A DNA stretch of 64,000 nt from Lachnospiraceae bacterium (GTDB lineage: Bacteria > Bacillota > Clostridia > Lachnospirales > Lachnospiraceae). A program made the translations under genes and the position numbers. The notes beneath the pieces are model-generated. The model made no database searches, was not told the origin of the DNA, and saw nothing but the letters and a program-made list of their open reading frames with translations. Shown here one piece after another: positions 1-64,000 of the stretch. Within the stretch, counting starts at the first letter, position 1. Each line of letters begins with the position of its first letter. The stretch spans positions 1,674,001 through 1,738,000 of the forward strand of contig AP025576.1 of assembly GCA_022845955.1 (NCBI GenBank), given 5' to 3'.

Positions 1-933
1 GCCAGCCGTAACTTTGCCAATAAGGTGTGGAACGCGTCCCGCTTCATTATGATGAATATGGATGGCAAGACCATTCCTGCCGATGCGGATAAAAAGCTCC
101 AGCCTGTGGATAAATGGATCCTTTCCAAGCTGAACCGTGTGGTAAAAGAAGTGACCGACAACATGGAGAACTTCGAACTCGGCATTGCGGTACAGAAGAT
201 ATATGATTTCATTTGGGATGAATTCTGTGACTGGTATATCGAAATGGTGAAGCCCAGGCTTTACGATACCGATGATGCCGACAGCCAGGCAGCCGCTCTC
301 TGGACGCTGCAAAATGTGCTGCAAAGCGCATTGAAGCTGCTGCATCCTTTCATGCCTTTTGTAACGGAAGAGATTTTCTGCACCCTCCAGGAAGAAGAGG
401 AATCCATCATGATTTCCCGGTGGCCGCTGTACCGGGAAGACTGGAATTATGCCGCGGAGGAAAAGGATATTGAAATCATTAAAGAGGCTGTGCGCGGCAT
501 CCGTAATGTAAGAAGCTCCATGAACGTACCGCCCAGCAAAAAAGCAAGGGTGATTGTGGTGAGCGCCAGTGCGGATATCGTTAAGGCGTTTACGGAAGGA
601 AAGCTGTTCTTTGGTTCCCTGGCCTACGCTTCCGATGTGACCGTCCAGGCGGATCGGTCCGGCATCGCGGAGGATGCGGTTTCCGTAGTGATTGCGGGGG
701 CGACCTGCTACATCCCGTTTGCGGAATTAGTGGATATTGCCCAGGAAATAGAGCGTCTGGAAAAAGAGGAAAAGAAGCTGCAGGGAGAACTTGCCCGTGT
801 CAATGGCATGCTCAGCAATGAAAAGTTCCTGTCCAAGGCGCCGGAGAGCAAGATAGCGGAAGAAAAAGATAAGCTGGATAAATATACCCGGATGATGGAA
901 CAGGTAAAAGAGCGGCTGGATGCATTGAGATAA
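1..933 (+). CDS. valS: valyl-tRNA synthetase, C-terminal part (5' end outside window)
   Basis: Class I aminoacyl-tRNA synthetase that charges tRNA-Val in the cytoplasm. The reading frame is open from base 1 (SRNFANKVWNASRF), so only the last 310 residues are here; the HIGH and KMSKS catalytic motifs lie upstream. What is visible is the helical anticodon-binding domain (about residues 1-190) and the C-terminal coiled-coil tail rich in Glu and Lys (about 235-310), which is typical of ValS and contacts tRNA. The match to ValS rather than IleS or LeuS rests on this tail and on the FANKVWNASRF block. It is followed after 157 bases by folC, an order common in Clostridia. Confidence 0.93.
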   Translation, partial: ASRNFANKVWNASRFIMMNMDGKTIPADADKKLQPVDKWILSKLNRVVKEVTDNMENFELGIAVQKIYDFIWDEFCDWYIEMVKPRLYDTDDADSQAAALWTLQNVLQSALKLLHPFMPFVTEEIFCTLQEEEESIMISRWPLYREDWNYAAEEKDIEIIKEAVRGIRNVRSSMNVPPSKKARVIVVSASADIVKAFTEGKLFFGSLAYASDVTVQADRSGIAEDAVSVVIAGATCYIPFAELVDIAQEIERLEKEEKKLQGELARVNGMLSNEKFLSKAPESKIAEEKDKLDKYTRMMEQVKERLDALR

Positions 934-998
934 TCCAATACCCTGCCGTGGACAAAGCTTTAACCGGCAGATTATCATATGACAGGGCGGAGGCAGCA

Positions 999-1031
999 GG
1001 CGGAAAGCGATTTCCGGCCGTGCTTTCCGCC
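999..1031 (+). repeat. GC-rich hairpin between valS and folC
   Basis: Ten-base arms GGCGGAAAGC and GCTTTCCGCC are perfect complements around a 13-base loop. No T-run follows, so it is not a clear intrinsic terminator. It may be a mRNA processing or stability hairpin between valS and folC. Confidence 0.5.
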
Positions 1032-1090
1032 CCTTGCCTGTCCCGGAAAGGGGGAACCCCGCCGGGAGGGAAGGACACAGGTAAAGGAAG

Positions 1091-2404
1091 ATGAGGGAAA
1101 ATAAGAGATACGGTTACGAAGAAGCGGTGGATTATGTGCTTCAGATTCCGAAATTTACGAAGAAAAATACGCCGGAGGATACCCGAAGGTTTTATGAATA
1201 TCTGGGAAGGCCCGGAGAGCGCTCCGGGCTTATCCATGTGGCAGGGACAAATGGAAAAGGGTCCGTCTGTTCTTATATCGATTCCGTGCTGGAGGAAGCC
1301 GGTTACCGCACGGGGCTGTTTACCTCTCCCCATCTGGTGGACGTAAGGGAACGGTTCCGGCTGAAGGGTGAAATGATATCCACAGAGGATTTTGCCCGGG
1401 TGTTTAATCAGGTGCTGGAAAATGTGGAAAACTTTTCTGAAAAATGCGGGAACGGTGTATATCATCCCACGTTTTTTGAAATGCTGTTTTTTATGGCGAT
1501 GCTATGGTTTCAGGAAAAACGGGCAGACTATATTATATTGGAAACCGGAATGGGCGGAAGGCTGGACGCCACCAATGTAATCGCCCATCCGTGTGTTACG
1601 GTGATTACCCGCATCGGTCTGGATCATACGGAATATCTGGGAAACAGTAAGGAAGAGATCGCCGGGGAAAAGGCGGGAATCATCAAAAAAGGCGTGCCTG
1701 TGGTGTTCTGGGAACAGGAGGAATCCGTGAACCGGGTCATTGTCGAAAAGGCGCGCGGCTTGTCGGCGGAAGTGATTCCTGTGTCAGAAAAACAAGTTAT
1801 TTTCTTTAAATTTAAGAATAAAACCGTTGATTTTTCCATGCGCTCTGAGTATTATGGATATATTAGGGCCAGCCTGCCGACGGCTGCTGTATACCAAAAA
1901 GAAAATGCAGCCCTGGCCATACGTGCCCTGGAGGTGCTGGGACGTACCTGTCCTTTGACCAGGCAGCAGGTGGAAGCCGGATTGTCCCATGCAAGATGGG
2001 AAGGCCGGATGGAAGAGGTCCTGCCGGGCGTCTTTATCGATGGTGCCCATAATGAAGACGGTGTGCAGGCTTTTCTGGACAGCGTCCGGGAGGACGGATG
2101 CCGGGGGAAAAGACACCTTTTGTTTTCCGCCGTTTCGGATAAACGGGTGGAGGCCATGGCCGGGCAGATCGCGGAAAGCGGCCTGTTCGATGATATTGCC
2201 GTAACCAGGATTGACAGCGCCAGGAGCCTGACGCAGGAGCAGCTCCTTTCCCTTTGGAAGGGAAAAAACCATGCCAGGCTTTATAACAGCCCGGAGGAAG
2301 CGTGGGAAGCGCTGCTGCGGGAAAAGGAAGGGCCTGATATCGTGTATGCCGCCGGTTCCCTGTATCTGGCAGGCCAGCTGAAGGCATACCTGAGTAAACT
2401 CTAA
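1091..2404 (+). CDS. folC: bifunctional folylpolyglutamate/dihydrofolate synthase
   Basis: Mur-ligase-type ATP-dependent enzyme that adds glutamate to folates (and to dihydropteroate in bifunctional forms) in the cytoplasm. The 437-aa length is normal for FolC. Visible motifs are the P-loop GTNGKGSV near residue 55, the TSPHL(V) folate-loop segment, LETGMGGRLDATN, and the C-terminal DGAHN motif of the Mur ligase fold. The ATG at 1091 follows a weak GGAAG site. It lies 157 bases after valS and is followed closely by a 51-aa gene and a TPR protein on the same strand, so co-transcription is likely. Confidence 0.95.
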   Translation: MRENKRYGYEEAVDYVLQIPKFTKKNTPEDTRRFYEYLGRPGERSGLIHVAGTNGKGSVCSYIDSVLEEAGYRTGLFTSPHLVDVRERFRLKGEMISTEDFARVFNQVLENVENFSEKCGNGVYHPTFFEMLFFMAMLWFQEKRADYIILETGMGGRLDATNVIAHPCVTVITRIGLDHTEYLGNSKEEIAGEKAGIIKKGVPVVFWEQEESVNRVIVEKARGLSAEVIPVSEKQVIFFKFKNKTVDFSMRSEYYGYIRASLPTAAVYQKENAALAIRALEVLGRTCPLTRQQVEAGLSHARWEGRMEEVLPGVFIDGAHNEDGVQAFLDSVREDGCRGKRHLLFSAVSDKRVEAMAGQIAESGLFDDIAVTRIDSARSLTQEQLLSLWKGKNHARLYNSPEEAWEALLREKEGPDIVYAAGSLYLAGQLKAYLSKL

Positions 2405-2440
2405 AACTGTGAACAGCCCGTAGTACAGGAGGACAGCAGT

Positions 2441-2596
2441 ATGATAGATTTTGAAGAAGAATTAAAAAAATTTCATCCCAGCCTTGAAGTAGACGAGGTG
2501 GAGGAAGCCATATACAACCACGATTTAACAGACCTGACGGATTTGCTGGTAGAGATAGAGAAGAGCAGAAAAGCAGATAAAAACAGACAGGAATAG
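2441..2596 (+). CDS. small acidic protein of unknown function (51 aa)
   Basis: A 51-residue ORF with a good ribosome binding site (CAGGAGGACAGC then ATG). It starts MIDFEEELKKFHPSLEVDE, is acidic in its first half and has a Lys/Arg-rich end (KSRKADKNRQE). No Cys, no membrane segment and no signal peptide are seen; it looks like two short helices. It sits 36 bases after folC and 12 bases before the zinc-ribbon/TPR gene, so it is probably translated from the same message. I do not recognise the family. The clear Shine-Dalgarno site and tight packing argue that it is real. Confidence 0.7.
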   Translation: MIDFEEELKKFHPSLEVDEVEEAIYNHDLTDLTDLLVEIEKSRKADKNRQE

Positions 2597-2608
2597 AGGA
2601 ACGCCGAT

Positions 2609-4018
2609 ATGAATTGTTATAATTGTGGTGTGGAGCTTACGGAGCACGATTTTTGTACGAATTGCGGTGCCGATGTGGTGCATTACAAAAAAGTCATCAG
2701 CGTTTCCAATTTTTATTATAATGATGGCCTGGAGAAAGCAAATGTACGGGATTTGTCAGGTGCAGTTGTCAGCCTGACGGAGTGTCTTAAGCTGAATAAA
2801 TTTAATATTGATGCGAGGAACCTGCTGGGGCTTGTCTATTTTGAAATGGGCGAAACCGTGGATGCCTTGAGTGAATGGGTGATAAGCAAGAACCTGAAGC
2901 CGGAAAAAAACATTGCCGATGCTTATATTGAGTCCGTGCAGAACAGCCCGAGCCAGCTGGAAAGCCTGAACCAGGCGATCAAGAAATTTAACCAGGCGCT
3001 TGTTTACTGCAGCCAGGGGAGCCTGGATCTGGCGCTGATACAGCTGCGCAAGGTACTTTCCGTCAATCCGAAGTTCCTGCGCGCCCACCAGCTCCTTGCC
3101 CTTCTGCATATGCATAATGAGGATTGGGAGAAGGCCAAACGCGAACTGGTAAAATGCAACAGGATTGATATCGGCAATACGCGCACCCATCGTTATATGA
3201 AGGAAGTGAATGCCGCCCTCAATGTGGATGACGGCCTGAAAAGCGGCCATAAGGCCACTAAAAATGAAGATGTGATCAAATACCAGAGCGGCAACGAAAC
3301 CATTATCCAGCCGCTGGCGGTAAAGGAGCCGGGAAAGAACTATACCGGCCTTCTGTACCTGCTGGGCGGTGTGGTAATCGGTCTCGCGGTGGCGCTTACC
3401 CTCATTCTCCCCGGAAGGCTGCAAAGCCTTAAAGCGCAGCTGAACGAAGAAAGCAGAAGCGTGGGAGAACAGCTGGATAAGAAAAATACGGAGCTTACGG
3501 ATATGCAGAAGCAGCTGGATGCCCTTACGGCAAAGAATGCGGATCTGAGTTCCGAACTGGAAGCCTATGCGGGAACCGACGGAACACTCCAGACAGTGGA
3601 AGATCTGCTGAATGCGGCTTATACCTATCTGGACACACCGGACGACATGGAAAAGATATCCCAGGCACTGGAAGGCATCGACAAGGACGCCATGGAATCC
3701 GATACCATTTCCCAGGCATACAAAAACCTGTATGACAAGCTTTTGGAAACGGCGGGGCCGGGGATCAGCAAAGCCTATGCGGACAGCGGAAACAAGGCTT
3801 ATAAAGCCGGAGATTACGATACCGCCATCCAGGATTTGGAAAAGGCCTTTTCCTATGATGAAACAAACGGGGATGCGCTCTATATCCTGGGGAATGCCTA
3901 TAAGAAAAAAGGAGACAGCAAGAACGCCGTTAAGATATATAACCAGATCATCGAGCTTTTCCCCAATACCGAAAAGGCCCGCCGGGCGAAGGATTATCTG
4001 AAGGAACTGGAGTCCTGA
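2609..4018 (+). CDS. zinc-ribbon, TPR-repeat single-pass membrane protein
   Basis: A 469-aa protein. It starts with a short zinc ribbon (CYNCG near residue 3 and CTNCG near residue 16), then TPR-like helical repeats (about 35-210), one membrane segment (about 247-270, GLLYLLGGVVIGLAVALTL), a coiled coil (about 272-320) and two or three more TPR units at the C-terminus (about 385-465). It has no cleavable signal, so the zinc ribbon and first TPR block are probably cytoplasmic and the C-terminal TPRs outside. TPR domains bind proteins, which suggests a scaffold or assembly factor for the envelope; the partner is unknown. A strong terminator follows. Confidence 0.75.
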   Translation: MNCYNCGVELTEHDFCTNCGADVVHYKKVISVSNFYYNDGLEKANVRDLSGAVVSLTECLKLNKFNIDARNLLGLVYFEMGETVDALSEWVISKNLKPEKNIADAYIESVQNSPSQLESLNQAIKKFNQALVYCSQGSLDLALIQLRKVLSVNPKFLRAHQLLALLHMHNEDWEKAKRELVKCNRIDIGNTRTHRYMKEVNAALNVDDGLKSGHKATKNEDVIKYQSGNETIIQPLAVKEPGKNYTGLLYLLGGVVIGLAVALTLILPGRLQSLKAQLNEESRSVGEQLDKKNTELTDMQKQLDALTAKNADLSSELEAYAGTDGTLQTVEDLLNAAYTYLDTPDDMEKISQALEGIDKDAMESDTISQAYKNLYDKLLETAGPGISKAYADSGNKAYKAGDYDTAIQDLEKAFSYDETNGDALYILGNAYKKKGDSKNAVKIYNQIIELFPNTEKARRAKDYLKELES

Positions 4019-4070
4019 CACAACTGATGCGCCTGCATTCGGCGAAAATAGAATAAAAGAGTCATATACG

Positions 4071-4128
4071 AAAGAGAACTGCCATGGGAATGGCTTCCTT
4101 CGGGGAGCCGCATGGGGTTCTCTTTTAT
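4071..4128 (+). terminator. intrinsic terminator after the TPR gene
   Basis: A long imperfect hairpin (outer arms AAGAGAAC / GTTCTCTT, inner GGCT / AGCC around a TTCG-type loop) followed by TTTATTA. It separates the TPR gene from the sigma-F operon, so spoIIAA needs its own promoter. Confidence 0.75.
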
Positions 4129-4154
4129 TACTTAAAATCAGGAAGGAGAAACAG

Positions 4155-4481
4155 ATGGAAGAAGAATCGAAAGTGCTTGATAATTACAGGGTCATTGAGG
4201 ATTGCCTGTGCATCAGAATGCCGGAGGAGGTGGATCACCACCGTTCCGAAGAAATCTGTAAAAATGCGGATCATTTCATCCTGGAATCCCAGGTGGCAAA
4301 TGTGGTATTTGATTTTGAAGACACCCATTTTATGGACAGCTCAGGCATAGGTATCCTGATCGGCAGATACAAGCTGATTTCCTGTTTTGGAGGAAAAGTA
4401 TATGTGCTTCATCCGGACAAGCAGATCCGGAGGATGCTTCAGCTTTCCGGTGTGGAAAAAATCGTGGAAATCATGGAATGA
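4155..4481 (+). CDS. spoIIAA: anti-sigma F factor antagonist SpoIIAA
   Basis: STAS-domain protein of 108 aa that frees sigma-F from SpoIIAB in the forespore. The motif DSSGIG (residues 61-66) contains the serine phosphorylated by SpoIIAB (Ser62 or Ser63, equivalent to Ser58 in Bacillus subtilis) and dephosphorylated by SpoIIE. The start ATG follows a GGAAGGAG ribosome binding site. It is the first gene of the three-gene spoIIAA-spoIIAB-sigF operon; the next ORF starts 52 bases later. Length and motif are standard, and the gene appears intact. Confidence 0.96.
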   Translation: MEEESKVLDNYRVIEDCLCIRMPEEVDHHRSEEICKNADHFILESQVANVVFDFEDTHFMDSSGIGILIGRYKLISCFGGKVYVLHPDKQIRRMLQLSGVEKIVEIME

Positions 4482-4533
4482 GCAGGACAAAAATTACATT
4501 TTGCATTTGCCGTACAGGCAGAATGGAGGAAAA

Positions 4534-4989
4534 ATGAGCAACGAAATGAAATTGGAATTTGATGCGGTTTCAGAGAATGAGGGCTTTGCCAGAGTGGCTG
4601 TGGCAGCTTTCGTCACACCGCTGGATCCTACGCTTCAGGAGGTCGCTGATGTGAAAACCGCCGTTTCCGAGGCGGTTACCAACGCCATCATACACGGATA
4701 TGCAGGCTGGGCGGCCCAGGAGCCGGGAAAGGTGATCATCCGCTGCTGCCTGAAAGAAGATGTGTTACATATCGAAGTGGAAGATAAGGGAAGGGGCATT
4801 GAAGATGTGGAAAAAGCCATGGAACCCTTGTATACCACCAGGCCGGACATGGACCGGTCAGGTATGGGATTTGCTTTTATGGAAGCCTTTATGGATGATT
4901 TGGATGTGGAATCCGTGCCGGGAAAAGGAACTCTTGTCAAAATGGAAAAAAAGCTGGGAACCCTTTCCTGGACGGAAGATGAGGAGTAG
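4534..4989 (+). CDS. spoIIAB: anti-sigma F factor / serine kinase SpoIIAB
   Basis: GHKL-family serine kinase of 151 aa. It binds sigma-F and holds it inactive, and phosphorylates SpoIIAA. The N-box SEAVTNAIIHGY, the G1 box DKGRGIED and the later SGMGFAFM segment are the ATP-binding elements. I chose the ATG at 4534 because AATGGAGGAAAA lies just upstream and family members start here (MSNEMKLEF); a longer ORF runs back into spoIIAA in another frame. The sigF start follows 3 bases after its stop, so translational coupling is likely. Confidence 0.96.
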   Translation: MSNEMKLEFDAVSENEGFARVAVAAFVTPLDPTLQEVADVKTAVSEAVTNAIIHGYAGWAAQEPGKVIIRCCLKEDVLHIEVEDKGRGIEDVEKAMEPLYTTRPDMDRSGMGFAFMEAFMDDLDVESVPGKGTLVKMEKKLGTLSWTEDEE

Positions 4990-4992
4990 TGC

Positions 4993-5733
4993 ATGGAGGA
5001 AATATCAGTACTGATTGCACAGGCGCAGGCCGGAGATAACGGGGCAAGGGAAGTACTGATAGAGAAAAACCTGGGACTGGTTCATCATATCGTGAAACGA
5101 TTCTCAGGCAGAGGATACGATATGGAGGATTTATTTCAGATAGGGACAATCGGCCTGATGAAAGCCATTGACAAGTTCGACTTGTCCTTTGATGTCCGCT
5201 TCTCCACTTATGCGGTTCCTATGATAAGCGGGGAAATCAAACGGTTCCTGAGGGATGACGGGCTGGTGAAGGTGAGCCGGACCCTGAAGGAAAACGGATG
5301 GAAGATAAAGCAGGCCTCCGAAAAGCTGGCCCATCGTTTCGGGAGGGATGCCACGCTGGAAGAAATCTCCAGGGAAACAGGCATTGCCAAAGAAGATATT
5401 GTCATGGCTATGGAAGCCAACGTGGAAGTGGAGTCCATCTATAAAACCATTTACCAGTCCGACGGAAACGAGGTACAGCTTCTGGACAAGGTGGCGGCTG
5501 GCAGCGGCCAGTCGGGCTGCATGGATGAAGAAAAGGAAAAACTGCTGGATCACATGCTTTTGGATCAGCTTCTGGACAGCCTTACCGATTCGGAAAGAGA
5601 ACTGATTGAAATGCGGTACTTCCAGGACAAGACCCAGACGGAGGTGGCGGGGGTAATGGGTATCAGCCAGGTGCAGGTAAGCAGGCTGGAAAAGAAGATT
5701 CTGCTGCGCATGAGAGAACAGCTGGTGTGTTAA
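4993..5733 (+). CDS. sigF: RNA polymerase sporulation sigma factor SigF
   Basis: Sigma-70 family factor of 246 aa that drives early forespore transcription. Region 2 (RGYDMEDLFQIGTIGLMKAID and FDVRFSTYAVPMI), region 3 and region 4 with the HTH TQTEVAGVMGISQVQVSRLEK are all present. Region 2 sequence and operon position after spoIIAB identify it as sigma-F rather than sigma-G. No spoVA gene follows directly, unlike B. subtilis; a large hairpin and a sortase gene do. Confidence 0.96.
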   Translation: MEEISVLIAQAQAGDNGAREVLIEKNLGLVHHIVKRFSGRGYDMEDLFQIGTIGLMKAIDKFDLSFDVRFSTYAVPMISGEIKRFLRDDGLVKVSRTLKENGWKIKQASEKLAHRFGRDATLEEISRETGIAKEDIVMAMEANVEVESIYKTIYQSDGNEVQLLDKVAAGSGQSGCMDEEKEKLLDHMLLDQLLDSLTDSERELIEMRYFQDKTQTEVAGVMGISQVQVSRLEKKILLRMREQLVC

Positions 5734-5757
5734 TATGTGTAACAGATAGATGATACC

Positions 5758-5833
5758 GGGTACGGATAAAAAAGCGGGTGCGCCCGGGCAAAGGTTCCCG
5801 CCCGTGACGCGGTATGTTTTTTTATCTGTACCC
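5758..5833 (+). terminator. 76-base inverted repeat after sigF, probable bidirectional terminator
   Basis: GGGTAC-G-GATAAAAAA pairs with TTTTTTTATC-T-GTACCC across a GC-rich centre that can itself fold (GCGGG / CCCGC). A-run and T-run face each other in the stem, as in bidirectional intrinsic terminators. It closes the sigF operon. Confidence 0.65.
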
Positions 5834-5957
5834 CAATTTACTTTACCAGAATAACACGTTAATTTCGGCATTTTGTCCGGAATCCGGTGCGGAATACCTT
5901 TTAAATTGTAGGAAGGGGAAAATTTGGTATTTTCCGGCCCAAAAGGCCGGAAATCCG

Positions 5958-5987
5958 TTGCACTGCGCGGATGAAAAGGTATATAAT
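5958..5987 (+). promoter_or_regulatory. sigma-A-type promoter for srtB
   Basis: TTGCAC, an 18-base spacer and a perfect TATAAT, 72 bases before the srtB start. It suggests that the sortase/adhesin pair is expressed by vegetative RNA polymerase, apart from the sigF operon. Confidence 0.6.
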
Positions 5988-6059
5988 GAAATAAATGTAA
6001 CTATATCATTTGCTATTTTATATACATCATATATCATACATCATAATAGAGGGATTATC

Positions 6060-6830
6060 ATGAAAAAATGGATAAGGATCATTATTCCTGTTTGCGCAGT
6101 AATGGTTCTTATAGTTGCCTGCATTAATCTGGGAAGTATTTTTATGGAATACAACAGAGGCGTGCAGGAATATAAGAATCTTCAGGAGTATGTAAAGGAG
6201 GAACATCCTCAGATTCCTGCCCGGCCGGAGGAAGAGGATGATTTTTTGGTGCCCGAAATTGATTTTGAGGCCCTGAAAGCGAGGAATGGGGATTTCAGGT
6301 ATTGGCTCTATATCCCGGCCCTGGAGGTGAACTACCCGGTAGTCCAGGGGGCGGATAATGAGATTTATCTGTACCGTACCTTTGAAGGGGAAACAAACAG
6401 TGCGGGCTGTATTTTCCTGGATGCGGGCAATTCCCCGGATCTGACGGATCGGAATACCGTGATATACGGCCATAATATGAAGAATCATTCCATGTTCGGC
6501 TCTCTTAAGGAATTCCTGCAGAATGAGGAACTGGCGGAAGAAAGTCCCTATTTCTACCTGTATACCGAGGAACGGGCAGTCCGCTACCGGATTGTTTCCT
6601 ACTACACAACAGTGAGCGGAAGCGATACATACCAGTCGGTTTATACGGATGAAGAATATGACGGCTATCTGAAAATGACACTTCAAAAATCCCAGTATAA
6701 GGGGTATCAGGAAGAATTTACAGAAGGCCGGCCGGATATGGTGACCCTTTCCACCTGCCACGGGAAAGCCGGGGGGACGGGAAGGTTCGTGGTGCACGGC
6801 GTTGTGGATGAGATACGGGAATGGGAGTAA
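6060..6830 (+). CDS. srtB: class B sortase
   Basis: Membrane-anchored cysteine transpeptidase of 256 aa that attaches surface proteins to the cell wall. Residues 5-27 form the N-terminal membrane anchor. The catalytic triad is visible as His138 (YGHNMKNHSMF), Cys233 (TLSTC) and Arg242 (TGRFVVHG). The spacing between Cys and Arg, with a Gly-rich HGKAGGTG loop, is of class B type. I chose the ATG at 6060, after AGAGGG, because it gives the anchor directly; the frame is open further upstream but without a good site. The next gene, 49 bases on, encodes a very large LPXTG-like protein and is the likely dedicated substrate. Confidence 0.92.
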   Translation: MKKWIRIIIPVCAVMVLIVACINLGSIFMEYNRGVQEYKNLQEYVKEEHPQIPARPEEEDDFLVPEIDFEALKARNGDFRYWLYIPALEVNYPVVQGADNEIYLYRTFEGETNSAGCIFLDAGNSPDLTDRNTVIYGHNMKNHSMFGSLKEFLQNEELAEESPYFYLYTEERAVRYRIVSYYTTVSGSDTYQSVYTDEEYDGYLKMTLQKSQYKGYQEEFTEGRPDMVTLSTCHGKAGGTGRFVVHGVVDEIREWE

Positions 6831-6879
6831 GGACGGCTTATGCCGCAGGCGTACAATCGGTACGCGGACTGGAGTTAGT

Positions 6880-9800
6880 ATGAAGAAAAAAATAGGGAAA
6901 ATCGTTGCCTTATTTATCGCCGCAGGTTTACTGGTAAATAGTTTTTTCCTGGCTGCCGCCCATGAGGGAGACAAGGGGGCAGAGGAAGGCGTACAGGAAA
7001 TACAGGAAAATGTACATACCCACAGTTGGGGAGAGGAAACGGTGGAGGAACCCGCTTCCTGCAGCCGGGAAGGTTCGGCAACTGTGAAATGTACCGGGTG
7101 TGATGCCACGGAAAGCCGTACCCTTGCTGCCACGGGAGCACACAGCTATGGGGACTGGACGGAGAAAACACCGGCCGCTGCGGATGCACCCGGAATGGAA
7201 AAACGTATCTGCAGCCAATGCGGCGCGGAAGAAACCCGGGAAATCCCCCGGCTGGAATCAGCCGGCGACGCTGAGCCTGGTACGGGCAGTGCAGGGACAG
7301 GAAATGCAGATGGCGGGACATCTTCCGGTGAAACCGGCAATCCGGATCAGAACACAGAAAACGGAACCGGAAATGAGGGAGCCGTGCACAACTGGTCCGC
7401 CGGGGAAAAAGTGGAGCCTACATGTACGGAGAATGGGAAACAGCATTATCTGTGCAGCGAAGAGAACTGTGGGGCCGTAAAGGATGAGGAAATTCCCTCC
7501 GCCGGTCATAAAGTGGATACCTGGACACTGGAAAAAGCCCCCACGCAGGAGGAAGCCGGAAGCGAGTACGGTACTTGTACGGTCTGCGGGGAAAAAGTTA
7601 CCCGTCCGGTTCCCGCAGGGAACCACAAGCATACCTTCAGTGATTCCGGAACCGTGGTGAACGCGGCATCGGAAACAAAAGACGGGAGTGTGGACTATTT
7701 TTGCACTTCGGATACCTGTGAAGCTTCTGAGGAAGGAATTTCCCATTATTATAAAGACAACGGGGCCGGAGAATTCCTGTGTGTCAACTGCAGCGCGAAG
7801 GAAAATCCGGAAGGTGACGATGCCTGTGCCCATGACTGGAAGGAGAAAGAAAACGGCCTGCAGGAATGCGGGAAATGCCATTCTTTAAAGAATACGGCGG
7901 CTGGGACAGTGCCCGGCAATACGGTTCCCGGGGAAGAAAATAATAACAGTCCGGAACAGGGGAGTCCGAATGCGGAATGCACCTGCGCAGTGAAATGTAC
8001 CGACGGAAAGAAAACGGAAACCTGTCTTTTCTGCAATACCGGGGATGCGGATTTGGACCAATGCAAGGGTAAGGAGTCTCCGGCATCCCAAGAGGGTACG
8101 GATACATGCAGCTGTACGGTCAAATGTACACCGGGAAGCATGAATGGGGAGTGCTCTGTCTGTAAAGCGGACGGTGCCACACCTGATACCTGTAAGGGAA
8201 ACCAAACAGAACCGGACAAAAAACCGGGAGCAGCCTGCAGCTGCGTGGCAAAATGTACGGATGGCGACAGCAATGTGAAATGCCCCGCCTGCAGTGCGGA
8301 CGGCGCTAACATAAATGAGGTCTGCCAGGGGAAGGAACTGTGCGGGGAAGGGAAGCATACCCGCCCTGCCACTTATGAGACGGTGAAAAAGGCCAGCTGT
8401 ACGGAGAACGGGGAAATACGCTACACTTGTTCCGTCTGCGGTACGCCGGTGACGCAAAAGATCCCCCCTACCGGGCATATATGGAACAGCAAAACCGGGA
8501 AATGCATCAGCTGCAAAACGGCCTGTCCCCATACCGAAAACGGGAACACAGCGTTTGATCCCGCTACGGGTAAATGTTCTGTCTGCGGATACCTGTGCGC
8601 GCATTCGTTCGATGAGGAGACCGGCGAATGCCGGATATGCGGCTTCAGGGAATGCGAAACCCATAAAAGGCCCTCCGGTGAGGGCGCCGTTATCCTTTCC
8701 GTGAAGGAAGCCACCTGCTCCGCCAAAGGGCTGGAGCGTTATCAGTGTGCAGTGTGCGGCACAGAGGTGACGGAGGAGACGGCAGTCGATCCCGATGTCC
8801 ATGACTGGAACAGGGAGACCGGAAAATGCAAGCTTTGTGATGAAAGCTGTACCCATGAGGACGGCGATGGAAATACCTTATACCGGACGGATGGAACATG
8901 CCTTGTCTGCGGCCGTGCCTGTGTGCATGAATTCAGGACTGTCACGGAGGAAGGCAAAGACGATAGTATCCAATGTGATATCTGCGGCTACATCTGTCCC
9001 CATGAGGAAAAAGCCCTTGTGCCCATCCAGGGAAAAGGGGATAAGGAGGCAGATTGTAAAAATGCCGGTCAGCAGACCTATCTGTGTTCCGTCTGCGGGA
9101 CGAATAGGGAAAAAGAACTTCCTCCCAGCGGAAAGCATGAGTATGATACGGCGGGGAGCTGCCTGGTGTGCGGGGATGACTTGTACACAGCAGCGTCCGG
9201 CGACTGCATTCATAAAGACAGCCGGTGGACGGTGTGGAAAAATGACGGAAGTGCGCTGGAGAAAGACAATCCCTGGAAATATGTCAAAACGGATATCGAC
9301 GGAAAGACGGACATTTTCCAGTGTGCCAGATGCGGTTCCGCCTGGGAACGGGAAGGCGCCGACAGAGAAGAAAAAACCGTGGATCTGATCCAGATCACCA
9401 AAGGAACGCTGGGAGTAACCATTTCCGTGAACGGCGTTGCCGTGGGAAATAACCAGGAAGTGAAGATCAACAAGACCGATGTGCTTGCTATCCATATAGA
9501 CTGGGCTATTGACAACGACAGAAAACCCAATGCGAATACCACCATACAATACCAGCTGCCTGTTATTTTGAAAGCAGTTCCGATGTCCGATACCATATGG
9601 GGAGCCGGCGGAACCGTGGAGTACGGCACCTATTCCATTGATGCCAACGGGCTTCTGACCTTCCGGCTGAATGATAATATCCTCAAAAAGAGCGAAATCA
9701 ACGGCTCCTTTGACCTGCAGGCAACCCTGATCCTGGATGAGGAAACCAGCCTGGATAAACAGGAAATCCTCTTCCCCGGCGGTGCGGGAATCGTTGTATA

Positions 9801-12705
9801 TTTCAAGAGCAATATGACCTGTAAAAAGGATGCGAAGCTGAACAACGACGGAAGCATTACTTACAAGATTACCTTTGAGCTGGATTCGGACTCCCGGAAA
9901 GTCAGCCTTACCGATACCCTGGGCAGCAATCTCAGCTTTGACGGTTACGAAGGCTCTTTCCGCCTGAAGGATACCGCAGCCGGCACGCAGACCGATATCA
10001 CGGATAAGGTGACGGTAAACGCGGAAAAGAACGAAGCCGTCATCGACCTGGGAGATGTGAAAAAAGGAAAATATGAAATCTCCTATATGGCGAAGCTCAT
10101 TGATGCTGCCGCCAATGCTTCGGGCGGCCGGAATACCAATACCGTCAGATGGAAATGGGACGGCAAGGAAGGCGGGCCTGTCAGCTGCAAGGTGACGGTG
10201 ACAGGCAAGCCCCTGTGGAAGAATTCCGCCGCGGCAACGGCGGCAGAAAAGGAACAGGGGATTTATCGTTGGGAGATTGTGATCAATAAGGATATGATAC
10301 CGGTTAATCTGTCCGAAAAAACGATTTATGACTGGTATGAAGTTTATAATGATTCCGCTCCTGACGACAATACCTGCATTTATGGCAATATCACTGTAAC
10401 GGATATCACCGATAACAAGGATATCACCAGCCAGCTAACGATAGAATCAAAAACCGAAGGCTCCGGCTGGGGACTGGAAAATAACGGATTATTCCGTATT
10501 AAATTCCCCTATGGAGACTATACCCATGTATATAAAATCAGTTACGCCACACAGACAAAAGCCACGGGAATGGACGGTGTTGACTGGGGATTCGTAAAGC
10601 TGCGGAACTGGGCAAAGATTATTGAAACCGGTGAAAATGACTATGAAGACGCCCTTGTGGGCAAAAAATATGGAACAGCGATTCTGACTAAAACAGGCAG
10701 GGCTTTGAGCAATGACACCTCCGGCAGCAACGAGGCTTACAAAGCGCAGTGGCAGGTAAAGCTGGATCTTACCCAGTTTAAAAATGCGGATGTGCTCAAG
10801 GATCTTGTCCTTACGGATACCTTACCGGACGGTATGAATTTCTATACCGCGGACGAATCCGAGGTGAATTTTGCGGTAACCCTTTCAAACGGCATATCTT
10901 TGACAGACGGAGAGGACTATCAGCGGGTAATAGACAGCGGCAGGAAAACGATGACCCTGACCTTTACGGAAGCGGGCTGGCGGAAGTGCGCGGGAAAACA
11001 AATCTTGCTGACCTTCAGCTCCGTGGCTGACAGCAGCAAGATCCCGGCAGGCGGAAGCCGGGATTATATCAATAAGGTAAAGGCGTCCTTCAGTTACAAC
11101 GGCAAGTGGAATTACGAAGCGCAGGCCAGGGTTACCATGTATAAAAGGGAAGCGCTGAACAAGAGCGGCGAAGTTTTGAAAACCAAGAATGCCAACGGTA
11201 ACTATGAAATCCTGTGGACCATCCTGGTCAATACCAACGACGCAGCGAATCTCACGCCGGAAAAAGTATACACCGGAGAGATTACAGTAACGGATGCCCT
11301 TCCCGGCGGCCTGGCTTATATTGACGGTTCCGCCCAGCTGACCACCTCCACGAGAACGGACTGGACGGTATCAAAATCCGGCCCTGCGGCAATTACTCCC
11401 GCACCGGAAGGGCTGCCCGGACAGCTGCAGTTTACCATACCGGATGCCACCTATGACAAGGCATATAAGATTACCTTTAAAACCGAAGTGGATCCCGCCA
11501 GTCTGGATAAAACAAACTATGGCACCACCTTTACCAACGAGGTGCTTGTAACGAATAAGGGAAATACCTCCCGGGCGGAAGCGTTTGTTACGATAGCGGA
11601 GGCTGATCTTCTTAAAAAGGGAGGCCAGACCACAGGAACCCACATCCTTTATACCATTGATGTGAATACCAATGCCCAGCAGCTGACATCCCGGGGCTAC
11701 CTGACGCTGGAGGATGAGATAGACAGCAACGCGGAAATCCTGGTAAATACCATATCCGTTACCACCATCGACAACGTGTCCCAGGTACAGACGGATATTA
11801 CCGCTTCCTGCAGTCTGAGCTATTCCGGCAGCAGGCTGCTAATCGGCAATATACCTGACGGAAAGCATGTGAGAATCACATATAAAGCCGTAACGGTAAG
11901 AACCGGGGATGTGTCTGTGACCAACAGCGCGATCCTGAAAGGAGAGCAGGAGCTGGCAGCCACGAGTGTATCAGGAAGCTTCCGGATTAAGGCAGGCGCT
12001 ACCGCAAGCGGCCGGGCCGGAACCTTTAACCTGATAAAATATGACAGAAGCGATGCCCGAAGGACGTTATCGGGTGCGGAATTCACACTTTATAAATTTA
12101 ATATGGATGCTATAGATACGACACCCAGGGAGGCAGGCACCCTGGCCACAGATGAGGACGGCCGGATTACCTTTGGGGAAGGCACCATGGAAGAACTGGA
12201 ATTCGATGTGCTGTACTGTTATGTGGAGACTAAAGCTCCGGCAGGCTACCTCCTGGATAATACACCTCACTATTTCATGCTGGAAGGAAACAGCTTCCAA
12301 GCCCGCAACCAGCTGGCATTGGGCAGAATAGGGGAGGGAGCGGATTACAGGACTTATACCGAGGATGGATCCAAGACCAGACAGCTGTATAATGATCCTT
12401 ATACACCGCCCACACCGCCTCCCGCACCGGAGGATCCGGGGACTCCCGATGAACCCGGCACCATCACTGTCACGACTACAACGACGGTACCCCCTGCAAC
12501 GGGAGTGACCCCCAAGGTTGCTGTCCTGGGAGAAAGCAAGATGCCTGACGGCGCCATGCCGGCAGCGCCCACAGTAGGAGTCCTGGGGGAAATGAAGGGA
12601 CCGGGAACAGGAGATAAGGCCCCTGTCATCATCTGGACACTCCTGATTTCCACAGCGATGGCTGTACTCATTTCCTGTGCCGCATTCAGAAGAAAACGCA
12701 GATAA
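6880..12705 (+). CDS. giant Cys-rich, sortase-anchored surface protein with isopeptide-type domains
   Basis: A 1941-aa protein. Signal peptide at residues 1-28 (KKKIGKIVALFIAAGLLVN). Residues about 65-825 hold many short modules of the form H-x-W...C-x-x-C-G, with at least 19 CxxC pairs plus longer Cys spacings (CTCAVKC, CSCTVKC). Residues about 830-1700 look like repeated beta-sandwich units of DUF11/isopeptide-forming type (VTDTL or LTDTLP, then VTNSAI-like ends). Residues about 1710-1815 form a SpaA/Cna-B prealbumin-like domain ending in ETKAPAGYLLD. A Pro/Thr-rich stalk follows, then the sorting signal GPGTGD (about 1907), a hydrophobic segment and RRKRR. It is probably wall-linked by the adjacent sortase B. 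The Cys modules may bind zinc or form disulfides; that is inference. The start follows GGAG. Confidence 0.85.
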   Translation: MKKKIGKIVALFIAAGLLVNSFFLAAAHEGDKGAEEGVQEIQENVHTHSWGEETVEEPASCSREGSATVKCTGCDATESRTLAATGAHSYGDWTEKTPAAADAPGMEKRICSQCGAEETREIPRLESAGDAEPGTGSAGTGNADGGTSSGETGNPDQNTENGTGNEGAVHNWSAGEKVEPTCTENGKQHYLCSEENCGAVKDEEIPSAGHKVDTWTLEKAPTQEEAGSEYGTCTVCGEKVTRPVPAGNHKHTFSDSGTVVNAASETKDGSVDYFCTSDTCEASEEGISHYYKDNGAGEFLCVNCSAKENPEGDDACAHDWKEKENGLQECGKCHSLKNTAAGTVPGNTVPGEENNNSPEQGSPNAECTCAVKCTDGKKTETCLFCNTGDADLDQCKGKESPASQEGTDTCSCTVKCTPGSMNGECSVCKADGATPDTCKGNQTEPDKKPGAACSCVAKCTDGDSNVKCPACSADGANINEVCQGKELCGEGKHTRPATYETVKKASCTENGEIRYTCSVCGTPVTQKIPPTGHIWNSKTGKCISCKTACPHTENGNTAFDPATGKCSVCGYLCAHSFDEETGECRICGFRECETHKRPSGEGAVILSVKEATCSAKGLERYQCAVCGTEVTEETAVDPDVHDWNRETGKCKLCDESCTHEDGDGNTLYRTDGTCLVCGRACVHEFRTVTEEGKDDSIQCDICGYICPHEEKALVPIQGKGDKEADCKNAGQQTYLCSVCGTNREKELPPSGKHEYDTAGSCLVCGDDLYTAASGDCIHKDSRWTVWKNDGSALEKDNPWKYVKTDIDGKTDIFQCARCGSAWEREGADREEKTVDLIQITKGTLGVTISVNGVAVGNNQEVKINKTDVLAIHIDWAIDNDRKPNANTTIQYQLPVILKAVPMSDTIWGAGGTVEYGTYSIDANGLLTFRLNDNILKKSEINGSFDLQATLILDEETSLDKQEILFPGGAGIVVYFKSNMTCKKDAKLNNDGSITYKITFELDSDSRKVSLTDTLGSNLSFDGYEGSFRLKDTAAGTQTDITDKVTVNAEKNEAVIDLGDVKKGKYEISYMAKLIDAAANASGGRNTNTVRWKWDGKEGGPVSCKVTVTGKPLWKNSAAATAAEKEQGIYRWEIVINKDMIPVNLSEKTIYDWYEVYNDSAPDDNTCIYGNITVTDITDNKDITSQLTIESKTEGSGWGLENNGLFRIKFPYGDYTHVYKISYATQTKATGMDGVDWGFVKLRNWAKIIETGENDYEDALVGKKYGTAILTKTGRALSNDTSGSNEAYKAQWQVKLDLTQFKNADVLKDLVLTDTLPDGMNFYTADESEVNFAVTLSNGISLTDGEDYQRVIDSGRKTMTLTFTEAGWRKCAGKQILLTFSSVADSSKIPAGGSRDYINKVKASFSYNGKWNYEAQARVTMYKREALNKSGEVLKTKNANGNYEILWTILVNTNDAANLTPEKVYTGEITVTDALPGGLAYIDGSAQLTTSTRTDWTVSKSGPAAITPAPEGLPGQLQFTIPDATYDKAYKITFKTEVDPASLDKTNYGTTFTNEVLVTNKGNTSRAEAFVTIAEADLLKKGGQTTGTHILYTIDVNTNAQQLTSRGYLTLEDEIDSNAEILVNTISVTTIDNVSQVQTDITASCSLSYSGSRLLIGNIPDGKHVRITYKAVTVRTGDVSVTNSAILKGEQELAATSVSGSFRIKAGATASGRAGTFNLIKYDRSDARRTLSGAEFTLYKFNMDAIDTTPREAGTLATDEDGRITFGEGTMEELEFDVLYCYVETKAPAGYLLDNTPHYFMLEGNSFQARNQLALGRIGEGADYRTYTEDGSKTRQLYNDPYTPPTPPPAPEDPGTPDEPGTITVTTTTTVPPATGVTPKVAVLGESKMPDGAMPAAPTVGVLGEMKGPGTGDKAPVIIWTLLISTAMAVLISCAAFRRKRR

Positions 12706-12715
12706 CAGCAGTGCT

Positions 12716-12745
12716 TGAGGCCCCGGCGGTCCCGCCGGGGCTTTC
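12716..12745 (+). terminator. intrinsic terminator after the giant surface protein
   Basis: CCCCGGCGG-TC-CCGCCGGGG stem followed by CTTTCAAAT. The T-run is weak but the stem is very stable, and it lies 15 bases after the stop codon. Confidence 0.6.
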
Positions 12746-12985
12746 AAATCATTCCCTGTCAAGTGCCGGCATTTGGCTTCTATTCGGAAAAGCGGGCGGA
12801 CCGAAACCAAGAAAGGCAGGCGAAGCGCTTGAAAAAGCCCTCTGTTTTGGCTGGATAGACGGACAATGGGCCGCCTCCAACCTTCCGGCAGGGGCCGCTG
12901 CGCTGCCTTGCCAAACGCTCCGGCAGAGCCGTTTGAACTGTTATATAAAAATAGTTACAAAAAGTAAAATATTTTAAAAAAACAC
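12746..12985. other. non-coding gap, nothing recognised
   Basis: About 240 bases between the terminator and the promoter of the riboswitch-controlled gene. An 88-codon ORF here has no ribosome binding site and no recognisable similarity. The sequence changes from GC-rich to strongly AT-rich near 12940. Confidence 0.4.
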
Positions 12986-13014
12986 TTGCTTTTTAAACGC
13001 GTATGGTGTAGTAT
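12986..13014 (+). promoter_or_regulatory. sigma-A-type promoter upstream of the tandem riboswitches
   Basis: TTGCTT, 17-base spacer, TAGTAT. It lies about 65 bases before the first riboswitch and in AT-rich DNA, so the leader would be about 440 bases long before the CAP gene. Confidence 0.55.
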
Positions 13015-13080
13015 AAAGCTAACGAAAGAAATCATCATACATCAAACAATCATCATATTATTAATTTATTTTAATTTAAC

Positions 13081-13158
13081 ACTTGGCAAACTTGCTGAAA
13101 GGCAAGGACGCAAAGCTATAGGGCCTTCCCTCATAAAGAGGATGGTAGCCAGTTGCCT
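13081..13158 (+). ncRNA. cyclic di-GMP-I (GEMM-I) riboswitch, first copy
   Basis: Matches the c-di-GMP-I aptamer consensus by eye: GGCAAAC, a P2 stem (CTTGC / GCAAG) capped by a TGAAAG GNRA-type loop, GGACGCAAAGC, then AGGGCCT, a CCCTC / GAGG stem (P3), ATGGTAGCC and a closing GTTGCC. GGACGCAAAGC and GGTAGCC are the ligand-pocket and receptor signatures. An intrinsic terminator follows at 13191-13228. Confidence 0.93.
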
Positions 13159-13190
13159 GATACATAGTAAAAACGTATGTATTTGCACAG

Positions 13191-13228
13191 TAGCCTTGGT
13201 CGCCGTATGACACAAGACTATTTTTTTT
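13191..13228 (+). terminator. intrinsic terminator after riboswitch 1
   Basis: TAGCCTTGGTC pairs with GACACAAGACTA (one mismatch, one bulge) and is followed by eight T. This is the likely expression platform of the first c-di-GMP aptamer. Confidence 0.75.
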
Positions 13229-13269
13229 ACTTATCAGGCCTTTGAACTGAAAAAGGCGTGAAAACTACA

Positions 13270-13344
13270 TTTGGCAAACTTATTGAAAAGTAAGGACGCA
13301 AAGCTACAGGGCCTTCCCTTTAAAAAGGATGGCAGCCAGCTGCC
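13270..13344 (+). ncRNA. cyclic di-GMP-I (GEMM-I) riboswitch, second copy
   Basis: A second aptamer of the same class: TTGGCAAACTTA, TGAAAAG loop, GGACGCAAAGC, ACAGGGCCT, a short P3 stem, ATGGCAGCC and CTGCC closing P1. It resembles the first copy closely over the core but differs in the stems, with compensating changes (CTTGC/GCAAG versus CTTA/TAAG), as expected for a functional duplicate. Confidence 0.92.
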
Positions 13345-13345
13345 G

Positions 13346-13420
13346 GTACCATATGGTACTGTATTGATAGCCGAAAGGCTCTCACTACTTTTAAATAATC
13401 GAAAAGCCTTAGTAGTTTTC
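13346..13420 (+). promoter_or_regulatory. candidate expression platform of riboswitch 2 with competing hairpins
   Basis: A perfect palindrome GTACCATATGGTAC (13346-13359) is followed by segments that pair in alternative ways. AGCC (13369) pairs with GGCT (13377). AAGGCT (13375) pairs with AGCCTT (13405). ACTACT (13384) pairs with AGTAGT (13411), which is followed by TTTTC. The last two cross each other, so they are mutually exclusive as simple hairpins. Confidence 0.55.
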
Positions 13421-13461
13421 CATCATTTTTCAATCGACACGATTTGAAAGGATGAAGGAAA

Positions 13462-13971
13462 ATGAAGAAAGCAATCATCACCGTATTAGCGGTATTAACA
13501 ATCATCGTAACAGCAATGGCACCCGCAGCAAAAATGGATGCAAAAGCAGCAACAGACCAGACCTCTACCATGAATGCAAGACTTCTGGCAGATATCAATA
13601 ACTTAAGAGCAGAGCAGGGACTTCCCGCACTGACACTTGACAGTGAATTAACCAGTTATGCAGCAGTAAGAAGCGAAGAAATTACCACAGTTTGGAGTCA
13701 CACCCGTCCCAATGGAACAAGCGGTGCTGATATGATTAGCTCCAACAAATGGCGCGGCGAGAACCTTTCCTACATTACATACGGAAGCTTCGGATTTTCC
13801 GATTCCGAACAGAACGGCGCAGCAGACAGCGTTTTCGCAAGCCTGAAGGCAAGCCCTTCACACTATAGCAACATGGTAAGCGGCAACTACACAAAAATTG
13901 GTATTTATACATATGTAACCAATACCGATTCCGGAATCAAACTTTCCACCGCTTATATGTTCTCTAACTAA
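13462..13971 (+). CDS. secreted CAP/SCP-domain protein under c-di-GMP riboswitch control
   Basis: A 169-aa protein with a Sec signal peptide (residues 1-31, MKKAIITVLAVLTIIVTAMAP, cleavage near DAKAA). The rest is one CAP (SCP/PR-1) domain: NNLRAEQGLPAL, SHTRPNG with the first conserved His, GENLSY with the conserved Glu, and SPSHYSNMV with the second His. Bacterial CAP proteins are extracellular and of uncertain activity. The start follows GAAAGGATGAAGG. Codons are more A/T-ending than in the neighbours, which may mean high expression or recent transfer. Two tandem c-di-GMP-I riboswitches in the leader link it to the biofilm/motility second messenger. Confidence 0.93.
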   Translation: MKKAIITVLAVLTIIVTAMAPAAKMDAKAATDQTSTMNARLLADINNLRAEQGLPALTLDSELTSYAAVRSEEITTVWSHTRPNGTSGADMISSNKWRGENLSYITYGSFGFSDSEQNGAADSVFASLKASPSHYSNMVSGNYTKIGIYTYVTNTDSGIKLSTAYMFSN

Positions 13972-14050
13972 GAAAATCCCTTAATTTTGATAGATGATAT
14001 GATGATGATTGGAAAAACGGCAGTTTGATCAACTACTGTTTTTTCATGTC

Positions 14051-14103
14051 CAAAAGAGAAACCGTTCAGGAAGATAAGAGCGGTTTCTCTTTTCCTTTTT
14101 TTG
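14051..14103 (+). terminator. intrinsic terminator after the CAP gene
   Basis: AAAAGAGAAACCG pairs perfectly with CGGTTTCTCTTTT and is followed by CCTTTTTTT. A smaller CAGT / ACTG hairpin with six T lies just before it (about 14020-14046), so there are two terminators in a row. Confidence 0.88.
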
Positions 14104-14198
14104 CAAGACCGTATAAAAACGGAAAATCTCCATATTACTAACGAAAGAATGAAATGACCGTATTTTCAGAGGGTGTACCGGTCGGAAAGGTGGTTGGG

Positions 14199-14831
14199 AT
14201 GGCATCACAGGAAACATTATATCTGAAGCTGGATCGGAATGTGGAAGTAGAAAAGGATGACGTGCAGCTTTCGGATCTGGGTAAAGTGGTATGTACGAAT
14301 AAAAATATACTGGCACATGCTAAAGCGATGAAAATATATAAATTTAAAGATACAAAACCGCAGCGCCAGGTAGTAAGCGTTATGAAAATTATTGAATCGC
14401 TGCAGACGATGTACCCGGATTTAACAATAGATAACATCGGTGAAACAGAAGTAATAATGGAAAAGGTTAAGGTAAAAAATGAAAAGGGATTCATGCAATG
14501 GCTTAAAATTGCATTTGTTTCCCTTATTTGTTTTTTTGGTACGGCCTTCACTATTATGGCCTTCCATAATGACATAGGCATTAATAAGGTATTTATGAAG
14601 GTGTATGAAATGATTGCCGGACAGGCGTCGGACGGCTTTACCATATTGGAAGTGGCCTATTCTATCGGGCTGGCCGTGGGTATTATTGTATTTTTTAACC
14701 ATATCGGCGGCCGGAGGATCACAAAGGATCCCACGCCCATCGAAGTGGAAATGCGGATTTATGAGGATGATGTAAATAACGCCTTAGTGGAAACGGCTGA
14801 CAGGGAGGGAAAGACCATTGATGTTTCTTAA
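14199..14831 (+). CDS. spoVAA: stage V sporulation protein AA
   Basis: SpoVAA is part of the machinery for Ca-dipicolinate movement in spores. This version is 210 aa from the ATG at 14199 (MASQETLYLKLDRNVEV), the usual start of the family, with AAAGGTGG upstream; the frame is open back to an ATG at 14154 with a weaker site. The N-terminal half is soluble (about 1-105); two membrane segments follow (about 110-132 and 160-180), including FGTAFTIMAFHND, a SpoVAA signature. The C-terminal end overlaps spoVAB by 14 bases. No spoVAC, spoVAD, spoVAE or spoVAF gene follows in the window. Confidence 0.9.
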   Translation: MASQETLYLKLDRNVEVEKDDVQLSDLGKVVCTNKNILAHAKAMKIYKFKDTKPQRQVVSVMKIIESLQTMYPDLTIDNIGETEVIMEKVKVKNEKGFMQWLKIAFVSLICFFGTAFTIMAFHNDIGINKVFMKVYEMIAGQASDGFTILEVAYSIGLAVGIIVFFNHIGGRRITKDPTPIEVEMRIYEDDVNNALVETADREGKTIDVS

Positions 14832-15315
14832 AAGCATATTTATGGCGGTTATTGGTGTAAGCTTTGGATTCCTTGTTTCTGCCGGTGTATTTACCGTACT
14901 CATCGCCGTGGGCCTGGTTCCCCGTTTCGCGGGAAAGACGCATACGAGCAAGAAAGTATTCCTCTATGAGGAAATGGTGGTTGCCGGCACGTTATTTGGA
15001 AACTTTATCAGCGTTTTTGAGTATTCCTGCCATGTGGGTGAATGGGTGAGGAAAATACAGATTTTCGGAGCTATTACAGACAGCATGTGGAAATGGATTA
15101 CCGTGGTTATCTTGATATTCTTTGGTTTTTTTGCCGGCATTTTTGTTGGATGCCTGGCCCTGGCGATTGCAGAGATGCTGAATACCATTCCTGTTTTTGC
15201 AAGGAGGATCCAGTTCCGGCATGGCCTGGGAATTGCAGTCCTGTCTATAGGGTTAGGAAAACTGGCAGGCAGTCTTATTTATTTTTCCCAGCAGGTGTTT
15301 TTAACGGGAGGCTGA
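14818..15315 (+). CDS. spoVAB: stage V sporulation protein AB
   Basis: A 165-aa integral membrane protein with about four or five helices (AVIGVSFGFLVSAGVFTVLIAVGLVP; MVVAGTLFGNFISVF; ITVVILIFFGFFAGIFVGCLALAIAEMLN; C-terminal LSIGLGKLAGSLIY). It overlaps spoVAA by 14 bases and is the second member of the spoVA set, expected in the forespore under sigma-G. The pair is separated from the sigF operon by the sortase/adhesin/CAP island, and the rest of the operon is missing here. Confidence 0.9.
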   Translation: MMFLKSIFMAVIGVSFGFLVSAGVFTVLIAVGLVPRFAGKTHTSKKVFLYEEMVVAGTLFGNFISVFEYSCHVGEWVRKIQIFGAITDSMWKWITVVILIFFGFFAGIFVGCLALAIAEMLNTIPVFARRIQFRHGLGIAVLSIGLGKLAGSLIYFSQQVFLTGG

Positions 15316-15567
15316 GAAAAACGCAAGCTGCAAAGCGGTAGGGCTTTTATAATATTCGATACCACGACATAAAGCGGATAAACTTGTCATGATTCTGTAT
15401 AATACTTTTCCTGTCAAATTTATATAATAAACTCAAACTTCATATGTGTCGGACGGCCTTCCTCCTGCCGCAAAAGCAGGGAGAGAAGGGATGGCCGGTA
15501 CATGTAAAGTCCGGGCAATACAGTTACAAAAGGGGTTCTGTAATTATGATAATGGAGGGGTAACAGG

Positions 15568-17010
15568 ATGACAGGAAAATTTCAGCCAACGTTTGAATCA
15601 CTGCGGGAATACGAGTGTCCGGAATGGTTCCGGGATGCCAAGTTCGGTATATGGAGCCATTGGGGGCCGCAGAGCGTACCGATGTGCGGAGACTGGTACG
15701 CAAGAAACATGTACATACAAGGGAGTCCCCAGTACAATTACCATATCCGGCATTACGGGCATCCGTCGGAATTCGGATACAAGGATATCTGCCGGCTTTG
15801 GAAAGCGGAAAAGTTTGATCCCCGGGAGCTGATGGAGCTGTATCACAGGGCGGGGGCCAGGTATTTTGTGGCGCAGGCCATGCATCATGATAATTTTTTT
15901 AACTATGATTCCCTGGTAAATGCGAATAATTCGGTTAAAATCGGACCCGAAAAGGATATCTGTGCATTATGGAAAGAGGCGGCGGATCAGTTCGGGATGC
16001 CTTTCGGACTGACGGAGCATCTGGGCGCTTCATTTTCCTGGTGGTATGTGAATAAGGGGGCGGACAGCTATGGCCCGTATAAAGGGGTGCCGTATGATGG
16101 TGCGGATCCTGCCAGCCGGGATTTTTATTATGAAAACAGCGAGCACACGATGCCGGAGCATGGTGCGTTAGCCCAGTGGCTTACGGGAAATAAGAAATTC
16201 CAGAAATACTGGCAGGATACCATGAAGGAGCTTGTGGATAAATTCCATCCGGCCCTGCTGTATTCCGACAGCGGGCTGCCCTTTGAAGAGGAAGGATACC
16301 AGCCGGGGCTGGATGCGGTTTCCTATCTGTATAACGATTCCATAGAGCGAAATGGACGGAATCAGGCGGTATATACCCAGAAGAACAGGGCGCAGGAGGT
16401 TTACCGGGTTGGCGTGCTGGATATTGAGAAAAGCCAGCTGCCCGGAGTGAATCCCAGCCCGTGGCAGACAGATACCTGCATCGGCAACTGGTTTTATGAT
16501 GCGAAGCAGACATTCAAACAGCCGGGACAGATCATCGAAATGCTGGTGGATATTATTTCCAAGAACGGCTGTATGCTGCTGAATGTCCTGCAGCGGCCGG
16601 ACGGGACAATTGATGCGGAAACCCGGTTTATTCTGGAAGAGCTGGCAAAGTGGTTTGCGGTCTGTCAGGAAGGAGTATATGGAACCAGACCTTTCCGTGT
16701 ATTCGGGGAAGGGGATACCCGCGTGCTTATCGAAGGCTTCCGGGAGGACAAGACGGAATGGAACAGCTCTGATTTCCGGTTTACCAGAAAAGACAATACG
16801 GTGTACGCCTTTATGCTGAAAGCGCCGGAAAACCGGGCGGCAGTTATCAAATCCCTTCGGCCGCAGGAAAGGGTGGAGTCGGTACGCCTGCTGGGCGCGG
16901 GAAGCGTGGAATTTTCCCAGTATTGCGGTATCCTGACGGTAAAGCTGCCGGAAAACCTACCTACCGGGTATGTGAATTGTCTGGCGTTGGAATTGCGCGA
17001 AAAAGTATGA
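15568..17010 (+). CDS. GH29 alpha-L-fucosidase family protein
   Basis: A 480-aa cytoplasmic glycosidase (no signal peptide) of family GH29, which removes terminal alpha-L-fucose. The start of the fold, WFRDAKFGIWSHWGPQSVP, matches GH29, as does the HHDNFFNYDS segment. The nucleophile is probably Asp234 in LLYSDSGLPF, the position of the Trp/Tyr-x-Asp motif of the family. The acid/base residue is not conserved across GH29 and is not assigned. The ATG follows GGAGGGG. It is preceded by 250 bases without a recognised gene, and stands alone, with no sugar transporter beside it. A second, decayed GH29 gene lies at 18.9 kb. Confidence 0.88.
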   Translation: MTGKFQPTFESLREYECPEWFRDAKFGIWSHWGPQSVPMCGDWYARNMYIQGSPQYNYHIRHYGHPSEFGYKDICRLWKAEKFDPRELMELYHRAGARYFVAQAMHHDNFFNYDSLVNANNSVKIGPEKDICALWKEAADQFGMPFGLTEHLGASFSWWYVNKGADSYGPYKGVPYDGADPASRDFYYENSEHTMPEHGALAQWLTGNKKFQKYWQDTMKELVDKFHPALLYSDSGLPFEEEGYQPGLDAVSYLYNDSIERNGRNQAVYTQKNRAQEVYRVGVLDIEKSQLPGVNPSPWQTDTCIGNWFYDAKQTFKQPGQIIEMLVDIISKNGCMLLNVLQRPDGTIDAETRFILEELAKWFAVCQEGVYGTRPFRVFGEGDTRVLIEGFREDKTEWNSSDFRFTRKDNTVYAFMLKAPENRAAVIKSLRPQERVESVRLLGAGSVEFSQYCGILTVKLPENLPTGYVNCLALELREKV

Positions 17011-17213
17011 TTCACAGAAATTACACGATAAAAACACAATTTACCGATAAGCTGACAGTTATCTGATGACAGGAAATTTTCTCAGAAATTCCATGTTTGC
17101 TACACAGTTTGTTCACATATACTTAATAAAATGTTCTCATTCCATAAAACGGCGCCTTTTATGGTAACCCTGTAAATTATGATAGCGTATGTAAGGCAGA
17201 TTGGAGGAGAACT

Positions 17214-17930
17214 ATGAGAAAAATAAATAGAATACAAAAAGGCAAAAAGGTATTATATATTTCTATCATTGCGGCCGTTGCAGCGTTGGGAACGATCGCA
17301 TGCGGAAGTACGGAATCGGAAACAGAAACCCCTGTGGAAATCGAGTCATCACAGCCGGTTGAAAGCAGCGAAGAGGAAAGTACCGCTGAAACAGTAACCC
17401 AGACGGCAGCTGAGGAGGAAATGCCCTTATTCGGGCAAATAACGGAAATAGATGAGGATATGATCACATTGGCGCTGGCAGAACAGCCGGCCCTGCCGGA
17501 AGGGGAGAAGCCCGGACCGGAAACCGAAGGGGAAGAAGCTGCAGAAATCCCCACACAGTTGAATGAGAGTGAGAGCGCTTCGGAAGAAACGGCCGGTGCA
17601 GCATATGAAGAGGGTTCCGCAGAGGAAGCGTCAGAAGCAACGCAGAATCCGGATGGGCAGGCTGATGAAGAGATATCCCTGCATCTTACAGGAGAGACCA
17701 GGACTATTCAGATATCGGATACTACAAAAGTGATAATTAACGGCGAAGAAGCTTCCGCTGCCGCCTTGTCGGTAAATGATGTGGTAACTGTTGAGATGGA
17801 AGGGGATACCGTAGTATCCATTACAGCAGGAATGGAGGAACAAGAAAAAACGAATGGTGCAGAAAAAACGGAAGGTACAGAGGAAACCCAGACGGTGAGC
17901 GGGACAGAAGAAAGTACGGCGGCTGAATAA
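17214..17930 (+). CDS. acidic low-complexity probable lipoprotein
   Basis: A 238-aa exported protein. Residues 14-29 are hydrophobic (LYISIIAAVAALGTIAC) and Cys30 could be a lipidation site, though the lipobox (TIAC) is not ideal. Residues 31-150 are dominated by Glu, Ser, Thr and Ala and are probably disordered. Residues about 155-205 (LTGETRTIQISDTTKVIING) resemble the small DUF5666-type beta domain, after which the acidic tail resumes. The start follows GGAGGAG. It stands alone between GH29 and Fic genes. Function unknown; a surface spacer or metal/cation-binding lipoprotein is possible. Confidence 0.7.
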   Translation: MRKINRIQKGKKVLYISIIAAVAALGTIACGSTESETETPVEIESSQPVESSEEESTAETVTQTAAEEEMPLFGQITEIDEDMITLALAEQPALPEGEKPGPETEGEEAAEIPTQLNESESASEETAGAAYEEGSAEEASEATQNPDGQADEEISLHLTGETRTIQISDTTKVIINGEEASAAALSVNDVVTVEMEGDTVVSITAGMEEQEKTNGAEKTEGTEETQTVSGTEESTAAE

Positions 17931-18072
17931 GCAGAAAACAGATAAGCCGTTAAAGGAACAGGGCTTTTCTGGTAAGAGCAACGCCAGGCCGTAGGATTGC
18001 TGGTTACACCTCAGGGAATTTGTGGTATACTGTTAGGGTAATTGAAAGATAGCAGAGAAAGGAGTGGTTTGC

Positions 18073-18837
18073 TTGAATTACCCGGAATTACTGCAAAAAA
18101 GAGACTTGTACCAATCAGGCAGGTCATCCATCCCGGAGCTTACGCTGCAATCCTACGAGCAGGCGTTCGAAATAGAATATACCCATAACTCCACCGCTAT
18201 TGAAGGGAATACCCTGACTTTAATCGAAACAAAAGTACTGCTGGAGGACGGGATTACGGTAGGAGGCAAGAGTCTCCGGGAGATTTACGAGTTGGTTAAC
18301 CACCAGAAGGCATACCGTTATGTGAAGGACTGTATCACAAAGGGACTGCAGTTGGATGAAAAGATCATCAAAGATATCCATGCCTTATTGATGGAAAATA
18401 TTTTTACCGGGGGCATTTACCGCAGTGTGGATGTGTATATCTCCGGTGCGCAGCATACCCCGCCTTCCCCAAATGAGATGTACCGTCAGATTAAGGATTT
18501 TTATGAGGATCTGGCATGGAAAGGGAAAGAACTGAACCTGATAGAACTGGCGGCCTGGACGCATGCGGAGTTTGTTAAAATCCATCCGTTCCCGGATGGA
18601 AACGGCAGGACATCGAGACTGCTTATGAATTACCAGCTTATGACAAACGGTTTTCCCGCTGTTTCGATTGCCAAAGAGAACAGACTGGCCTACTTTAATG
18701 CCCTGGAAGCCTATGCTGTAGAGGGAGATCTTACTTTGTTTGCGGATATGATTGCGGAACTTGCAGAACAACAGCTTGATCACTACCTGGGTTTGCTTGC
18801 GCCGGTACAAGATGGGAGGCAGGAACTATCTATATAA
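18073..18837 (+). CDS. Fic-family protein with N-terminal inhibitory helix
   Basis: A 254-aa Fic-domain enzyme, most likely an AMP-transferase acting on a protein target. The catalytic motif HPFPDGNGR is at 171-179 and is intact (His171). The autoinhibitory motif (S/T)xxxE(G/N) is present N-terminal to the Fic core as S40-TAI-E44-G45, a class II arrangement, so activity is probably self-restrained. I chose the TTG start at 18073 because AAAGGAG lies 8 bases upstream; a GTG at 18064 is in frame but too close to that site. No antitoxin partner gene is adjacent, consistent with a built-in inhibitor. Confidence 0.92.
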   Translation: MNYPELLQKRDLYQSGRSSIPELTLQSYEQAFEIEYTHNSTAIEGNTLTLIETKVLLEDGITVGGKSLREIYELVNHQKAYRYVKDCITKGLQLDEKIIKDIHALLMENIFTGGIYRSVDVYISGAQHTPPSPNEMYRQIKDFYEDLAWKGKELNLIELAAWTHAEFVKIHPFPDGNGRTSRLLMNYQLMTNGFPAVSIAKENRLAYFNALEAYAVEGDLTLFADMIAELAEQQLDHYLGLLAPVQDGRQELSI

Positions 18838-18911
18838 CATGAAAAGTGAAAAGAGCGGGCAAGGTACCGGATACAGAAATGTATCCGGCTTTTCTGTGCC
18901 AAGATATTAAT

Positions 18912-19150
18912 ATGACACAGTTAATGGGGCTTCGGGTAAGAGGAGTAAGGCTTGTGAACGTTGTCCCAAGCAGCCGCCAGGCAGCACTTCAACAGATGGA
19001 ATTTAACAGCTTTGTACATTTTACAATGAATACCTATACAGGAAAAGAATGGGGGAGGGGACAGAGGAAGAAAGTATATTTAATCCGGTAAACTTTGATG
19101 CCTTTTAATGGGTGAATGCAGTAAAATCGGCAGGAATGAAAGGGTTAGCA
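18912..19150 (+). pseudogene. remnant of a GH29 alpha-L-fucosidase gene
   Basis: Residues VVPSSRQAALQQMEFNSF and then VHFTMNTYTGKEWG match the start of GH29 alpha-L-fucosidases of the PSPRQLAWQ type. After GKEW the frame shifts: the next frame gives GEGTEEESIFNPVNFDAF, a stop, then WVNAVKSAGMKG, again as in GH29. The rest of the gene, about 350 codons, is missing. It is thus frameshifted, stop-interrupted and truncated. The AraC regulator that follows on the other strand may once have controlled it. Confidence 0.8.
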
Positions 19151-19228
19151 GGGAGAGAATCCGGGGCTTTGCATTATGCATAGCTTCCGGATATCTTTTA
19201 TAGGTTTGGACAATATAGGAAAAGGTAT

Positions 19229-20095
19229 TCAAGAGAGTACCTTCTTGCTTCTGCTCCGGTACACGGATGGCGCCATCCCCATTTGCTGGGTAAAGAAGCG
19301 GTTAAAATGGGAGGCATCATACATGCCGATGCTTTCTCCCACCTCTTCGCAGGTCAGGGAAGTCGTGTTTAATAAAGAGCAGGCATACTCGATGCGCTTC
19401 AGGCTTATGTATTTTATGGGTGTGGTTCCCACGTATTTGCGGAAAATCCGCGTGAGCCAGGTGTGGCTCACATGCAGCTGCCCGGAAAGCTGGCTGACCT
19501 GGAGATCCTCTGTAAAATGGCTGTCAATGTATTGCAGGGCATCGGTAATCAGCCGGGGATGATCACAGGGGGAGGAAAAGCGCGCCGCTTCCATCAGATC
19601 CATGAGAAAAGAATAATACATTTTGGACAGGGTGAAATCATCCATTTCAGGAGCAGCCTTCCGCGTTTTCATAATGGATATCAGCTGGGATAACGGTTTT
19701 TGGGTATGGGCGGCATCAATGGTATGGATGTGGTTCCTTTTAAAATAACCCGACAGCTCCTGCTGGCCGGGTATGGCAAGCTCGATCCAGATGAGGCCGA
19801 GGGGATCCCCGGAATGGTTGGAATAGGTATGGGCATTCCCCGCTGTTATAATGAAGGCATCCCCTTTTTTCAATAAATAATCCTTTCCCCCAATGTGGAA
19901 GAAACCACAGCCGTCAAACAGGAAATGAACGGTAAAATAAGGGTAATCCGCTTCTCTGTGCACGCAAAAAAAAGACTCCTCACAGCCGCAGCCCATACGG
20001 TTGGCATGGAGCATGAACGGCAGGCTGATGCGGCCGGTTTCCGGAGCATTATATAGATAAGGCGCGAAGTTGTCGGGATTGTAGATGTCCTGCAT
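19229..20095 (-). CDS. AraC-family transcriptional regulator
   Basis: A 288-aa regulator. The N-terminal half is a cupin-type sugar-sensing domain (about 20-130, YFTVHFLFDGCGFFHIGGKDYLL split over the jelly-roll). The C-terminal 100 residues hold two HTH motifs (LQVSQLSGQLHVSHTWLTRIF and the CEEVGESIGMYDASHFNRFF segment typical of AraC). The start follows GAGGG. It is the only intact gene on this side of the GH29 remnant; its remaining target is probably a glycosidase or transport gene, perhaps its own promoter. Intact. Confidence 0.9.
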   Translation of the reverse strand: MQDIYNPDNFAPYLYNAPETGRISLPFMLHANRMGCGCEESFFCVHREADYPYFTVHFLFDGCGFFHIGGKDYLLKKGDAFIITAGNAHTYSNHSGDPLGLIWIELAIPGQQELSGYFKRNHIHTIDAAHTQKPLSQLISIMKTRKAAPEMDDFTLSKMYYSFLMDLMEAARFSSPCDHPRLITDALQYIDSHFTEDLQVSQLSGQLHVSHTWLTRIFRKYVGTTPIKYISLKRIEYACSLLNTTSLTCEEVGESIGMYDASHFNRFFTQQMGMAPSVYRSRSKKVLS

Positions 20096-20391
20096 ATGTT
20101 TTTCCCTCGTTTTATGCCGTAAAGGGCAGCGTATCCGATTAAGTTCCGGCGGCTGCAGTTACAGATATTGTACTATTGCCGGATAAAATCAGCAAGACCG
20201 ATTCCTGTATCCGCAATACTTTTTGTTGGCCCGTTATGTCCCCGAATATTTTCCGGCCGCCCCGCCCGGGCAGTAACCGGTATTGGTTTTAATTTATACA
20301 ACAAATCCGATAAAAAAGGGAATTCCGGCAAAGGGCTGCGAAAGCTACAATGAAATAAAAAAAGAATTACGGGAAAAGGAGGACATCTGCG

Positions 20392-21444
20392 ATGACATCC
20401 AAAGAAAGAGTCCGGGCGGTGATGGAGCACCGGAAGCCGGATCGGATACCGGCAGCGTTTGAAGCGGTGGGATCCGTGACGGAGAAGCTGCTGAAGCATT
20501 ATGGCTTCACCGATTACAGCCAGCTGCTGGAAAAATATGAGGTGGATATAGTGACGGCTTCGCCGGAATATATCGGGCCGGAATTAAAAACCAGTCTGAA
20601 TGAAAAAGGGGAACGGGTGGAACAGTCCTGGTGGGGCTATGAAACCACTCTGCATACCACCGCTGTTGATACGTATGGGACGACGACTTATTTTCCCTTA
20701 AATGGGGTGGAAACAGTGGAAGAGGTGGATGCGGTCAGGTTTCCCGATCCGGATTGGTTCGATTACAGCGCAATTAAGCGGGTATGCGACAGCAATCCGG
20801 ATAAGGCGATCATTGTGGGACATGAAGGGCCTTTTCAAATGGTTACCTTTCTGATAGAGATGGATCAGTTTTTTATGCTGATGCTGGACGAGCCGGATAC
20901 GGCAAAGCGGATCCTGGAGCGCATGAATGCATTTGAGATGGAATATTACCGGAGGATTTTTGAGGCCGGAGAGGGCAGAGTGGATGTCCTGCGTCCGCAT
21001 GATGATTATGGGACACAGATATCGCTGTTGTTTTCGGTGGATATGTGGAGGGAATTCTATCGGGAAAATACGATAAAGCTGGTGGAGCTGGCGCATAAAT
21101 ACGGAGCGTTTTACCAGCAGCATTCCTGCGGGGCCGTAGCGCCGCTGATACCGGAATTTATCGAATGCGGCGTGGATGCGCTGGAACCGGTGCAGAAGGT
21201 GCAGGGGCTGGAGGCGGAACGGCTGGCGCAGCTGTATAAGGACAAGATTGTGTTCCATGGAGGGATTGACACCCAGGGGCTGCTGCCGTATGGGAAGCCG
21301 GAAGAGGTGAAGGCGGAGGTGCGCAGGTTCATGGATTTGCTGGGGAAGGACGGCGGGTATATCCTTATGGCAAGCCAGGGCTTTGAGGGGGATGTCCCGA
21401 TAGAGAATATAGAAGCGGTATATGCGGTGGATCGGCGTATATGA
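20392..21444 (+). CDS. uroporphyrinogen decarboxylase (URO-D) family protein
   Basis: A 350-aa TIM-barrel protein of the URO-D superfamily. It is not HemE: there is no heme pathway beside it and it has HSCGAVAPLIPEF, an H-x-C-G element like the zinc-binding site of the MtaA/CmuA corrinoid-type methyltransferases in this superfamily. It starts MTSKERVRAVMEHRKPDRIP, the usual opening of these clostridial relatives. It probably acts in methyl transfer or decarboxylation of an unknown substrate. The ATG follows GGAAAAGGAGG. No corrinoid protein gene is adjacent. A strong terminator follows. Confidence 0.82.
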   Translation: MTSKERVRAVMEHRKPDRIPAAFEAVGSVTEKLLKHYGFTDYSQLLEKYEVDIVTASPEYIGPELKTSLNEKGERVEQSWWGYETTLHTTAVDTYGTTTYFPLNGVETVEEVDAVRFPDPDWFDYSAIKRVCDSNPDKAIIVGHEGPFQMVTFLIEMDQFFMLMLDEPDTAKRILERMNAFEMEYYRRIFEAGEGRVDVLRPHDDYGTQISLLFSVDMWREFYRENTIKLVELAHKYGAFYQQHSCGAVAPLIPEFIECGVDALEPVQKVQGLEAERLAQLYKDKIVFHGGIDTQGLLPYGKPEEVKAEVRRFMDLLGKDGGYILMASQGFEGDVPIENIEAVYAVDRRI

Positions 21445-21447
21445 TGA

Positions 21448-21496
21448 TAAAACGCCTGCATGGGATAAGTAAAAGAAATCCCTGCAGGCGTTTTTC
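21448..21496. terminator. bidirectional terminator between the URO-D-like and MarR genes
   Basis: AAACGCCTGCA pairs with TGCAGGCGTTT; T-runs flank the stem on both strands. It serves the two convergent genes, and the MarR stop codon (21495-21497) lies at its edge. Confidence 0.88.
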
Positions 21497-22301
21497 AGCG
21501 CCGGTTTCCGTGTTCTCCGGTATCCCGTTGCCGTCCGTAAGGCTCCCGTCCGCGTTCTTCTGCGCGTCCCTGTTCCCGGCTTCTGCGCTCTCTGCTGCCG
21601 TGTTCTCTGCTGCCGCGTTCGTGTCTGCCGTAGTCCCTGCCGCCGTCCATTCCTTTTTTGCTGCGCCAGTCCTCCAGCAGTTTTTCCAAAAGAAGGGAAA
21701 GCTGTTCTTTTTCTTCCTGGCTCAGGCAGGAGAAAAAGTCCTGCACCGCGTTTCCCCTGTGGACTTGCATCTGCGCGGCGGCTTCCAGGCCGGCGGGGGT
21801 GAGGGTTACATCCACGCCTCTTTTATCCTGTTTATTGGGTGTCCGGGTGATATAGCCTTCCGTTTCCATTTTCCCCAGGATTTCACTCAGGGAACCGGAG
21901 CGGACATCCAGGATATCCATGAGCTGACGCTGGGTAATCGGGCTGTTAGCTGATAAAACGGAGAGGATCCGCAATTGGCCGGATTTGCCGTTCCCCGGAT
22001 GATGGAGGGCATGAGTACAGGCACGGAATTGTTCAAAAAGCTGCTCCTCCGGAGAAAACGGCTGTCCGGAAGGGAAAAAACGTTCCGGGGTCTGCTCCCG
22101 CCGGCTTCTTCTGTCGCGCCGTTCCCGGCATTCCTCATGGCGTGCATGGCGGGGGATACTTCGCTTCCCGGCGGCTTCATCCTGGGCCTGGAAAGGTTCC
22201 CGGTTCTCTGAAAAATAAGTCCTTCCTTTTCCGCATTGCAAAGCATCAGAAGAACAGTGGTTAGGACAACAGGGGCATGTTTGGTTCGGATTATCATTCA
22301 T
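21495..22301 (-). CDS. MarR-family regulator with Cys-rich head and Arg/Glu-rich tail
   Basis: A 268-aa protein with a MarR winged-helix core at about residues 80-205 (SGQLRILSVLSANSPITQRQ, then LDVRSGSLSEILGKMETEGYI and NKQDKRGVDVTLTPAG). The head has CPCCPNHC near residue 9 and further Cys, which could bind metal or sense redox. The tail (about 210-268) is a low-complexity run of R-E-R-G and R-E-H-G repeats. The ATG at 22301 follows AGAAGGA. Two similar palindromes flank its own promoter (22350-22404), so it probably represses itself. MarR proteins are usually about 150 aa, so head and tail are extra. Confidence 0.82.
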   Translation of the reverse strand: MNDNPNQTCPCCPNHCSSDALQCGKGRTYFSENREPFQAQDEAAGKRSIPRHARHEECRERRDRRSRREQTPERFFPSGQPFSPEEQLFEQFRACTHALHHPGNGKSGQLRILSVLSANSPITQRQLMDILDVRSGSLSEILGKMETEGYITRTPNKQDKRGVDVTLTPAGLEAAAQMQVHRGNAVQDFFSCLSQEEKEQLSLLLEKLLEDWRSKKGMDGGRDYGRHERGSREHGSRERRSREQGRAEERGREPYGRQRDTGEHGNRR

Positions 22302-22349
22302 AGTATATTCCTTCTTTCTCTTGGATTTATTCAATAAAATAAAATTGCT

Positions 22350-22404
22350 AGGTACCTTGTAAAATAAGAATACCCCTTTTTTGGATAAATGTCAAGGTGC
22401 CTTG
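22350..22404 (-). promoter_or_regulatory. promoter and paired operators of the MarR-family gene
   Basis: On the minus strand TTGACA (22390-22395), a 17-base spacer and TATTCT (22367-22372) form a strong promoter. CAAGGTGCCTTG (22393-22404) overlaps the -35 box, and ACAAGGTACCT lies just downstream of the -10 box (22350-22360). Two copies of CAAGGTNCCTTG placed like this are a typical autorepression arrangement. Confidence 0.7.
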
Positions 22405-22648
22405 TGAATATTTCGGAGGATTTCTTACCGTCCCGGCCTTGCACCTGCCATGCGCCACCGGGTCCGGTAAAGCAATGTTACTGGTCACGGAGTGAACAAG
22501 TAACAAAGCAATGGGCATCTGCAGCCGCAAAAAGGGATTCTCTGGCTTTCCATGCACAGGAATGATATAATAAACATAATTATCAACGGCAGGAAATCCG
22601 GATGCCGACGGAAAAAAGGAGGCCTGAATTTTATTTGCGTATGAAAGA
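22405..22648. other. non-coding gap, nothing recognised
   Basis: About 240 bases between the MarR promoter and a glycosidase remnant. No ORF with a ribosome binding site and no clear structured RNA seen. Confidence 0.4.
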
Positions 22649-22846
22649 ATGTTCGGCACCATACACCTGCTTGTCGTGTACAGCTTTACGGAAAAGGAGC
22701 TTGTGTGGCGGCTGCCGGAGGAAACGGCAGGACAGACGGCGCAGCGGCTTATCGGGAATTATGAGGATTCGGTGTGGGGACCGGAGCTTACGCTGCGTCC
22801 TTATGAAGCGGTGGTCTGGGAATGGACGGATAAGCAGGGGGAATAA
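22649..22846 (+). pseudogene. C-terminal remnant of a GH13 alpha-glucosidase-type gene
   Basis: A 65-codon frame reading LLVVYSFTEKELVWRLPEE, then RLIGNYEDS and LRPYEAVVWEW. This resembles the C-terminal beta domain of oligo-1,6-glucosidases (GH13), which ends with a similar LRPYEAxVYE segment. The catalytic barrel, about 480 residues, is absent. There is no convincing start site. It is most likely a leftover of a deletion that ended just before the next glycosidase gene. Confidence 0.55.
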
Positions 22847-22917
22847 GAGGAGCAGAAAAAGGCGGAGTGGTCACAAAGAGATAGATTGGAGCAGGTTACG
22901 TGAAAGGAGAAAAAGGG

Positions 22918-23997
22918 ATGGGGAACAGATGGAGTAAGGAAAAAAGCAATGTATGGTATGACAGCCGTCCATGGCTGATGGGCTGTAATTATGTCCCGGC
23001 AATTACCCTGCATAATACGGAGCTGTGGCAGGATGATACGAGGGAGGAGGTTCTTGCTTCTGTAAAAAAAGAACTGAAACTTTTGCGGGAGACGGGGCTT
23101 AACAGTGTGAGAATGTTTATGCCTTTTCATGCATGGTTCTTTGAGCGGGAGCGTTTTTTCGGGAAGATGGATGAGCTGCTTGCGTTGCTGGACGGATACG
23201 GGATTACACTTATGCCGGTGCTGTTCAATGACTGTGCTCCTTTTGAACGGCCGGATCCGGTGTTCCCGGATAAGATGGGGTCAGGCTGGCAGCCTTATGA
23301 TATCGGGCATCACGGGGGAAAAGCGGAAAATCCGTTTACCGGGGAGAAAAGAAAAACCGGCTGGATTCTGTTCGATGAAGAAGCATGGAGGGAGCCGCAG
23401 TATACCTATGCAAAAGAGCTTATCGGGCGTTATGCCAGAGATCCCAGGATCATCATGTGGGATTTATGGAACGAACCGGGTAACAGCAATCGGCATTCCC
23501 TGAGCATGGAATATCTGGAGCATGTATTTGAAATCGCCCGGGCTGTCGATCCGGATCAGCCGCTGACGGCGGCTCCCTGGTCATACCCGGAGGGGTATGG
23601 TGTGGCGGAGGATGTGGATCTGGAGCCGATTCAGAAAAGGGCGGTGGAGCTTTCGGATATTGTTTCCTTCCACCAATATGAGAATTTCGGTCGGGTTAAG
23701 CAGGTGGTAAAAGCGCTGGCAAAAGAGGGAAGGCCCCTTATGAATACGGAGTGGCTCAACCGCATCCTGGACAATAATATCAGAGATCTTCTCCCCTATT
23801 TTTATGAAAACAGGATCGGTAGCTATCATTGGGGACTGGTGGCGGGGAAGTCCCAGTTTTATCTTCCCTGGGATTATCTGCGGGAGGAAGACGGGTTGGA
23901 TCTTACCCTGTGGCAGCATGATTTGTATCATGAGGATTATACCCCTTATGATCAGGAGGAGATCGCGTTATTCCGGAAATATGGGATGACAGAATAA
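22918..23997 (+). CDS. clan GH-A glycoside hydrolase (GH5-like)
   Basis: A 359-aa TIM-barrel glycosidase without signal peptide, so cytoplasmic. Acid/base Glu186 in WDLWNEPGN and nucleophile Glu278 in LMNTEWLN mark a retaining clan GH-A enzyme. The barrel starts RPWLMGCNYVPAITLHNTELW. The fold is near GH5, but some relatives are labelled beta-xylanase; the substrate cannot be told from sequence. I chose the ATG at 22918 because AAAGGAG lies 8 bases upstream; a GTG at 22900 is in frame. It follows a decayed GH13 gene and precedes an aldo/keto reductase. Confidence 0.82.
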   Translation: MGNRWSKEKSNVWYDSRPWLMGCNYVPAITLHNTELWQDDTREEVLASVKKELKLLRETGLNSVRMFMPFHAWFFERERFFGKMDELLALLDGYGITLMPVLFNDCAPFERPDPVFPDKMGSGWQPYDIGHHGGKAENPFTGEKRKTGWILFDEEAWREPQYTYAKELIGRYARDPRIIMWDLWNEPGNSNRHSLSMEYLEHVFEIARAVDPDQPLTAAPWSYPEGYGVAEDVDLEPIQKRAVELSDIVSFHQYENFGRVKQVVKALAKEGRPLMNTEWLNRILDNNIRDLLPYFYENRIGSYHWGLVAGKSQFYLPWDYLREEDGLDLTLWQHDLYHEDYTPYDQEEIALFRKYGMTE

Positions 23998-24160
23998 ATA
24001 ATTTTTATCAGGCGGCAGGGGAACCCCTGTATGGCGGAAATATGAATGGACTGACAGCAGCAGGAAGTTTTCTTTTATGCAGAGATACATTTTTATCCCT
24101 GCAGGCAATACGCTGAGGCCGGGTCAATTTGCGGAGACTTTAATTTCAGGAGGAATACCA

Positions 24161-25309
24161 ATGAGATACAGAGAATTAGGAAAAACAGGACTGTCCGTCA
24201 GTGAAATCGGACTGGGAGGGGAATGGCTGGAACGGCATAATGCAAAAGAGGTCAGGGCGGTCATAGACCGGTGCGAAGAGCTGGGGATCAACATCCTGGA
24301 CTGCTGGATGTCGGAACCTGAAGTGCGTTCCAAAATCGGGGCGGCGATTGTGGGAAAAAGAGAACGCTGGATCATACAGGGGCACCTGGGATCCACCTGG
24401 CAGAACGGGCAGTATGTACGTACCAGGAATCTGGAGCAGGTCCGCATCGCTTTTCAGGATCTTCTCGACCGTATGGGTACGGACTACATAGATTTGGGGA
24501 TGATCCATTTTGTGGATGAAAAAGCGGAATTCAAGCGTGTTATGGAAGGCGAATTCATCGACTATGTGAAGGGGCTGAAGGAAAAGGGGATAATCCGCCA
24601 TATAGGCATGAGTACCCACAATCCGGAGGTGGCCAGGATGGCGGCGCAAAGCGGTATTATAGAAATGATTCTTTTCAGTGTGAATCCTGCTTTCGATCTG
24701 CTTCCTGCTACAGAGGATCTGAATGATTACTTCAAAGAAACCTATGAGGAACAGCTGGGCGGGATCGCACCGGAAAGAGAGGAGCTTTACCGTATCTGCG
24801 AGCAGGAAGGCGTAGGCATCACTGTCATGAAGGGGTATGCCGGGGGACGTCTGTTCCGGGCGGAAACATCGCCTTTCGGTACGGCCCTGACGCCGGTGCA
24901 GTGTCTGCATTATGCCCTGACACGGCCTGCGGTAGCCAGTGTGATGGCAGGTTTCGATACACCGGCGCATGTGGATGCGGCCGCAGCCTATGAGACGGCA
25001 ACGGAGGAGGAAAAGGATTATGCCAGCGTACTGGCGAATGCCCCCCATCATGCCTACAGCGGCCAGTGCACCTATTGCGGCCATTGCGCACCCTGCCCCT
25101 CCAGGATTGATATCGCTATGGTAAACAAGCTGTATGATCTGGCAGTGATGCAGGACGAAATTCCCGCGACGGTCAAAGCCCATTACGGGCAGCTGTCTGC
25201 CGCAGCGGGGGACTGTGTCCGGTGCGGCGGCTGTGAGACCCGCTGTCCTTTTGGTGTAAGGATAATAGACCGGATGGAGAAGGCGGCGGCTTTGTTCGGG
25301 CAGGACTGA
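24161..25309 (+). CDS. aldo/keto reductase-like protein with C-terminal 2[4Fe-4S] domain
   Basis: A 382-aa protein. Residues 1-280 are an aldo/keto reductase barrel (MRYRELGKTGLSVSEIGLGG). Residues about 300-365 are ferredoxin-like, with CTYCGHCAPCP and CVRCGGCETRCPFGV, each supplying one 4Fe-4S cluster. The usual catalytic tetrad is incomplete: Asp47 (NILDCWMSE) and His116 (MIHFVDE) are in place, but the Tyr position is Glu52 or Ser51 and the Lys of the T-K motif is replaced (IIQGHLG). The protein may pass electrons from its clusters instead of using NADPH in the standard way. ATG 24161 follows CAGGAGG. Confidence 0.88.
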   Translation: MRYRELGKTGLSVSEIGLGGEWLERHNAKEVRAVIDRCEELGINILDCWMSEPEVRSKIGAAIVGKRERWIIQGHLGSTWQNGQYVRTRNLEQVRIAFQDLLDRMGTDYIDLGMIHFVDEKAEFKRVMEGEFIDYVKGLKEKGIIRHIGMSTHNPEVARMAAQSGIIEMILFSVNPAFDLLPATEDLNDYFKETYEEQLGGIAPEREELYRICEQEGVGITVMKGYAGGRLFRAETSPFGTALTPVQCLHYALTRPAVASVMAGFDTPAHVDAAAAYETATEEEKDYASVLANAPHHAYSGQCTYCGHCAPCPSRIDIAMVNKLYDLAVMQDEIPATVKAHYGQLSAAAGDCVRCGGCETRCPFGVRIIDRMEKAAALFGQD

Positions 25310-25383
25310 AAGCGGGATATAGGACGCTGTGTCCATTAGAAACGGTCATCGCCGGATTTTGTAAGGAATCAGCAGGAGATAGT

Positions 25384-25821
25384 ATGAAAAAGGAAGAATT
25401 GATAAAAGAAGGCTGTATGGTACCGGATACCCTGCAGGAGGCCATGCGGCTGGGCAGGCAGGAAATGGTGGAGGGGGACGGGGAAACTCTCAGGGAGTAC
25501 CTTTACCGCCTGCTGGAGGAAAACGGAAGGGACAATACCTATTTTGATTTTTATTACGGGACTTTGAGCCGTGAGGAACAAAAGAAAGCGGAGACTGCCC
25601 TGTCTCAGGAAGAGACTGCGTATCTGTATGGACTCACCCTGCCGGTAAACCGGGAGGATGTTTATTTCCGATATGAGGAAAGGCTGTTTTCCATTGCGGT
25701 CACACTGTCCGTAACGGAGATGCTGTTCTCCACCTTTTATTTTCCGGTGCTGTGTAAAACGGTCTGGAGCAATTATCAGGGTTCCTTTCTCCTTTTTTCA
25801 TACGAAACAGGAAAGGAATAA
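25384..25821 (+). CDS. conserved hypothetical protein (145 aa)
   Basis: A soluble 145-aa protein starting MKKEELIKEGCMVPDTLQEAM. It has no signal peptide or membrane segment and is rich in Glu, Tyr and Leu; a block YLYGLTLPVNREDVYFRYEERL is distinctive. The C-terminal half has a Tyr/Phe-rich hydrophobic stretch (LFSTFYFPVL). The start follows AGCAGGAGATAGT. The next gene starts 7 bases after its stop, so the two are probably co-transcribed. I do not recognise the function; it may belong to the DUF3877 group, but this is uncertain. Confidence 0.65.
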   Translation: MKKEELIKEGCMVPDTLQEAMRLGRQEMVEGDGETLREYLYRLLEENGRDNTYFDFYYGTLSREEQKKAETALSQEETAYLYGLTLPVNREDVYFRYEERLFSIAVTLSVTEMLFSTFYFPVLCKTVWSNYQGSFLLFSYETGKE

Positions 25822-25827
25822 CAGGAA

Positions 25828-26277
25828 ATGCAGATACTGGTGGATGCGGACGCTTGTCCGGTGGTGGGAATTGTGGAACGAGCGGCGCAAGAAAATAAGA
25901 TACCGGTGGTTCTTTTATGTGATACGAACCATGTCCTGGCTTCGTCCTACAGTCAGGTACGGGTCATCGGAGCGGGTGCCGATGCGGTGGATTTTGCATT
26001 GGTGAATCTCTGCAGAAAAGGGGATGTGGTGGTGACCCAGGACTATGGGGTGGCGGCTATGGTTCTGGGAAAAGGGGCCTATGGGATCCATCAGTCCGGG
26101 AACTGGTATACCCGGGAAAATATCGATCAGCTGCTGATGGAAAGGCATCTGGCGAAAAAGGCGCGGAGAGCGTCCTCTAAGCACCATGGGAAAGGGCCCC
26201 GCAAAAGGCAGCCGGAGGACGACGTCCGGTTTGAAAAAGAGTTTCGCAGATTGCTGCAGCTTGCGCAGAAGGAATGA
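25828..26277 (+). CDS. YaiI/YqxD-family protein (UPF0178, DUF188)
   Basis: A 149-aa protein of the DUF188/UPF0178 family, a PIN-like fold. It opens with the family signature MQILVDADACPVVGIVERAA; DTNHVLASSYSQV and VVTQDYGVAAMVLGKGA are further conserved blocks with acidic residues that could bind Mg. The basic C-terminus (KKARRASSKHHGKGPRKRQ) may bind nucleic acid. Biochemical role not established for the family. It follows the 145-aa gene after 6 bases and is closed by a strong terminator. Confidence 0.9.
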   Translation: MQILVDADACPVVGIVERAAQENKIPVVLLCDTNHVLASSYSQVRVIGAGADAVDFALVNLCRKGDVVVTQDYGVAAMVLGKGAYGIHQSGNWYTRENIDQLLMERHLAKKARRASSKHHGKGPRKRQPEDDVRFEKEFRRLLQLAQKE

Positions 26278-26278
26278 A

Positions 26279-26308
26279 AGGGAGCCGCCTGACTGCGGCT
26301 CCTTTTTA
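26279..26308. terminator. bidirectional intrinsic terminator
   Basis: GGAGCCGC-CTGACT-GCGGCTCC stem followed by TTTTT. It closes the UPF0178 gene on the plus strand; the stop codon of the convergent YdcF-like gene (26306-26308) lies inside the T-run. Confidence 0.9.
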
Positions 26309-27148
26309 GCGATCCGTGGCGTAAGCCGGATTGGCGGCCCTGGAAAAATCGCCGTAGTTTTTCTTTAGATAAGCATACGCTTCTGCTACGTTTTCAGGGA
26401 TATCCACATGTGCGATAAAACCCTTTCCATGCGGGCCGTATCCTTCTGCATTGTCACTGAGACGGGGGATTTCGCCCATGAGCAGTGTGATATAGCGTTC
26501 CATATCCCACATACCGGTTATCGGTGAACATAAGGACGGCCCGCGGAGCGCGGCATCCGTTGTTGTATCCCGGAAGGCCAGCCTGTTTCCTTCGGCAATG
26601 ACCTCTGCCTGGTAGCAGGCGAAATTGATGATCCGGGTATCGGGGCTTATGTGTCTGCGGAAACCGGCATCCATACGCAGCTGCATGGATGCATCCTGCA
26701 TCAGAAGAATGGTGCGGTGGGGAAGCCGGTTTTGTGTCATCAGCGCCAGGGCATTGGTTACATTGTTGCCGCAGTTGGTGGAGGCGGTTTCCAGATAGTC
26801 GGGGGAAAGGCCGTATTTCTGTGACAAATAGCCGGCGAATACTTCGGCCTCCGCTTTCCCTTCCGTGACAAGTCCGGGACAAAGACCGGCCATTTTCCGG
26901 CGCAGGCTTTCCGTGGTATGGCCTTCTCCTCCCACAATCATATAGTGTTCCGCAATACCGGCCTGCATTGCCTGCGCAAAAAGATCCCCGGCACAGGCAA
27001 TGCTCCCGCCAAATAATAGAAAAAGATCCACACGGGGAATCCCGTAGCTTTCCATCAGGCTTTGTGTTGTCAGATCTTTAATATCCCTGCGGCCGCAGAA
27101 ACGGCCTAATATATTGATGCATTCTGCTGTTTTCTCTAAAACTGTCAT
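26306..27148 (-). CDS. YdcF/ElyC-like DUF218-domain protein
   Basis: A 280-aa protein with a DUF218 fold: VDLFLLFGGSIACAGDLFAQA (first strand and Gly-rich loop), YMIVGGEGHTTESLRRK, then ETASTNCGNNVTNALAL, which matches the E-x-x-S-x-(N/T)-T-x-x-N element of the family, and TILLMQDASMQLRM. No signal peptide or membrane anchor is seen, so it is of the soluble YdcF type rather than ElyC/SanA. YdcF binds S-adenosylmethionine in Escherichia coli; a function here is not established. The start follows GGAGGAG. Divergent from the nitroreductase gene. Confidence 0.8.
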   Translation of the reverse strand: MTVLEKTAECINILGRFCGRRDIKDLTTQSLMESYGIPRVDLFLLFGGSIACAGDLFAQAMQAGIAEHYMIVGGEGHTTESLRRKMAGLCPGLVTEGKAEAEVFAGYLSQKYGLSPDYLETASTNCGNNVTNALALMTQNRLPHRTILLMQDASMQLRMDAGFRRHISPDTRIINFACYQAEVIAEGNRLAFRDTTTDAALRGPSLCSPITGMWDMERYITLLMGEIPRLSDNAEGYGPHGKGFIAHVDIPENVAEAYAYLKKNYGDFSRAANPAYATDR

Positions 27149-27375
27149 TTTCTCTCCTCCGTACAGGTATGTGCCTTACCGGGCTATAGACAGTATAGCA
27201 TATTACAGGAAACCTTGTAACGTTGCTGTTTTACAAAAGCAGCAGTAAAAAAAGGAGTGCTGCCGGTAACTATGTGGGTGCGGATCTGTCCGTAACGATT
27301 TTCTTTACCAATGTCGCATTTTTTGCGGATCCTGCTATAATGGTTAACAAAGATTAACGAAAGAAGGGAAGGAAA

Positions 27376-28149
27376 ATGGCAGAACATGTGATAACTATAG
27401 AGAAAGAAAAATGTATCGGCTGCGGTATGTGTGTAAGGGACTGTGCCGCCCGTAATATTGAGATACAGAACCGGAAAGCCAATATTCTGTCCGGGGATTG
27501 TATCCTGTGCGGGCATTGTGTCGCGGTCTGTCCGAAGGGGGCCGTTACGATCAGCGGCTATGAAGCCGAACCTGTCCCGATAAAAGGGGAGGTGCATCTG
27601 AAACCGGAGGAGGTGCTGGATGCCATCCGGTTCCGCCGGACGATCCGGCAGTTTCGGGATCAGAAAATCCCGGAGGAAATCCTGGAACAGATTCTGGAGG
27701 CCGGCAGGCTGACGCATACGGCAAAGAATGCACAGGATGTGTCTTTTGTTGTACTGGACAGAAGAAAAGAGGAACTGGAACAGGCGGCGGTGCGTGTATT
27801 CCGGGCGGTTAAGCCATTTGCGGATATGTTCAGCCCTATGGCGAGAAGAAATAAAATTGATAATCATTTCTTCTTTTTCCATGCCCCGGCGGTGATAGTC
27901 ATTCTGTCAAAAGAGAAGCTGAACGGTGCTCTGGCGGCACAGAACATGGAGTTTGTGGCGGAGGCGAACGGGCTTGGTGTATTGTTCAGCGGCTTTTTTT
28001 CCATGGCGGCCAATCTATCTCCGAAGTTAAAAAAAGCGCTGGGTGTTTCAAAAGGAAAAAAGATAGTTACAACATTAGTATTGGGGTATCCGAAGGTAAA
28101 ATACCGGCGCAGCGCACAGCGTGAAAAGCTGGATGTCAGATATTTGTAG
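27376..28149 (+). CDS. nitroreductase-family protein with N-terminal 2[4Fe-4S] ferredoxin
   Basis: A 257-aa redox protein. Residues 10-50 form a bacterial two-cluster ferredoxin domain (CIGCGMCVRDC and CILCGHCVAVCP). Residues about 80-250 are an FMN-binding nitroreductase fold (IRFRRTIRQFRDQKIPEE, typical R-R-T-x-R motif). Such fusions reduce nitro compounds, quinones or similar acceptors with electrons from ferredoxin. The ATG follows GAAGGGAAGG. It is the first gene of a run with ArsR (8 bases on) and, after 135 bases, an EFR1-type flavodoxin/ferredoxin protein. Confidence 0.92.
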   Translation: MAEHVITIEKEKCIGCGMCVRDCAARNIEIQNRKANILSGDCILCGHCVAVCPKGAVTISGYEAEPVPIKGEVHLKPEEVLDAIRFRRTIRQFRDQKIPEEILEQILEAGRLTHTAKNAQDVSFVVLDRRKEELEQAAVRVFRAVKPFADMFSPMARRNKIDNHFFFFHAPAVIVILSKEKLNGALAAQNMEFVAEANGLGVLFSGFFSMAANLSPKLKKALGVSKGKKIVTTLVLGYPKVKYRRSAQREKLDVRYL

Positions 28150-28157
28150 GAGGGTAT

Positions 28158-28505
28158 ATGGAAAAAGACTGTAAACAGCGGCTGGAGGAGATTACACAGG
28201 GCTTTCAGGAATGCCGGAAAGCATTTACGGCTATTGGGGATGAGACAAGGCAGTTGATCCTGCTCGTACTGCTGCAGAGTGATCTGGACGGTATCCGTGT
28301 GGGGGAAATTGCAGCAAAGACGCATCTGACCAGGCCGTCCGTATCCCACCATCTGCAGATTTTGAAGGAAGCGGGCATCATCAATATGCGGAAGGAAGGT
28401 ACGAAAAATTATTATTATATCCGAGCGGACGAAACGCAGTGGAAAAAGCTTGCGGATTTAATGAAGCTTGTGTATGAGGGAATTATCCATATCGACGGGG
28501 TATAG
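28158..28505 (+). CDS. ArsR-family transcriptional regulator
   Basis: A 115-aa winged-helix repressor. The recognition helix region is VGEIAAKTHLTRPSVSHHLQ, followed by ILKEAGIINMRKEGTKNYYY for the wing. The CxC metal motif of ArsR/SmtB sensors is absent, so its signal is not obviously a metal; Cys is found only near the N-terminus (Cys5 and a Cys near 15). The start follows GTAGGAGGG. Lying 8 bases after the nitroreductase gene, it probably controls this redox cluster. Confidence 0.9.
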   Translation: MEKDCKQRLEEITQGFQECRKAFTAIGDETRQLILLVLLQSDLDGIRVGEIAAKTHLTRPSVSHHLQILKEAGIINMRKEGTKNYYYIRADETQWKKLADLMKLVYEGIIHIDGV

Positions 28506-28640
28506 GGATATCAGGGGGCCGCAGGGCCGGTTAACAAGATAGAGGATAAGAGGGCAGGGCCGTAAAAAAATGGTTTCGGCGGCCCGGATTGGAATGCGGT
28601 GTCCGCCGCATGCGTGTAAAAGCGCAGATAGGAGACAGAA

Positions 28641-29393
28641 ATGATTTTATTTTTTTCAGGTACCGGGAACAGTGAATATGCAGCAAAACGGATTGGCAGG
28701 GAAACGGAAGATGACGTTTCCAATCTTTTCAAGAAAATAAGGAATCAGGATTATACCGCACTGCGGTCGGATAAGCCGTGGATTATTGTCACACCCACCT
28801 ATGCGTGGAGGATACCGCGGGTGGTTACGGACTGGCTGCTGAAAACGAAGCTGGAGGGCAGCCGGGATATCCGTTTTGTGATGACCTGCGGCGGCAATAT
28901 TGGAAATGCAGGCGCATATTTGGAAAAGCTTTGCGAAAAAAAGGGGATGACGTATCAGGGATGTGCCTCTGTCCTCATGCCGGAGAATTATATTGCACTT
29001 TTTGAAACGCCTTCCAGGGAAGAAGCGTTAGTGACGATCGGGCAGGCCGAACAGAAGATAGAGGAGATCATACAATGGATAAAAGCGGGGACGTCTTTTC
29101 CGAAACCGGAGATTACCGGAAAGGATAAACACAGCAGCGGTGTGGTAAATAACGTTTTTTATCCGCTTTTCGTGCATGCCGGTAAATTTTATGCCACGGA
29201 TGCCTGCATTTCCTGCGGCATGTGTGAAAAGAGCTGCCCTCTTGGAAATATCCGCCTGAAAGACGGGAAGCCCGTATGGGGGAAAGCATGCACCCATTGT
29301 ATGGCCTGTATCTGCCGGTGCCCCCAGGAAGCGATTGAATACGGAAAGCACAGTGTGGGACTGCCCCGGTATGTTTGTCCGAAGAGGCTGTAA
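28641..29393 (+). CDS. EFR1-type flavodoxin-ferredoxin fusion
   Basis: A 250-aa protein. The N-terminus is a flavodoxin-like FMN domain (MILFFSGTGNSEYAAKRIG, with the phosphate-binding SGTGNS loop; TPTYAWRIPRVV). The C-terminus has two 4Fe-4S sites (CISCGMCEKSCPLGNI and CTHCMACICRCPQEAI). It is a soluble electron carrier or small reductase of anaerobes. The start follows ATAGGAGAC. It is in line with the nitroreductase and ArsR genes and could be its redox partner. Confidence 0.9.
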   Translation: MILFFSGTGNSEYAAKRIGRETEDDVSNLFKKIRNQDYTALRSDKPWIIVTPTYAWRIPRVVTDWLLKTKLEGSRDIRFVMTCGGNIGNAGAYLEKLCEKKGMTYQGCASVLMPENYIALFETPSREEALVTIGQAEQKIEEIIQWIKAGTSFPKPEITGKDKHSSGVVNNVFYPLFVHAGKFYATDACISCGMCEKSCPLGNIRLKDGKPVWGKACTHCMACICRCPQEAIEYGKHSVGLPRYVCPKRL

Positions 29394-29692
29394 GGGCTTT
29401 ACCTGTCCGGGTAGAAGGAAGAAGCGGCAGGTGTTTTTTGTCTGTATGGAATTGGAAACGAATGAAATAAGGTGCCCATCCGTCAAAGGTGTATTGCTGA
29501 AAACAATATGCCTTTTTCATTGTGTTAAAATAAGTCCTGGAGATGAAACGGCAGGAAAAAATGAAAAAGAAACGTAAAAAATCGTACCTGAAACTTAAAA
29601 ATATGCATTTTTTATTATGCAGGATGCTGGTATATTACAATTACAGCAGCACGGAGGGCCATCCGCAATGAAAACCGATTGGAGGATATGTA

Positions 29693-31111
29693 ATGAAAAA
29701 GAAAATTTTGACAGCGCTTCTTACAGCGGGTATGACGGCAGTTATGCTTGCGGGATGTGCAAGCGGTACATCCGCAGGCACGGCGGAAGAGAGCGGCAGC
29801 AGTTTGGGGACAGGAAGCACGGAGGCAGTCACGGCAGCGGAAGCGGGTACAAAGGAAGCCGGTGCGGGAGAAAGCACAGAGGCTATTGTTTCCCAGCCAA
29901 CGGAAATCACCCTTATATTTGCAGACGGGGATGAGGGATTCAAAGAAGTAATGAATTCTGTAGTGGAGAAGTTTAATACTGCTTATCCGGATATTACTGT
30001 TATAATCGAGCCTGGCAACGGCGGGGCTTACAGCGAATTTTTAAAGACAAAGGATAGTGTGGGAGAGTTCCCCGATGTGATGGAAATGAGGGATACGGCG
30101 GTTTATGTACGGGCAGGAAAGCTGGAACCTTTGCCGGAGGATATTGTCAGCCTGTTTAAAACAACAACGGCATTTGACGGCGAGGTTTATACGGCTCCTA
30201 TGGCTGCAGAAAACGCCCAGGGTATTATTTATAATAAAGCGTATTTTGACCAAAACGGCTGGACGGAGCCTTCCACATATGAAGAATTTATTGAATTGTG
30301 CGGTAAAATTAAGGAAAAAGGAGATATGGCGCCGCTGGTGGTGGGCGGACAGGATATCTGGCATATGGGGTTCTTGTTCCACAAAGCCTATAATGACCAG
30401 GTGCTGAGCAAGGATGTGGATTTTATTAAGCATTGTTACGAAGGAACCAGGGATTTTTCCGATGAAACCATAAAGGCGGCCTTTGAAGAACTGAAGGAAA
30501 TTATGCAGTATGCGCAGGACGGCTGGGTTTCCACACCGGATGCCCAAATCACCACATTTCTGGTAAATGATATGGCGGCTATGATGTATTCCGGAACCCA
30601 TATGTTTTCTCAGATCCTTTCCGCGGATCCGGAATTTGAAATCGGCTGGTTTGCAATACCCAGCCCTGACGGTAAGCTGCGTCTTGTAGGAGGCGGCGGT
30701 GCGGGCGGCTTTGCGGTTTCCGCTGAAGCGGCTGAAGATCCAAATAAGAAAGCCGCAGCTGAAGAATTTATTCGTTTTTTCTATCAGCCTGATAACTATA
30801 AATATTATTGTGAAAAAATGAGTGCCATTCCGGTAACTGTGGAAGAACCCCAGTTGGATGTCCTGCCGGTTCTGCAGGAAGTAATCGATGCAGCGGGCAG
30901 TGCGGATGACTTAAGGCCCATGTGGAACGGTTTCGTAGGGGAAAATGAGCTGCCCCCGGATTTCCGGAATTTTATGTACAAAACGCTGATTGAGGTACTG
31001 CAGGGGACAAGAGATGTGGATTCGGCATGCAGTGAGCTCAATAAGACCTGGAAGGTAGGTATGGAAAACTTTAATCCTGTGACAGGAGAAGGCGTGGAAG
31101 CTGTCGAATAA
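29693..31111 (+). CDS. ABC sugar transporter substrate-binding lipoprotein (family 1)
   Basis: A 472-aa extracellular binding protein. It has a lipoprotein signal with lipobox LAGC (Cys22), then a Ser/Thr/Ala/Glu linker (about 23-65), then a family 1 (CUT1) solute-binding fold (ITLIFADGDEGFKEVMNSVVEKF; VMEMRDTAVYVRAGKLEPL). The start follows GGAGGATATGTA. It is the first gene of a locus with two permeases, a YesM/YesN-type system, GH88 and GH43 enzymes, so the ligand is probably an oligosaccharide released from an acidic polysaccharide. No ATPase gene is here; a shared MsmK-type ATPase elsewhere is expected. Confidence 0.93.
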   Translation: MKKKILTALLTAGMTAVMLAGCASGTSAGTAEESGSSLGTGSTEAVTAAEAGTKEAGAGESTEAIVSQPTEITLIFADGDEGFKEVMNSVVEKFNTAYPDITVIIEPGNGGAYSEFLKTKDSVGEFPDVMEMRDTAVYVRAGKLEPLPEDIVSLFKTTTAFDGEVYTAPMAAENAQGIIYNKAYFDQNGWTEPSTYEEFIELCGKIKEKGDMAPLVVGGQDIWHMGFLFHKAYNDQVLSKDVDFIKHCYEGTRDFSDETIKAAFEELKEIMQYAQDGWVSTPDAQITTFLVNDMAAMMYSGTHMFSQILSADPEFEIGWFAIPSPDGKLRLVGGGGAGGFAVSAEAAEDPNKKAAAEEFIRFFYQPDNYKYYCEKMSAIPVTVEEPQLDVLPVLQEVIDAAGSADDLRPMWNGFVGENELPPDFRNFMYKTLIEVLQGTRDVDSACSELNKTWKVGMENFNPVTGEGVEAVE

Positions 31112-31156
31112 AGAGTCCGGGTAAAGGTGCTTTCAGGCACTGGAAAGGCAGAGAGA

Positions 31157-32047
31157 ATGAATACAAAGAAGAAAAAGGGTATAGATAAAGCTGCATTCCT
31201 CTTTATCGGCCCCGCTTTTATCTTTTTTACACTGTTTATCATTGTACCGACACTGGCCAGTGTCTATTACAGCTTTACCTCCTGGGACGGAATCAGCCCT
31301 GTTGTAAAATTCGTGGGCCTGGCCAATTATAAAGAAATTTTTACAAGTGCCCGTTTCGGCAATGCGCTTAAAAATACGGTGATATTAACTGTTTTTATTT
31401 CCATTTTCGAAAATGCGGCAGCCCTTGCCCTTGCATTAATCGTGGATAATGTGCGATGGGGGAAAAACTTTTTCCGGAGTGCCTTTTATATACCGGTTCT
31501 TGTCAGCGGTATCGTGTCCGGCTTTATATGGAAAATTATGTATAACTATAATTTCGGTACCTTTAACACAATCCTGAAGGACATGGGGCTTAAGGAACTG
31601 CAGCAGGATTGGCTGGGCAACAGCAGGCTGACGCTTCTTATGGTAGGAATTGTCCTGATTTGGAAGGGTGCGGGATACTATATGATTATTTACCTCGCTT
31701 CTTTACAGAGCGTTTCCACGGATTTGATCGAAGCGGCGCAGATTGACGGCGCAAGCCCTTTCCAGCGTTTCAGGGCCATAACGCTGCCGTTGATTTCCGG
31801 GGCATTTACCATTAATTTTACCCTGTCACTCATTAACGGGCTGAAGGTATTCGACCAAATCAATGTAATGACGGACGGCGGTCCCGGATTTACCACAGAG
31901 ACACTGGTTTATCTGCTGTACAAAGTAGGTTTTAACGAAGGGCGCCAGGGGTTTGGGACGGCGGTGGGAATTATGCTTTTGTTCCTTATTATACTCCTGA
32001 ATGCGATACAGCAGAGATTCCTGAGAAGCAGGGAGGTACAGATGTGA
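31157..32047 (+). CDS. ABC sugar permease, MalF-like
   Basis: A 296-aa integral membrane protein with six predicted helices, the first at about residues 12-35 (AAFLFIGPAFIFFTLFIIVPTLASVYY). The EAA loop that contacts the ATPase is LIEAAQIDGASPFQRFRAITLPLI, split near residue 200. I chose the ATG at 31157 rather than an upstream in-frame start, because the MNTKKKKG start matches relatives. It begins 45 bases after the binding protein and overlaps the next permease by 4 bases. Confidence 0.94.
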   Translation: MNTKKKKGIDKAAFLFIGPAFIFFTLFIIVPTLASVYYSFTSWDGISPVVKFVGLANYKEIFTSARFGNALKNTVILTVFISIFENAAALALALIVDNVRWGKNFFRSAFYIPVLVSGIVSGFIWKIMYNYNFGTFNTILKDMGLKELQQDWLGNSRLTLLMVGIVLIWKGAGYYMIIYLASLQSVSTDLIEAAQIDGASPFQRFRAITLPLISGAFTINFTLSLINGLKVFDQINVMTDGGPGFTTETLVYLLYKVGFNEGRQGFGTAVGIMLLFLIILLNAIQQRFLRSREVQM

Positions 32048-32886
32048 AGGAAAAGACAAAAAAAAGGGTGCGGCCCGGACAGATTATTCTTCTGATACTC
32101 ACGGCTGTTTTGGCATTGTTGTTTCTGTATCCGGTCTTGTTTGCCTTGATGTCGGCTTTTAAAAGCAACGGGGATATCCTGAAAAATCCGATATCCCCCC
32201 CAACCTCTTTTTACATACAGAATTTCAGGGATCTTTTTGCCCAGTCGGATTTTGCTTCTGCTATCCTGCATTCGGTTTTCCTGACCGTGGTTTCAGAGAT
32301 TCTGATCGTATGTATTGTGCCTATGGCGGCGTATGGGATTGAACGGAGAAAGAACAGGTTTACGGCGCTTACATATACGTTCTTTCTTTCCGGTATGATG
32401 ATTCCTTTTCATCTGTATATGTTCCCTTTGTTTAAGGAAATGAAACTGTTTCATATATTCGGCAATATGGCGGGACCGATTATCTGTTACATATCGGGGT
32501 CCATCGCTTTCGGATGCCTGCTGTACTGTAGTTTTTTAAAAGGGATTCCCCTGGAGATTGAAGAGGCGGCCATGATTGACGGCTGTACTCCTTTTCAGAC
32601 ATTCTGGAAGGTGACCTTTCCGCTTCTGGGGCCATGTACAGGGTCTATGGTAATACTGAACGGCCTGGGAATATGGAATGATTATCTGATGCCTTATCTG
32701 GTTCTGCCCAGCGGAAAAGCAAAAACCATTACGGTGGAAATCGCGGCCTTTGTAGGCCAGTATACAGCCAGGTGGGATATTGTATTTGCGGGGACTATTA
32801 TTTCGATAGTTCCGGCATTGGTAATTTTCTGCGCTTTCCAGAAATATTTTGTCAAAGGGATTACGGCAGGGGCAGCCAAGGGGTAA
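32044..32886 (+). CDS. ABC sugar permease, MalG-like
   Basis: A 280-aa membrane protein with six helices, starting at a GTG that overlaps the stop of the first permease (ATGTGA). The EAA loop reads EIEEAAMIDGCTPFQTFWKVTFPLL (near residue 175). The end, KYFVKGITAGAAKG, is the conserved C-terminus of MalG-type permeases. It forms the channel with the preceding permease. A 150-base gap separates it from the sensor kinase. Confidence 0.94.
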   Translation: MKEKTKKRVRPGQIILLILTAVLALLFLYPVLFALMSAFKSNGDILKNPISPPTSFYIQNFRDLFAQSDFASAILHSVFLTVVSEILIVCIVPMAAYGIERRKNRFTALTYTFFLSGMMIPFHLYMFPLFKEMKLFHIFGNMAGPIICYISGSIAFGCLLYCSFLKGIPLEIEEAAMIDGCTPFQTFWKVTFPLLGPCTGSMVILNGLGIWNDYLMPYLVLPSGKAKTITVEIAAFVGQYTARWDIVFAGTIISIVPALVIFCAFQKYFVKGITAGAAKG

Positions 32887-33039
32887 CGCTTGGGAATAAA
32901 GGCAGCCGTGCATATAAGCGCGGCTGCTGTGAAGAAAGAGGCCGTGTCCCTTTTCGTTTTGTATTTTCCTGGAAGGGAAGAGGAAGTTAAGTTATAATAG
33001 GGGAAAGAAGGGAAGAACAAAAGAGAGCGGGGGATAGGG

Positions 33040-34947
33040 ATGGCAAAAAGAAGGAGTAAAGGGCTTTCTTTGTATTATAAGTTTACGTTGGCTATTATAG
33101 TGATTGGGCTGGTTCCCGTGGTTATTTTATCTACATTCCTGGCTAACCGGATGATTGAGGATTACAGGAAGGCGCTGCGTTCCAATTATGAGCAGGCGGC
33201 GGATTATGTGGCGGGGAGTCTGGAGACGATGCTGGATACCTATAATACGGCTTCGAAAATGCCTTATAATTACAGCTATTCCATCCGGGAAGGGTATGTG
33301 GTGAAGGATTATCTGTATTATGATAACCTTCGCCAGATACTCAGCGGGGAAGGGTATGAGGCAGAGGAAAAACAGAAAAGGCGGGCTGCTGATATGGTGG
33401 ATTTCCTGAAATATGTGGAAAGTGTGGACAGCTATATCAGCAGCGTGCATTTTATTGTGAATAATGAAACGTTGGGAAGGATGGATTTCCATTACAGTAC
33501 CTACAGTACTTTTTTTAAGGATGAGGCTTTATTTGAAAAGGAAGTACGGGTGAAAGAGATCGCTGAATCAAGCAACCGGATGATGCTGATTCCCACCCAT
33601 CCCACCGGGTATTTCAGCGGTCCCTCCGCACCGGTATTTACGGTGGCGAGGAATTATTTTGATCTGCGCGGAGAAGTGGGGAATACGCCGTATGTGGGAA
33701 CCTTATTCATTGATGTTAACATGAGCCGGATGGAACAGGTATTCCGGACAGTGAATTTCAGTGATAAGGAAATTTTTTATGTGCTGGATGAAAACGGGGA
33801 TTGTTACTATAGCAGCAGCGGGGATGCCGCAGGAAGGAATCTGGAAGAGAAGCTGGAGGAAATCCGTGACACGGATCAGCAGCTGGTCCTTACTTCTAAA
33901 AAAAATGAATATGGTCTTTATGTACTGGCGGTCCTGGATACGGCGGTGGCCTTCGGCGGAATCCGTTCCGTCCAGAGGATGATGTATTTTTTCCTGGCGG
34001 CGGCCTGTATGGCATTATTATGCGGTTCTTTGTTTTTTTCCAGACGGCTGACCCGGCCTATCCGTAATATGATGGATCAGATGTCACAGGTGGAAAACGG
34101 AAATTTTGACATTCAGCTTCCGGTGGATTCCAGGGATGAAATAGGAATTCTCTCCCAAAGGTTTAATGAGATGAGCGCTGCACTGAAGACCTATATTAAC
34201 CAGTCCTATGTGGCGGCTATCAAGCAGACGGAGGCGGAACTGACCGCACTGAAATCCCAGATTTATCCGCATTTCCTTTATAATACGCTGGAGATAATCC
34301 GTATGACGGCTCTGGAAAATAACGATATGAGGGTATCGGAAATGATAGAGGCGCTTTCCCAGCAGATCCATTATCTGATAGGGCCTGTTCAGGATATGGT
34401 CTCCCTGGAAAAAGAATTGGATATTGTGCGCAAGTATATATATCTGCTGAACTGCCGGATTGACGGGAAGGTACAGTTAATGACCGAAGCTCCGGGGGCG
34501 GGCAGGCTGTTTGTGCCCAAGCTGATTTTACAGCCTATTGTGGAAAACGCCTATGTTCATGGGATCAAGCCTAAAAAGGGTGTCGGAAGCATCATGGTGG
34601 AAGCCGCGGTATACGATGGGGAGAAGGATATCCCGGACAGAAAAGGCAACCGGGAAAAGACGGAAATCCTGGAAATTACGGTTATGGATAACGGTGTCGG
34701 GATGGATCAGGAATCAATTTATCAGATTCAGGAGCTGCTGGAGGGAAACGAACCGGGGATTAAGAACGAATATAACTGGCAGAGTATCGGGATGAAAAAT
34801 GTGCATGACCGGATCCGGCTTTTGTATGGGGAGGATTATGGGATACAGGTGACGAGTACGGTGGGAGTGGGAACGATGGTACGTATTCTGATGCCGGTCC
34901 GGAAGAGGGAGGAAGGCAAGGATGGTAAAGATGATACTGGCAGATGA
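33040..34947 (+). CDS. YesM-like sensor histidine kinase
   Basis: A 635-aa membrane kinase. First helix about 14-35 (FTLAIIVIGLVPVVILSTFLA), an extracellular sensor of about 275 residues (Cache-like), second helix about 312-332, HAMP linker (RLTRPIRNMMDQM), then a His_kinase domain with the phospho-acceptor His in YPHFLYNTLE, and an HATPase domain (QPIVENAYVHGI as N-box; DNGVGM; GIGMKNVHDRI-like segment near the end). It overlaps the response regulator by 26 bases. Such pairs sense extracellular oligosaccharides and switch on the neighbouring transporter. Confidence 0.94.
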   Translation: MAKRRSKGLSLYYKFTLAIIVIGLVPVVILSTFLANRMIEDYRKALRSNYEQAADYVAGSLETMLDTYNTASKMPYNYSYSIREGYVVKDYLYYDNLRQILSGEGYEAEEKQKRRAADMVDFLKYVESVDSYISSVHFIVNNETLGRMDFHYSTYSTFFKDEALFEKEVRVKEIAESSNRMMLIPTHPTGYFSGPSAPVFTVARNYFDLRGEVGNTPYVGTLFIDVNMSRMEQVFRTVNFSDKEIFYVLDENGDCYYSSSGDAAGRNLEEKLEEIRDTDQQLVLTSKKNEYGLYVLAVLDTAVAFGGIRSVQRMMYFFLAAACMALLCGSLFFSRRLTRPIRNMMDQMSQVENGNFDIQLPVDSRDEIGILSQRFNEMSAALKTYINQSYVAAIKQTEAELTALKSQIYPHFLYNTLEIIRMTALENNDMRVSEMIEALSQQIHYLIGPVQDMVSLEKELDIVRKYIYLLNCRIDGKVQLMTEAPGAGRLFVPKLILQPIVENAYVHGIKPKKGVGSIMVEAAVYDGEKDIPDRKGNREKTEILEITVMDNGVGMDQESIYQIQELLEGNEPGIKNEYNWQSIGMKNVHDRIRLLYGEDYGIQVTSTVGVGTMVRILMPVRKREEGKDGKDDTGR

Positions 34948-36445
34948 CGAACCGGTGATTACCAGGGGAATACGGAAGCTGGTGGACTGGCAGGGACTGG
35001 GAATTGAGATTGTGGGGGAATATACGGATGGTAAGAGTGCGTTGGAAGGAATCCTGACCCTGAAACCGGATATTGCCCTTTTGGATATTTATATGCCTCA
35101 GATGACAGGTGTGGAGCTTTTGAAGGAATGCCAGGCTATGGAGGTGGGAACCCGGGTGATTTTTATCAGTGGGTTTCAGGACTTTGAATATGCCAAGGCG
35201 GCGCTGCAGTATGGGGCGGTGGACTATCTTCTCAAACCGGTTATCCGGGAAGAACTGCTGGGCGCAGTGGAAAAGTGTGTGTCCTCCATACACAGGGCGG
35301 TGCCGGAGACGGCGGCGCCGGTTGAGGAAGAACGGGAGGCAGATTTCGGCAGGCTGGTGCAGATGGAAGATACGGTATACCTTCCCGTATTTGCGGATGT
35401 GCTTTACAGGAAGGATGAAAATGCCCGGATTCGTAAATTGGTGCGTTTTTCCCTGCTTAGTTTTTTGGAAGAATATCTGGAAAAGAATAACAGGGGAATT
35501 ACCTTTGTGAAAAACAACCATATTGTGGTGGTCCTGAAAGGGATCGGGAGGGCGCGGGCCAAGGAGGAGGTATCTGTCCTTTGGAAAGAAGCCTGTCAGG
35601 CCACGGGGCATACGGCGGTCTTTATTATCGGTAAGGAAGTCTCTGATATGGGAGGAATTCCCGCTGCCTTCGGAGAATGCCTCAAGATGCAGGGATATCT
35701 TTTTTTTGCGGATAAAATGCAGATTCCGGTTTTATCTGCCGAAGAGCCGGTTTATTCCCGGAAGGGGGATACGGAGCGTCTGGAGGAAACACGGGAAAAG
35801 GTTCTTGACGCTATTGTGGCGCAGGATGCGGATGGTTTTGAAACCTATTTTTCCGGGTTCGCCAGACTTTTGCTCCTGGCAGCGGACGGGAAAAAGGAGG
35901 ATGCCTGTTTTTATTTCTGTTCTGCACTGCGCATGGCTGAAGAAAAGATGGCGGCATTAGGCATTCCCGGAGGGGATACTACGATCCGGGAGCTTTTGGA
36001 ACAGGGAAGGGGATGCGAAAGCTTTGGGGAAATGGAACAGCTGTACCGGGAGGTATTTGCCGGGTATATGGAGCGCGTGCGTACGGCGATGGTCAGCAGC
36101 GAGAAACAGGAGATACGAAAGGCCAGGGATTATATAGAGAAGCATTACAGGGAAAATCTGACGTTAGGGGTACTGGCGGAAAAAATACATATGAACCCTT
36201 ATTACTTCAGCAGTTTTTTTAAAAAAAATGCAGGGGAAAATTTCAAAGACTATGTTAATCGTGTCCGCTTGCAGCATGCCGTGGGCCTTTTGGTTTCCAC
36301 GGATAAAAAGGCATATGAAATCGCCGATGAAGTGGGATTTTCCGATGTGCGTTCCTTTACGGAGGTTTTTGCACGGATGTACGGAGAAACACCGGGTGGC
36401 TACAGGAAACGGATCCGGAGCGGCGGAGAAAGGCAGGAGATATAA
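34922..36445 (+). CDS. YesN-like response regulator with AraC output domain
   Basis: A 507-aa protein. The receiver domain (1-120) has the acidic pair ADDE (residues 7-10), the phospho-acceptor Asp55 (ALLDIYMPQ) and Lys in LLKPV. A long middle segment (about 140-400) follows; the last 100 residues carry the AraC-type double HTH (LTLGVLAEKIHMNPYYFSSFF; YEIADEVGFSDVRSFTEVF). It overlaps the kinase gene by 26 bases and the GH88 gene starts 2 bases after its stop, so all are likely one transcript. Confidence 0.95.
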   Translation: MVKMILADDEPVITRGIRKLVDWQGLGIEIVGEYTDGKSALEGILTLKPDIALLDIYMPQMTGVELLKECQAMEVGTRVIFISGFQDFEYAKAALQYGAVDYLLKPVIREELLGAVEKCVSSIHRAVPETAAPVEEEREADFGRLVQMEDTVYLPVFADVLYRKDENARIRKLVRFSLLSFLEEYLEKNNRGITFVKNNHIVVVLKGIGRARAKEEVSVLWKEACQATGHTAVFIIGKEVSDMGGIPAAFGECLKMQGYLFFADKMQIPVLSAEEPVYSRKGDTERLEETREKVLDAIVAQDADGFETYFSGFARLLLLAADGKKEDACFYFCSALRMAEEKMAALGIPGGDTTIRELLEQGRGCESFGEMEQLYREVFAGYMERVRTAMVSSEKQEIRKARDYIEKHYRENLTLGVLAEKIHMNPYYFSSFFKKNAGENFKDYVNRVRLQHAVGLLVSTDKKAYEIADEVGFSDVRSFTEVFARMYGETPGGYRKRIRSGGERQEI

Positions 36446-36447
36446 GC

Positions 36448-37611
36448 GTGCAGGATAAAGAAAAACAATGGGCGGAAGAGGTATATAATAAGTTTGAAAC
36501 GAAAATGCAGCGGGTATCGGAAAAATCCAGGGATAAGATCCCCGCACTTGCCGTGAACGGCGTGCATGACGACCGGAGTGACAAAACCAGGCAGTGGCGG
36601 CCGGATGACGGCCTGAACTGGTGGACGAACGGTTTCTGGGGCGGCATGCTTTGGATGCTGTATGCAGTTTCCGGTAAAGAACAGTACAAAAATACGGCCC
36701 GGATCTCGGAGGAAAAGCTGGATTCCTGCTTTGAAAGCTATCTGGGGCTCCACCATGATGTGGGATTTATGTGGATGCCCGCTGCGGTGGCGGATTACCG
36801 GCTGACAGGAGACAGGGATGCCCGGAAAAGAGGGCTGCATGCGGCCTGTCTGCTCGCGGGGCGGTTTAATCCGGCGGGCGGGTTTATCCGGGCCTGGAAT
36901 GATATCCCCGGCTCGGAGGAGGATACCAGGGGCTGGGCCATTATTGATTGCATGTTTAATATTACGCTGTTATACTGGGCAAGTGAAGAGACAAAGGATC
37001 CCAGGTTCCGGCAGATAGCGGTTATTCATGCGGATACGGTACGGCAGAATTTTATACGCCCGGATGGTTCGGTAAAACATATTGTGGAATTCGATCCGGA
37101 AACAGGCAGAAGAGTCCGGGATTACGGCGGACAAGGCTATGCGGAGGGATCTTCCTGGACCCGGGGGCAGGGATGGGGACTTTACGGTTTCGTTTTGAGT
37201 TATCTGCATACAGGCAAAAAAGAATTTCTGGAAACAGCGGAAAGGATAGGGGATTATTTTGCTGCAAATATTCCGGAAGACGGGCTGATACCTGTGGATT
37301 TTTGTCAGCCGGCCGATCCTCTTTGGTATGACGATACGGCCGCCGCTGTGGCGGCCTGCGGTTTTATCGAGCTTTCCCGGACAGACGCCGTACCGGAAAA
37401 GAAAAGGGCATATTATAAAGCCGCAGCCTGGAAGCTTTTGAAAGCACTGGATGAGGTTCATTGTGACTGGACAGCGAAAAGCGACTGTTTTCTCACCCAT
37501 TGCAGCGGCGCTTATCACAGTGAGCAGCACAATCATACGCTGGTCTATGCAGACAGCTTTTTCCTGGAGGCAGTGCTGAAGCTGAAGGGAAGTGATTTTC
37601 TGCTTTGGTAA
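36448..37611 (+). CDS. GH88 unsaturated glucuronyl hydrolase
   Basis: A 387-aa (alpha/alpha)6-barrel enzyme that hydrolyses the 4,5-unsaturated uronic acid left on oligosaccharides by polysaccharide lyases. Asp104 (LHHDVGFMW) and Asp167 (AIIDCMFNI) match the two catalytic Asp of the family; SWTRGQGWGLYG is a conserved substrate loop. Start GTG at 36448 after GGCAGGAGATATAA. No signal peptide, so it acts in the cytoplasm on imported disaccharides or oligosaccharides. GH105 is related, but HHDVGF points to GH88. Confidence 0.9.
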   Translation: MQDKEKQWAEEVYNKFETKMQRVSEKSRDKIPALAVNGVHDDRSDKTRQWRPDDGLNWWTNGFWGGMLWMLYAVSGKEQYKNTARISEEKLDSCFESYLGLHHDVGFMWMPAAVADYRLTGDRDARKRGLHAACLLAGRFNPAGGFIRAWNDIPGSEEDTRGWAIIDCMFNITLLYWASEETKDPRFRQIAVIHADTVRQNFIRPDGSVKHIVEFDPETGRRVRDYGGQGYAEGSSWTRGQGWGLYGFVLSYLHTGKKEFLETAERIGDYFAANIPEDGLIPVDFCQPADPLWYDDTAAAVAACGFIELSRTDAVPEKKRAYYKAAAWKLLKALDEVHCDWTAKSDCFLTHCSGAYHSEQHNHTLVYADSFFLEAVLKLKGSDFLLW

Positions 37612-37671
37612 CTGGGGACGGGGAGGCAGCGGCATGTTTTCAGACAGGAAGAGAAAAGGAGGGACTTGATT

Positions 37672-38601
37672 ATGGAAACAAAAAGGGTAAACGGAGAGGT
37701 ATGGTATGATACGGACGGGAATGTTCTCCATGCGCATGGAGGGCATATGCTCCAATGGGAGGATAACTGGTACTGGTATGGGGAAAACCGGACGGAAAAC
37801 AGATATGTGAGTGTGTATAAGTCCGCCGATCTGGTTAACTGGACCTTCTGCCGCCATGTGCTGACCACAGACTCCCCTGTTGCAGAATACCGTGTGCGGA
37901 CAGACCGGAAGCTGCGCAGCGAAACGGGCGGTAAAATCAATGTGGAGAGGCCCAAGGTGCTCTATAACGCAAAAACCGGTAAATTCGTGATGTGGATGCA
38001 TGTGGAAAACGGGGTGGATTATCGGGATGCGGCCTGCGCGGTCGCGGTGTGCGACACGCCGGACGGAGAGTTTACTTATCTGGGCAGCTTTAATCCGTTC
38101 GGCTATATGTCCAGGGACTGCACGTTGTTTCAGGATAAGGACGGAACCGCTTATTTCCTCTCCGCTTCCAGGGATAATGCGGATATGCATGTGTACCGGC
38201 TGACGGAGGATTACCTGAACGCGGACTGCCTGGTACATAAGCTGTGGCAGGGGGAATACCGGGAGGCGCCGGCGGTTATGGAACGAAACGGAAGGTATTA
38301 TATGTTTTCTTCCTATTGCACCGGATGGGCGCCCAACCAGTGCCGCTATGCTTTTGCAGACAGCATGGAAGGCAGATGGAGCAGCCTGACGGATATCGGG
38401 GATGCTACGACCTACCGTACCCAGCCCGCGTTTATTCTTCCTGTGGAAAAAGAAGGGAATACGGTATATTATTATGTGGCGGATCGTTGGAACGCTTCAA
38501 ATTACCATGATTCCCGTTACGTGATCCTGCCTTTGGAATTTACCGAAGAAGGACGGCCTGTTTTGGATTATACGGAGATTTTTGACCCGGAAAGGCGGTA
38601 G
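37672..38601 (+). CDS. GH43-family glycosidase (subfamily 24-like)
   Basis: A 309-aa five-bladed beta-propeller. The opening, VLHAHGGHMLQWEDNWYWYGE, resembles exo-beta-1,3-galactanases (GH43_24: HAHGGG...YYWYGE). Further blades: ERPKVLYNAKTGKFVMWMH, SRDCTLFQDKDGTAYF, REAPAVMERNGRYYMFSS. The catalytic Asp/Glu set is likely within the SRDCTLF and REAPAV elements. The ATG at 37672 has GGAGGG 8 bases upstream. It is intracellular (no signal). With GH88 it suggests use of an acidic galactan such as an arabinogalactan side chain. The 3' end overlaps the convergent Crp-like gene by 34 bases. Confidence 0.85.
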   Translation: METKRVNGEVWYDTDGNVLHAHGGHMLQWEDNWYWYGENRTENRYVSVYKSADLVNWTFCRHVLTTDSPVAEYRVRTDRKLRSETGGKINVERPKVLYNAKTGKFVMWMHVENGVDYRDAACAVAVCDTPDGEFTYLGSFNPFGYMSRDCTLFQDKDGTAYFLSASRDNADMHVYRLTEDYLNADCLVHKLWQGEYREAPAVMERNGRYYMFSSYCTGWAPNQCRYAFADSMEGRWSSLTDIGDATTYRTQPAFILPVEKEGNTVYYYVADRWNASNYHDSRYVILPLEFTEEGRPVLDYTEIFDPERR

Positions 38602-39206
38602 CAGCCTTTTTTGATTTTAATTAGGGTTCCCCCGTCGGTGAGTTTTTTCAGGAGGCGCTGGAGCTGGCGGCGGCTGCAGTGGATATGGGCGGCGGTTTGT
38701 TCTACATTGGTAAGGGTATTGTGGGGGCAGGTGTATTGCAGGTAATACAGAAGCTTTTCTTCCAGACTGGAAAAGACGGCTTCGTTCAGGGAGGACATTT
38801 CTATCTTTTTTATGAGGGAATGGAGAAGATAATGCAAGAAGCGGATATCCTTGTCCAGAAGCTTCCGTGCTTTTTCCATAGGCAGGCAGACGGCGGTTAC
38901 CTCGCTTTGTGCTTCGGCAAAAAAGGCGGGGTAATCGTTTTTGATAAATTCGATATCGCCAAGGAGTGTGAAGTCGTCACTGGCGGATAGGGTATATTGG
39001 GAGCCGTCTTTGCGGATGGAATAAACGGAAATGGTGCCTGATACGACAAACTGCAGATATTCGGTAAGCTTGAGGGGGTGGACAATGGTTTCCCCCTTTT
39101 CGTATTGGATAAGAAAAAAGGGGAGGTCCTGTGTATCAAACAACTGTTGCAGGGCATAAGCTTCCAGACAGGTGTTCAGTTTTTGGGAATCGTATATTTT
39201 TTTCAT
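38568..39206 (-). CDS. Crp/Fnr-family transcriptional regulator
   Basis: A 212-aa regulator: an N-terminal cyclic-nucleotide-binding-type beta roll (about 20-130; PLKLTEYLQFVVSGTISVYSI) and a C-terminal winged HTH (TNVEQTAAHIHCSRRQLQRLLKKL). No Fnr-type Cys cluster is visible, so it is not an oxygen sensor of that kind. The ATG at 39206 has GGAGG 5 bases upstream. It is divergent from a MATE exporter gene with a perfect palindrome between them, and its 3' end overlaps the GH43 gene. A YeiL-like role is possible. Confidence 0.87.
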   Translation of the reverse strand: MKKIYDSQKLNTCLEAYALQQLFDTQDLPFFLIQYEKGETIVHPLKLTEYLQFVVSGTISVYSIRKDGSQYTLSASDDFTLLGDIEFIKNDYPAFFAEAQSEVTAVCLPMEKARKLLDKDIRFLHYLLHSLIKKIEMSSLNEAVFSSLEEKLLYYLQYTCPHNTLTNVEQTAAHIHCSRRQLQRLLKKLTDGGTLIKIKKGCYRLSGSKISV

Positions 39207-39243
39207 GACAGCCTCCGAAGCCCGGGCGGTTTTTTCTTTTATT

Positions 39244-39257
39244 GTGACATATGTCAC
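39244..39257. promoter_or_regulatory. Crp-like operator between the regulator and the MATE gene
   Basis: GTGACATATGTCAC is a perfect 14-base palindrome and resembles a Crp/Fnr site (TGTGA-N6-TCACA). It lies 37 bases before the regulator start and 62 bases before the MATE start, in the divergent promoter region. Confidence 0.7.
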
Positions 39258-39319
39258 TTTGAAATGCAAACGGATCTGCTATAGTTAGACCGATAACCCG
39301 GAACAGGAGAGTGGAGAAA

Positions 39320-40660
39320 ATGACAAACGATTTATTTGAAAAAGTGTCCGTGCCGAGAGCTTATTTTAAGCTGGCGCTGCCGGTAGTGTTCAGTATGGTG
39401 GTCAGTCTGGTTTATAATATGGTGGACACTTTTTTTATTGCGAGAACGCAGAATGCGGATCTGGTGGCGGGAGTATCCCTGTGCGCGCCGGTCTTTACGC
39501 TGATGATCGCTTTGGGGGATATTTTCGGGCTGGGGGGAAGCTCGGTGATATCCCGGTTATTCGGGGAAAAACGGGATGAGGATGGAAGGAGGGCGAGCGC
39601 GTTCTGTTTTTATGGGGCGATTGTCTGCGGTATTGCGGTTGCCGGAATCATGCTGTTTTTCCAAAAGCCGATCCTGTATCTGCTGGGGGCGGGGGAGGGA
39701 ACGTATGAGTTCGCGTCGCAATATTATACCTATATGGCCATAGGCGCGCCGGCGGTGATTCTGGCGCTGACGCCGGGAAATCTGATGCGTACGGAGGGGC
39801 TGGCCGTGGAAGCGATGGCAGGAACGATCATCGGATCCCTGGTGAATATCATTCTGGATCCTGTCTTTATTTTCGGTCTGGGAATGGGGGCAGGCGGTGC
39901 GGCTATCGCCACGGTATTGGGGAATCTGGCAACGGATGTGATCCTGATAGGTTTCGTTCTCAGAAAAAGCGGCAAGTTATCCGTATCCATAAGGGCGGCG
40001 GGGATAAGCAGGAGGGAAATGCTGGGTATTTTCGCAATAGGAATCCCGGCTTCGGTTACGAATCTGATGCAGAGCCTGGGGATGGCCTTAATGAACCGTT
40101 ATCTTGTCCCCTATGGCACCAAAAAGGTTGCGGCTATGGGAATTGCCATGAAGGTAAATATGATTGTCATGCTGGTTATGGTAGGTTTTGCTTTCGGCGC
40201 CCAGCCTTTAATCGGGTATAATTACGGGGCCGGGAATAAGGAGAGGCTGCAAAAGATCATCCGGTTTGATTTGGGGGTGGAGGTGGTGTTTGCGCTGGTG
40301 TTTTCCCTGCTGCTTGCCTGGCCGGCGAGACATATATTGTCGCTGTTTATGAAGGATGCACAAATAGTGGAGGCGGGGAGCCTGATGCTGCGCTGTCTGC
40401 TGGTTACCATGCCGTTTGTGGGGATTGTGCTCGTGTTTACCACCGTGTTCCAGGCGGCGGGAAAAGCGTTGCCGGCCTTTTTGCTGTCCGTGAGCAGGCA
40501 GGGACTTCTGTTTGCGGTATGTATCGCGGTGCTGTCGCGGACGGCAGGTTATCATGGAGTGATCGTTTCCCAGGCCGCGGCGGATGTGCTTACCGCGGTG
40601 CTGGCAGCAGTGCTGTATTACAGAGGATTCGGCCGGAATGCGGGGAAGGGCACTTTTTGA
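39320..40660 (+). CDS. MATE-family multidrug/metabolite exporter
   Basis: A 446-aa integral membrane protein with twelve predicted helices in two halves. It opens KVSVPRAYFKLALPVVFSM, followed by YNMVDTFFIARTQNADLVAG, the MATE signature (VDTxFIG). A second conserved block at the start of helix 7 is IPASVTNLMQSLGMALMNR. It exports cationic compounds in exchange for Na+ or H+. The ATG at 39320 is preceded by GGAG. It probably answers to the divergent Crp-like regulator. A hairpin terminator lies 45 bases downstream. Confidence 0.94.
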   Translation: MTNDLFEKVSVPRAYFKLALPVVFSMVVSLVYNMVDTFFIARTQNADLVAGVSLCAPVFTLMIALGDIFGLGGSSVISRLFGEKRDEDGRRASAFCFYGAIVCGIAVAGIMLFFQKPILYLLGAGEGTYEFASQYYTYMAIGAPAVILALTPGNLMRTEGLAVEAMAGTIIGSLVNIILDPVFIFGLGMGAGGAAIATVLGNLATDVILIGFVLRKSGKLSVSIRAAGISRREMLGIFAIGIPASVTNLMQSLGMALMNRYLVPYGTKKVAAMGIAMKVNMIVMLVMVGFAFGAQPLIGYNYGAGNKERLQKIIRFDLGVEVVFALVFSLLLAWPARHILSLFMKDAQIVEAGSLMLRCLLVTMPFVGIVLVFTTVFQAAGKALPAFLLSVSRQGLLFAVCIAVLSRTAGYHGVIVSQAAADVLTAVLAAVLYYRGFGRNAGKGTF

Positions 40661-40705
40661 CCGAATCATTTAGTCGGTTTTTGATTCTCTCTTTATAACT
40701 TCTCA

Positions 40706-40745
40706 AAAGCCGGGAAAACCCGTAACTACGGGCTTTCCCGGCTTT
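40706..40745. terminator. hairpin between MATE and the SLH gene
   Basis: AAAGCCGGGAAA pairs with TTTCCCGGCTTT; an inner CCCGTAACTACGGG hairpin shortens the loop. Both the MATE gene and the convergent SLH gene end here, so it probably acts in both directions. Confidence 0.8.
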
Positions 40746-40776
40746 CATAAAAGCGGATGCTTCATGTGATGTAAAA

Positions 40777-43700
40777 TTACTTCCCCGCCCCGTCCGGGCC
40801 GACTACATAACCGTCCACTTTCGTATTTACAACCATGGCGCCGTTCTCGTCAAAGTAGTACCGCTTTCCGCCGATTTCCTTCCAGCCGGTGAGAGCCTTA
40901 CCGTTCTGATAGTAGAGCAGATGGCCGGAATCGTTCTTTGTCCAGCCGGCAGCCGCGGCCGGGTCAATTATAACTTCTATAAACCGGCGCAGCACCGCCG
41001 ACACCTCGGCGCGGGTGGCGTTTTCCTGCGGGTCGAAGCGGTTCCCGTCCCTGCCTTTCACGATACCGGCCCGCTGCATGGCGGCGACTTCCTTTGCCGC
41101 CCACGGGCTGATCGTATCGTTGTCCGCAAAGGTGACAGCTGCAAGCGGCGTGGGAATGGAGTAGCCCATCTGTCCGGCGTAGTTTGCCATCATCACCGCC
41201 ATCTGCTCCCGTGTTACCGGCGCGTCGGGGCCAAACAGCTTATCGCCGGTTCCCCCCGCGATGTTCTTCTGCGCCGCCCACTCCACATAGGCCGCATAAT
41301 AGGCGTCGGCCTTTACGTCGGTGAAGCTGCGGGTTTTGTAGCTGTCCGGGTTAATGCCAGCCAGCCGTCCCAGGGCGGTGACGAACATGCCCCGCGTCAG
41401 GGTGCCGTCCGGGGAGAACAGGTTGTTCCCCGTGCTCAGGGAATCTCCGGTGAGCAGGCCCCGCGCCGCTACAAATGTAATCTCGTCTTTTGCCCAGTGG
41501 CCGCTGCTGTCGGTAAATACCGGGGCGGGAGTTTTATAGGCCACGCCGTATGTGGAGAAGTGGGGAACTTCCGCCAGCACCCTGCCATTGTGGCAGCTGG
41601 ATTTGTTTAGCCATGTCACGGTTCCCCTGCCGTCCACATAAACCATGAACAGGTTTCCCGCGGCCTCCCCAGCAGCGGGGGTGTAGTTCAATGTGATAGC
41701 AGCCGAACCAGCGGGGAAGTTCACCGGAACTGTGATGAGGTTCCCGCTGCCGTCCTTATAACTGATGGAGAAGTCATAAACCGGATGGGCGCCGAGCTGT
41801 TTGGCCGCATCCGGGAACGCGCTTAAATCGGCGGGGACGGCGGCAAAAGTGATGTTGCCCGCTGTGGATGGAACTGCCGCCAGAATCGCTTTCAGCGCCG
41901 CAGAATCAAAGGCCATGCCTGCCTTGCCGCAGCCGAGCGTCAGGCTCCTGCCGGAATCCGTCAGCGTCTGCAAGTCGGAGCGGGAAAGACTCCGGCTGAT
42001 GCTGTCCCCGGCTGCCGTGTAGCTGCTCTGCGGCTGGTTCACAGATAAGGGGCAGGTGTCGGTGCTGTTATCCGGCGTCACCCCTGTCACGGCATTGGCG
42101 GGCGCTTTGCCCGTTGTGACTCCCAGGCCGCTGGAAACGGCCTGCTGATAGAAGGTCCCCTCCGCCACTTTGGCGAAAAAGTAGTATTTTGTTTCAGGCT
42201 GCAAGCCGGTAAAAGCCACACCGCTCTGCCAGCTTCCTGCCTGCAAAACGTCATTGACGGCCGCGTAACCGTACTGTACCGCGCCATCGCCGGAACCCTC
42301 CGGGAGGACCGCGGCGGTCAGGGTCACACTGGTCCCGTCCACCGTGGGACTGCCGGATAGGGAAATGGTACGCCCCCGCTTTTCCACCGTCAGCACAGCC
42401 GTCCCGGTGTCATTTGGCAGCAGGTCCTTGCCGCCGCCGTACGCCGCCGTGATCGTATAGCTGTCCGGCTTCCAGGAATCCCCTGTCAGCGGGAGAGTGA
42501 GAGTGGCTGTTTTGTTTGTCACGCTTTCCGTTCCAAGAACGGTACTTCCGATTTTGAAAATCACCTCATTAGGGGCGGCTGTGCGCAGGCGGGTAGTTTT
42601 CTGTGAAACTTCAGCCTGAACCGTGATGGTGTCCCCATAGGATGCCTGTGTAATCTGCCCGCTCTGGCTGTTCCGGAAGGTGATTTTTACCGCGGAAGGT
42701 TTATTGACAGTTCCGGTTCCGTTCACAGTCGCGCTGGTTCCGCCGCTGTGGTCGTTGACCGTGCCGTTGTTTACCAGCGTGCCGGTTCCGTTTACCGTAC
42801 CATGATTCTCAATCCTGCCGTTATTGGTAAGGGCCGTGTTATCTGGAATTGTGAGCGTGGCGCCGTCCGGCACTGTCAGGGTGGAGCCGTACGGGATGGT
42901 TATATCGCCGGGAAGTTCAGGGCTTCCACATACTGTTCCGTTACTCCCCTCAAATACCACGCCTTTTATCAGTTCTTTTGTACCGTCGCCGCCGCCCGGG
43001 CCGCCACCGATTGGTGACGCCTGATTGCTTGTGGCAAATACAACGGCATTCCCGTTTATGGTGAATCGACCGCCATCGCCTCCCGCAGTACCTGATCCGC
43101 CGCCGGTGTCGCCGTAGCCGTAGCCGCCGCCGATGCCCGCACTGTTGTAGCTGGTGGCCGTGACTGTGCCGCCGCTGATTGTAATGGTTCCGCCGGAACC
43201 GCCGTAGCCGTTGCTGCTGAAGCCACCGCCGATGCCCGCACCGCCGGTGCTGGTGGCCGTGACTGTGCCGCCACTGATTGTAATAGTTCCGCCGTAAGAG
43301 CCGGAGCCACCGCCGATACCCGCACCGTCGGAGCCGGTGGCCGTGACTGTGCCGCCGCTGATTGCAATAGTTCCGCCGGAGCCGTCGTAGCCGCCGCCGA
43401 TGCCTGCGCCGTGGGAGCCGCTGTTGGCCATGACTGTGCCGCCGCTGATTGTAATGGTTCCGCCGGAGCCCCCGCCGCCGCCGATGCCTGCGCCGCCGGG
43501 GCCGCCGTTGGCGGTGACTGTACCGCCTTTGATTTCGATGGTTCCGCCGGAGCCGCCTGTGCTGCCGCCGATGCCCGCGCTGCTGTTGCCGCCGTTGGCC
43601 TCCAGGCGGCCATCACCATGAATCGACACAGCGGTGTTTTCAGGAACCTCCAGCCCGGCGCGGCCCCAGCCGCTTGTCAGGGTGTTTATACCGGAGAGGG

Positions 43701-44946
43701 TGATGTTTGCCGTGCCGCCCGCTGCCACCGCGAAAGCGCAGGCGTATTCTGCATCCGCCTTGATGATTACGTCCTTCAGTTCCACGTTGACGGTCACGCC
43801 GTTCGGCACCGTAATCACGGCTTTCCGATTAGGGGACCCTACGCCGTCCAGCGTTCCCGTCCATTCGCCGGAAATCTTGTAGTCACCGTTGGCGTTCAGC
43901 GTGATTTGTCCGTCACCGGTTTTGGAAACCGAACCGCCGTTTGTTGGGGTAATCGTCAGGCCGTCATACCCCTCATTGGCGTACAGATTTGCCCCGCCCA
44001 GCAGCACCTTGACCGCCGGGAGCGGGTCGCAGGCGTAGCCGTCGGGGAGCGCCGCCGTAAAGATGTAATCGCCGGTCAGCGGCCAGTTATCCCCGCCGTC
44101 CTGTTTGTATTCCTCGCAGCTCCAGCCGGTGATGTCCAGTGTTTCCGGGTTTTCCGTTCCTTCCATTTCTCCGCGGATCTGTTTGGGCAGCATGGATACC
44201 ACCGTGTCAAAATCCGCCTGATTGTCCATGCTCACGCCGGGAAGGGCCAGTTCGTGATCCGCATAGTCTGAATCATCGGCCGCTACAAACGTCCAGCCGG
44301 TGATGGTTTTTACAAGCGCGTCGTTCGCCGGGGGAGCCATCACGCACTCGCCCTCATGCCCGTCCTCCAAAGTGCAGCCCCCGGTCTTTGTACAGGGGAG
44401 CGGTTCCTTTGGGGGCTTCCCCGTCGGCTTTTCCGCCGTGTCCGCCGAAACCGTCACGGTGATTTGCGGCAGCGTTGCGCCGCTTGACAGGGGATAGCCG
44501 CCCACGTCCGCCGTAAACACATACCTGCCCGCCGCATCGCCGTCATAGGCCGGGCCGCTGTCCCAGGTCACGTGGATTTCTTCCATGGATGTGGTGACGG
44601 CCGTGACCGTTTCCCCGCGGTCCATGTGGGAGGAATCCCCGCCGTCGTTGCCCGACACGCTTTCCGCCTCCATATCATCCCCGTCCGGGACTACTGTTTC
44701 CTCGGTGACGTGATAAACTGCCCCCGTCACCGTGTCCGGCAGGTTCAGCCCGGAAAGCTCCGTGCCCACCGGGACGGACTGCTTTTTAACGCCCTCGTCC
44801 AGCGGTTCAAAGGACGCGATACTCCCGTCCTTTTGGACGGCGGCCTCCGGCGCCTTGTTCTCCGCCATGGCCACTGCCGGAAGCTGTGCCGCAATCAGCA
44901 CGGCGGATAAAAACAGCGCCCATCGTTTTTTTCTTTTTCGTATCAT
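40777..44946 (-). CDS. SLH-domain surface protein with Gly-rich repeats
   Basis: A 1389-aa secreted protein. Signal peptide (MIRKRKKRWALFLSAVLIAA, cleavage near AMA-EN). Residues about 100-400 hold Ig/MBG-like domains. Residues about 450-640 form a Gly-rich region of six near-repeats of the type GGTITISGGTVTAT-(x)n-GAGIGGG. Residues about 690-1000 are further beta modules, one resembling fibronectin type III. Three SLH domains follow (about 1145-1325), binding secondary wall polymers. It ends in one cell-wall-binding type repeat (GKRYYFDENGAMVVNTKV). The ATG at 44946 has GGAGG upstream. It looks like a surface adhesin; the ligand is unknown. Confidence 0.9.
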   Translation of the reverse strand: MIRKRKKRWALFLSAVLIAAQLPAVAMAENKAPEAAVQKDGSIASFEPLDEGVKKQSVPVGTELSGLNLPDTVTGAVYHVTEETVVPDGDDMEAESVSGNDGGDSSHMDRGETVTAVTTSMEEIHVTWDSGPAYDGDAAGRYVFTADVGGYPLSSGATLPQITVTVSADTAEKPTGKPPKEPLPCTKTGGCTLEDGHEGECVMAPPANDALVKTITGWTFVAADDSDYADHELALPGVSMDNQADFDTVVSMLPKQIRGEMEGTENPETLDITGWSCEEYKQDGGDNWPLTGDYIFTAALPDGYACDPLPAVKVLLGGANLYANEGYDGLTITPTNGGSVSKTGDGQITLNANGDYKISGEWTGTLDGVGSPNRKAVITVPNGVTVNVELKDVIIKADAEYACAFAVAAGGTANITLSGINTLTSGWGRAGLEVPENTAVSIHGDGRLEANGGNSSAGIGGSTGGSGGTIEIKGGTVTANGGPGGAGIGGGGGSGGTITISGGTVMANSGSHGAGIGGGYDGSGGTIAISGGTVTATGSDGAGIGGGSGSYGGTITISGGTVTATSTGGAGIGGGFSSNGYGGSGGTITISGGTVTATSYNSAGIGGGYGYGDTGGGSGTAGGDGGRFTINGNAVVFATSNQASPIGGGPGGGDGTKELIKGVVFEGSNGTVCGSPELPGDITIPYGSTLTVPDGATLTIPDNTALTNNGRIENHGTVNGTGTLVNNGTVNDHSGGTSATVNGTGTVNKPSAVKITFRNSQSGQITQASYGDTITVQAEVSQKTTRLRTAAPNEVIFKIGSTVLGTESVTNKTATLTLPLTGDSWKPDSYTITAAYGGGKDLLPNDTGTAVLTVEKRGRTISLSGSPTVDGTSVTLTAAVLPEGSGDGAVQYGYAAVNDVLQAGSWQSGVAFTGLQPETKYYFFAKVAEGTFYQQAVSSGLGVTTGKAPANAVTGVTPDNSTDTCPLSVNQPQSSYTAAGDSISRSLSRSDLQTLTDSGRSLTLGCGKAGMAFDSAALKAILAAVPSTAGNITFAAVPADLSAFPDAAKQLGAHPVYDFSISYKDGSGNLITVPVNFPAGSAAITLNYTPAAGEAAGNLFMVYVDGRGTVTWLNKSSCHNGRVLAEVPHFSTYGVAYKTPAPVFTDSSGHWAKDEITFVAARGLLTGDSLSTGNNLFSPDGTLTRGMFVTALGRLAGINPDSYKTRSFTDVKADAYYAAYVEWAAQKNIAGGTGDKLFGPDAPVTREQMAVMMANYAGQMGYSIPTPLAAVTFADNDTISPWAAKEVAAMQRAGIVKGRDGNRFDPQENATRAEVSAVLRRFIEVIIDPAAAAGWTKNDSGHLLYYQNGKALTGWKEIGGKRYYFDENGAMVVNTKVDGYVVGPDGAGK

Positions 44947-45627
44947 CCGTATTCCCTCCTGGTAGATAAATAAAAGTGGTTTATGGCATGTATCAAAGAT
45001 ACCTGCCCTATAAGGGATCCCCCCTTCTGTGAAAACCCTTACCTGCGTTATCTTATGTCCCTTTCTTGTCACCGGGGAGGCCCCGCCTCCTTCCGTGCCG
45101 CCAAAAGCCCGGCGCATTCCTCCTGCAAATAACGGACGGCTTCGGCAATGCGCACCGAAAGAGGAAAGGCGTTTTCTTTCATACCCATAAGATATCACTG
45201 CTTTTCTGTGATCAGTTTAGCATGTTATGAAAAAGAGTAAAATCATACGGTATGAGGTTTTTCCAAATTTATTTTTTTGTGCTATGCGGAACGGGAATCG
45301 TATGCGGCTTTTGTCCAGGAGAAAGAACCGGAAATGACGGCAATCCCTGTTTTTTGAGTGATAAAAGACCAGGACTGCAAAAATACGGAGGTTTCCGCGC
45401 TGATGGGCCTGTCTTTCCCGATACGTTGCTTATAGCATATAAAAAGGACGTTCCTTCCGTCCCTCCGACATCATCGCTTTTTCAGCGGGCAAACCGGGCA
45501 ATAGCAGCAGCAGCGCCCGCCTATGGTTATTTCATATATATTAACGTATTAGTATCTTGCAGTTTTGGGAAAGAACAGCTATTATGGAAAGAACGGATGG
45601 ATTTCTGCGTGAAAGGAGTTAGGATAT
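44947..45627. other. long non-coding stretch upstream of the SLH gene
   Basis: About 680 bases without a convincing gene. The SLH frame stays open back to 45198 but lacks a good start. A 36-codon minus-strand ORF (start near 45183) has no strong ribosome site. The plus-strand ORF at 45252-45635 has no recognisable content. It may be a leader or a decayed region. Confidence 0.4.
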
Positions 45628-45879
45628 ATGCTTGAATTTAAGTATGATACACAGCTGTTAATTGAAGGAGAGGATCTGGATGAGGATGTTATCAGCGATT
45701 ATTTTTTGAATAATTTGCAGGGGGATTGTCTGCTTGCAGTGGGAGATGATGAGCTGATCAAAATTCATTTCCATACCAATGAGCCTTGGAAGGTATTGGA
45801 ATATTGCTCCACTCTGGGAGAAATATATGATATTGTTGTGGAAGATATGGAGAGACAGTCCAGAGGGCTGAAGGGATAG
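45628..45879 (+). CDS. stand-alone FakA C-terminal-like domain protein
   Basis: An 83-aa protein. EGEDLDEDVISDYFLNNL, then GDCLLAVGDDELIKIHFH, TNEPWKVLEYC and IYDIVVEDMERQ align by eye with the last part of FakA-type fatty-acid kinases (DAK/DegV-linked; VGDD-x-L-x-K-x-H-x-H-T-x-x-P). The kinase domain of FakA is absent. The start follows AAAGGAGTTAGG. It could be a partner for a DegV-type lipid-binding protein or a sensor; this is inference. Single gene, no neighbours of the same pathway. Confidence 0.7.
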   Translation: MLEFKYDTQLLIEGEDLDEDVISDYFLNNLQGDCLLAVGDDELIKIHFHTNEPWKVLEYCSTLGEIYDIVVEDMERQSRGLKG

Positions 45880-46035
45880 GCTATTAGGACAGTGAGGGTG
45901 CGGCACGGTTCTTCCCGGGGCGGCTGCGGTTCTTTGCGGCAGGTGCCATACCAGTTCAGGGAAAGTACTATGCCGCGTCCTTTTTATGAATGGTCATGGC
46001 AGGCTATTGCCGACACCCGTTACGGCTCGTCATTA

Positions 46036-46064
46036 TTGACAGGAAAGGAAATAGGTGCTATGAT
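46036..46064 (+). promoter_or_regulatory. strong sigma-A promoter of the HMA-domain gene
   Basis: Perfect TTGACA, 17-base spacer, TATGAT. A perfect 16-base palindrome (46078-46093) begins 14 bases downstream of the -10 box, where a bound repressor would block transcription. Confidence 0.8.
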
Positions 46065-46077
46065 AAAATAAAATTAA

Positions 46078-46093
46078 GTTAGTTTAAACTAAC
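46078..46093. promoter_or_regulatory. DtxR/IdeR-type operator, HMA gene
   Basis: GTTAGTTTAAACTAAC, a perfect 16-base palindrome of form GTTAG-N6-CTAAC. Matching elements are found before feoA (53176) and feoB (53776). Confidence 0.75.
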
Positions 46094-46135
46094 ATACAAT
46101 GGTATACTACGTACTTAAGATTTGAGGTGGAATTT

Positions 46136-46510
46136 ATGGCAACAGGGATTATATGTCTTGTTTTGTTGATGATATGCATATTCGGCATCAAGAGCTATGC
46201 GAAGAGGCTGTCCCATGGCTGCTGCGGTAGCGGAGGGGACACGGTAAAGAAGGGGAAGCCCAAAGACCGGGATAAAAGCCATTATGCCCATACATACCGG
46301 ATGGAAATCGAGGGGATGACCTGCAGCAATTGCAGCACCCGGGTGGAAAATGCATTGAACGGTCAGGATGGTTGCTATGCGCAGGTAGATTTGGGAAAAA
46401 GGACGGCATGGCTGTATACAAAGCTGCCGCTTACAGAAAAGGAAGCCCGGGAGATTGTACGGAAAGCAGGCTATCGGGTACATTCTTTTCAATGTCTTAT
46501 TGAGAAGTAG
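46136..46510 (+). CDS. small membrane protein with heavy-metal-associated (HMA) domain
   Basis: A 124-aa protein: one N-terminal membrane helix (residues 3-20, TGIICLVLLMICIFGIKS), a Cys-Gly segment (HGCCGSGG, 28-34), a charged linker, and an HMA domain from about 52 with the metal site GMTCSNC (Cys63, Cys66). The TM plus Cys-rich front resembles the FeoB-associated Cys-rich proteins; here it is joined to a metal chaperone domain. The ATG at 46136 follows GAGGTGG. A perfect promoter and DtxR-type operator precede it, so it is probably iron-repressed. Copper is the usual HMA ligand, so the metal is open. Confidence 0.82.
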   Translation: MATGIICLVLLMICIFGIKSYAKRLSHGCCGSGGDTVKKGKPKDRDKSHYAHTYRMEIEGMTCSNCSTRVENALNGQDGCYAQVDLGKRTAWLYTKLPLTEKEAREIVRKAGYRVHSFQCLIEK

Positions 46511-46617
46511 CGTAACGGTTCATCATCTTCACAGTTCCTGCAAAAATCGATCCGGAATCGTCTCCGACGATGGGAATATAGTCTAATGAGATTCAGCTAA
46601 CCATATATATGACATAA

Positions 46618-46651
46618 GAAGAAGGCCCTTGCCATTTGGTTGGGGCCTTCT
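46618..46651 (+). terminator. hairpin after the HMA gene
   Basis: AGAAGGCCC pairs with GGGCCTTCT around a 14-base loop. The T-run is poor (CTTCCG), so termination is likely but not certain. Confidence 0.5.
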
Positions 46652-46794
46652 TCCGCAGATTGGTGTTACCCAGGCTGCGCATGTGCCACATGGCTTTTCC
46701 GTCTGTTGATCGAATGGTGTTTCCGGGACTGCAGGCAGAGACCGTGGGATATATGGGAGTCTTGGGCGGCGCAGGGAAACGGAGGGTTCTATTT

Positions 46795-47195
46795 ATGAAA
46801 CTTGTACTGGTACGGCATGGAGAGAGCATCTGGAATAAGGAGAATCTTTTTACCGGCTGGACAGATGTGGATCTGTCGGAAACCGGGTTCTGATTGCCGC
46901 CCACGGCAATTCCATCCGGGCCCTGGTCCTGTATTTGGAAAAGCTGACACTGGAGGAAATTGTTGACGTCAACATTCCTACGGGAATCCCCCTTGTGTAT
47001 GAATTCAGCGGGGATGGGAGAGTTATCGGAAAGGAATATCTGGGAGATCCCCGGGTGGTGCAGGCGAAGATGGCAAAGGTGGCCGCCCAGGGCAATACCG
47101 CCCGGGACAATTCTGTACAGGAAATCATAGCGGGGAAGCCGCAGGATACAAAGAGACGTCTGAACCGTTACAAAATGAGAAACATTATCAATTAG
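46795..47195 (+). pseudogene. gpmA: phosphoglycerate mutase gpmA with internal deletion and frameshift
   Basis: The first 31 residues are a perfect start of dPGM ([29 protein letters not shown]), with the catalytic RHGE. After SETG the frame shifts and the next readable part is [18 protein letters not shown], the C-terminal catalytic block. About 145 codons between are missing, so the enzyme is inactive. The tail (NTARDNSVQEIIAGK) is unlike dPGM. The start still has a good GGAGGG site. A functional mutase must be elsewhere. Confidence 0.85.
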
Positions 47196-47210
47196 AATTC
47201 CCTGCTTATA

Positions 47211-47239
47211 TTGATTATTCCATGAAGAATCACTATAAT
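47211..47239 (+). promoter_or_regulatory. putative promoter upstream of suf
   Basis: TTGATT, 17-base spacer, TATAAT. The -10 box overlaps the left arm of the inverted repeat at 47237-47289. About 390 bases separate it from sufC. Confidence 0.5.
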
Positions 47240-47294
47240 AGGATTTGAACAATTCATACCTAAATGGTAGGAAATGTTCAAATCCTATTTTTTT
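47237..47294 (+). terminator. 15-base inverted repeat with T-run before suf
   Basis: AATAGGATTTGAACA and TGTTCAAATCCTATT are perfect complements around a 23-base loop and are followed by TTTTT. It is an excellent intrinsic terminator for transcription arriving from gpmA. Confidence 0.75.
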
Positions 47295-47631
47295 ATAAGA
47301 TACAACGATCCGGAACCATACTGCGTGATGAACGATGAATCCGCCGGCATTCACACAGCGCGGCGCAGGTGTCACGAATACCATATTCCGGGGTGCCCGG
47401 AAAAGAAACAAAGCGGGACACCGCCGGCGGAAACGGAACACGCTGCCGGACGGAAACGTATTGATAGAGTTTGCCGGAGACACAGCCCTTTTTCCAGGAA
47501 GCAGGAGGGAAAGCAAGGTAATGTTTTGCCTGCCGGAGGATACCGGGCTGCGGGTTCCGGCTGTGCGACGAAGGACAGTAAAGGAGTATTCGTTCAGGCT
47601 TGTCCGAACAGTTACAGTAAAGGAGGAAACA
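47295..47631. other. leader/gap before sufC
   Basis: About 340 bases. The sufC frame is open back to 47335, but the extra residues match nothing known and the ribosome site is at 47621. It is either a long leader or decayed sequence. Confidence 0.4.
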
Positions 47632-48405
47632 ATGGCAGATCAATTATTACAGGTAAACGGGCTGAAAGTCAGCGTGGAGGATAAAGAGATTCTCCACGGT
47701 TTGGATATGATGGTGAACAGAGGAGAAACCCATGTGCTGATGGGGCCGAATGGGGCGGGAAAATCCACGCTGGGCTATGCATTGATGGGAAATCCCAAAT
47801 ATACGGTGACGGCGGGCAGCATCCGGTATGAAGGAAGGGATATCACGGAAGAAACCGTGGATAAACGTGCAAGGGAAGGGATTTTCCTCTCTTTCCAGAA
47901 CCCATTGGAGGTGCCGGGAATTTCCCTGGGCAGCTTTATCCGCAGCGCGCTGGAACAGCGCAGGGGGGAGAAGCTGCGGCTTTGGGATTTCCGCAGGGAA
48001 ATGAAAAAAGCCATGGAGGTGCTTCAAATGGAGGAAACCTACGGCGATCGTGATCTGAATATGGGATTTTCCGGCGGGGAAAAGAAAAAGGCGGAGATCC
48101 TTCAGCTTCTCATGCTGCGCCCCACACTGGCTATTCTGGATGAAACGGATTCCGGGCTGGACGTGGATGCGGTGCGCACCGTATCCAGGGGCGTGGAGGC
48201 GTATCAGAAAAACGAAAAGGGAGCTTTGCTTATCATCACCCACAGCACGAAAATCCTGGAATCCCTGAAGGTGGATTACACGCACGTCATGGTGGACGGG
48301 CGCATCGTGGCTACCGGGGACCGCAGTCTGGTGGAGAAAATCAACGCCAGGGGTTTTGAGGCATATTACCGGGAGGCTGTCCGGGAAGGCAGCGTCCGGG
48401 GATGA
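47632..48405 (+). CDS. sufC: Fe-S cluster assembly ATPase SufC
   Basis: A 257-aa ABC-type ATPase that drives SufBCD scaffold movements. Walker A GPNGAGKST, signature SGGEKKKAE and Walker B LAILDETDSGLD are intact. I chose the ATG at 47632 because AGGAGG lies just upstream and SufC starts MADQLLQVNGL. It is the first gene of sufCBDSU; SufB starts 19 bases after its stop. No ISC genes are seen, as in most Firmicutes. Confidence 0.96.
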   Translation: MADQLLQVNGLKVSVEDKEILHGLDMMVNRGETHVLMGPNGAGKSTLGYALMGNPKYTVTAGSIRYEGRDITEETVDKRAREGIFLSFQNPLEVPGISLGSFIRSALEQRRGEKLRLWDFRREMKKAMEVLQMEETYGDRDLNMGFSGGEKKKAEILQLLMLRPTLAILDETDSGLDVDAVRTVSRGVEAYQKNEKGALLIITHSTKILESLKVDYTHVMVDGRIVATGDRSLVEKINARGFEAYYREAVREGSVRG

Positions 48406-48424
48406 CCGGAGAAAGGAGTTTGCG

Positions 48425-49831
48425 ATGGAAGAAAAAACCTATGTGGATGATATAGACAGAAGCATTTATGATATAAAAAATGAAGAAAAGGACGGATACC
48501 GGGTGCAGGAAGGTCTGACCCCGGAAATCGTTGCGGGGATTTCCCGGGAAAAGAAGGATCCTTCCTGGATGGAAATTTTCCGTCTGCAGTCTCTGCAGAT
48601 ATATAACCGTATGAAAGCGCCTGACTGGGGGCCTTCCCTGGAAGGGCTGGATATGGAGCATATTGTGACCTATGTAAGGCCGAATACCCATATGAGCACC
48701 AAATGGTCCGATGTGCCGGAGGATATTAAGAATACCTTTGAACTTCTGGGCATTCCGCAGGCGGAAAAGAAATCCCTGGCCGGCGTGGGGGCGCAGTATG
48801 ATTCGGAGCTGGTGTACCATCATGTGCGGGAAGAGGTGGCGGCCCAGGGCGTGGTATATACGGATATGGAGAGCGCTCTGCGGGGGGAATACGCCTCCAT
48901 GGTGCAAAAGCATTTTATGAAGCTGGTACGGCCGGACGATCATAAATTTGCCGCGCTTCACGGTGCGGTATGGTCAGGCGGTTCTTTTGTATATGTGCCT
49001 CCGGGCGTATCCGTAGCCATTCCCTTACAATCCTATTTCCGTCTGAATGCGCCGGGGGCCGGGCAGTTTGAGCACACCCTCATCATTGTGGGGGAAGGGG
49101 CGGATCTGCATTTTATAGAAGGCTGCTCTGCGCCGAAATACAACGTAGCCAATCTCCATGCGGGCTGCGTGGAGCTGTATGTGGGGAAGGACGCAAGACT
49201 GCGCTATTCCACCATCGAGAACTGGTCTAAAAATATGTATAATCTGAATACCAAGCGGGCCGTTGTGGAGGAAGGGGGCGTCATAGAATGGGTTTCCGGC
49301 TCCTTTGGCTCCCATGTGTCCTGTTTATACCCTATGAGTATCCTGAAAGGAAAAGGGGCCAGAGCGGAGTTTACGGGAATTACCTTTGCGGGAAAGGGAC
49401 AGTGCCTGGATACGGGTGCTAAAATTGTCCATCAGGGTCCGGACACCTCCTCTTTTATCAATACGAAATCCATTTCCAAGGACGGCGGCATCAGTACCTT
49501 CCGCAGTTCGGTAACGGTGGGCAGGGATGCGGCCGGAAGCAAAGCGGCCGTTTCCTGTCAGTCGCTGATGTTGGATGATTACTCCCGTTCCGATACTATT
49601 CCGGCTATGGATATCCGTACGCCAGATGCGGATATCGGGCATGAGGCACAGATTGGAAGGATCAGTGAGGAGGCGGTATTTTACCTGATGTCCCGCGGGA
49701 TCGGGGAAGAAGATGCCAGGGCCATGATAGTCAGCGGCTTTGCGGATAATGTATCCAAGGAGCTGCCCCTGGAATATGCGGTGGAAATGAACAACCTGAT
49801 TCAACTGGAAATGAAGGGCAGCATCGGATAA
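48425..49831 (+). CDS. sufB: Fe-S cluster scaffold SufB
   Basis: A 468-aa beta-helix scaffold that builds Fe-S clusters with SufC and SufD. Typical SufB blocks are seen: KAPDWGPSLEGLDMEHIVTY, AALHGAVWSGGSFVYVPPGV, HFIEGCSAPKYN and, near the C-terminus, SRGIGEEDARAMIVSGFADN. The ATG at 48425 has AAAGGAG upstream. The next gene, SufD, starts 22 bases later. Length and motifs are standard. Confidence 0.97.
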   Translation: MEEKTYVDDIDRSIYDIKNEEKDGYRVQEGLTPEIVAGISREKKDPSWMEIFRLQSLQIYNRMKAPDWGPSLEGLDMEHIVTYVRPNTHMSTKWSDVPEDIKNTFELLGIPQAEKKSLAGVGAQYDSELVYHHVREEVAAQGVVYTDMESALRGEYASMVQKHFMKLVRPDDHKFAALHGAVWSGGSFVYVPPGVSVAIPLQSYFRLNAPGAGQFEHTLIIVGEGADLHFIEGCSAPKYNVANLHAGCVELYVGKDARLRYSTIENWSKNMYNLNTKRAVVEEGGVIEWVSGSFGSHVSCLYPMSILKGKGARAEFTGITFAGKGQCLDTGAKIVHQGPDTSSFINTKSISKDGGISTFRSSVTVGRDAAGSKAAVSCQSLMLDDYSRSDTIPAMDIRTPDADIGHEAQIGRISEEAVFYLMSRGIGEEDARAMIVSGFADNVSKELPLEYAVEMNNLIQLEMKGSIG

Positions 49832-49853
49832 GCTGTCCGGAAAGGAGCGAAAT

Positions 49854-50969
49854 ATGAAACAGGGAACGGATATGAAAATAAACAGACTGCCTGTGCGCAC
49901 CTGGAATTGGCTGCGCATGAATGAAAGCAGTCTTTCTGCTATAGATATAGAAGCCCTTCTGTCTGCAAGGGAAAACCCGACGGACGGACCGGCTCTTACC
50001 CTGCCGGCGGACGGGGTATCCTGTATCCGCGGCATGAGCGCCGGGATGATGGAGGCCGGCTTCCGGGATATCGCCACGGGGATGGGGCCGGATATGGAGG
50101 AGCTGGTAAGGGAAAGCGGTACACCGGTGGAAATCATCCGGGTAAAAAGAGGAGAACGTCCGGAAACTCCCGTGAAGCTTGTTTTTTCCTGCAAGGAAGG
50201 AGAAAGCAGTCTGCATGCCGCCTATATCTATGCCGAAGAAGGCAGCCGTGTTACGGTAATCATGGATGTCTCCTCCCCCGGCGGGGCCGGAGGGACAGCC
50301 GGATTCCAGACAAGGCTCTATGCGGAAAAAGGGGCCGGGATACGTTTGATCCAGGTCCAGCTTCTGGGAACGGAATATGGGTATATAAACGATGTGGGCG
50401 GAACCTGTGAGGAAGGCGGATCCCTGGAACTCGTACAGCTTTTCCTGGGAGCGCGCAGCATTTATGCGGGCAGCAGCGTCAATCTGGCGGGGGACGGAAG
50501 CCGGATGGACACCGCGGTGGGTTATCTGGGAAAAAAGGATCAGAAGCTGGATATGAATTATGTGGCCGGCCATACCGGAAAGAAAACGGAAAGCCGGATG
50601 GAGGTAAAAGGCGTGCTGCGTGAGAATGCTTCCAAGCTGTTCCGGGGGACCATTGATTTCCGCCGGGGCTGTGCCGGAGCGGTGGGAGAGGAAACAGAAG
50701 AGGTGCTCCTGCTGGGGGATGAGGTGGTCAACCGCACCATTCCTCTGATATTATGCGGGGAAGAAAATGTGCAGGGAAGCCATGGAGCGACCGCCGGACG
50801 TCTGGAGGAAGAGAAGCTTTTCTATTTCTGTTCCAGGGGCATGAGCCGGGAAGAAGCCTGTGACATGATGGCCCGGGCGGGGATTGACGCCCTTTGCGGC
50901 CGGATACCGGACGCAGCCCTGGTGGAAAAGGTGCAGGATTTTTTGGAAGGAGGTGCCCGGAATGGATAA
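49854..50969 (+). CDS. sufD: Fe-S cluster assembly protein SufD
   Basis: A 371-aa paralogue of SufB. Signs of SufD are the start MKINRLPVRTWNWLRMNES, the beta-helix core, and the end SRGMSREEACDMMARAGIDALCGRIPD. Start ATG at 49854 follows GGAAAGGAG; an in-frame ATG at 49872 is possible. The end overlaps sufS by 8 bases. It forms the SufBC2D complex. Confidence 0.93.
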   Translation: MKQGTDMKINRLPVRTWNWLRMNESSLSAIDIEALLSARENPTDGPALTLPADGVSCIRGMSAGMMEAGFRDIATGMGPDMEELVRESGTPVEIIRVKRGERPETPVKLVFSCKEGESSLHAAYIYAEEGSRVTVIMDVSSPGGAGGTAGFQTRLYAEKGAGIRLIQVQLLGTEYGYINDVGGTCEEGGSLELVQLFLGARSIYAGSSVNLAGDGSRMDTAVGYLGKKDQKLDMNYVAGHTGKKTESRMEVKGVLRENASKLFRGTIDFRRGCAGAVGEETEEVLLLGDEVVNRTIPLILCGEENVQGSHGATAGRLEEEKLFYFCSRGMSREEACDMMARAGIDALCGRIPDAALVEKVQDFLEGGARNG

Positions 50970-52194
50970 CAGAGGCAGGGAACGGGATTATCGAGCAGAC
51001 TTCCCCATATTCCGGCAGAACAGACCGCTGATATATCTGGACAATGCGGCAACCTCCCAGCGCCCGGCCTGTGTGCTGGAGGCGGAACGGGATTTTTATG
51101 AAAAGCAGAATGCCAATCCCATGAGAGGGTTGTACGAACTGGGGCTGGAAGCCACGGATTGCTATGAGAATGCAAGAAAACGGGTACAGAGGTTTCTGCA
51201 TGCCGGAAAGGCGGAGGAAATTATTTTTACAAGAAATACCACGGAAGCGCTGAATCTGGTGGCGTACAGTTATGGTGTAAGCCATCTGCGGCCAGGAGAT
51301 GAAATCCTGGTAAGTATCATGGAACACCACAGCAACCTTCTGCCCTGGCAGATGGTTGCGGCCAGAACAGGAGCCGTTCTGAAATTCCTGGAATGCAGCC
51401 CGGACGGGCGGCTGACGCAGGAGCGGATCCGCGGCGCGTTCACCCCGCGCACCAGACTGGCGGCGGTTACCCAGGTTTCCAATGTGTTCGGGCGGGTGAA
51501 CCCGATCAGGGAAATCACACGGATTGCCCATGAACAGGGGGCCGTCGTGGTGGTGGATGCCGCGCAGAGCGCGCCCCATATTCCCATAGACGTCTGCGGG
51601 CTGGATGTGGATTTCCTCGCTTTTTCCGGGCATAAGCTGCTGGCTCCCATGGGGATCGGCGTGCTGTACGGAAAAGAGGAGCTGCTTCAGGCGATGCCGC
51701 CCTTCCTTACCGGAGGGGAAATGATAGAACGGGTGGGAAGATATGATGCGGTTTATGCGCCGCTTCCCCATAAATTTGAAGCCGGAACGGTGAATGCCGG
51801 GGGAGCGGCAGCGCTGGGATCCGCCATAGATTACCTGGAGCAGATCGGCTTCCAGGCCCTGCGGGAACGGGAGGATTCTCTCACCGCCCTGGCCCTGGAA
51901 CACATGAAGGAGATCCCGGGCGTACATGTCCTGGGCTCCGAAGATGCGGGGGAGCATTGCGGCATCCTCACTTTTACGGTGGACGAAGTCCATCCCCACG
52001 ATGTAGCCTCCATACTGGACGCGGATCACATTGCGGTGCGGGCGGGGCATCACTGCGCCCAGCCGCTGATGGATTACCTGAAGGTGCCCTCCGCGGTCCG
52101 CGCCAGCATCGCGTTTTATAATACGGAAGAAGAAATAAGGGCTTTTACCGAAAGCCTGTCACAGGTCAGGAGGAAAATGGGATATGGAGAATAA
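50962..52194 (+). CDS. sufS: cysteine desulfurase SufS
   Basis: A 410-aa PLP enzyme that removes sulfur from cysteine for Fe-S assembly. Lys225 in FSGHKLLAPMG binds PLP; Cys365 in RAGHHCAQPL is the persulfide-forming residue. The start LIYLDNAATSQRP is characteristic of group II desulfurases. ATG at 50962 follows AGGAGG and overlaps sufD by 8 bases; sufU overlaps its end by 11 bases. Confidence 0.97.
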   Translation: MDNRGRERDYRADFPIFRQNRPLIYLDNAATSQRPACVLEAERDFYEKQNANPMRGLYELGLEATDCYENARKRVQRFLHAGKAEEIIFTRNTTEALNLVAYSYGVSHLRPGDEILVSIMEHHSNLLPWQMVAARTGAVLKFLECSPDGRLTQERIRGAFTPRTRLAAVTQVSNVFGRVNPIREITRIAHEQGAVVVVDAAQSAPHIPIDVCGLDVDFLAFSGHKLLAPMGIGVLYGKEELLQAMPPFLTGGEMIERVGRYDAVYAPLPHKFEAGTVNAGGAAALGSAIDYLEQIGFQALREREDSLTALALEHMKEIPGVHVLGSEDAGEHCGILTFTVDEVHPHDVASILDADHIAVRAGHHCAQPLMDYLKVPSAVRASIAFYNTEEEIRAFTESLSQVRRKMGYGE

Positions 52195-52615
52195 AACTTT
52201 TTACCAGGAAATATTGTTGGATCATAACAAAAATCCCGGTCACAAGCATCCGCTGCCGGATGCCGACCGGGAACTGGAAGGCGTGAATCCAAGCTGCGGA
52301 GATGATATCGTGCTGCAGCTGAAAATAAAAAACGGAAGGGTACTGGACGGCGCTTTTGGGGGGAACGGCTGTGCCATTTCCCAGGCTTCGGCAGATATGA
52401 TGCTGGATCTGGTGATCGGAAAATCCACGGAGGAGGCCGGAAGGCTGACCGGTGTTTTCCTGCGTATGATCCAGGGCCGGGCAACTCCGGAGGAACTGGA
52501 GGAGCTGGAAGAGTCCGTATGTCTCCGGGATGTGGCCCATATGCCCGCCCGGGTGAAATGTGCGGTTTTAGGCTGGCATACCCTGGAAGAGCTTTTGAAA
52601 AACGAAGGGCAGTAA
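52184..52615 (+). CDS. sufU: sulfur-transfer protein SufU
   Basis: A 143-aa zinc protein that takes sulfur from SufS (Firmicutes SufU). Zinc ligands are visible: Cys38 and Asp40 (PSCGDDI), Cys63 (NGCAIS) and Cys126 (RVKCAVLGW). The 18-residue insertion between Cys63 and Cys126, absent from IscU, supports SufU. Start overlaps sufS. A strong terminator closes the operon. Confidence 0.95.
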   Translation: MENKTFYQEILLDHNKNPGHKHPLPDADRELEGVNPSCGDDIVLQLKIKNGRVLDGAFGGNGCAISQASADMMLDLVIGKSTEEAGRLTGVFLRMIQGRATPEELEELEESVCLRDVAHMPARVKCAVLGWHTLEELLKNEGQ

Positions 52616-52662
52616 CTTAAAAAGGTATCCGGCAGGCGTGCGGCCGGATACCTTTTTAAGTT
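52616..52662. terminator. bidirectional terminator between sufU and dtxR-type gene
   Basis: CTTAAAAAGGTATCCGGC pairs with GCCGGATACCTTTTTAAG in a stem of about 18 bases. A-run and T-run on both sides suit the convergent genes. Confidence 0.92.
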
Positions 52663-53026
52663 AAGTTCTGTTTACATGGCCTTTAATGGCCTCAAAGCTT
52701 TCTTTGCTGATAACGTGTTCGATCTTGCATGCATCCTCGGCCGCGGTTTTCTCGTCCACACCCAGCCTGACGAGCCAGGCGGAGAGAAGCTGATGCCTTT
52801 CATATATCATTTCGGCGATTTCCCGTCCGGAAGCGGTCAGATTGATAAAGCCTTCCTTCGTTACTGTGATATGTCCCAGCTCCCGCAGGTTTTTCATGGC
52901 TACGCTGACGCTTGATTTCTTAAAACCCAATTCCTCCGCCACATCGACGGAACGGACCACCGGGTGCGCTTTGCTCAATATTAAAATGGTCTCCAAATAA
53001 TTTTCGGAGGATTCCCCTACTGCCAA
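52661..53026 (-). CDS. DtxR/IdeR-type iron-dependent regulator (short form)
   Basis: A 121-aa protein with only the DNA-binding and dimerisation domains; the SH3-like tail of DtxR is missing, as in MntR. HTH: SVDVAEELGFKKSSVSVAMK. Metal site ligands: Asn9, Glu12, His78 (RHQLL), Cys100, Glu103 and His104 (CKIEHVIS). The Cys at 100 matches Cys102 of DtxR (CRWEHVMS), not the Glu of MntR, and points to Fe(II). I chose the TTG at 53026 because GGAGG lies 8 bases upstream; a GTG at 53035 is in frame. It is divergent from feoA, and GTTAG-type operators lie between. Confidence 0.88.
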   Translation of the reverse strand: MAVGESSENYLETILILSKAHPVVRSVDVAEELGFKKSSVSVAMKNLRELGHITVTKEGFINLTASGREIAEMIYERHQLLSAWLVRLGVDEKTAAEDACKIEHVISKESFEAIKGHVNRT

Positions 53027-53073
53027 ACTATTCACCTCCAGTTCTTTTGGTAAAGCAGCTTATTTATCGGTTA

Positions 53074-53115
53074 ACTAACTGGAGTTAGTATAGCATATTT
53101 CTCCTTCCGCGGCAA
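53074..53115 (-). promoter_or_regulatory. promoter and partial DtxR-type operator of the regulator gene
   Basis: On the minus strand TTGCCG (53110-53115), 17-base spacer, TATACT (53087-53092). TATACTAAC at the -10 box is one half of the GTTAG-N6-CTAAC element. An ACTAAC-TGGA-GTTAGT inverted repeat lies at 53074-53089. This suggests autoregulation. Confidence 0.6.
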
Positions 53116-53159
53116 ATACATTTACCGTACTAATTGAGAAAAAATTATCAATAAAATGA

Positions 53160-53191
53160 TTGACAACAACTGGAAGTTAGAATATACTAAC
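53160..53191 (+). promoter_or_regulatory. feoA promoter with DtxR-type operator
   Basis: TTGACA (53160-53165), 17-base spacer, TATACT (53183-53188). GTTAGAATATACTAAC (53176-53191) covers the -10 box, so an iron-loaded repressor would block it. Confidence 0.82.
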
Positions 53192-53241
53192 CAAGAAGAA
53201 ACGGGAAATGAAAACCATTCTCAAAATCTAAAAGAAAGAAG

Positions 53242-53466
53242 ATGAAGATGATGCCATTGACTATGGTGAATGCAGGGGAACCTAATGTAATACGCAAAAT
53301 CGGCGGAAAAGAGGAAACCAGAAGATTCCTGGAGAATCTGGGTTTTGTGGCCGGCGGCGTGGTGACTGTAGTATCTGAAATTGAGGGAAACATGATTGTG
53401 AACGTGAAAGATTCCAGAGTAGCCATTGGAAAAGATATGGCAAACAAAATTATGGTAGGGGCCTGA
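53242..53466 (+). CDS. feoA: FeoA-family protein, first copy
   Basis: A 74-aa SH3-fold protein that helps FeoB import ferrous iron. The motif PLTMVNAGEPNVIRKIGG, then RRFLENLGFVAGGVVTVVSE, are the two beta-strand blocks of FeoA. The start ATG at 53242 is preceded by AAAGAAAG. It lies behind the iron-type operator and is followed by a second feoA 71 bases later. Confidence 0.9.
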   Translation: MKMMPLTMVNAGEPNVIRKIGGKEETRRFLENLGFVAGGVVTVVSEIEGNMIVNVKDSRVAIGKDMANKIMVGA

Positions 53467-53537
53467 AAACACGGATTGTACCTGCCATGGATTTCATTTC
53501 AGGCCGCGGGATGCGGCGGGACGGAAAGGGAGATAAG

Positions 53538-53759
53538 ATGAGGACATTGAAAGAAATTCCCTGCGGGGAAACTGTAAAAGTGGCGAAGCTGACCGGAGAA
53601 GGTGCGGTGAAAAGAAGGATAATGGACATGGGTATCACCAAAGGTATCGATGTTTTTGTCAGGAAGGTTGCGCCTCTGGGAGATCCAGTCGAGGTGACTG
53701 TACGGGGATATGAGCTGTCTTTGCGGAAAGCGGACGCGGAAATGATTATCGTGGAATAA
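53538..53759 (+). CDS. feoA: FeoA-family protein, second copy
   Basis: A 73-aa FeoA paralogue: MRTLKEIPCGETVKVAKLTG, RRIMDMGITKGIDVFVRKVAP and VEVTVRGYELSLRK are FeoA-like. The ATG at 53538 has AAAGGGAG upstream; the frame is open to 53487. Two FeoA genes before one FeoB are common in Clostridia. A third DtxR-type element and feoB follow. Confidence 0.9.
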   Translation: MRTLKEIPCGETVKVAKLTGEGAVKRRIMDMGITKGIDVFVRKVAPLGDPVEVTVRGYELSLRKADAEMIIVE

Positions 53760-53775
53760 ATTTTTTTGAACATGG

Positions 53776-53791
53776 GTTAGCCTATACTAAT
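53776..53791. promoter_or_regulatory. DtxR/IdeR-type operator before feoB
   Basis: GTTAGCCTATACTAAT matches the GTTAG-N6-CTAAC element with one mismatch. It lies 70 bases before the feoB start, with TTGAAC just upstream (53766). Confidence 0.65.
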
Positions 53792-53860
53792 AAAAGATAG
53801 CCATAACAAATTCAAAATCATGTAAATACATAGCTGCGATGAGGCGGAAAGAGGTAGAAT

Positions 53861-56041
53861 ATGTCAATTAAAATTGCATTAGCAGGGAATCCCAACTGCG
53901 GAAAGACTACATTGTTTAATGCACTGACCGGTTCCAACCAGTTTGTGGGGAACTGGCCGGGTGTAACGGTAGAGAAGAAGGAAGGTAAGCTGAAGGGTCA
54001 TAAGGATGTTATCATTATGGATCTTCCCGGCATTTATTCCCTTTCTCCCTACACCCTGGAAGAAGTGGTTGCCAGAAATTATCTGATTAACGACAGGCCG
54101 GATGCTATCATCAATATAGTAGACGGTACCAATATCGAAAGGAACCTGTATCTGTCCACACAGCTGATGGAGCTGGGCATCCCGGTTGTTATGGCCGTCA
54201 ATATGATGGACATTGTGGAAAAGAGCGGCGATGTGATACATATTGACAAGCTCAGCAAAAAACTGGGCTGTGAGGTAGTAGAGATATCCGCATTAAAGGG
54301 TACCGGGATCCAGAAGGCGGCAGAAAAAGCCGTGGGTCTCGCCAGCAGAAAGGACGCGACCCCTCCGGTCCATACCTTCGCGCCGGAAGTGGAAAACGTG
54401 CTTAATACCATCGAAGCCAGGCTGGGAAGTGATATCCCGGAGGAACAGAAGCGCTTTTTTGCCATCAAGCTGTTGGAAAAAGATGATAAAATCCAGGATC
54501 AGATGAGCCGGGTTCCGGATGTTTCTTCTGAAATTGCACAGATCGAAAAGGAAATGGATGATGATACGGAGAGTATCATCACCAATGAAAGATATGTATA
54601 CATTTCTTCCATCATCGGTGAATGCTTTAAACGCAGTAAAAACGAAAAGCTGACCACCTCCGACAAAATCGACAGGATCGTTACCAACCGCTGGCTGGCG
54701 CTTCCTATTTTTGCAGTGGTTATGTTTATTGTTTATTATATTTCCGTTACCACGGTTGGTACCTGGGCAACCGACTGGGCGAATGACGGCGTGTTCGGAG
54801 ACGGCTGGAGCCTGTTCGGGCTGGAAATCCCCGGTATCCCTGTTCTTTTTGAATCCGTGCTCACCGCTGTGGGCTGTGCCGAATGGCTGCAGGGGCTGAT
54901 ACTGGACGGTATTGTTGCCGGTGTGGGCGCCGTGCTGGGCTTTGTTCCCCAGATGCTGGTGCTGTTCATCTTCCTGGCTTTCCTGGAAGGATGCGGCTAC
55001 ATGGCCAGAGTTGCGTTTATCATGGACCGTATTTTCCGTAAGTTTGGCCTTTCCGGAAAATCCTTTATCCCCATGCTCATCGGAAGCGGCTGCGGCGTGC
55101 CCGGTATTATGGCCTCCCGTACCATCGAAAGCGACCGTGACCGTAAAATGACCATTATGACAACCACCTTCATTCCCTGCGGCGCCAAGCTTCCTATTAT
55201 AGCCCTGATCGCCGGCGCCCTGTTCGGCGGTGCATGGTGGGTGGCTCCCAGCGCTTACTTTGTGGGAATTGCAGCGATTATCTGTTCCGGTATCTTATTA
55301 AAGAAAACCAAAATGTTTGCCGGGGATCCCGCTCCTTTCGTTATGGAGCTTCCTGCATACCATCTTCCCACCGTGGGAAATGTACTCCGCAGCATGTGGG
55401 AGCGTGGGTGGTCCTTTATCAAAAAGGCCGGTACCATCATCCTCCTTTCCACCATCGTGGTATGGTTCACCACCTACTTCGGCTGGGTTAACGGACAGTT
55501 TAAAATGCTGGAGGATATGGAGCTTGACCACAGCATTCTGGCAGCTGTCGGAAATGCGGTTGCATGGATCTTCATCCCGCTTGGCTGGGGCGACTGGAAG
55601 TCTGCAGTGGCGGCTATCACCGGCCTGGTTGCCAAGGAAAACGTGGTGGGAACCTTTGGTATCCTTTACGGCTTTGCTGAAGTGGCGGAAGACGGAACGG
55701 AAATCTGGGGAAGTCTGGCAGGAAGCATGACCGCAGTTGCAGCTTACTCCTTCCTGGTGTTCAACCTGCTGTGTGCACCCTGCTTTGCAGCTATGGGCGC
55801 TATTAAAAGGGAAATGAACAATGCAAAATGGTTCTGGTTTGCAATCGGATACCAAACCGGGCTTGCTTATGTGGTATCCCTCTGTGTGTACCAGTTGGGA
55901 AATCTGTTCACAACCGGAGCCTTTGGTATCGGAACCGTAGTGGCATTCCTTCTTGTAATAGGCTTTGTCTATCTGCTGGTCAGACCTTATAAAGAAAGCA
56001 AAACGCTTAACGTGAAAATCAAGATGGCAGGTGCAAAATAA
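53861..56041 (+). CDS. feoB: ferrous iron transporter FeoB
   Basis: A 726-aa membrane protein that imports Fe2+. The N-terminal GTPase domain has G1 GNPNCGKTT, G3 DLPGIYSLSPYT and G4 NMMD. The C-terminal permease has two Gate motifs; the conserved Cys blocks are GSGCGVPGIMASR and the second block MTTTFIPCGAKLPI. About ten membrane helices follow. The ATG at 53861 follows AAAGAGGT. No FeoC is present. An intrinsic terminator lies 24 bases after the stop. Confidence 0.97.
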   Translation: MSIKIALAGNPNCGKTTLFNALTGSNQFVGNWPGVTVEKKEGKLKGHKDVIIMDLPGIYSLSPYTLEEVVARNYLINDRPDAIINIVDGTNIERNLYLSTQLMELGIPVVMAVNMMDIVEKSGDVIHIDKLSKKLGCEVVEISALKGTGIQKAAEKAVGLASRKDATPPVHTFAPEVENVLNTIEARLGSDIPEEQKRFFAIKLLEKDDKIQDQMSRVPDVSSEIAQIEKEMDDDTESIITNERYVYISSIIGECFKRSKNEKLTTSDKIDRIVTNRWLALPIFAVVMFIVYYISVTTVGTWATDWANDGVFGDGWSLFGLEIPGIPVLFESVLTAVGCAEWLQGLILDGIVAGVGAVLGFVPQMLVLFIFLAFLEGCGYMARVAFIMDRIFRKFGLSGKSFIPMLIGSGCGVPGIMASRTIESDRDRKMTIMTTTFIPCGAKLPIIALIAGALFGGAWWVAPSAYFVGIAAIICSGILLKKTKMFAGDPAPFVMELPAYHLPTVGNVLRSMWERGWSFIKKAGTIILLSTIVVWFTTYFGWVNGQFKMLEDMELDHSILAAVGNAVAWIFIPLGWGDWKSAVAAITGLVAKENVVGTFGILYGFAEVAEDGTEIWGSLAGSMTAVAAYSFLVFNLLCAPCFAAMGAIKREMNNAKWFWFAIGYQTGLAYVVSLCVYQLGNLFTTGAFGIGTVVAFLLVIGFVYLLVRPYKESKTLNVKIKMAGAK

Positions 56042-56064
56042 GTATTCGTGCTTGACCTGAGGAG

Positions 56065-56093
56065 AGCCTGCATGAAAATGCAGGCTTTTCTTC
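56065..56093 (+). terminator. intrinsic terminator after feoB
   Basis: AGCCTGCAT-GAAA-ATGCAGGCT stem followed by TTTCTT. It separates feoB from the Fur-type gene, which starts 22 bases later, so read-through may set that gene's level. Confidence 0.88.
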
Positions 56094-56114
56094 TGTAAAA
56101 AGGGAGGTACCTAA

Positions 56115-56651
56115 TTGCCGGATAACAAGAATAACCAGGAAAAAAGAAAGCTGCCCGATTCCAGAAGCTATCACCGCACACAGATGCAGAGGGACATGAT
56201 TGTGGAAAAGCTGAAGGAACGGGGCTGCCGGATTACCAAACAGCGCCTTACCTTACTTGACATCATACTGGAAAATGACTGCTCCAGCTGCAAGGAAATT
56301 TTCTACAAAGCATCCCGGGTAAATAGCAATATCGGTTCCGCCACCGTCTACCGGATGGTAAGCGTTCTGGAGGAAATAGGGGCGATCAGCCGGAAAAATA
56401 TGCTTCGGGTGGCCTATTCCGAGGACTGTGTCATGGAAGACGCCTGCACGGTGGTGCTGGATGATGATACCACCTACCATTTATCTGCCAGAAAATGGAA
56501 CCAGGTAGTACAGGCCGGACTCCGGGAATGCGGATATCTGGGAAACCATAAAGTGTCCTCGGTCACCGTAAGGCCCTGCGAATGTGAGCATGCGGACTGC
56601 GGGCCGGAAGCGCCTGCCGGCCGGGAATATGCGGCGGACGGAATTTTATAA
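56115..56651 (+). CDS. divergent Fur-family regulator
   Basis: A 178-aa protein. The Fur winged helix is clear: KLKERGCRITKQRLTLLDII, EIFYKASRVNSNIGSATVYR and VLEEIGAIS. The His-rich sensing segment of Fur (HHHHxxC) and the CxxC zinc site are not in their normal form; instead the C-terminus has CECEHADC (Cys155, Cys157, Cys162) and the first domain has CSSC (Cys56, Cys59). The start is TTG (GGGAGGTACCTAA then TTG). It may sense a different signal or be insensitive to iron. It lies just after feoB. Confidence 0.85.
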   Translation: MPDNKNNQEKRKLPDSRSYHRTQMQRDMIVEKLKERGCRITKQRLTLLDIILENDCSSCKEIFYKASRVNSNIGSATVYRMVSVLEEIGAISRKNMLRVAYSEDCVMEDACTVVLDDDTTYHLSARKWNQVVQAGLRECGYLGNHKVSSVTVRPCECEHADCGPEAPAGREYAADGIL

Positions 56652-56664
56652 GACGTATATTGAT

Positions 56665-56683
56665 AATGATAAACATTTCTCAA
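56665..56683. promoter_or_regulatory. Fur-box-like site
   Basis: GATAATGATAAACATTTCT matches the 19-base Fur box (GATAATGATAATCATTATC) at 15 positions. It lies about 100 bases before the 26-aa gene. Confidence 0.55.
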
Positions 56684-56783
56684 TAAATAGGAAAATTGTT
56701 GACGGAACAAGAGAATAATCCTATTATGTAAAAAAATACCTGAGAAGAAAGATAACGCCAAAGCGCGCAGACAGGAGCAAAAG

Positions 56784-56864
56784 ATGAAACAGCACAGGTT
56801 TTGGGCATGGGCCGCCGTATTTTGTTTTTTAATGGTGTTTTACACGGGATATAAGCATAAATAA
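56784..56864 (+). CDS. 26-residue membrane peptide
   Basis: A short ORF with ACAGGAGC upstream. It encodes 26 residues: KQHRFWAWAAVFCFLM is a hydrophobic helix, followed by VFYTGYKHK. A single Cys is at 14. Basic ends on both sides fit a small single-pass membrane protein. The family is not recognised. It is followed by three small RNA hairpins and then the DUF6110-like gene. Confidence 0.65.
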   Translation: MKQHRFWAWAAVFCFLMVFYTGYKHK

Positions 56865-56873
56865 GGAGGAAAA

Positions 56874-56928
56874 TCCTCTGTTCGCCAGAGGACAAATTTC
56901 TAAAGAAATTGCATTTTGCTCCGCAAAA
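56874..56928 (+). repeat. three short RNA hairpins in a row between two small genes
   Basis: TCCTCTG-TTCGC-CAGAGGA, AATTTCT-AA-AGAAATT and TTTTGC-TCC-GCAAAA lie in tandem. The last one ends two bases before the AAGGAGG of the following gene. They may set mRNA stability or translation. Confidence 0.55.
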
Positions 56929-56945
56929 CAAGGAGGATACGAAAG

Positions 56946-57245
56946 ATGATGAAGGCTTCAGTTATGAAAAAAATAGGGCTTTTTGCAGGAGGCGTCCTGT
57001 TCGGGACTGCAGGGGTTAAGATATTGTCCGGCAGAGATGCCAAAAAGGTATATACCAGCTGCACCGCCGCTGCGCTTCGTGCAAAAGACTGTGTCATGAA
57101 AACCGCTGTCACTGTGCAGGAAAATGCGGAAGATATTCTGGCGGAGGCGAAGCTGATCAATGAAGAGCGCGCTGCGAAAGACGCGGAGGCGGTACAGGAG
57201 CCTGACGGGGATACGGAAACCGATTTTAAGGAACAGGCGGAGTAA
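56946..57245 (+). CDS. DUF6110-like small protein
   Basis: A 99-aa protein. It begins with a short hydrophobic stretch (MKKIGLFAGGVLFGTAG, then VKILSGRDAKKVYTSCT), then a helical, acidic tail (ENAEDILAEAKLINEE). The KKVY-T and A-x-x-A-K-D motifs resemble DUF6110, found next to metal ATPases in Lachnospiraceae. I chose the ATG at 56946 after AAGGAGGATACGAA. Function unknown; its place before a P1B ATPase suggests a helper in metal handling. Confidence 0.7.
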   Translation: MMKASVMKKIGLFAGGVLFGTAGVKILSGRDAKKVYTSCTAAALRAKDCVMKTAVTVQENAEDILAEAKLINEERAAKDAEAVQEPDGDTETDFKEQAE

Positions 57246-57283
57246 GGCCATGTCTTACTGCTGTTTCGGGCAACGGATCAGAG

Positions 57284-57329
57284 TGCAGCTTTGCTGTATA
57301 TAGTTCAGAATGCAGCTCCGTTGTATATA
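57284..57329 (+). repeat. direct repeat with 27-base period
   Basis: TGCAGCTTTGCTGTATATA and TGCAGCTCCGTTGTATATA are 19 bases with three differences, 27 bases apart. The second copy contains a TATAAT-like box. Confidence 0.5.
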
Positions 57330-57345
57330 ATATAGAAGGAACCAC

Positions 57346-57378
57346 ACGGGGCTGCTTGCGATTACAGTCCCGTTTTTG
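57346..57378 (+). terminator. terminator before the P1B ATPase
   Basis: ACGGGGCTG pairs with CAGTCCCGT (one G-T wobble) around a 10-base loop, followed by TTTTTG. It makes the ATPase gene a separate or attenuated transcript. Confidence 0.7.
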
Positions 57379-57507
57379 TATGAGAAAACAAAGGAAGCCC
57401 CGCTGTGCAGGCCCGATTTGTTCCAGTCTGCGCCATACATGCGCGGACCTGCTGGACAGTTACCAAACAAGTACCTTGTCCCTCCCGGATAAGGCGGAAA
57501 GGAAGCT

Positions 57508-59583
57508 ATGAAATTTATTATCAGACATGAAATCAAAGGGCGGATCCGCGTTCATATGGTACAGAATAAAATGACCTGTGAGGAAGCGGACCGGCTGTAT
57601 TATTATATCAGGCGGCTGAAAAATGTGACCGAGGCAAAGGTTTTCGAACGCACGGCAGATGTTTCCGTAACCTATGTGGGAAGCCGTGATGAAATCATAC
57701 AAGCGCTGAAAACCTTTTGCTATGAAAAGACGGAGGTACCGGAGGAGGTGCTTAAGAATTCCGGAAGAGCGCTGAATGCCTCCTATCAGGAAAAGCTGAT
57801 AGGCCGGTTACTGCTGCGGGCCGGAAGCAAGCTGTTCCTTCCCCGTCCGGTAAGAGCCTTCTATGCAGGACTGAAATCCATAAAATACCTGTTCCGGGGA
57901 ATCCGATGCCTGGCGGCGGGAAAGCTGGAGGTGGCTGTTCTGGATGCAGCGGCCGTGGGCGTCTCCGTAATCCGGGGCGACATGGATACGGCAGGATCGA
58001 TTATGTTCCTGCTGGGAATCGGGGAACTGCTGGAGGAGTGGACCCACAAAAAATCCATAGGTGATCTGGCAAGAAGCATGTCCCTGCATATCAGCAAGGT
58101 ATGGCTGGTACGAGACAACCAGGAAATTCTTGTGGACGCGCGCCAAATCAGGCCGGGCGACAGCATCATGGTCCATATGGGAAATGTAATTCCCTTTGAC
58201 GGCCCGGTGATTTCCGGTGAAGCCATGGTGAATCAGGCATCCCTTACAGGGGAGGCTATGCCGGTAAGAAAGGAAGCCGGCGGCTACGTCTATGCGGGGA
58301 CTGTGGTGGAGGAGGGAGAAGTGATCCTTCAGGTGAAGGCCGTTTCCGGCTCCAACCGGTTTGATAAAATTGTAAAAATGATTGAGGAATCGGAAAAGCT
58401 GAAATCGGCATCCGAAAGCAAGGCGGAGCATCTTGCGGACCGGCTGGTGCCCTATACCCTGGCAGGCACCCTGGCGGTCTGGCTTCTGACTGGAAATGTG
58501 ACCAAAGCGCTGGCTGTGCTCATGGTGGATTTTTCCTGTGCGCTCAAGCTGTCCATGCCTATTGCCGTACTATCCGCCATCCGGGAGGCCGGCATGCATC
58601 ATATCACTGTAAAGGGCGGTAAGTTCCTGGAAGCGGCGGCGGAAGCCCGCACCATTGTTTTTGATAAAACAGGTACCCTGACGAAAGCCAGGCCGGTGGT
58701 CAGGAAGATCCTTGTATTCGGGGAGAGGAAAGAAGATGAGATGCTTCGGATCGCCGCCTGCCTGGAGGAGCATTTCCCCCACTCCATGGCAAAGGCTGTG
58801 GTAAAGGCCGCCAGGGAACGGAAGCTGGAGCATGAGGAAATGCATTCCCGGGTGGATTACATTGTGGCGCACGGAATCGCTTCTTACATAGAAGAAAAAA
58901 AGGTAATTATCGGCAGCTGGCATTTTGTTTTTGAAGACGAAAAATGTACGGTCCCCGAAAGCGGGCGGGGACAATTTGAAAACCTGCCCCCGGCATATTC
59001 CCATTTGTATCTGGCGGTGGAGCAGGAGCTGGCGGCCGTTATCTGTATTGAGGATCCGCTTCGGGAGGAAGCGCCTGCCGTAATAACCTCCCTGAAAAAA
59101 GCCGGGATCCGTAAGGTGGTCATGATGACCGGGGACAGTGAACGCACCGCGGCGGCTATCGCGTCCCGGGTGGGGGTGGATGAGTACTATTCCGAGGTTC
59201 TTCCCGAGGATAAAGCCCGTTTTGTGGAAGAAGAAAAGGCAAAAGGCAATAAAGTCATTATGATAGGCGACGGCATTAACGATTCCCCTGCGCTGTCTGC
59301 GGCGGATGTTGGTATCGCTGTCAGCGACGGGGCGGAAATCGCCAGGGAAATTGCGGATATTACCATTGCTTCGGATGATCTGTACGAAATTGTTACCCTG
59401 AAGCTGTTAAGCGCCAGCCTGATGAAACGGATTCAGACAAATTACCGGCTGATCGTGGGGGTTAATACCCTTCTGATAGCGGCGGGGGCGGGAGGGTTCC
59501 TTGCACCCGCCACCACGGCGCTTCTGCATAACCTTTCCACCCTGGGAATCAGCCTGGAAAGTATGACGGATTTGATTGTGTAA
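57508..59583 (+). CDS. P1B-type heavy-metal ATPase lacking the CPC motif
   Basis: A 691-aa metal pump. An N-terminal HMA2-like domain (1-75) has no CxxC. TGEAMPV (248), the phosphorylation site DKTGT (Asp386), the HP-loop in FPHSMAKAV (about 425) and GDGIND (587) are intact. In helix 6 the usual D-C-P-C-A-L-G is D-F-S-C-A-L-K (341-347): the first Cys is Phe and the Pro is Ser. It should thus move a metal other than Cu(I), perhaps Fe(II) or another divalent ion; this is inference. The start follows AAAGGAAG. Near Feo and Fur. Confidence 0.88.
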   Translation: MKFIIRHEIKGRIRVHMVQNKMTCEEADRLYYYIRRLKNVTEAKVFERTADVSVTYVGSRDEIIQALKTFCYEKTEVPEEVLKNSGRALNASYQEKLIGRLLLRAGSKLFLPRPVRAFYAGLKSIKYLFRGIRCLAAGKLEVAVLDAAAVGVSVIRGDMDTAGSIMFLLGIGELLEEWTHKKSIGDLARSMSLHISKVWLVRDNQEILVDARQIRPGDSIMVHMGNVIPFDGPVISGEAMVNQASLTGEAMPVRKEAGGYVYAGTVVEEGEVILQVKAVSGSNRFDKIVKMIEESEKLKSASESKAEHLADRLVPYTLAGTLAVWLLTGNVTKALAVLMVDFSCALKLSMPIAVLSAIREAGMHHITVKGGKFLEAAAEARTIVFDKTGTLTKARPVVRKILVFGERKEDEMLRIAACLEEHFPHSMAKAVVKAARERKLEHEEMHSRVDYIVAHGIASYIEEKKVIIGSWHFVFEDEKCTVPESGRGQFENLPPAYSHLYLAVEQELAAVICIEDPLREEAPAVITSLKKAGIRKVVMMTGDSERTAAAIASRVGVDEYYSEVLPEDKARFVEEEKAKGNKVIMIGDGINDSPALSAADVGIAVSDGAEIAREIADITIASDDLYEIVTLKLLSASLMKRIQTNYRLIVGVNTLLIAAGAGGFLAPATTALLHNLSTLGISLESMTDLIV

Positions 59584-59636
59584 CGTAACAGGCCGGATAA
59601 GCCTGAACGGTTACTGTGTAACTTCATAAAAAAAGA

Positions 59637-59679
59637 AAATCCCTCTGGGCGCAGAAATGGGTCCGGAGGGATTTTTAGG
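59637..59679. terminator. bidirectional terminator
   Basis: AAATCCCTC pairs with GAGGGATTT, followed by TT on the plus strand; A-run on the left acts for the convergent gene. Confidence 0.85.
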
Positions 59680-59689
59680 TATGCTCTTT

Positions 59690-60823
59690 TCACAGGCACA
59701 CGGTCCCTGTAGACTCATGCACATGCAGCGTAGGCGTAATAACGCGATGATACGTATTGGTATCATACCGTTCTATCCGGTTTTTCAGTAAGGTACCCGC
59801 CTCACGCCCCATCAGATATTCGGATTGGCTGATATGGGTGAAAAAGTCCGGGTTTTTGCCGGTGCAGACCGGCTTGTCAAAGGACATCAGAGAAACATCC
59901 CCGGGGACTTTAATATCCAGAGAAGCCAACAGGTCATAAAGGTAGGTACAGGTGGAGGATTCCGCCGTGATAAAAGCCGTTACGCGGTTTTGTGTCACCA
60001 GCCTCCGGAACAGCTCCTGATAATGGCTGAATTTCTTGTGTTTATCCAGGAATTCCACAAGCTGTACGGCATATTCCGGCATATTCAGCGAGAGGGCCGT
60101 TTCCTGAACCCCTTCAATACGGTACTTGACAGAGAAGGTGTCCCGGCCGGTGGAGGTAACGAAGGCAATGCGCTGATGGCCCAGCTTATGCAGATGACGG
60201 AGGCAAAGCTCCCCGGCGGCCCGGTTGTCCGCGATCACATAGCTGGTATTGAGGCGCGGGAGATAACGATCCAGCAGCACCAGGGGATAATTCTGCAGCT
60301 GCATGGACAGAAGCTGCTTACTGAAAAAGGGCTGGTCCTGGGGAAACAGGACGATCCCGGAAATATCCAGCTCCAGGCATCTTTGCAGCAGATAATTCTC
60401 CACCGTGGGATTGCGGCTCTGGAAAATGTGGCAGATATAGGTATCCTCCGGAAATACGGACTGTACCCCATTGATCATGGACAGGGAAAATAAATCCGTG
60501 ACAGACGGGAGGATACAGGCGATTTCCGTCATGGAGGCAGGCATGTCCGCATGAGAGGAGGGGACCGGCGCTTCCCGGATTAAAGGGGGAAGCTGGGCCG
60601 ATTTGGCAACAAAAGTCCCCTTATGAGGGAAACGGGTGATAATCCCCTCGCTTTTTAATTCATTCAGCGCTTTGGATACGGTGATGCGGCTCACACCGTA
60701 CTGCTCCATGAGCTGGTATTCCGTGGGGACTTTATCCCCCGGCAGCAGCAGTCTGTCCTTTATTTGGCGGAGGATGTCCTCTTTGATTTTTTGATATAAG
60801 GGCTGGCTTGGAAGAGGCGGCAT
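59690..60823 (-). CDS. GntR-type HTH / LacI-type sugar-binding regulator
   Basis: A 377-aa repressor. Residues 8-75 are a GntR winged helix (YQKIKEDILRQIKDRLLLPG, then YGVSRITVSKALNELKSEGI). Residues about 95-375 are a LacI/periplasmic-type effector domain (EIACILPSVTDLFSLSMINGV; GIVLFPQDQPFFSKQLL; LGHQRIAFVTSTGRD). This is the AraR-like arrangement. The ATG at 60823 has AGGAG 8 bases upstream. It is divergent from the ABC importer and probably represses it in response to a sugar. Confidence 0.92.
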   Translation of the reverse strand: MPPLPSQPLYQKIKEDILRQIKDRLLLPGDKVPTEYQLMEQYGVSRITVSKALNELKSEGIITRFPHKGTFVAKSAQLPPLIREAPVPSSHADMPASMTEIACILPSVTDLFSLSMINGVQSVFPEDTYICHIFQSRNPTVENYLLQRCLELDISGIVLFPQDQPFFSKQLLSMQLQNYPLVLLDRYLPRLNTSYVIADNRAAGELCLRHLHKLGHQRIAFVTSTGRDTFSVKYRIEGVQETALSLNMPEYAVQLVEFLDKHKKFSHYQELFRRLVTQNRVTAFITAESSTCTYLYDLLASLDIKVPGDVSLMSFDKPVCTGKNPDFFTHISQSEYLMGREAGTLLKNRIERYDTNTYHRVITPTLHVHESTGTVCL

Positions 60824-61230
60824 GGCAATATCTCCTGTCTGACGTATGAGGTAACAGTCCAAAACGGCCGGCACGGTTACCGTATGGTTCCTGCCGGCAA
60901 AAACGGCGGTGTTCCCGAAAAAGAGCCCCGGCGGTTTTGCCGTCCGTAAAATTATGCCTAAAGTATATCGTTTTGTCTTGTTATTGTCAATACAAATATT
61001 TGAACTATTTGCTATGTTGTATTTGCGATAATCAGCAAAAATAAATATGTTAAATATTCACAAAATTTACCAATAACAAGAAAAATAGTTGTAAAAAATA
61101 CGAAAGATGCTAGACTAATACTTATAAATTAAACGATATATAGTATATATTAAAAGCCAAACTGACATAATCACGTCAGTTTGTTATGTATGCATTACAG
61201 GGCAAAAAGAAAGGGGAAAGGTGTGAATGT
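60824..61230. promoter_or_regulatory. divergent regulatory region of the GntR-LacI gene and the importer
   Basis: AT-rich, about 400 bases. CTTGTTATTG (60977-60986) and CAATAACAAG (61071-61080) are perfect inverted copies and possible operators. TTGTAA (61089-61094), a 16-base spacer and TAGACT (61111-61116) form a possible promoter. AAACTGAC and GTCAGTTT pair in a hairpin at about 61158-61181. Confidence 0.55.
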
Positions 61231-62190
61231 ATGGGACTGAACGAGGGGAAAAGCGCGGTAAGCAAGGCAGGAAAAGCACAGGAACGGAAAGCGCTGTGGA
61301 CACAGATCAAGCGTCATAGGGTACTGTATCTGTTTATCCTGCCGTGTGTGGTCTGGCTGGTTGTATTCTGCTATGCGCCGATGGCAGGAATTGTACTTGC
61401 ATTTAAAAATTATCGGTTTGATCTGGGGATTTTCGGAAGCGAGTGGGCCGGCCTGAAGCATTTTCAGAAATTCATCACCTCTCCGGAGTTCTGGACAACG
61501 ATCCGCAATACCCTTGTGATAAGCGGCCTGAAGATCCTTATCTGCTTCCCGGCCCCGATTATACTCGCGCTTTTACTCAATGAGGTGCGGGCGGCCAGGT
61601 TCAAGCGGGCCATACAGACACTGAGCTACCTTCCCAATTTCGTATCCTGGGTTGTGGTGGTACAGCTGATGACGGTACTTTTTACCCCATATGGCGGCAT
61701 AGTAAATCAGGTACGGCAGATGATGGGGCTGGAAACCGTGTTTATCATGGGAGAGAAAAATGCGTTTTATCCGCTGGTCATTTTATCGGATTTATGGAAG
61801 GGCATCGGCTGGGGATCCATCGTTTACCTGGCGGCGATCACCGGGGTTGATCAGGAGCTGTACGAAGCGGCGGGGATAGACGGCGCGGGCCGGCTGAAAT
61901 GTACGTGGCATATTACGCTGCCCGGGATTTCAACCACGATAGGGATCATGTTTATTATGGCAATCGGCGGTATCCTGAATGCGGGCTATGATCAGATTCT
62001 CTTGTTGCAGCAGCCGGCAAATACCCAGATTTCCCAGATCCTTGACACGTATGTTATCCAGACAGGTATCAAGTACGGTAAATTTGAGTATGCCACGGCA
62101 ATCGGGGTGTTTAAGTCGGTATTTTCCCTGCTTTTGGTAACAACGACAAATCATCTGACGAAGAAATACGCAGAAGTGGGTCTGTGGTAA
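61231..62190 (+). CDS. ABC permease, LplB-like
   Basis: A 319-aa permease with six helices; the first is LYLFILPCVVWLVVFCYAPM, with GIVLAFKNYRF after it, as in LplB/YteP proteins for polysaccharide breakdown products. The EAA loop is ELYEAAGIDGAGRLKCTWHI. The ATG at 61231 follows GGGGAAAGGTG. It pairs with the next permease, 12 bases on. Confidence 0.94.
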   Translation: MGLNEGKSAVSKAGKAQERKALWTQIKRHRVLYLFILPCVVWLVVFCYAPMAGIVLAFKNYRFDLGIFGSEWAGLKHFQKFITSPEFWTTIRNTLVISGLKILICFPAPIILALLLNEVRAARFKRAIQTLSYLPNFVSWVVVVQLMTVLFTPYGGIVNQVRQMMGLETVFIMGEKNAFYPLVILSDLWKGIGWGSIVYLAAITGVDQELYEAAGIDGAGRLKCTWHITLPGISTTIGIMFIMAIGGILNAGYDQILLLQQPANTQISQILDTYVIQTGIKYGKFEYATAIGVFKSVFSLLLVTTTNHLTKKYAEVGLW

Positions 62191-62202
62191 AGGAGGGGGA
62201 AA

Positions 62203-63087
62203 ATGAAAGAAACAAAGGGACAAAAAATATTTAAGGTTTTTAATTATACCATATTGTGTCTGCTTGGCCTTGTAACGTTTTATCCGTTCTGGTACGTGCT
62301 GGTGGCATCCTTCAATACCGGACGGGATTTCCTGAAGGGCGGGGTCTGGCTTTATCCCAGGCAGTTCACCCTGGAAAATTATGTTATGGCGTTTAAGGAC
62401 GAAAGAATCTACCAGTCTTTGTCCATATCGGTGGGTGCGACGATTCTGAGCGTGGTGGCCGGACTGCTTTTTACGGCGCTGATCGCCTATGCGTTAAGTA
62501 TCCGCACGTTGCCGGGAAGGACTTTTCTTAACTTTTTCTGGTATTTTACAACCATTTTCAGCGGCGGAATGATTCCTCTTTATATGGTGCTGCGTTCTCT
62601 CGGTCTTACCGGCAGCTTCTGGCTATACGTTATTCCGTCTGTTTACAGCTTTTATAACTTCGTGCTGCTTCGCACCAATTTTGCGAACATACCGTATGAA
62701 CTGAGGGAATCGGCCCAGCTGGATGGGGCGAAGGAAACCACGATCCTCATGCGGATTTATATCCCTTTGTCCAAACCGATACTGGCAACGCTGGCTCTGT
62801 TTATCGGCGTGGGCAAATGGAACGACTGGTTCACGGGGGCCTATTATCAGAGTAAGGCCGCGCTTTATCCGGCAGCGACCGTATTGCAGAAGATTCTGAG
62901 CGAAGCGACCGCAAGCTCCCAGGTGAAGGTGGGGCAGGAAACGGCGCTGGGTTCCATGACCAGCTATACCTCCCAATCCCTGCAGATGGCATTTGTTATG
63001 ATTCTGACGATGCCTATTGTCATAATCTATCCTTTTTTGCAAAAGTATTATGTAAAAGGGGTTATGGTTGGTTCTGTGAAAGGTTAG
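62203..63087 (+). CDS. ABC permease, LplC-like
   Basis: A 294-aa permease with six helices. It has the EAA loop ELRESAQLDGAKETTILMRI and the end KYYVKGVMVGSVKG typical of LplC/YtcP. ATG after GGAGGGGG. It is followed by a terminator-like hairpin and then the binding protein gene. Confidence 0.94.
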   Translation: MKETKGQKIFKVFNYTILCLLGLVTFYPFWYVLVASFNTGRDFLKGGVWLYPRQFTLENYVMAFKDERIYQSLSISVGATILSVVAGLLFTALIAYALSIRTLPGRTFLNFFWYFTTIFSGGMIPLYMVLRSLGLTGSFWLYVIPSVYSFYNFVLLRTNFANIPYELRESAQLDGAKETTILMRIYIPLSKPILATLALFIGVGKWNDWFTGAYYQSKAALYPAATVLQKILSEATASSQVKVGQETALGSMTSYTSQSLQMAFVMILTMPIVIIYPFLQKYYVKGVMVGSVKG

Positions 63088-63120
63088 ACTGCGCCCCAAA
63101 TGGCGCCAGGCGCAGTTTTA
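63088..63120 (+). terminator. terminator/attenuator inside the ABC operon
   Basis: ACTGCGCC pairs with GGCGCAGT, followed by TTTTA. It lies between the second permease and the binding protein and may alter their ratio. Confidence 0.65.
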
Positions 63121-63159
63121 TCCGGTATATATGATTCGTAAAAAAGGAGGATTTAGCGT

Positions 63160-64000
63160 ATGAGAAAGAAAAAAGCATTGGCGTTATTGCTCACGGCGGC
63201 AATGACGGCTGGGATGCTGGCAGGGTGCGGCGGTTCGAAGGAAAGCGCATCCACGGCAGGTAATGCGGGAACGGCGGACACGGCGGATACGGCCGGCAGC
63301 ACAGCCGCGGCGGCCGGAGAAACTGCGGATGACGGCGATTATTATGTGGATGAGGACGGAAATAAGTACAAAAAATTTGATGATGTCCAATTGAAAATGC
63401 TCATCTGCTGGAACGGCGGCTTCAAGACGGCCCAGGATCAGTATAACAATGATGTGGCGGCGGCAATCCGGGAAAAAATCGGTGTGACCGTGGAATTTGA
63501 AGGCATCATGATGAGCGAGGCTGAAAAACTGAATATGATGTTTGCTTCCGGAGATATGCCGGATATGGTGAATGCCCCTTACTGGGGCGGTACTGCCGGG
63601 GAAACGGCGATCATTAAGAAAGCGGGCGTGGAAGGCCGGCTGATCGATATCAAGGATATGGTGCCCAATTACCCGAATATTGCCGATGCCTACGATATAG
63701 GCGTTATCGGGCAGAAATACCTGGAAACGGACATTGATACCCCGGAAAACAACGGGGCCAGATATGTGCTTCCCACGGAAGTGGCGGGAGATGATGCCGA
63801 CATCGCACAGTGGGGGTACGGCGTATTCGTCCGCGGCGACGTTCCCGAAGCCCTTGGCATCGATCCCACTTCTATCAAGACTTCGGAGGAGCTTTATGAT
63901 TTTATGGTGAAGGCAAGGGATTACGGCTTTAAGGATGTGAACGGCAATGACTGTATCGTGGCGACAACCTACCATGACGGCTGGTCCTATGACGATTTTA
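63160..64000 (+). CDS. ABC substrate-binding lipoprotein, 3' end outside window
   Basis: The first 280 residues of an LplA-like binding protein. Signal with lipobox LAGC (Cys near 20), a Gly/Ala/Thr linker, then DVQLKMLICWNGGFKTAQDQ and the family fold, with KIGVTVEFEG and SGDMPDMVNAPYWGG. The ATG follows AAAGGAGG. No stop is reached before the window ends. It probably binds oligosaccharides imported by the two preceding permeases. Confidence 0.9.
   Translation, partial: MRKKKALALLLTAAMTAGMLAGCGGSKESASTAGNAGTADTADTAGSTAAAAGETADDGDYYVDEDGNKYKKFDDVQLKMLICWNGGFKTAQDQYNNDVAAAIREKIGVTVEFEGIMMSEAEKLNMMFASGDMPDMVNAPYWGGTAGETAIIKKAGVEGRLIDIKDMVPNYPNIADAYDIGVIGQKYLETDIDTPENNGARYVLPTEVAGDDADIAQWGYGVFVRGDVPEALGIDPTSIKTSEELYDFMVKARDYGFKDVNGNDCIVATTYHDGWSYDDF

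Follow-up and report, generated by a model that had tools for sequence, protein, structure and literature searches.

A tandem c-di-GMP-I riboswitch that is real and conserved precedes the gene of a CAP-domain exoprotein in the analysed stretch of DNA, 64,000 nucleotides of an Eisenbergiella genome (hereafter, the window). An Rfam covariance search of the whole window returned two class-I c-di-GMP aptamers over the cut-off, and these were all of its matches (Table 1). Both lie in one leader on the same strand, with 102 bases from the first to the second, as two complete GEMM-I aptamers had been proposed in an earlier note on this DNA. The tandem within the extent given there (13081-13420) was real; the feature itself continues past that end, to the hairpin at the ribosome binding site (13416-13464). 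Each copy matched the c-di-GMP-I (GEMM-I) family RF01051 over its full length, with the same conserved core, and no difference from the family was noticed in the aptamers; the platforms behind them were specific to this locus. The ligand-contacting letters were intact in both covariance alignments, where position 11 of the model is G and position 83 is C. These positions probably correspond to G20 and C92 of the Vc2 structure, which stand for c-di-GMP rather than cGAMP. Since the two aptamers carry the same ligand-contacting letters, both should read c-di-GMP, and the two-input response suggested earlier does not apply. Thus, these elements are c-di-GMP-I riboswitch aptamers, with predicted binding of c-di-GMP. 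It is extremely improbable that they resemble aptamers by chance or are non-functional, decayed remnants, as both scored about twice the gathering score of 35, with E values near 1e-11, and both recur in related species.

Table 1. Features of the tandem riboswitch and CAP locus (positions in the window).
Feature	Position	Strand	Evidence
Likely promoter, TTGCTT + 17 nt + TAGTAT	12986-13014	+	By eye; similar stretch in E. tayi and E. porci; absent from the list of the consensus scan
c-di-GMP-I aptamer 1	13075-13160	+	RF01051, model 1-87 complete, 69.2 bits, E 1.7e-11
Aptamer-1 core GACGCAAAGCTAT	13107-13119	+	Would pair with the 5' arm of terminator 1 in a predicted anti-terminator
Terminator 1	13189-13228	+	Arms 13189-13202 and 13208-13222; T8 13221-13228; folds at -10 kcal/mol (mean of shuffles -4.5), z -2.8
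TATCAGGC, complementary over 8 bp to the 3' end of aptamer 1, GCCTGATA (13155-13162)	13232-13239	+	Pairs in three loci, with one G-U in E. tayi L005
c-di-GMP-I aptamer 2	13263-13347	+	RF01051, model 1-87 complete, 70.9 bits, E 6.8e-12
Hairpin H2, platform 2	13366-13383	+	z -3.9; stem GCC.GGC in the window, GTC.GAC in E. tayi L005, ATC.GAT in E. porci L003
Hairpin H3, ACTACT/AGTAGT	13384-13419	+	Letters kept in three loci; alone z -0.4, 64/200 shuffles as good
Hairpin enclosing the ribosome binding site as far as the start codon	13416-13464	+	z -3.5
CAP-domain exoprotein gene, 169 aa	13462-13971	+	PF00188, 1e-13; hydrophobic, signal-peptide-like N-terminus (by eye)
Terminator-like hairpin 3' of the CAP gene	14016-14044	+	-4.6 kcal/mol, then T6; z -1.8, 15/200 shuffles as good

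Elsewhere in the 7.29-Mb genome from which the window comes, RF01051 was found at no further place among the first-look candidates scored (150 of 586). A search of the same genome for class-II c-di-GMP riboswitches gave no match, but control genomes were equally silent, so this result does not show absence. GGDEF domains gave 43 matches, of which 40 exceeded the cut-off, with some open frames holding two. The presence of 40 such matches beside just two class-I aptamers found, both before the CAP gene, points to CAP as a gene that c-di-GMP would reach directly through RNA.

The locus recurred within the genus. Searching genome contigs with the CAP protein yielded three loci, one in E. porci (L003) and two in E. 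tayi DSM 26961 (L004 and L005). The aptamer pair was present at L003 and L005; L004 has one aptamer, in a sequence that is incomplete from that aptamer to the gene. By genus scan, a class-I match occurred in 6 of 13 genomes. When the window was aligned with L005 and L003, variable columns numbered 25/56 in the 5' leader, 12/86 in aptamer 1, 10/70 in platform 1, 4/35 in the linker, 4/85 in aptamer 2, 20/66 in platform 2, 0/51 in the ribosome-site hairpin (13414-13464) and 95/507 in the coding sequence. Identity among the three loci was 86-91% for aptamers 1 and 96-99% for aptamers 2, compared with 78-85% between aptamer 1 and aptamer 2. Each aptamer is therefore closest to its counterparts at the same position in the other loci, which suggests that the doubling probably predates the split of these species. 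An aptamer tree had good support at 2 of its 23 inner branches and cannot settle how often doubling arose.

Other places in the genus were also recorded. E. tayi holds a second copy of the unit at another site (L005, about 1995-3048), reaching from the promoter-like region to slightly beyond the gene and encoding a protein that was identical by eye. The counterpart of that site in the window's own genome (contig C1, 3758295-3758446) is without the unit, and so is that of E. porci. The Eisenbergiella genome G309 has two further single c-di-GMP-I aptamers (L051 and L052) before other genes; no places like these were found among the 150 of 586 candidates scored in the own-genome search.

The product of the downstream gene exceeded the Pfam gathering score for the CAP domain (52.6 bits; cut-off 21.1) and contains HTRP, GEN and SH motifs as judged by eye, as in bacterial CAP proteins of PF00188. 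It fell far short of the curated cut-off of the YkwD family TIGR02909 (42.5 against 171 bits), and no solved structure matched its sequence at an E value of 0.001. Behind the gene lies a hairpin with a T run, whose stem was fully paired in L003 and nearly so in L004 by eye, and which is not on the list of the terminator scan; spoVAA and spoVAB are the next genes beyond it. Given this hairpin, which probably ends the unit, and these neighbors, the transcript most likely carries no gene other than CAP, which supports the small CAP exoprotein named as sole downstream gene in the earlier note.

Several features of the surroundings were noted in passing. Upstream of the tandem and CAP unit, an open reading frame of 1967 aa with SpaA and Big_8 matches occupies positions 6802-12705 of the window. 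Directly 5' of the CAP unit, L003 and L004 have a gene that looked sortase-like by eye (1030-1806 and 1390-2166, respectively), which is not listed at this spot of the window. Part of the 5' leader (13048-13071) is complementary to the CAP 3' untranslated region (13989-14012). This applied to the window, to L003 and to L004 (z about -3, p 0.005-0.010), but not to L005, the E. tayi copy at the other site (p 0.80). The own genome has another CAP place, whose inspection gave no lead.

The hairpin with eight T residues that had been read behind aptamer 1 proved to be better than shuffled sequences and conserved. It was kept in L005 and in L003, where one pair was changed on both sides. Its 3' arm, GACACAAGACTAT, resembles the aptamer-1 core GACGCAAAGCTAT. 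Folds were made with the aptamer free or held in its bound form. When aptamer 1 was held, the occupancy of the inner four pairs of the terminator went from 0.23 to 0.99 in the window and from 0.77 to 0.99 in E. tayi, and stood at 0.99 in both states in E. porci. Folds of the whole leader gave corresponding values of 0.47 and 1.00 in the window and 0.53 and 0.98 in E. tayi. The outer four pairs also rose in the window and E. tayi, but in E. porci they fell from 0.91-0.97 to 0.66-0.91. Before most of the 3' arm had been made, the predicted anti-terminator between the core and the 5' arm was occupied at 0.81-0.98 in the window and 0.93-0.99 in E. tayi with the aptamer free, and at 0 with it held; in E. 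porci it reached only 0.02-0.44 during transcription. At full length with a shorter 5' context, the terminator won even with the aptamer free (0.90 in the window, 0.93 in E. tayi, 0.99 in E. porci), which would require a kinetic mode of action of the anti-terminator. The complementarity between core and platform was not significant against shuffled platforms in 6 of 6 tests (p 0.06-0.12), and the anti-terminator therefore remains a prediction. Collectively, folding favors an OFF effect of the ligand at terminator 1 with moderate confidence, clearly in the window, less so in E. tayi and not in E. porci.

These observations can be arranged in a model of two c-di-GMP-I riboswitches in series on one mRNA, in which high c-di-GMP would give low CAP through a steeper response than that of one switch; we consider the chances of this model to be about even. 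In the absence of ligand, the terminator-1 5' arm (TAGC.CTTG.GTC) would fold back onto the core of aptamer 1 (GAC.CAA.GCTA), allowing read-through. With c-di-GMP bound, the core would be locked, the 5' arm would pair with the core-like 3' arm, and transcription would stop. A second such decision, closer to the gene, may be made by aptamer 2 through a switch from a helix between its core and GCCTTAGTAGTTTT to ACTACT/AGTAGT, on an mRNA that most likely encodes the CAP exoprotein alone. By analogy with described tandems, the steeper response is plausible. The OFF reading is rated no higher because holding the aptamer weakens the outer terminator in E. porci. Also counting against the OFF direction are the E. 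porci terminator, which stood at 0.99 without ligand, and the triple tandem of Bacillus thuringiensis, an ON switch according to PMC4759541.

The opposite direction, in which c-di-GMP prevents termination or opens the message and CAP is made at high c-di-GMP, is possible but doubtful. It would agree with the characterised triple tandem just cited, and with an E. porci terminator that is fully formed without ligand and loses strength in its outer four pairs when the aptamer is held. Downstream there is also the conserved segment TATCAGGC, which is complementary over 8 bp to the 3' end of aptamer 1 (GCCTGATA). However, this complement sits after the T run, where its predicted occupancy was only 0-0.07. 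Further, the inner stem of terminator 1 was not lowered by held aptamer 1 in any fold made, and the whole stem was raised in the window and E. tayi.

The second platform, for which the earlier note had proposed two crossing hairpins, was less clear. All four sets of letters were located (AAGGCT at 13375, AGCCTT at 13405, ACTACT at 13384 and AGTAGT at 13411), and ACTACT/AGTAGT was conserved, yet as a hairpin (H3) it was no better than shuffles. The AAGGCT/AGCCTT hairpin was not conserved and was rejected, with, by eye, 4 of 6 pairs left in E. tayi L005 and about 3 of 6 in E. porci L003; AAGGCT belongs instead to another hairpin, H2, which carries compensatory changes. The segment GCCTTAGTAGTTTT (13406-13419) can pair either with the aptamer-2 core AAAGCTACAGGGC (13300-13312) or, in part, with ACTACT. 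Holding both aptamers in the whole leader raised H3 from 0.00 to 0.36 in the window, from 0.04 to 0.83 in E. tayi and from 0.14 to 0.90 in E. porci. In shorter constructs of the window with aptamer 2 held, H3 stayed at 0.00 in one set of folds and at 0.00-0.19 in another. The helix between core 2 and GCCTTAGTAGTTTT was weak in E. tayi and E. porci, at 0.00-0.41 when free and 0.01-0.05 in the whole leader. Overall, the exchange of H3 and this helix with ligand state was uneven between folds.

Such results bear on whether riboswitch 1 regulates alone, aptamer 2 being a duplicate without a working platform or a ligand sink, which we judge to be unlikely. Consistent with that account, H3 did not surpass shuffles, the terminator scan listed no terminator behind aptamer 2, and accessibility of the ribosome site was constant across ligand states. 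Aptamer 2 is nevertheless the better conserved of the two copies (4 against 12 variable columns), and it is followed by H2 with its compensatory changes, both of which count against this account.

The least variable stretch of the locus was the hairpin at the ribosome binding site. In the own genome, it gave one full match and a partial match of 27 nt. Opening of the site by ligand was not seen, since the site was unpaired at 0.16 in 4 of 4 modelled ligand states. This hairpin could be a separate control, responding to a protein, a small RNA or temperature, with the riboswitches only setting the amount of full-length message. We regard this possibility as rather unlikely; it is compatible with the preferred model of riboswitches in series. 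The invariance of the hairpin beside a coding sequence that varies, its closure in every ligand state modelled and its fold relative to shuffles are in keeping with separate control, but the invariance was seen in three related loci, which are few.

To our knowledge, the targets of tandem c-di-GMP-I riboswitches in gut Clostridia have been little studied. Genes behind aptamers were surveyed in Lachnospiraceae, where the search, at nearly one genome per genus, found a match in 110 of 299 genomes. The survey set comprised 109 aptamer units, drawn from the family search among the matches listed and from the genus search, with the window excluded; the single-aptamer places in it are part of those found. 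Tandems were chosen by coordinates, blind to the gene, and the first open reading frame was taken mechanically. L007 was counted as single, there being one match in that genome; L066 has two aptamers too far apart for a tandem, one of which was left out of the 91 singles; and three singles with a mostly unreadable first open reading frame were counted as without CAP. A CAP protein followed 10 of the 109 units, namely three in Eisenbergiella (L050, L053 and L054, which are L005, L004 and L003, respectively) and seven elsewhere. Because the hits had themselves served to build the CAP profile used here, independent support comes from a phmmer search with the protein of the window, which gave E values of 2e-50 for L121, 2e-17 to 1e-14 for L064 and L063, 2e-9 to 3e-9 for L060 and L065, 2e-5 for L099 and 2e-4 for L032. 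Two of the CAP places (in G082 and G261) were also among the Pfam CAP matches listed.

With the 10 Eisenbergiella units removed, CAP followed 4 of 8 tandem units (L060, L063, L064 and L065) compared with 3 of 91 singles (p 0.0006 in a Fisher test on these counts, entered by hand). L063 and L064 lie in one genome and are likely paralogues; counted by genome, 3 of 6 with tandems had the pairing. CAP genes are rare in the family (277 matches, spread over 181 of 299 genomes), so 7 of 99 units lies far above their share, by roughly two-hundredfold if a genome is assumed to hold about 2800 genes. The protein at L121, the closest relative of the window protein found beyond Eisenbergiella, is encoded behind a single aptamer, which argues against a strict need for two.

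In the class listing for Clostridia, 166 of 391 genomes had a match. From this wider range, a second sample took the 10 further tandems among the matches listed, together with 10 apparent singles chosen by hand; there was no usable open reading frame for tandem L138 and single L154. CAP followed 1 of the 10 tandems (L139) and none of the 10 singles. Thus, with 4 of 8 tandems in one set and 1 of 10 in the other, the link to CAP is clear in Lachnospiraceae and weak in the sample outside.

The window tandem belongs to a known kind, as PMC9481103 counts 347 doublets and 12 triplets among c-di-GMP-I riboswitches. Like the published tandems described there and in PMC4759541, it has two complete aptamers per leader, with a terminator between them, and would be expected to give a more digital response, as was reported for the B. 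thuringiensis triple tandem Bc3-5. It differs from them in serving a CAP exoprotein gene, in its predicted OFF rather than ON direction, and in a second platform that is not a clear terminator. Tandem class-I riboswitches before a single gene are also described for transglutaminase-like genes of Bacillota (yebA, COG1305; PMC12452182, in the part accessible), where the protein family is another one; the account of tandems given in that part does not name CAP proteins. Two tested tandems of the second sample (L145 and L147) likewise precede transglutaminase-like (Transglut_core) genes. No CAP link of c-di-GMP-I riboswitches was found in literature searches that covered a minority of subscription journals. 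These also gave no paper on riboswitches in Eisenbergiella or on c-di-GMP-I riboswitches in Lachnospiraceae.

The sensor and its doubling are therefore already known; what may be new as a lead is their repeated association with CAP genes. We put forward tentatively, as somewhat less than an even chance, that in Clostridia tandem c-di-GMP-I riboswitches have come to act on secreted CAP proteins repeatedly, perhaps by convergence, and that this Eisenbergiella genome would spend its class-I read-out on one CAP protein through two stages, termination at aptamer 1 and aptamer 2 near the invariant ribosome-site hairpin. The pairing in other genera offers a testable lead on the role of bacterial CAP exoproteins. 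A different arrangement was observed in the second tandem of the Lachnospiraceae genome G082 (L061), which combines an ordinary c-di-GMP-I aptamer with a variant c-di-GMP-I-GGC aptamer (RF03167) and precedes a long open reading frame with a hydrophobic N-terminal stretch.
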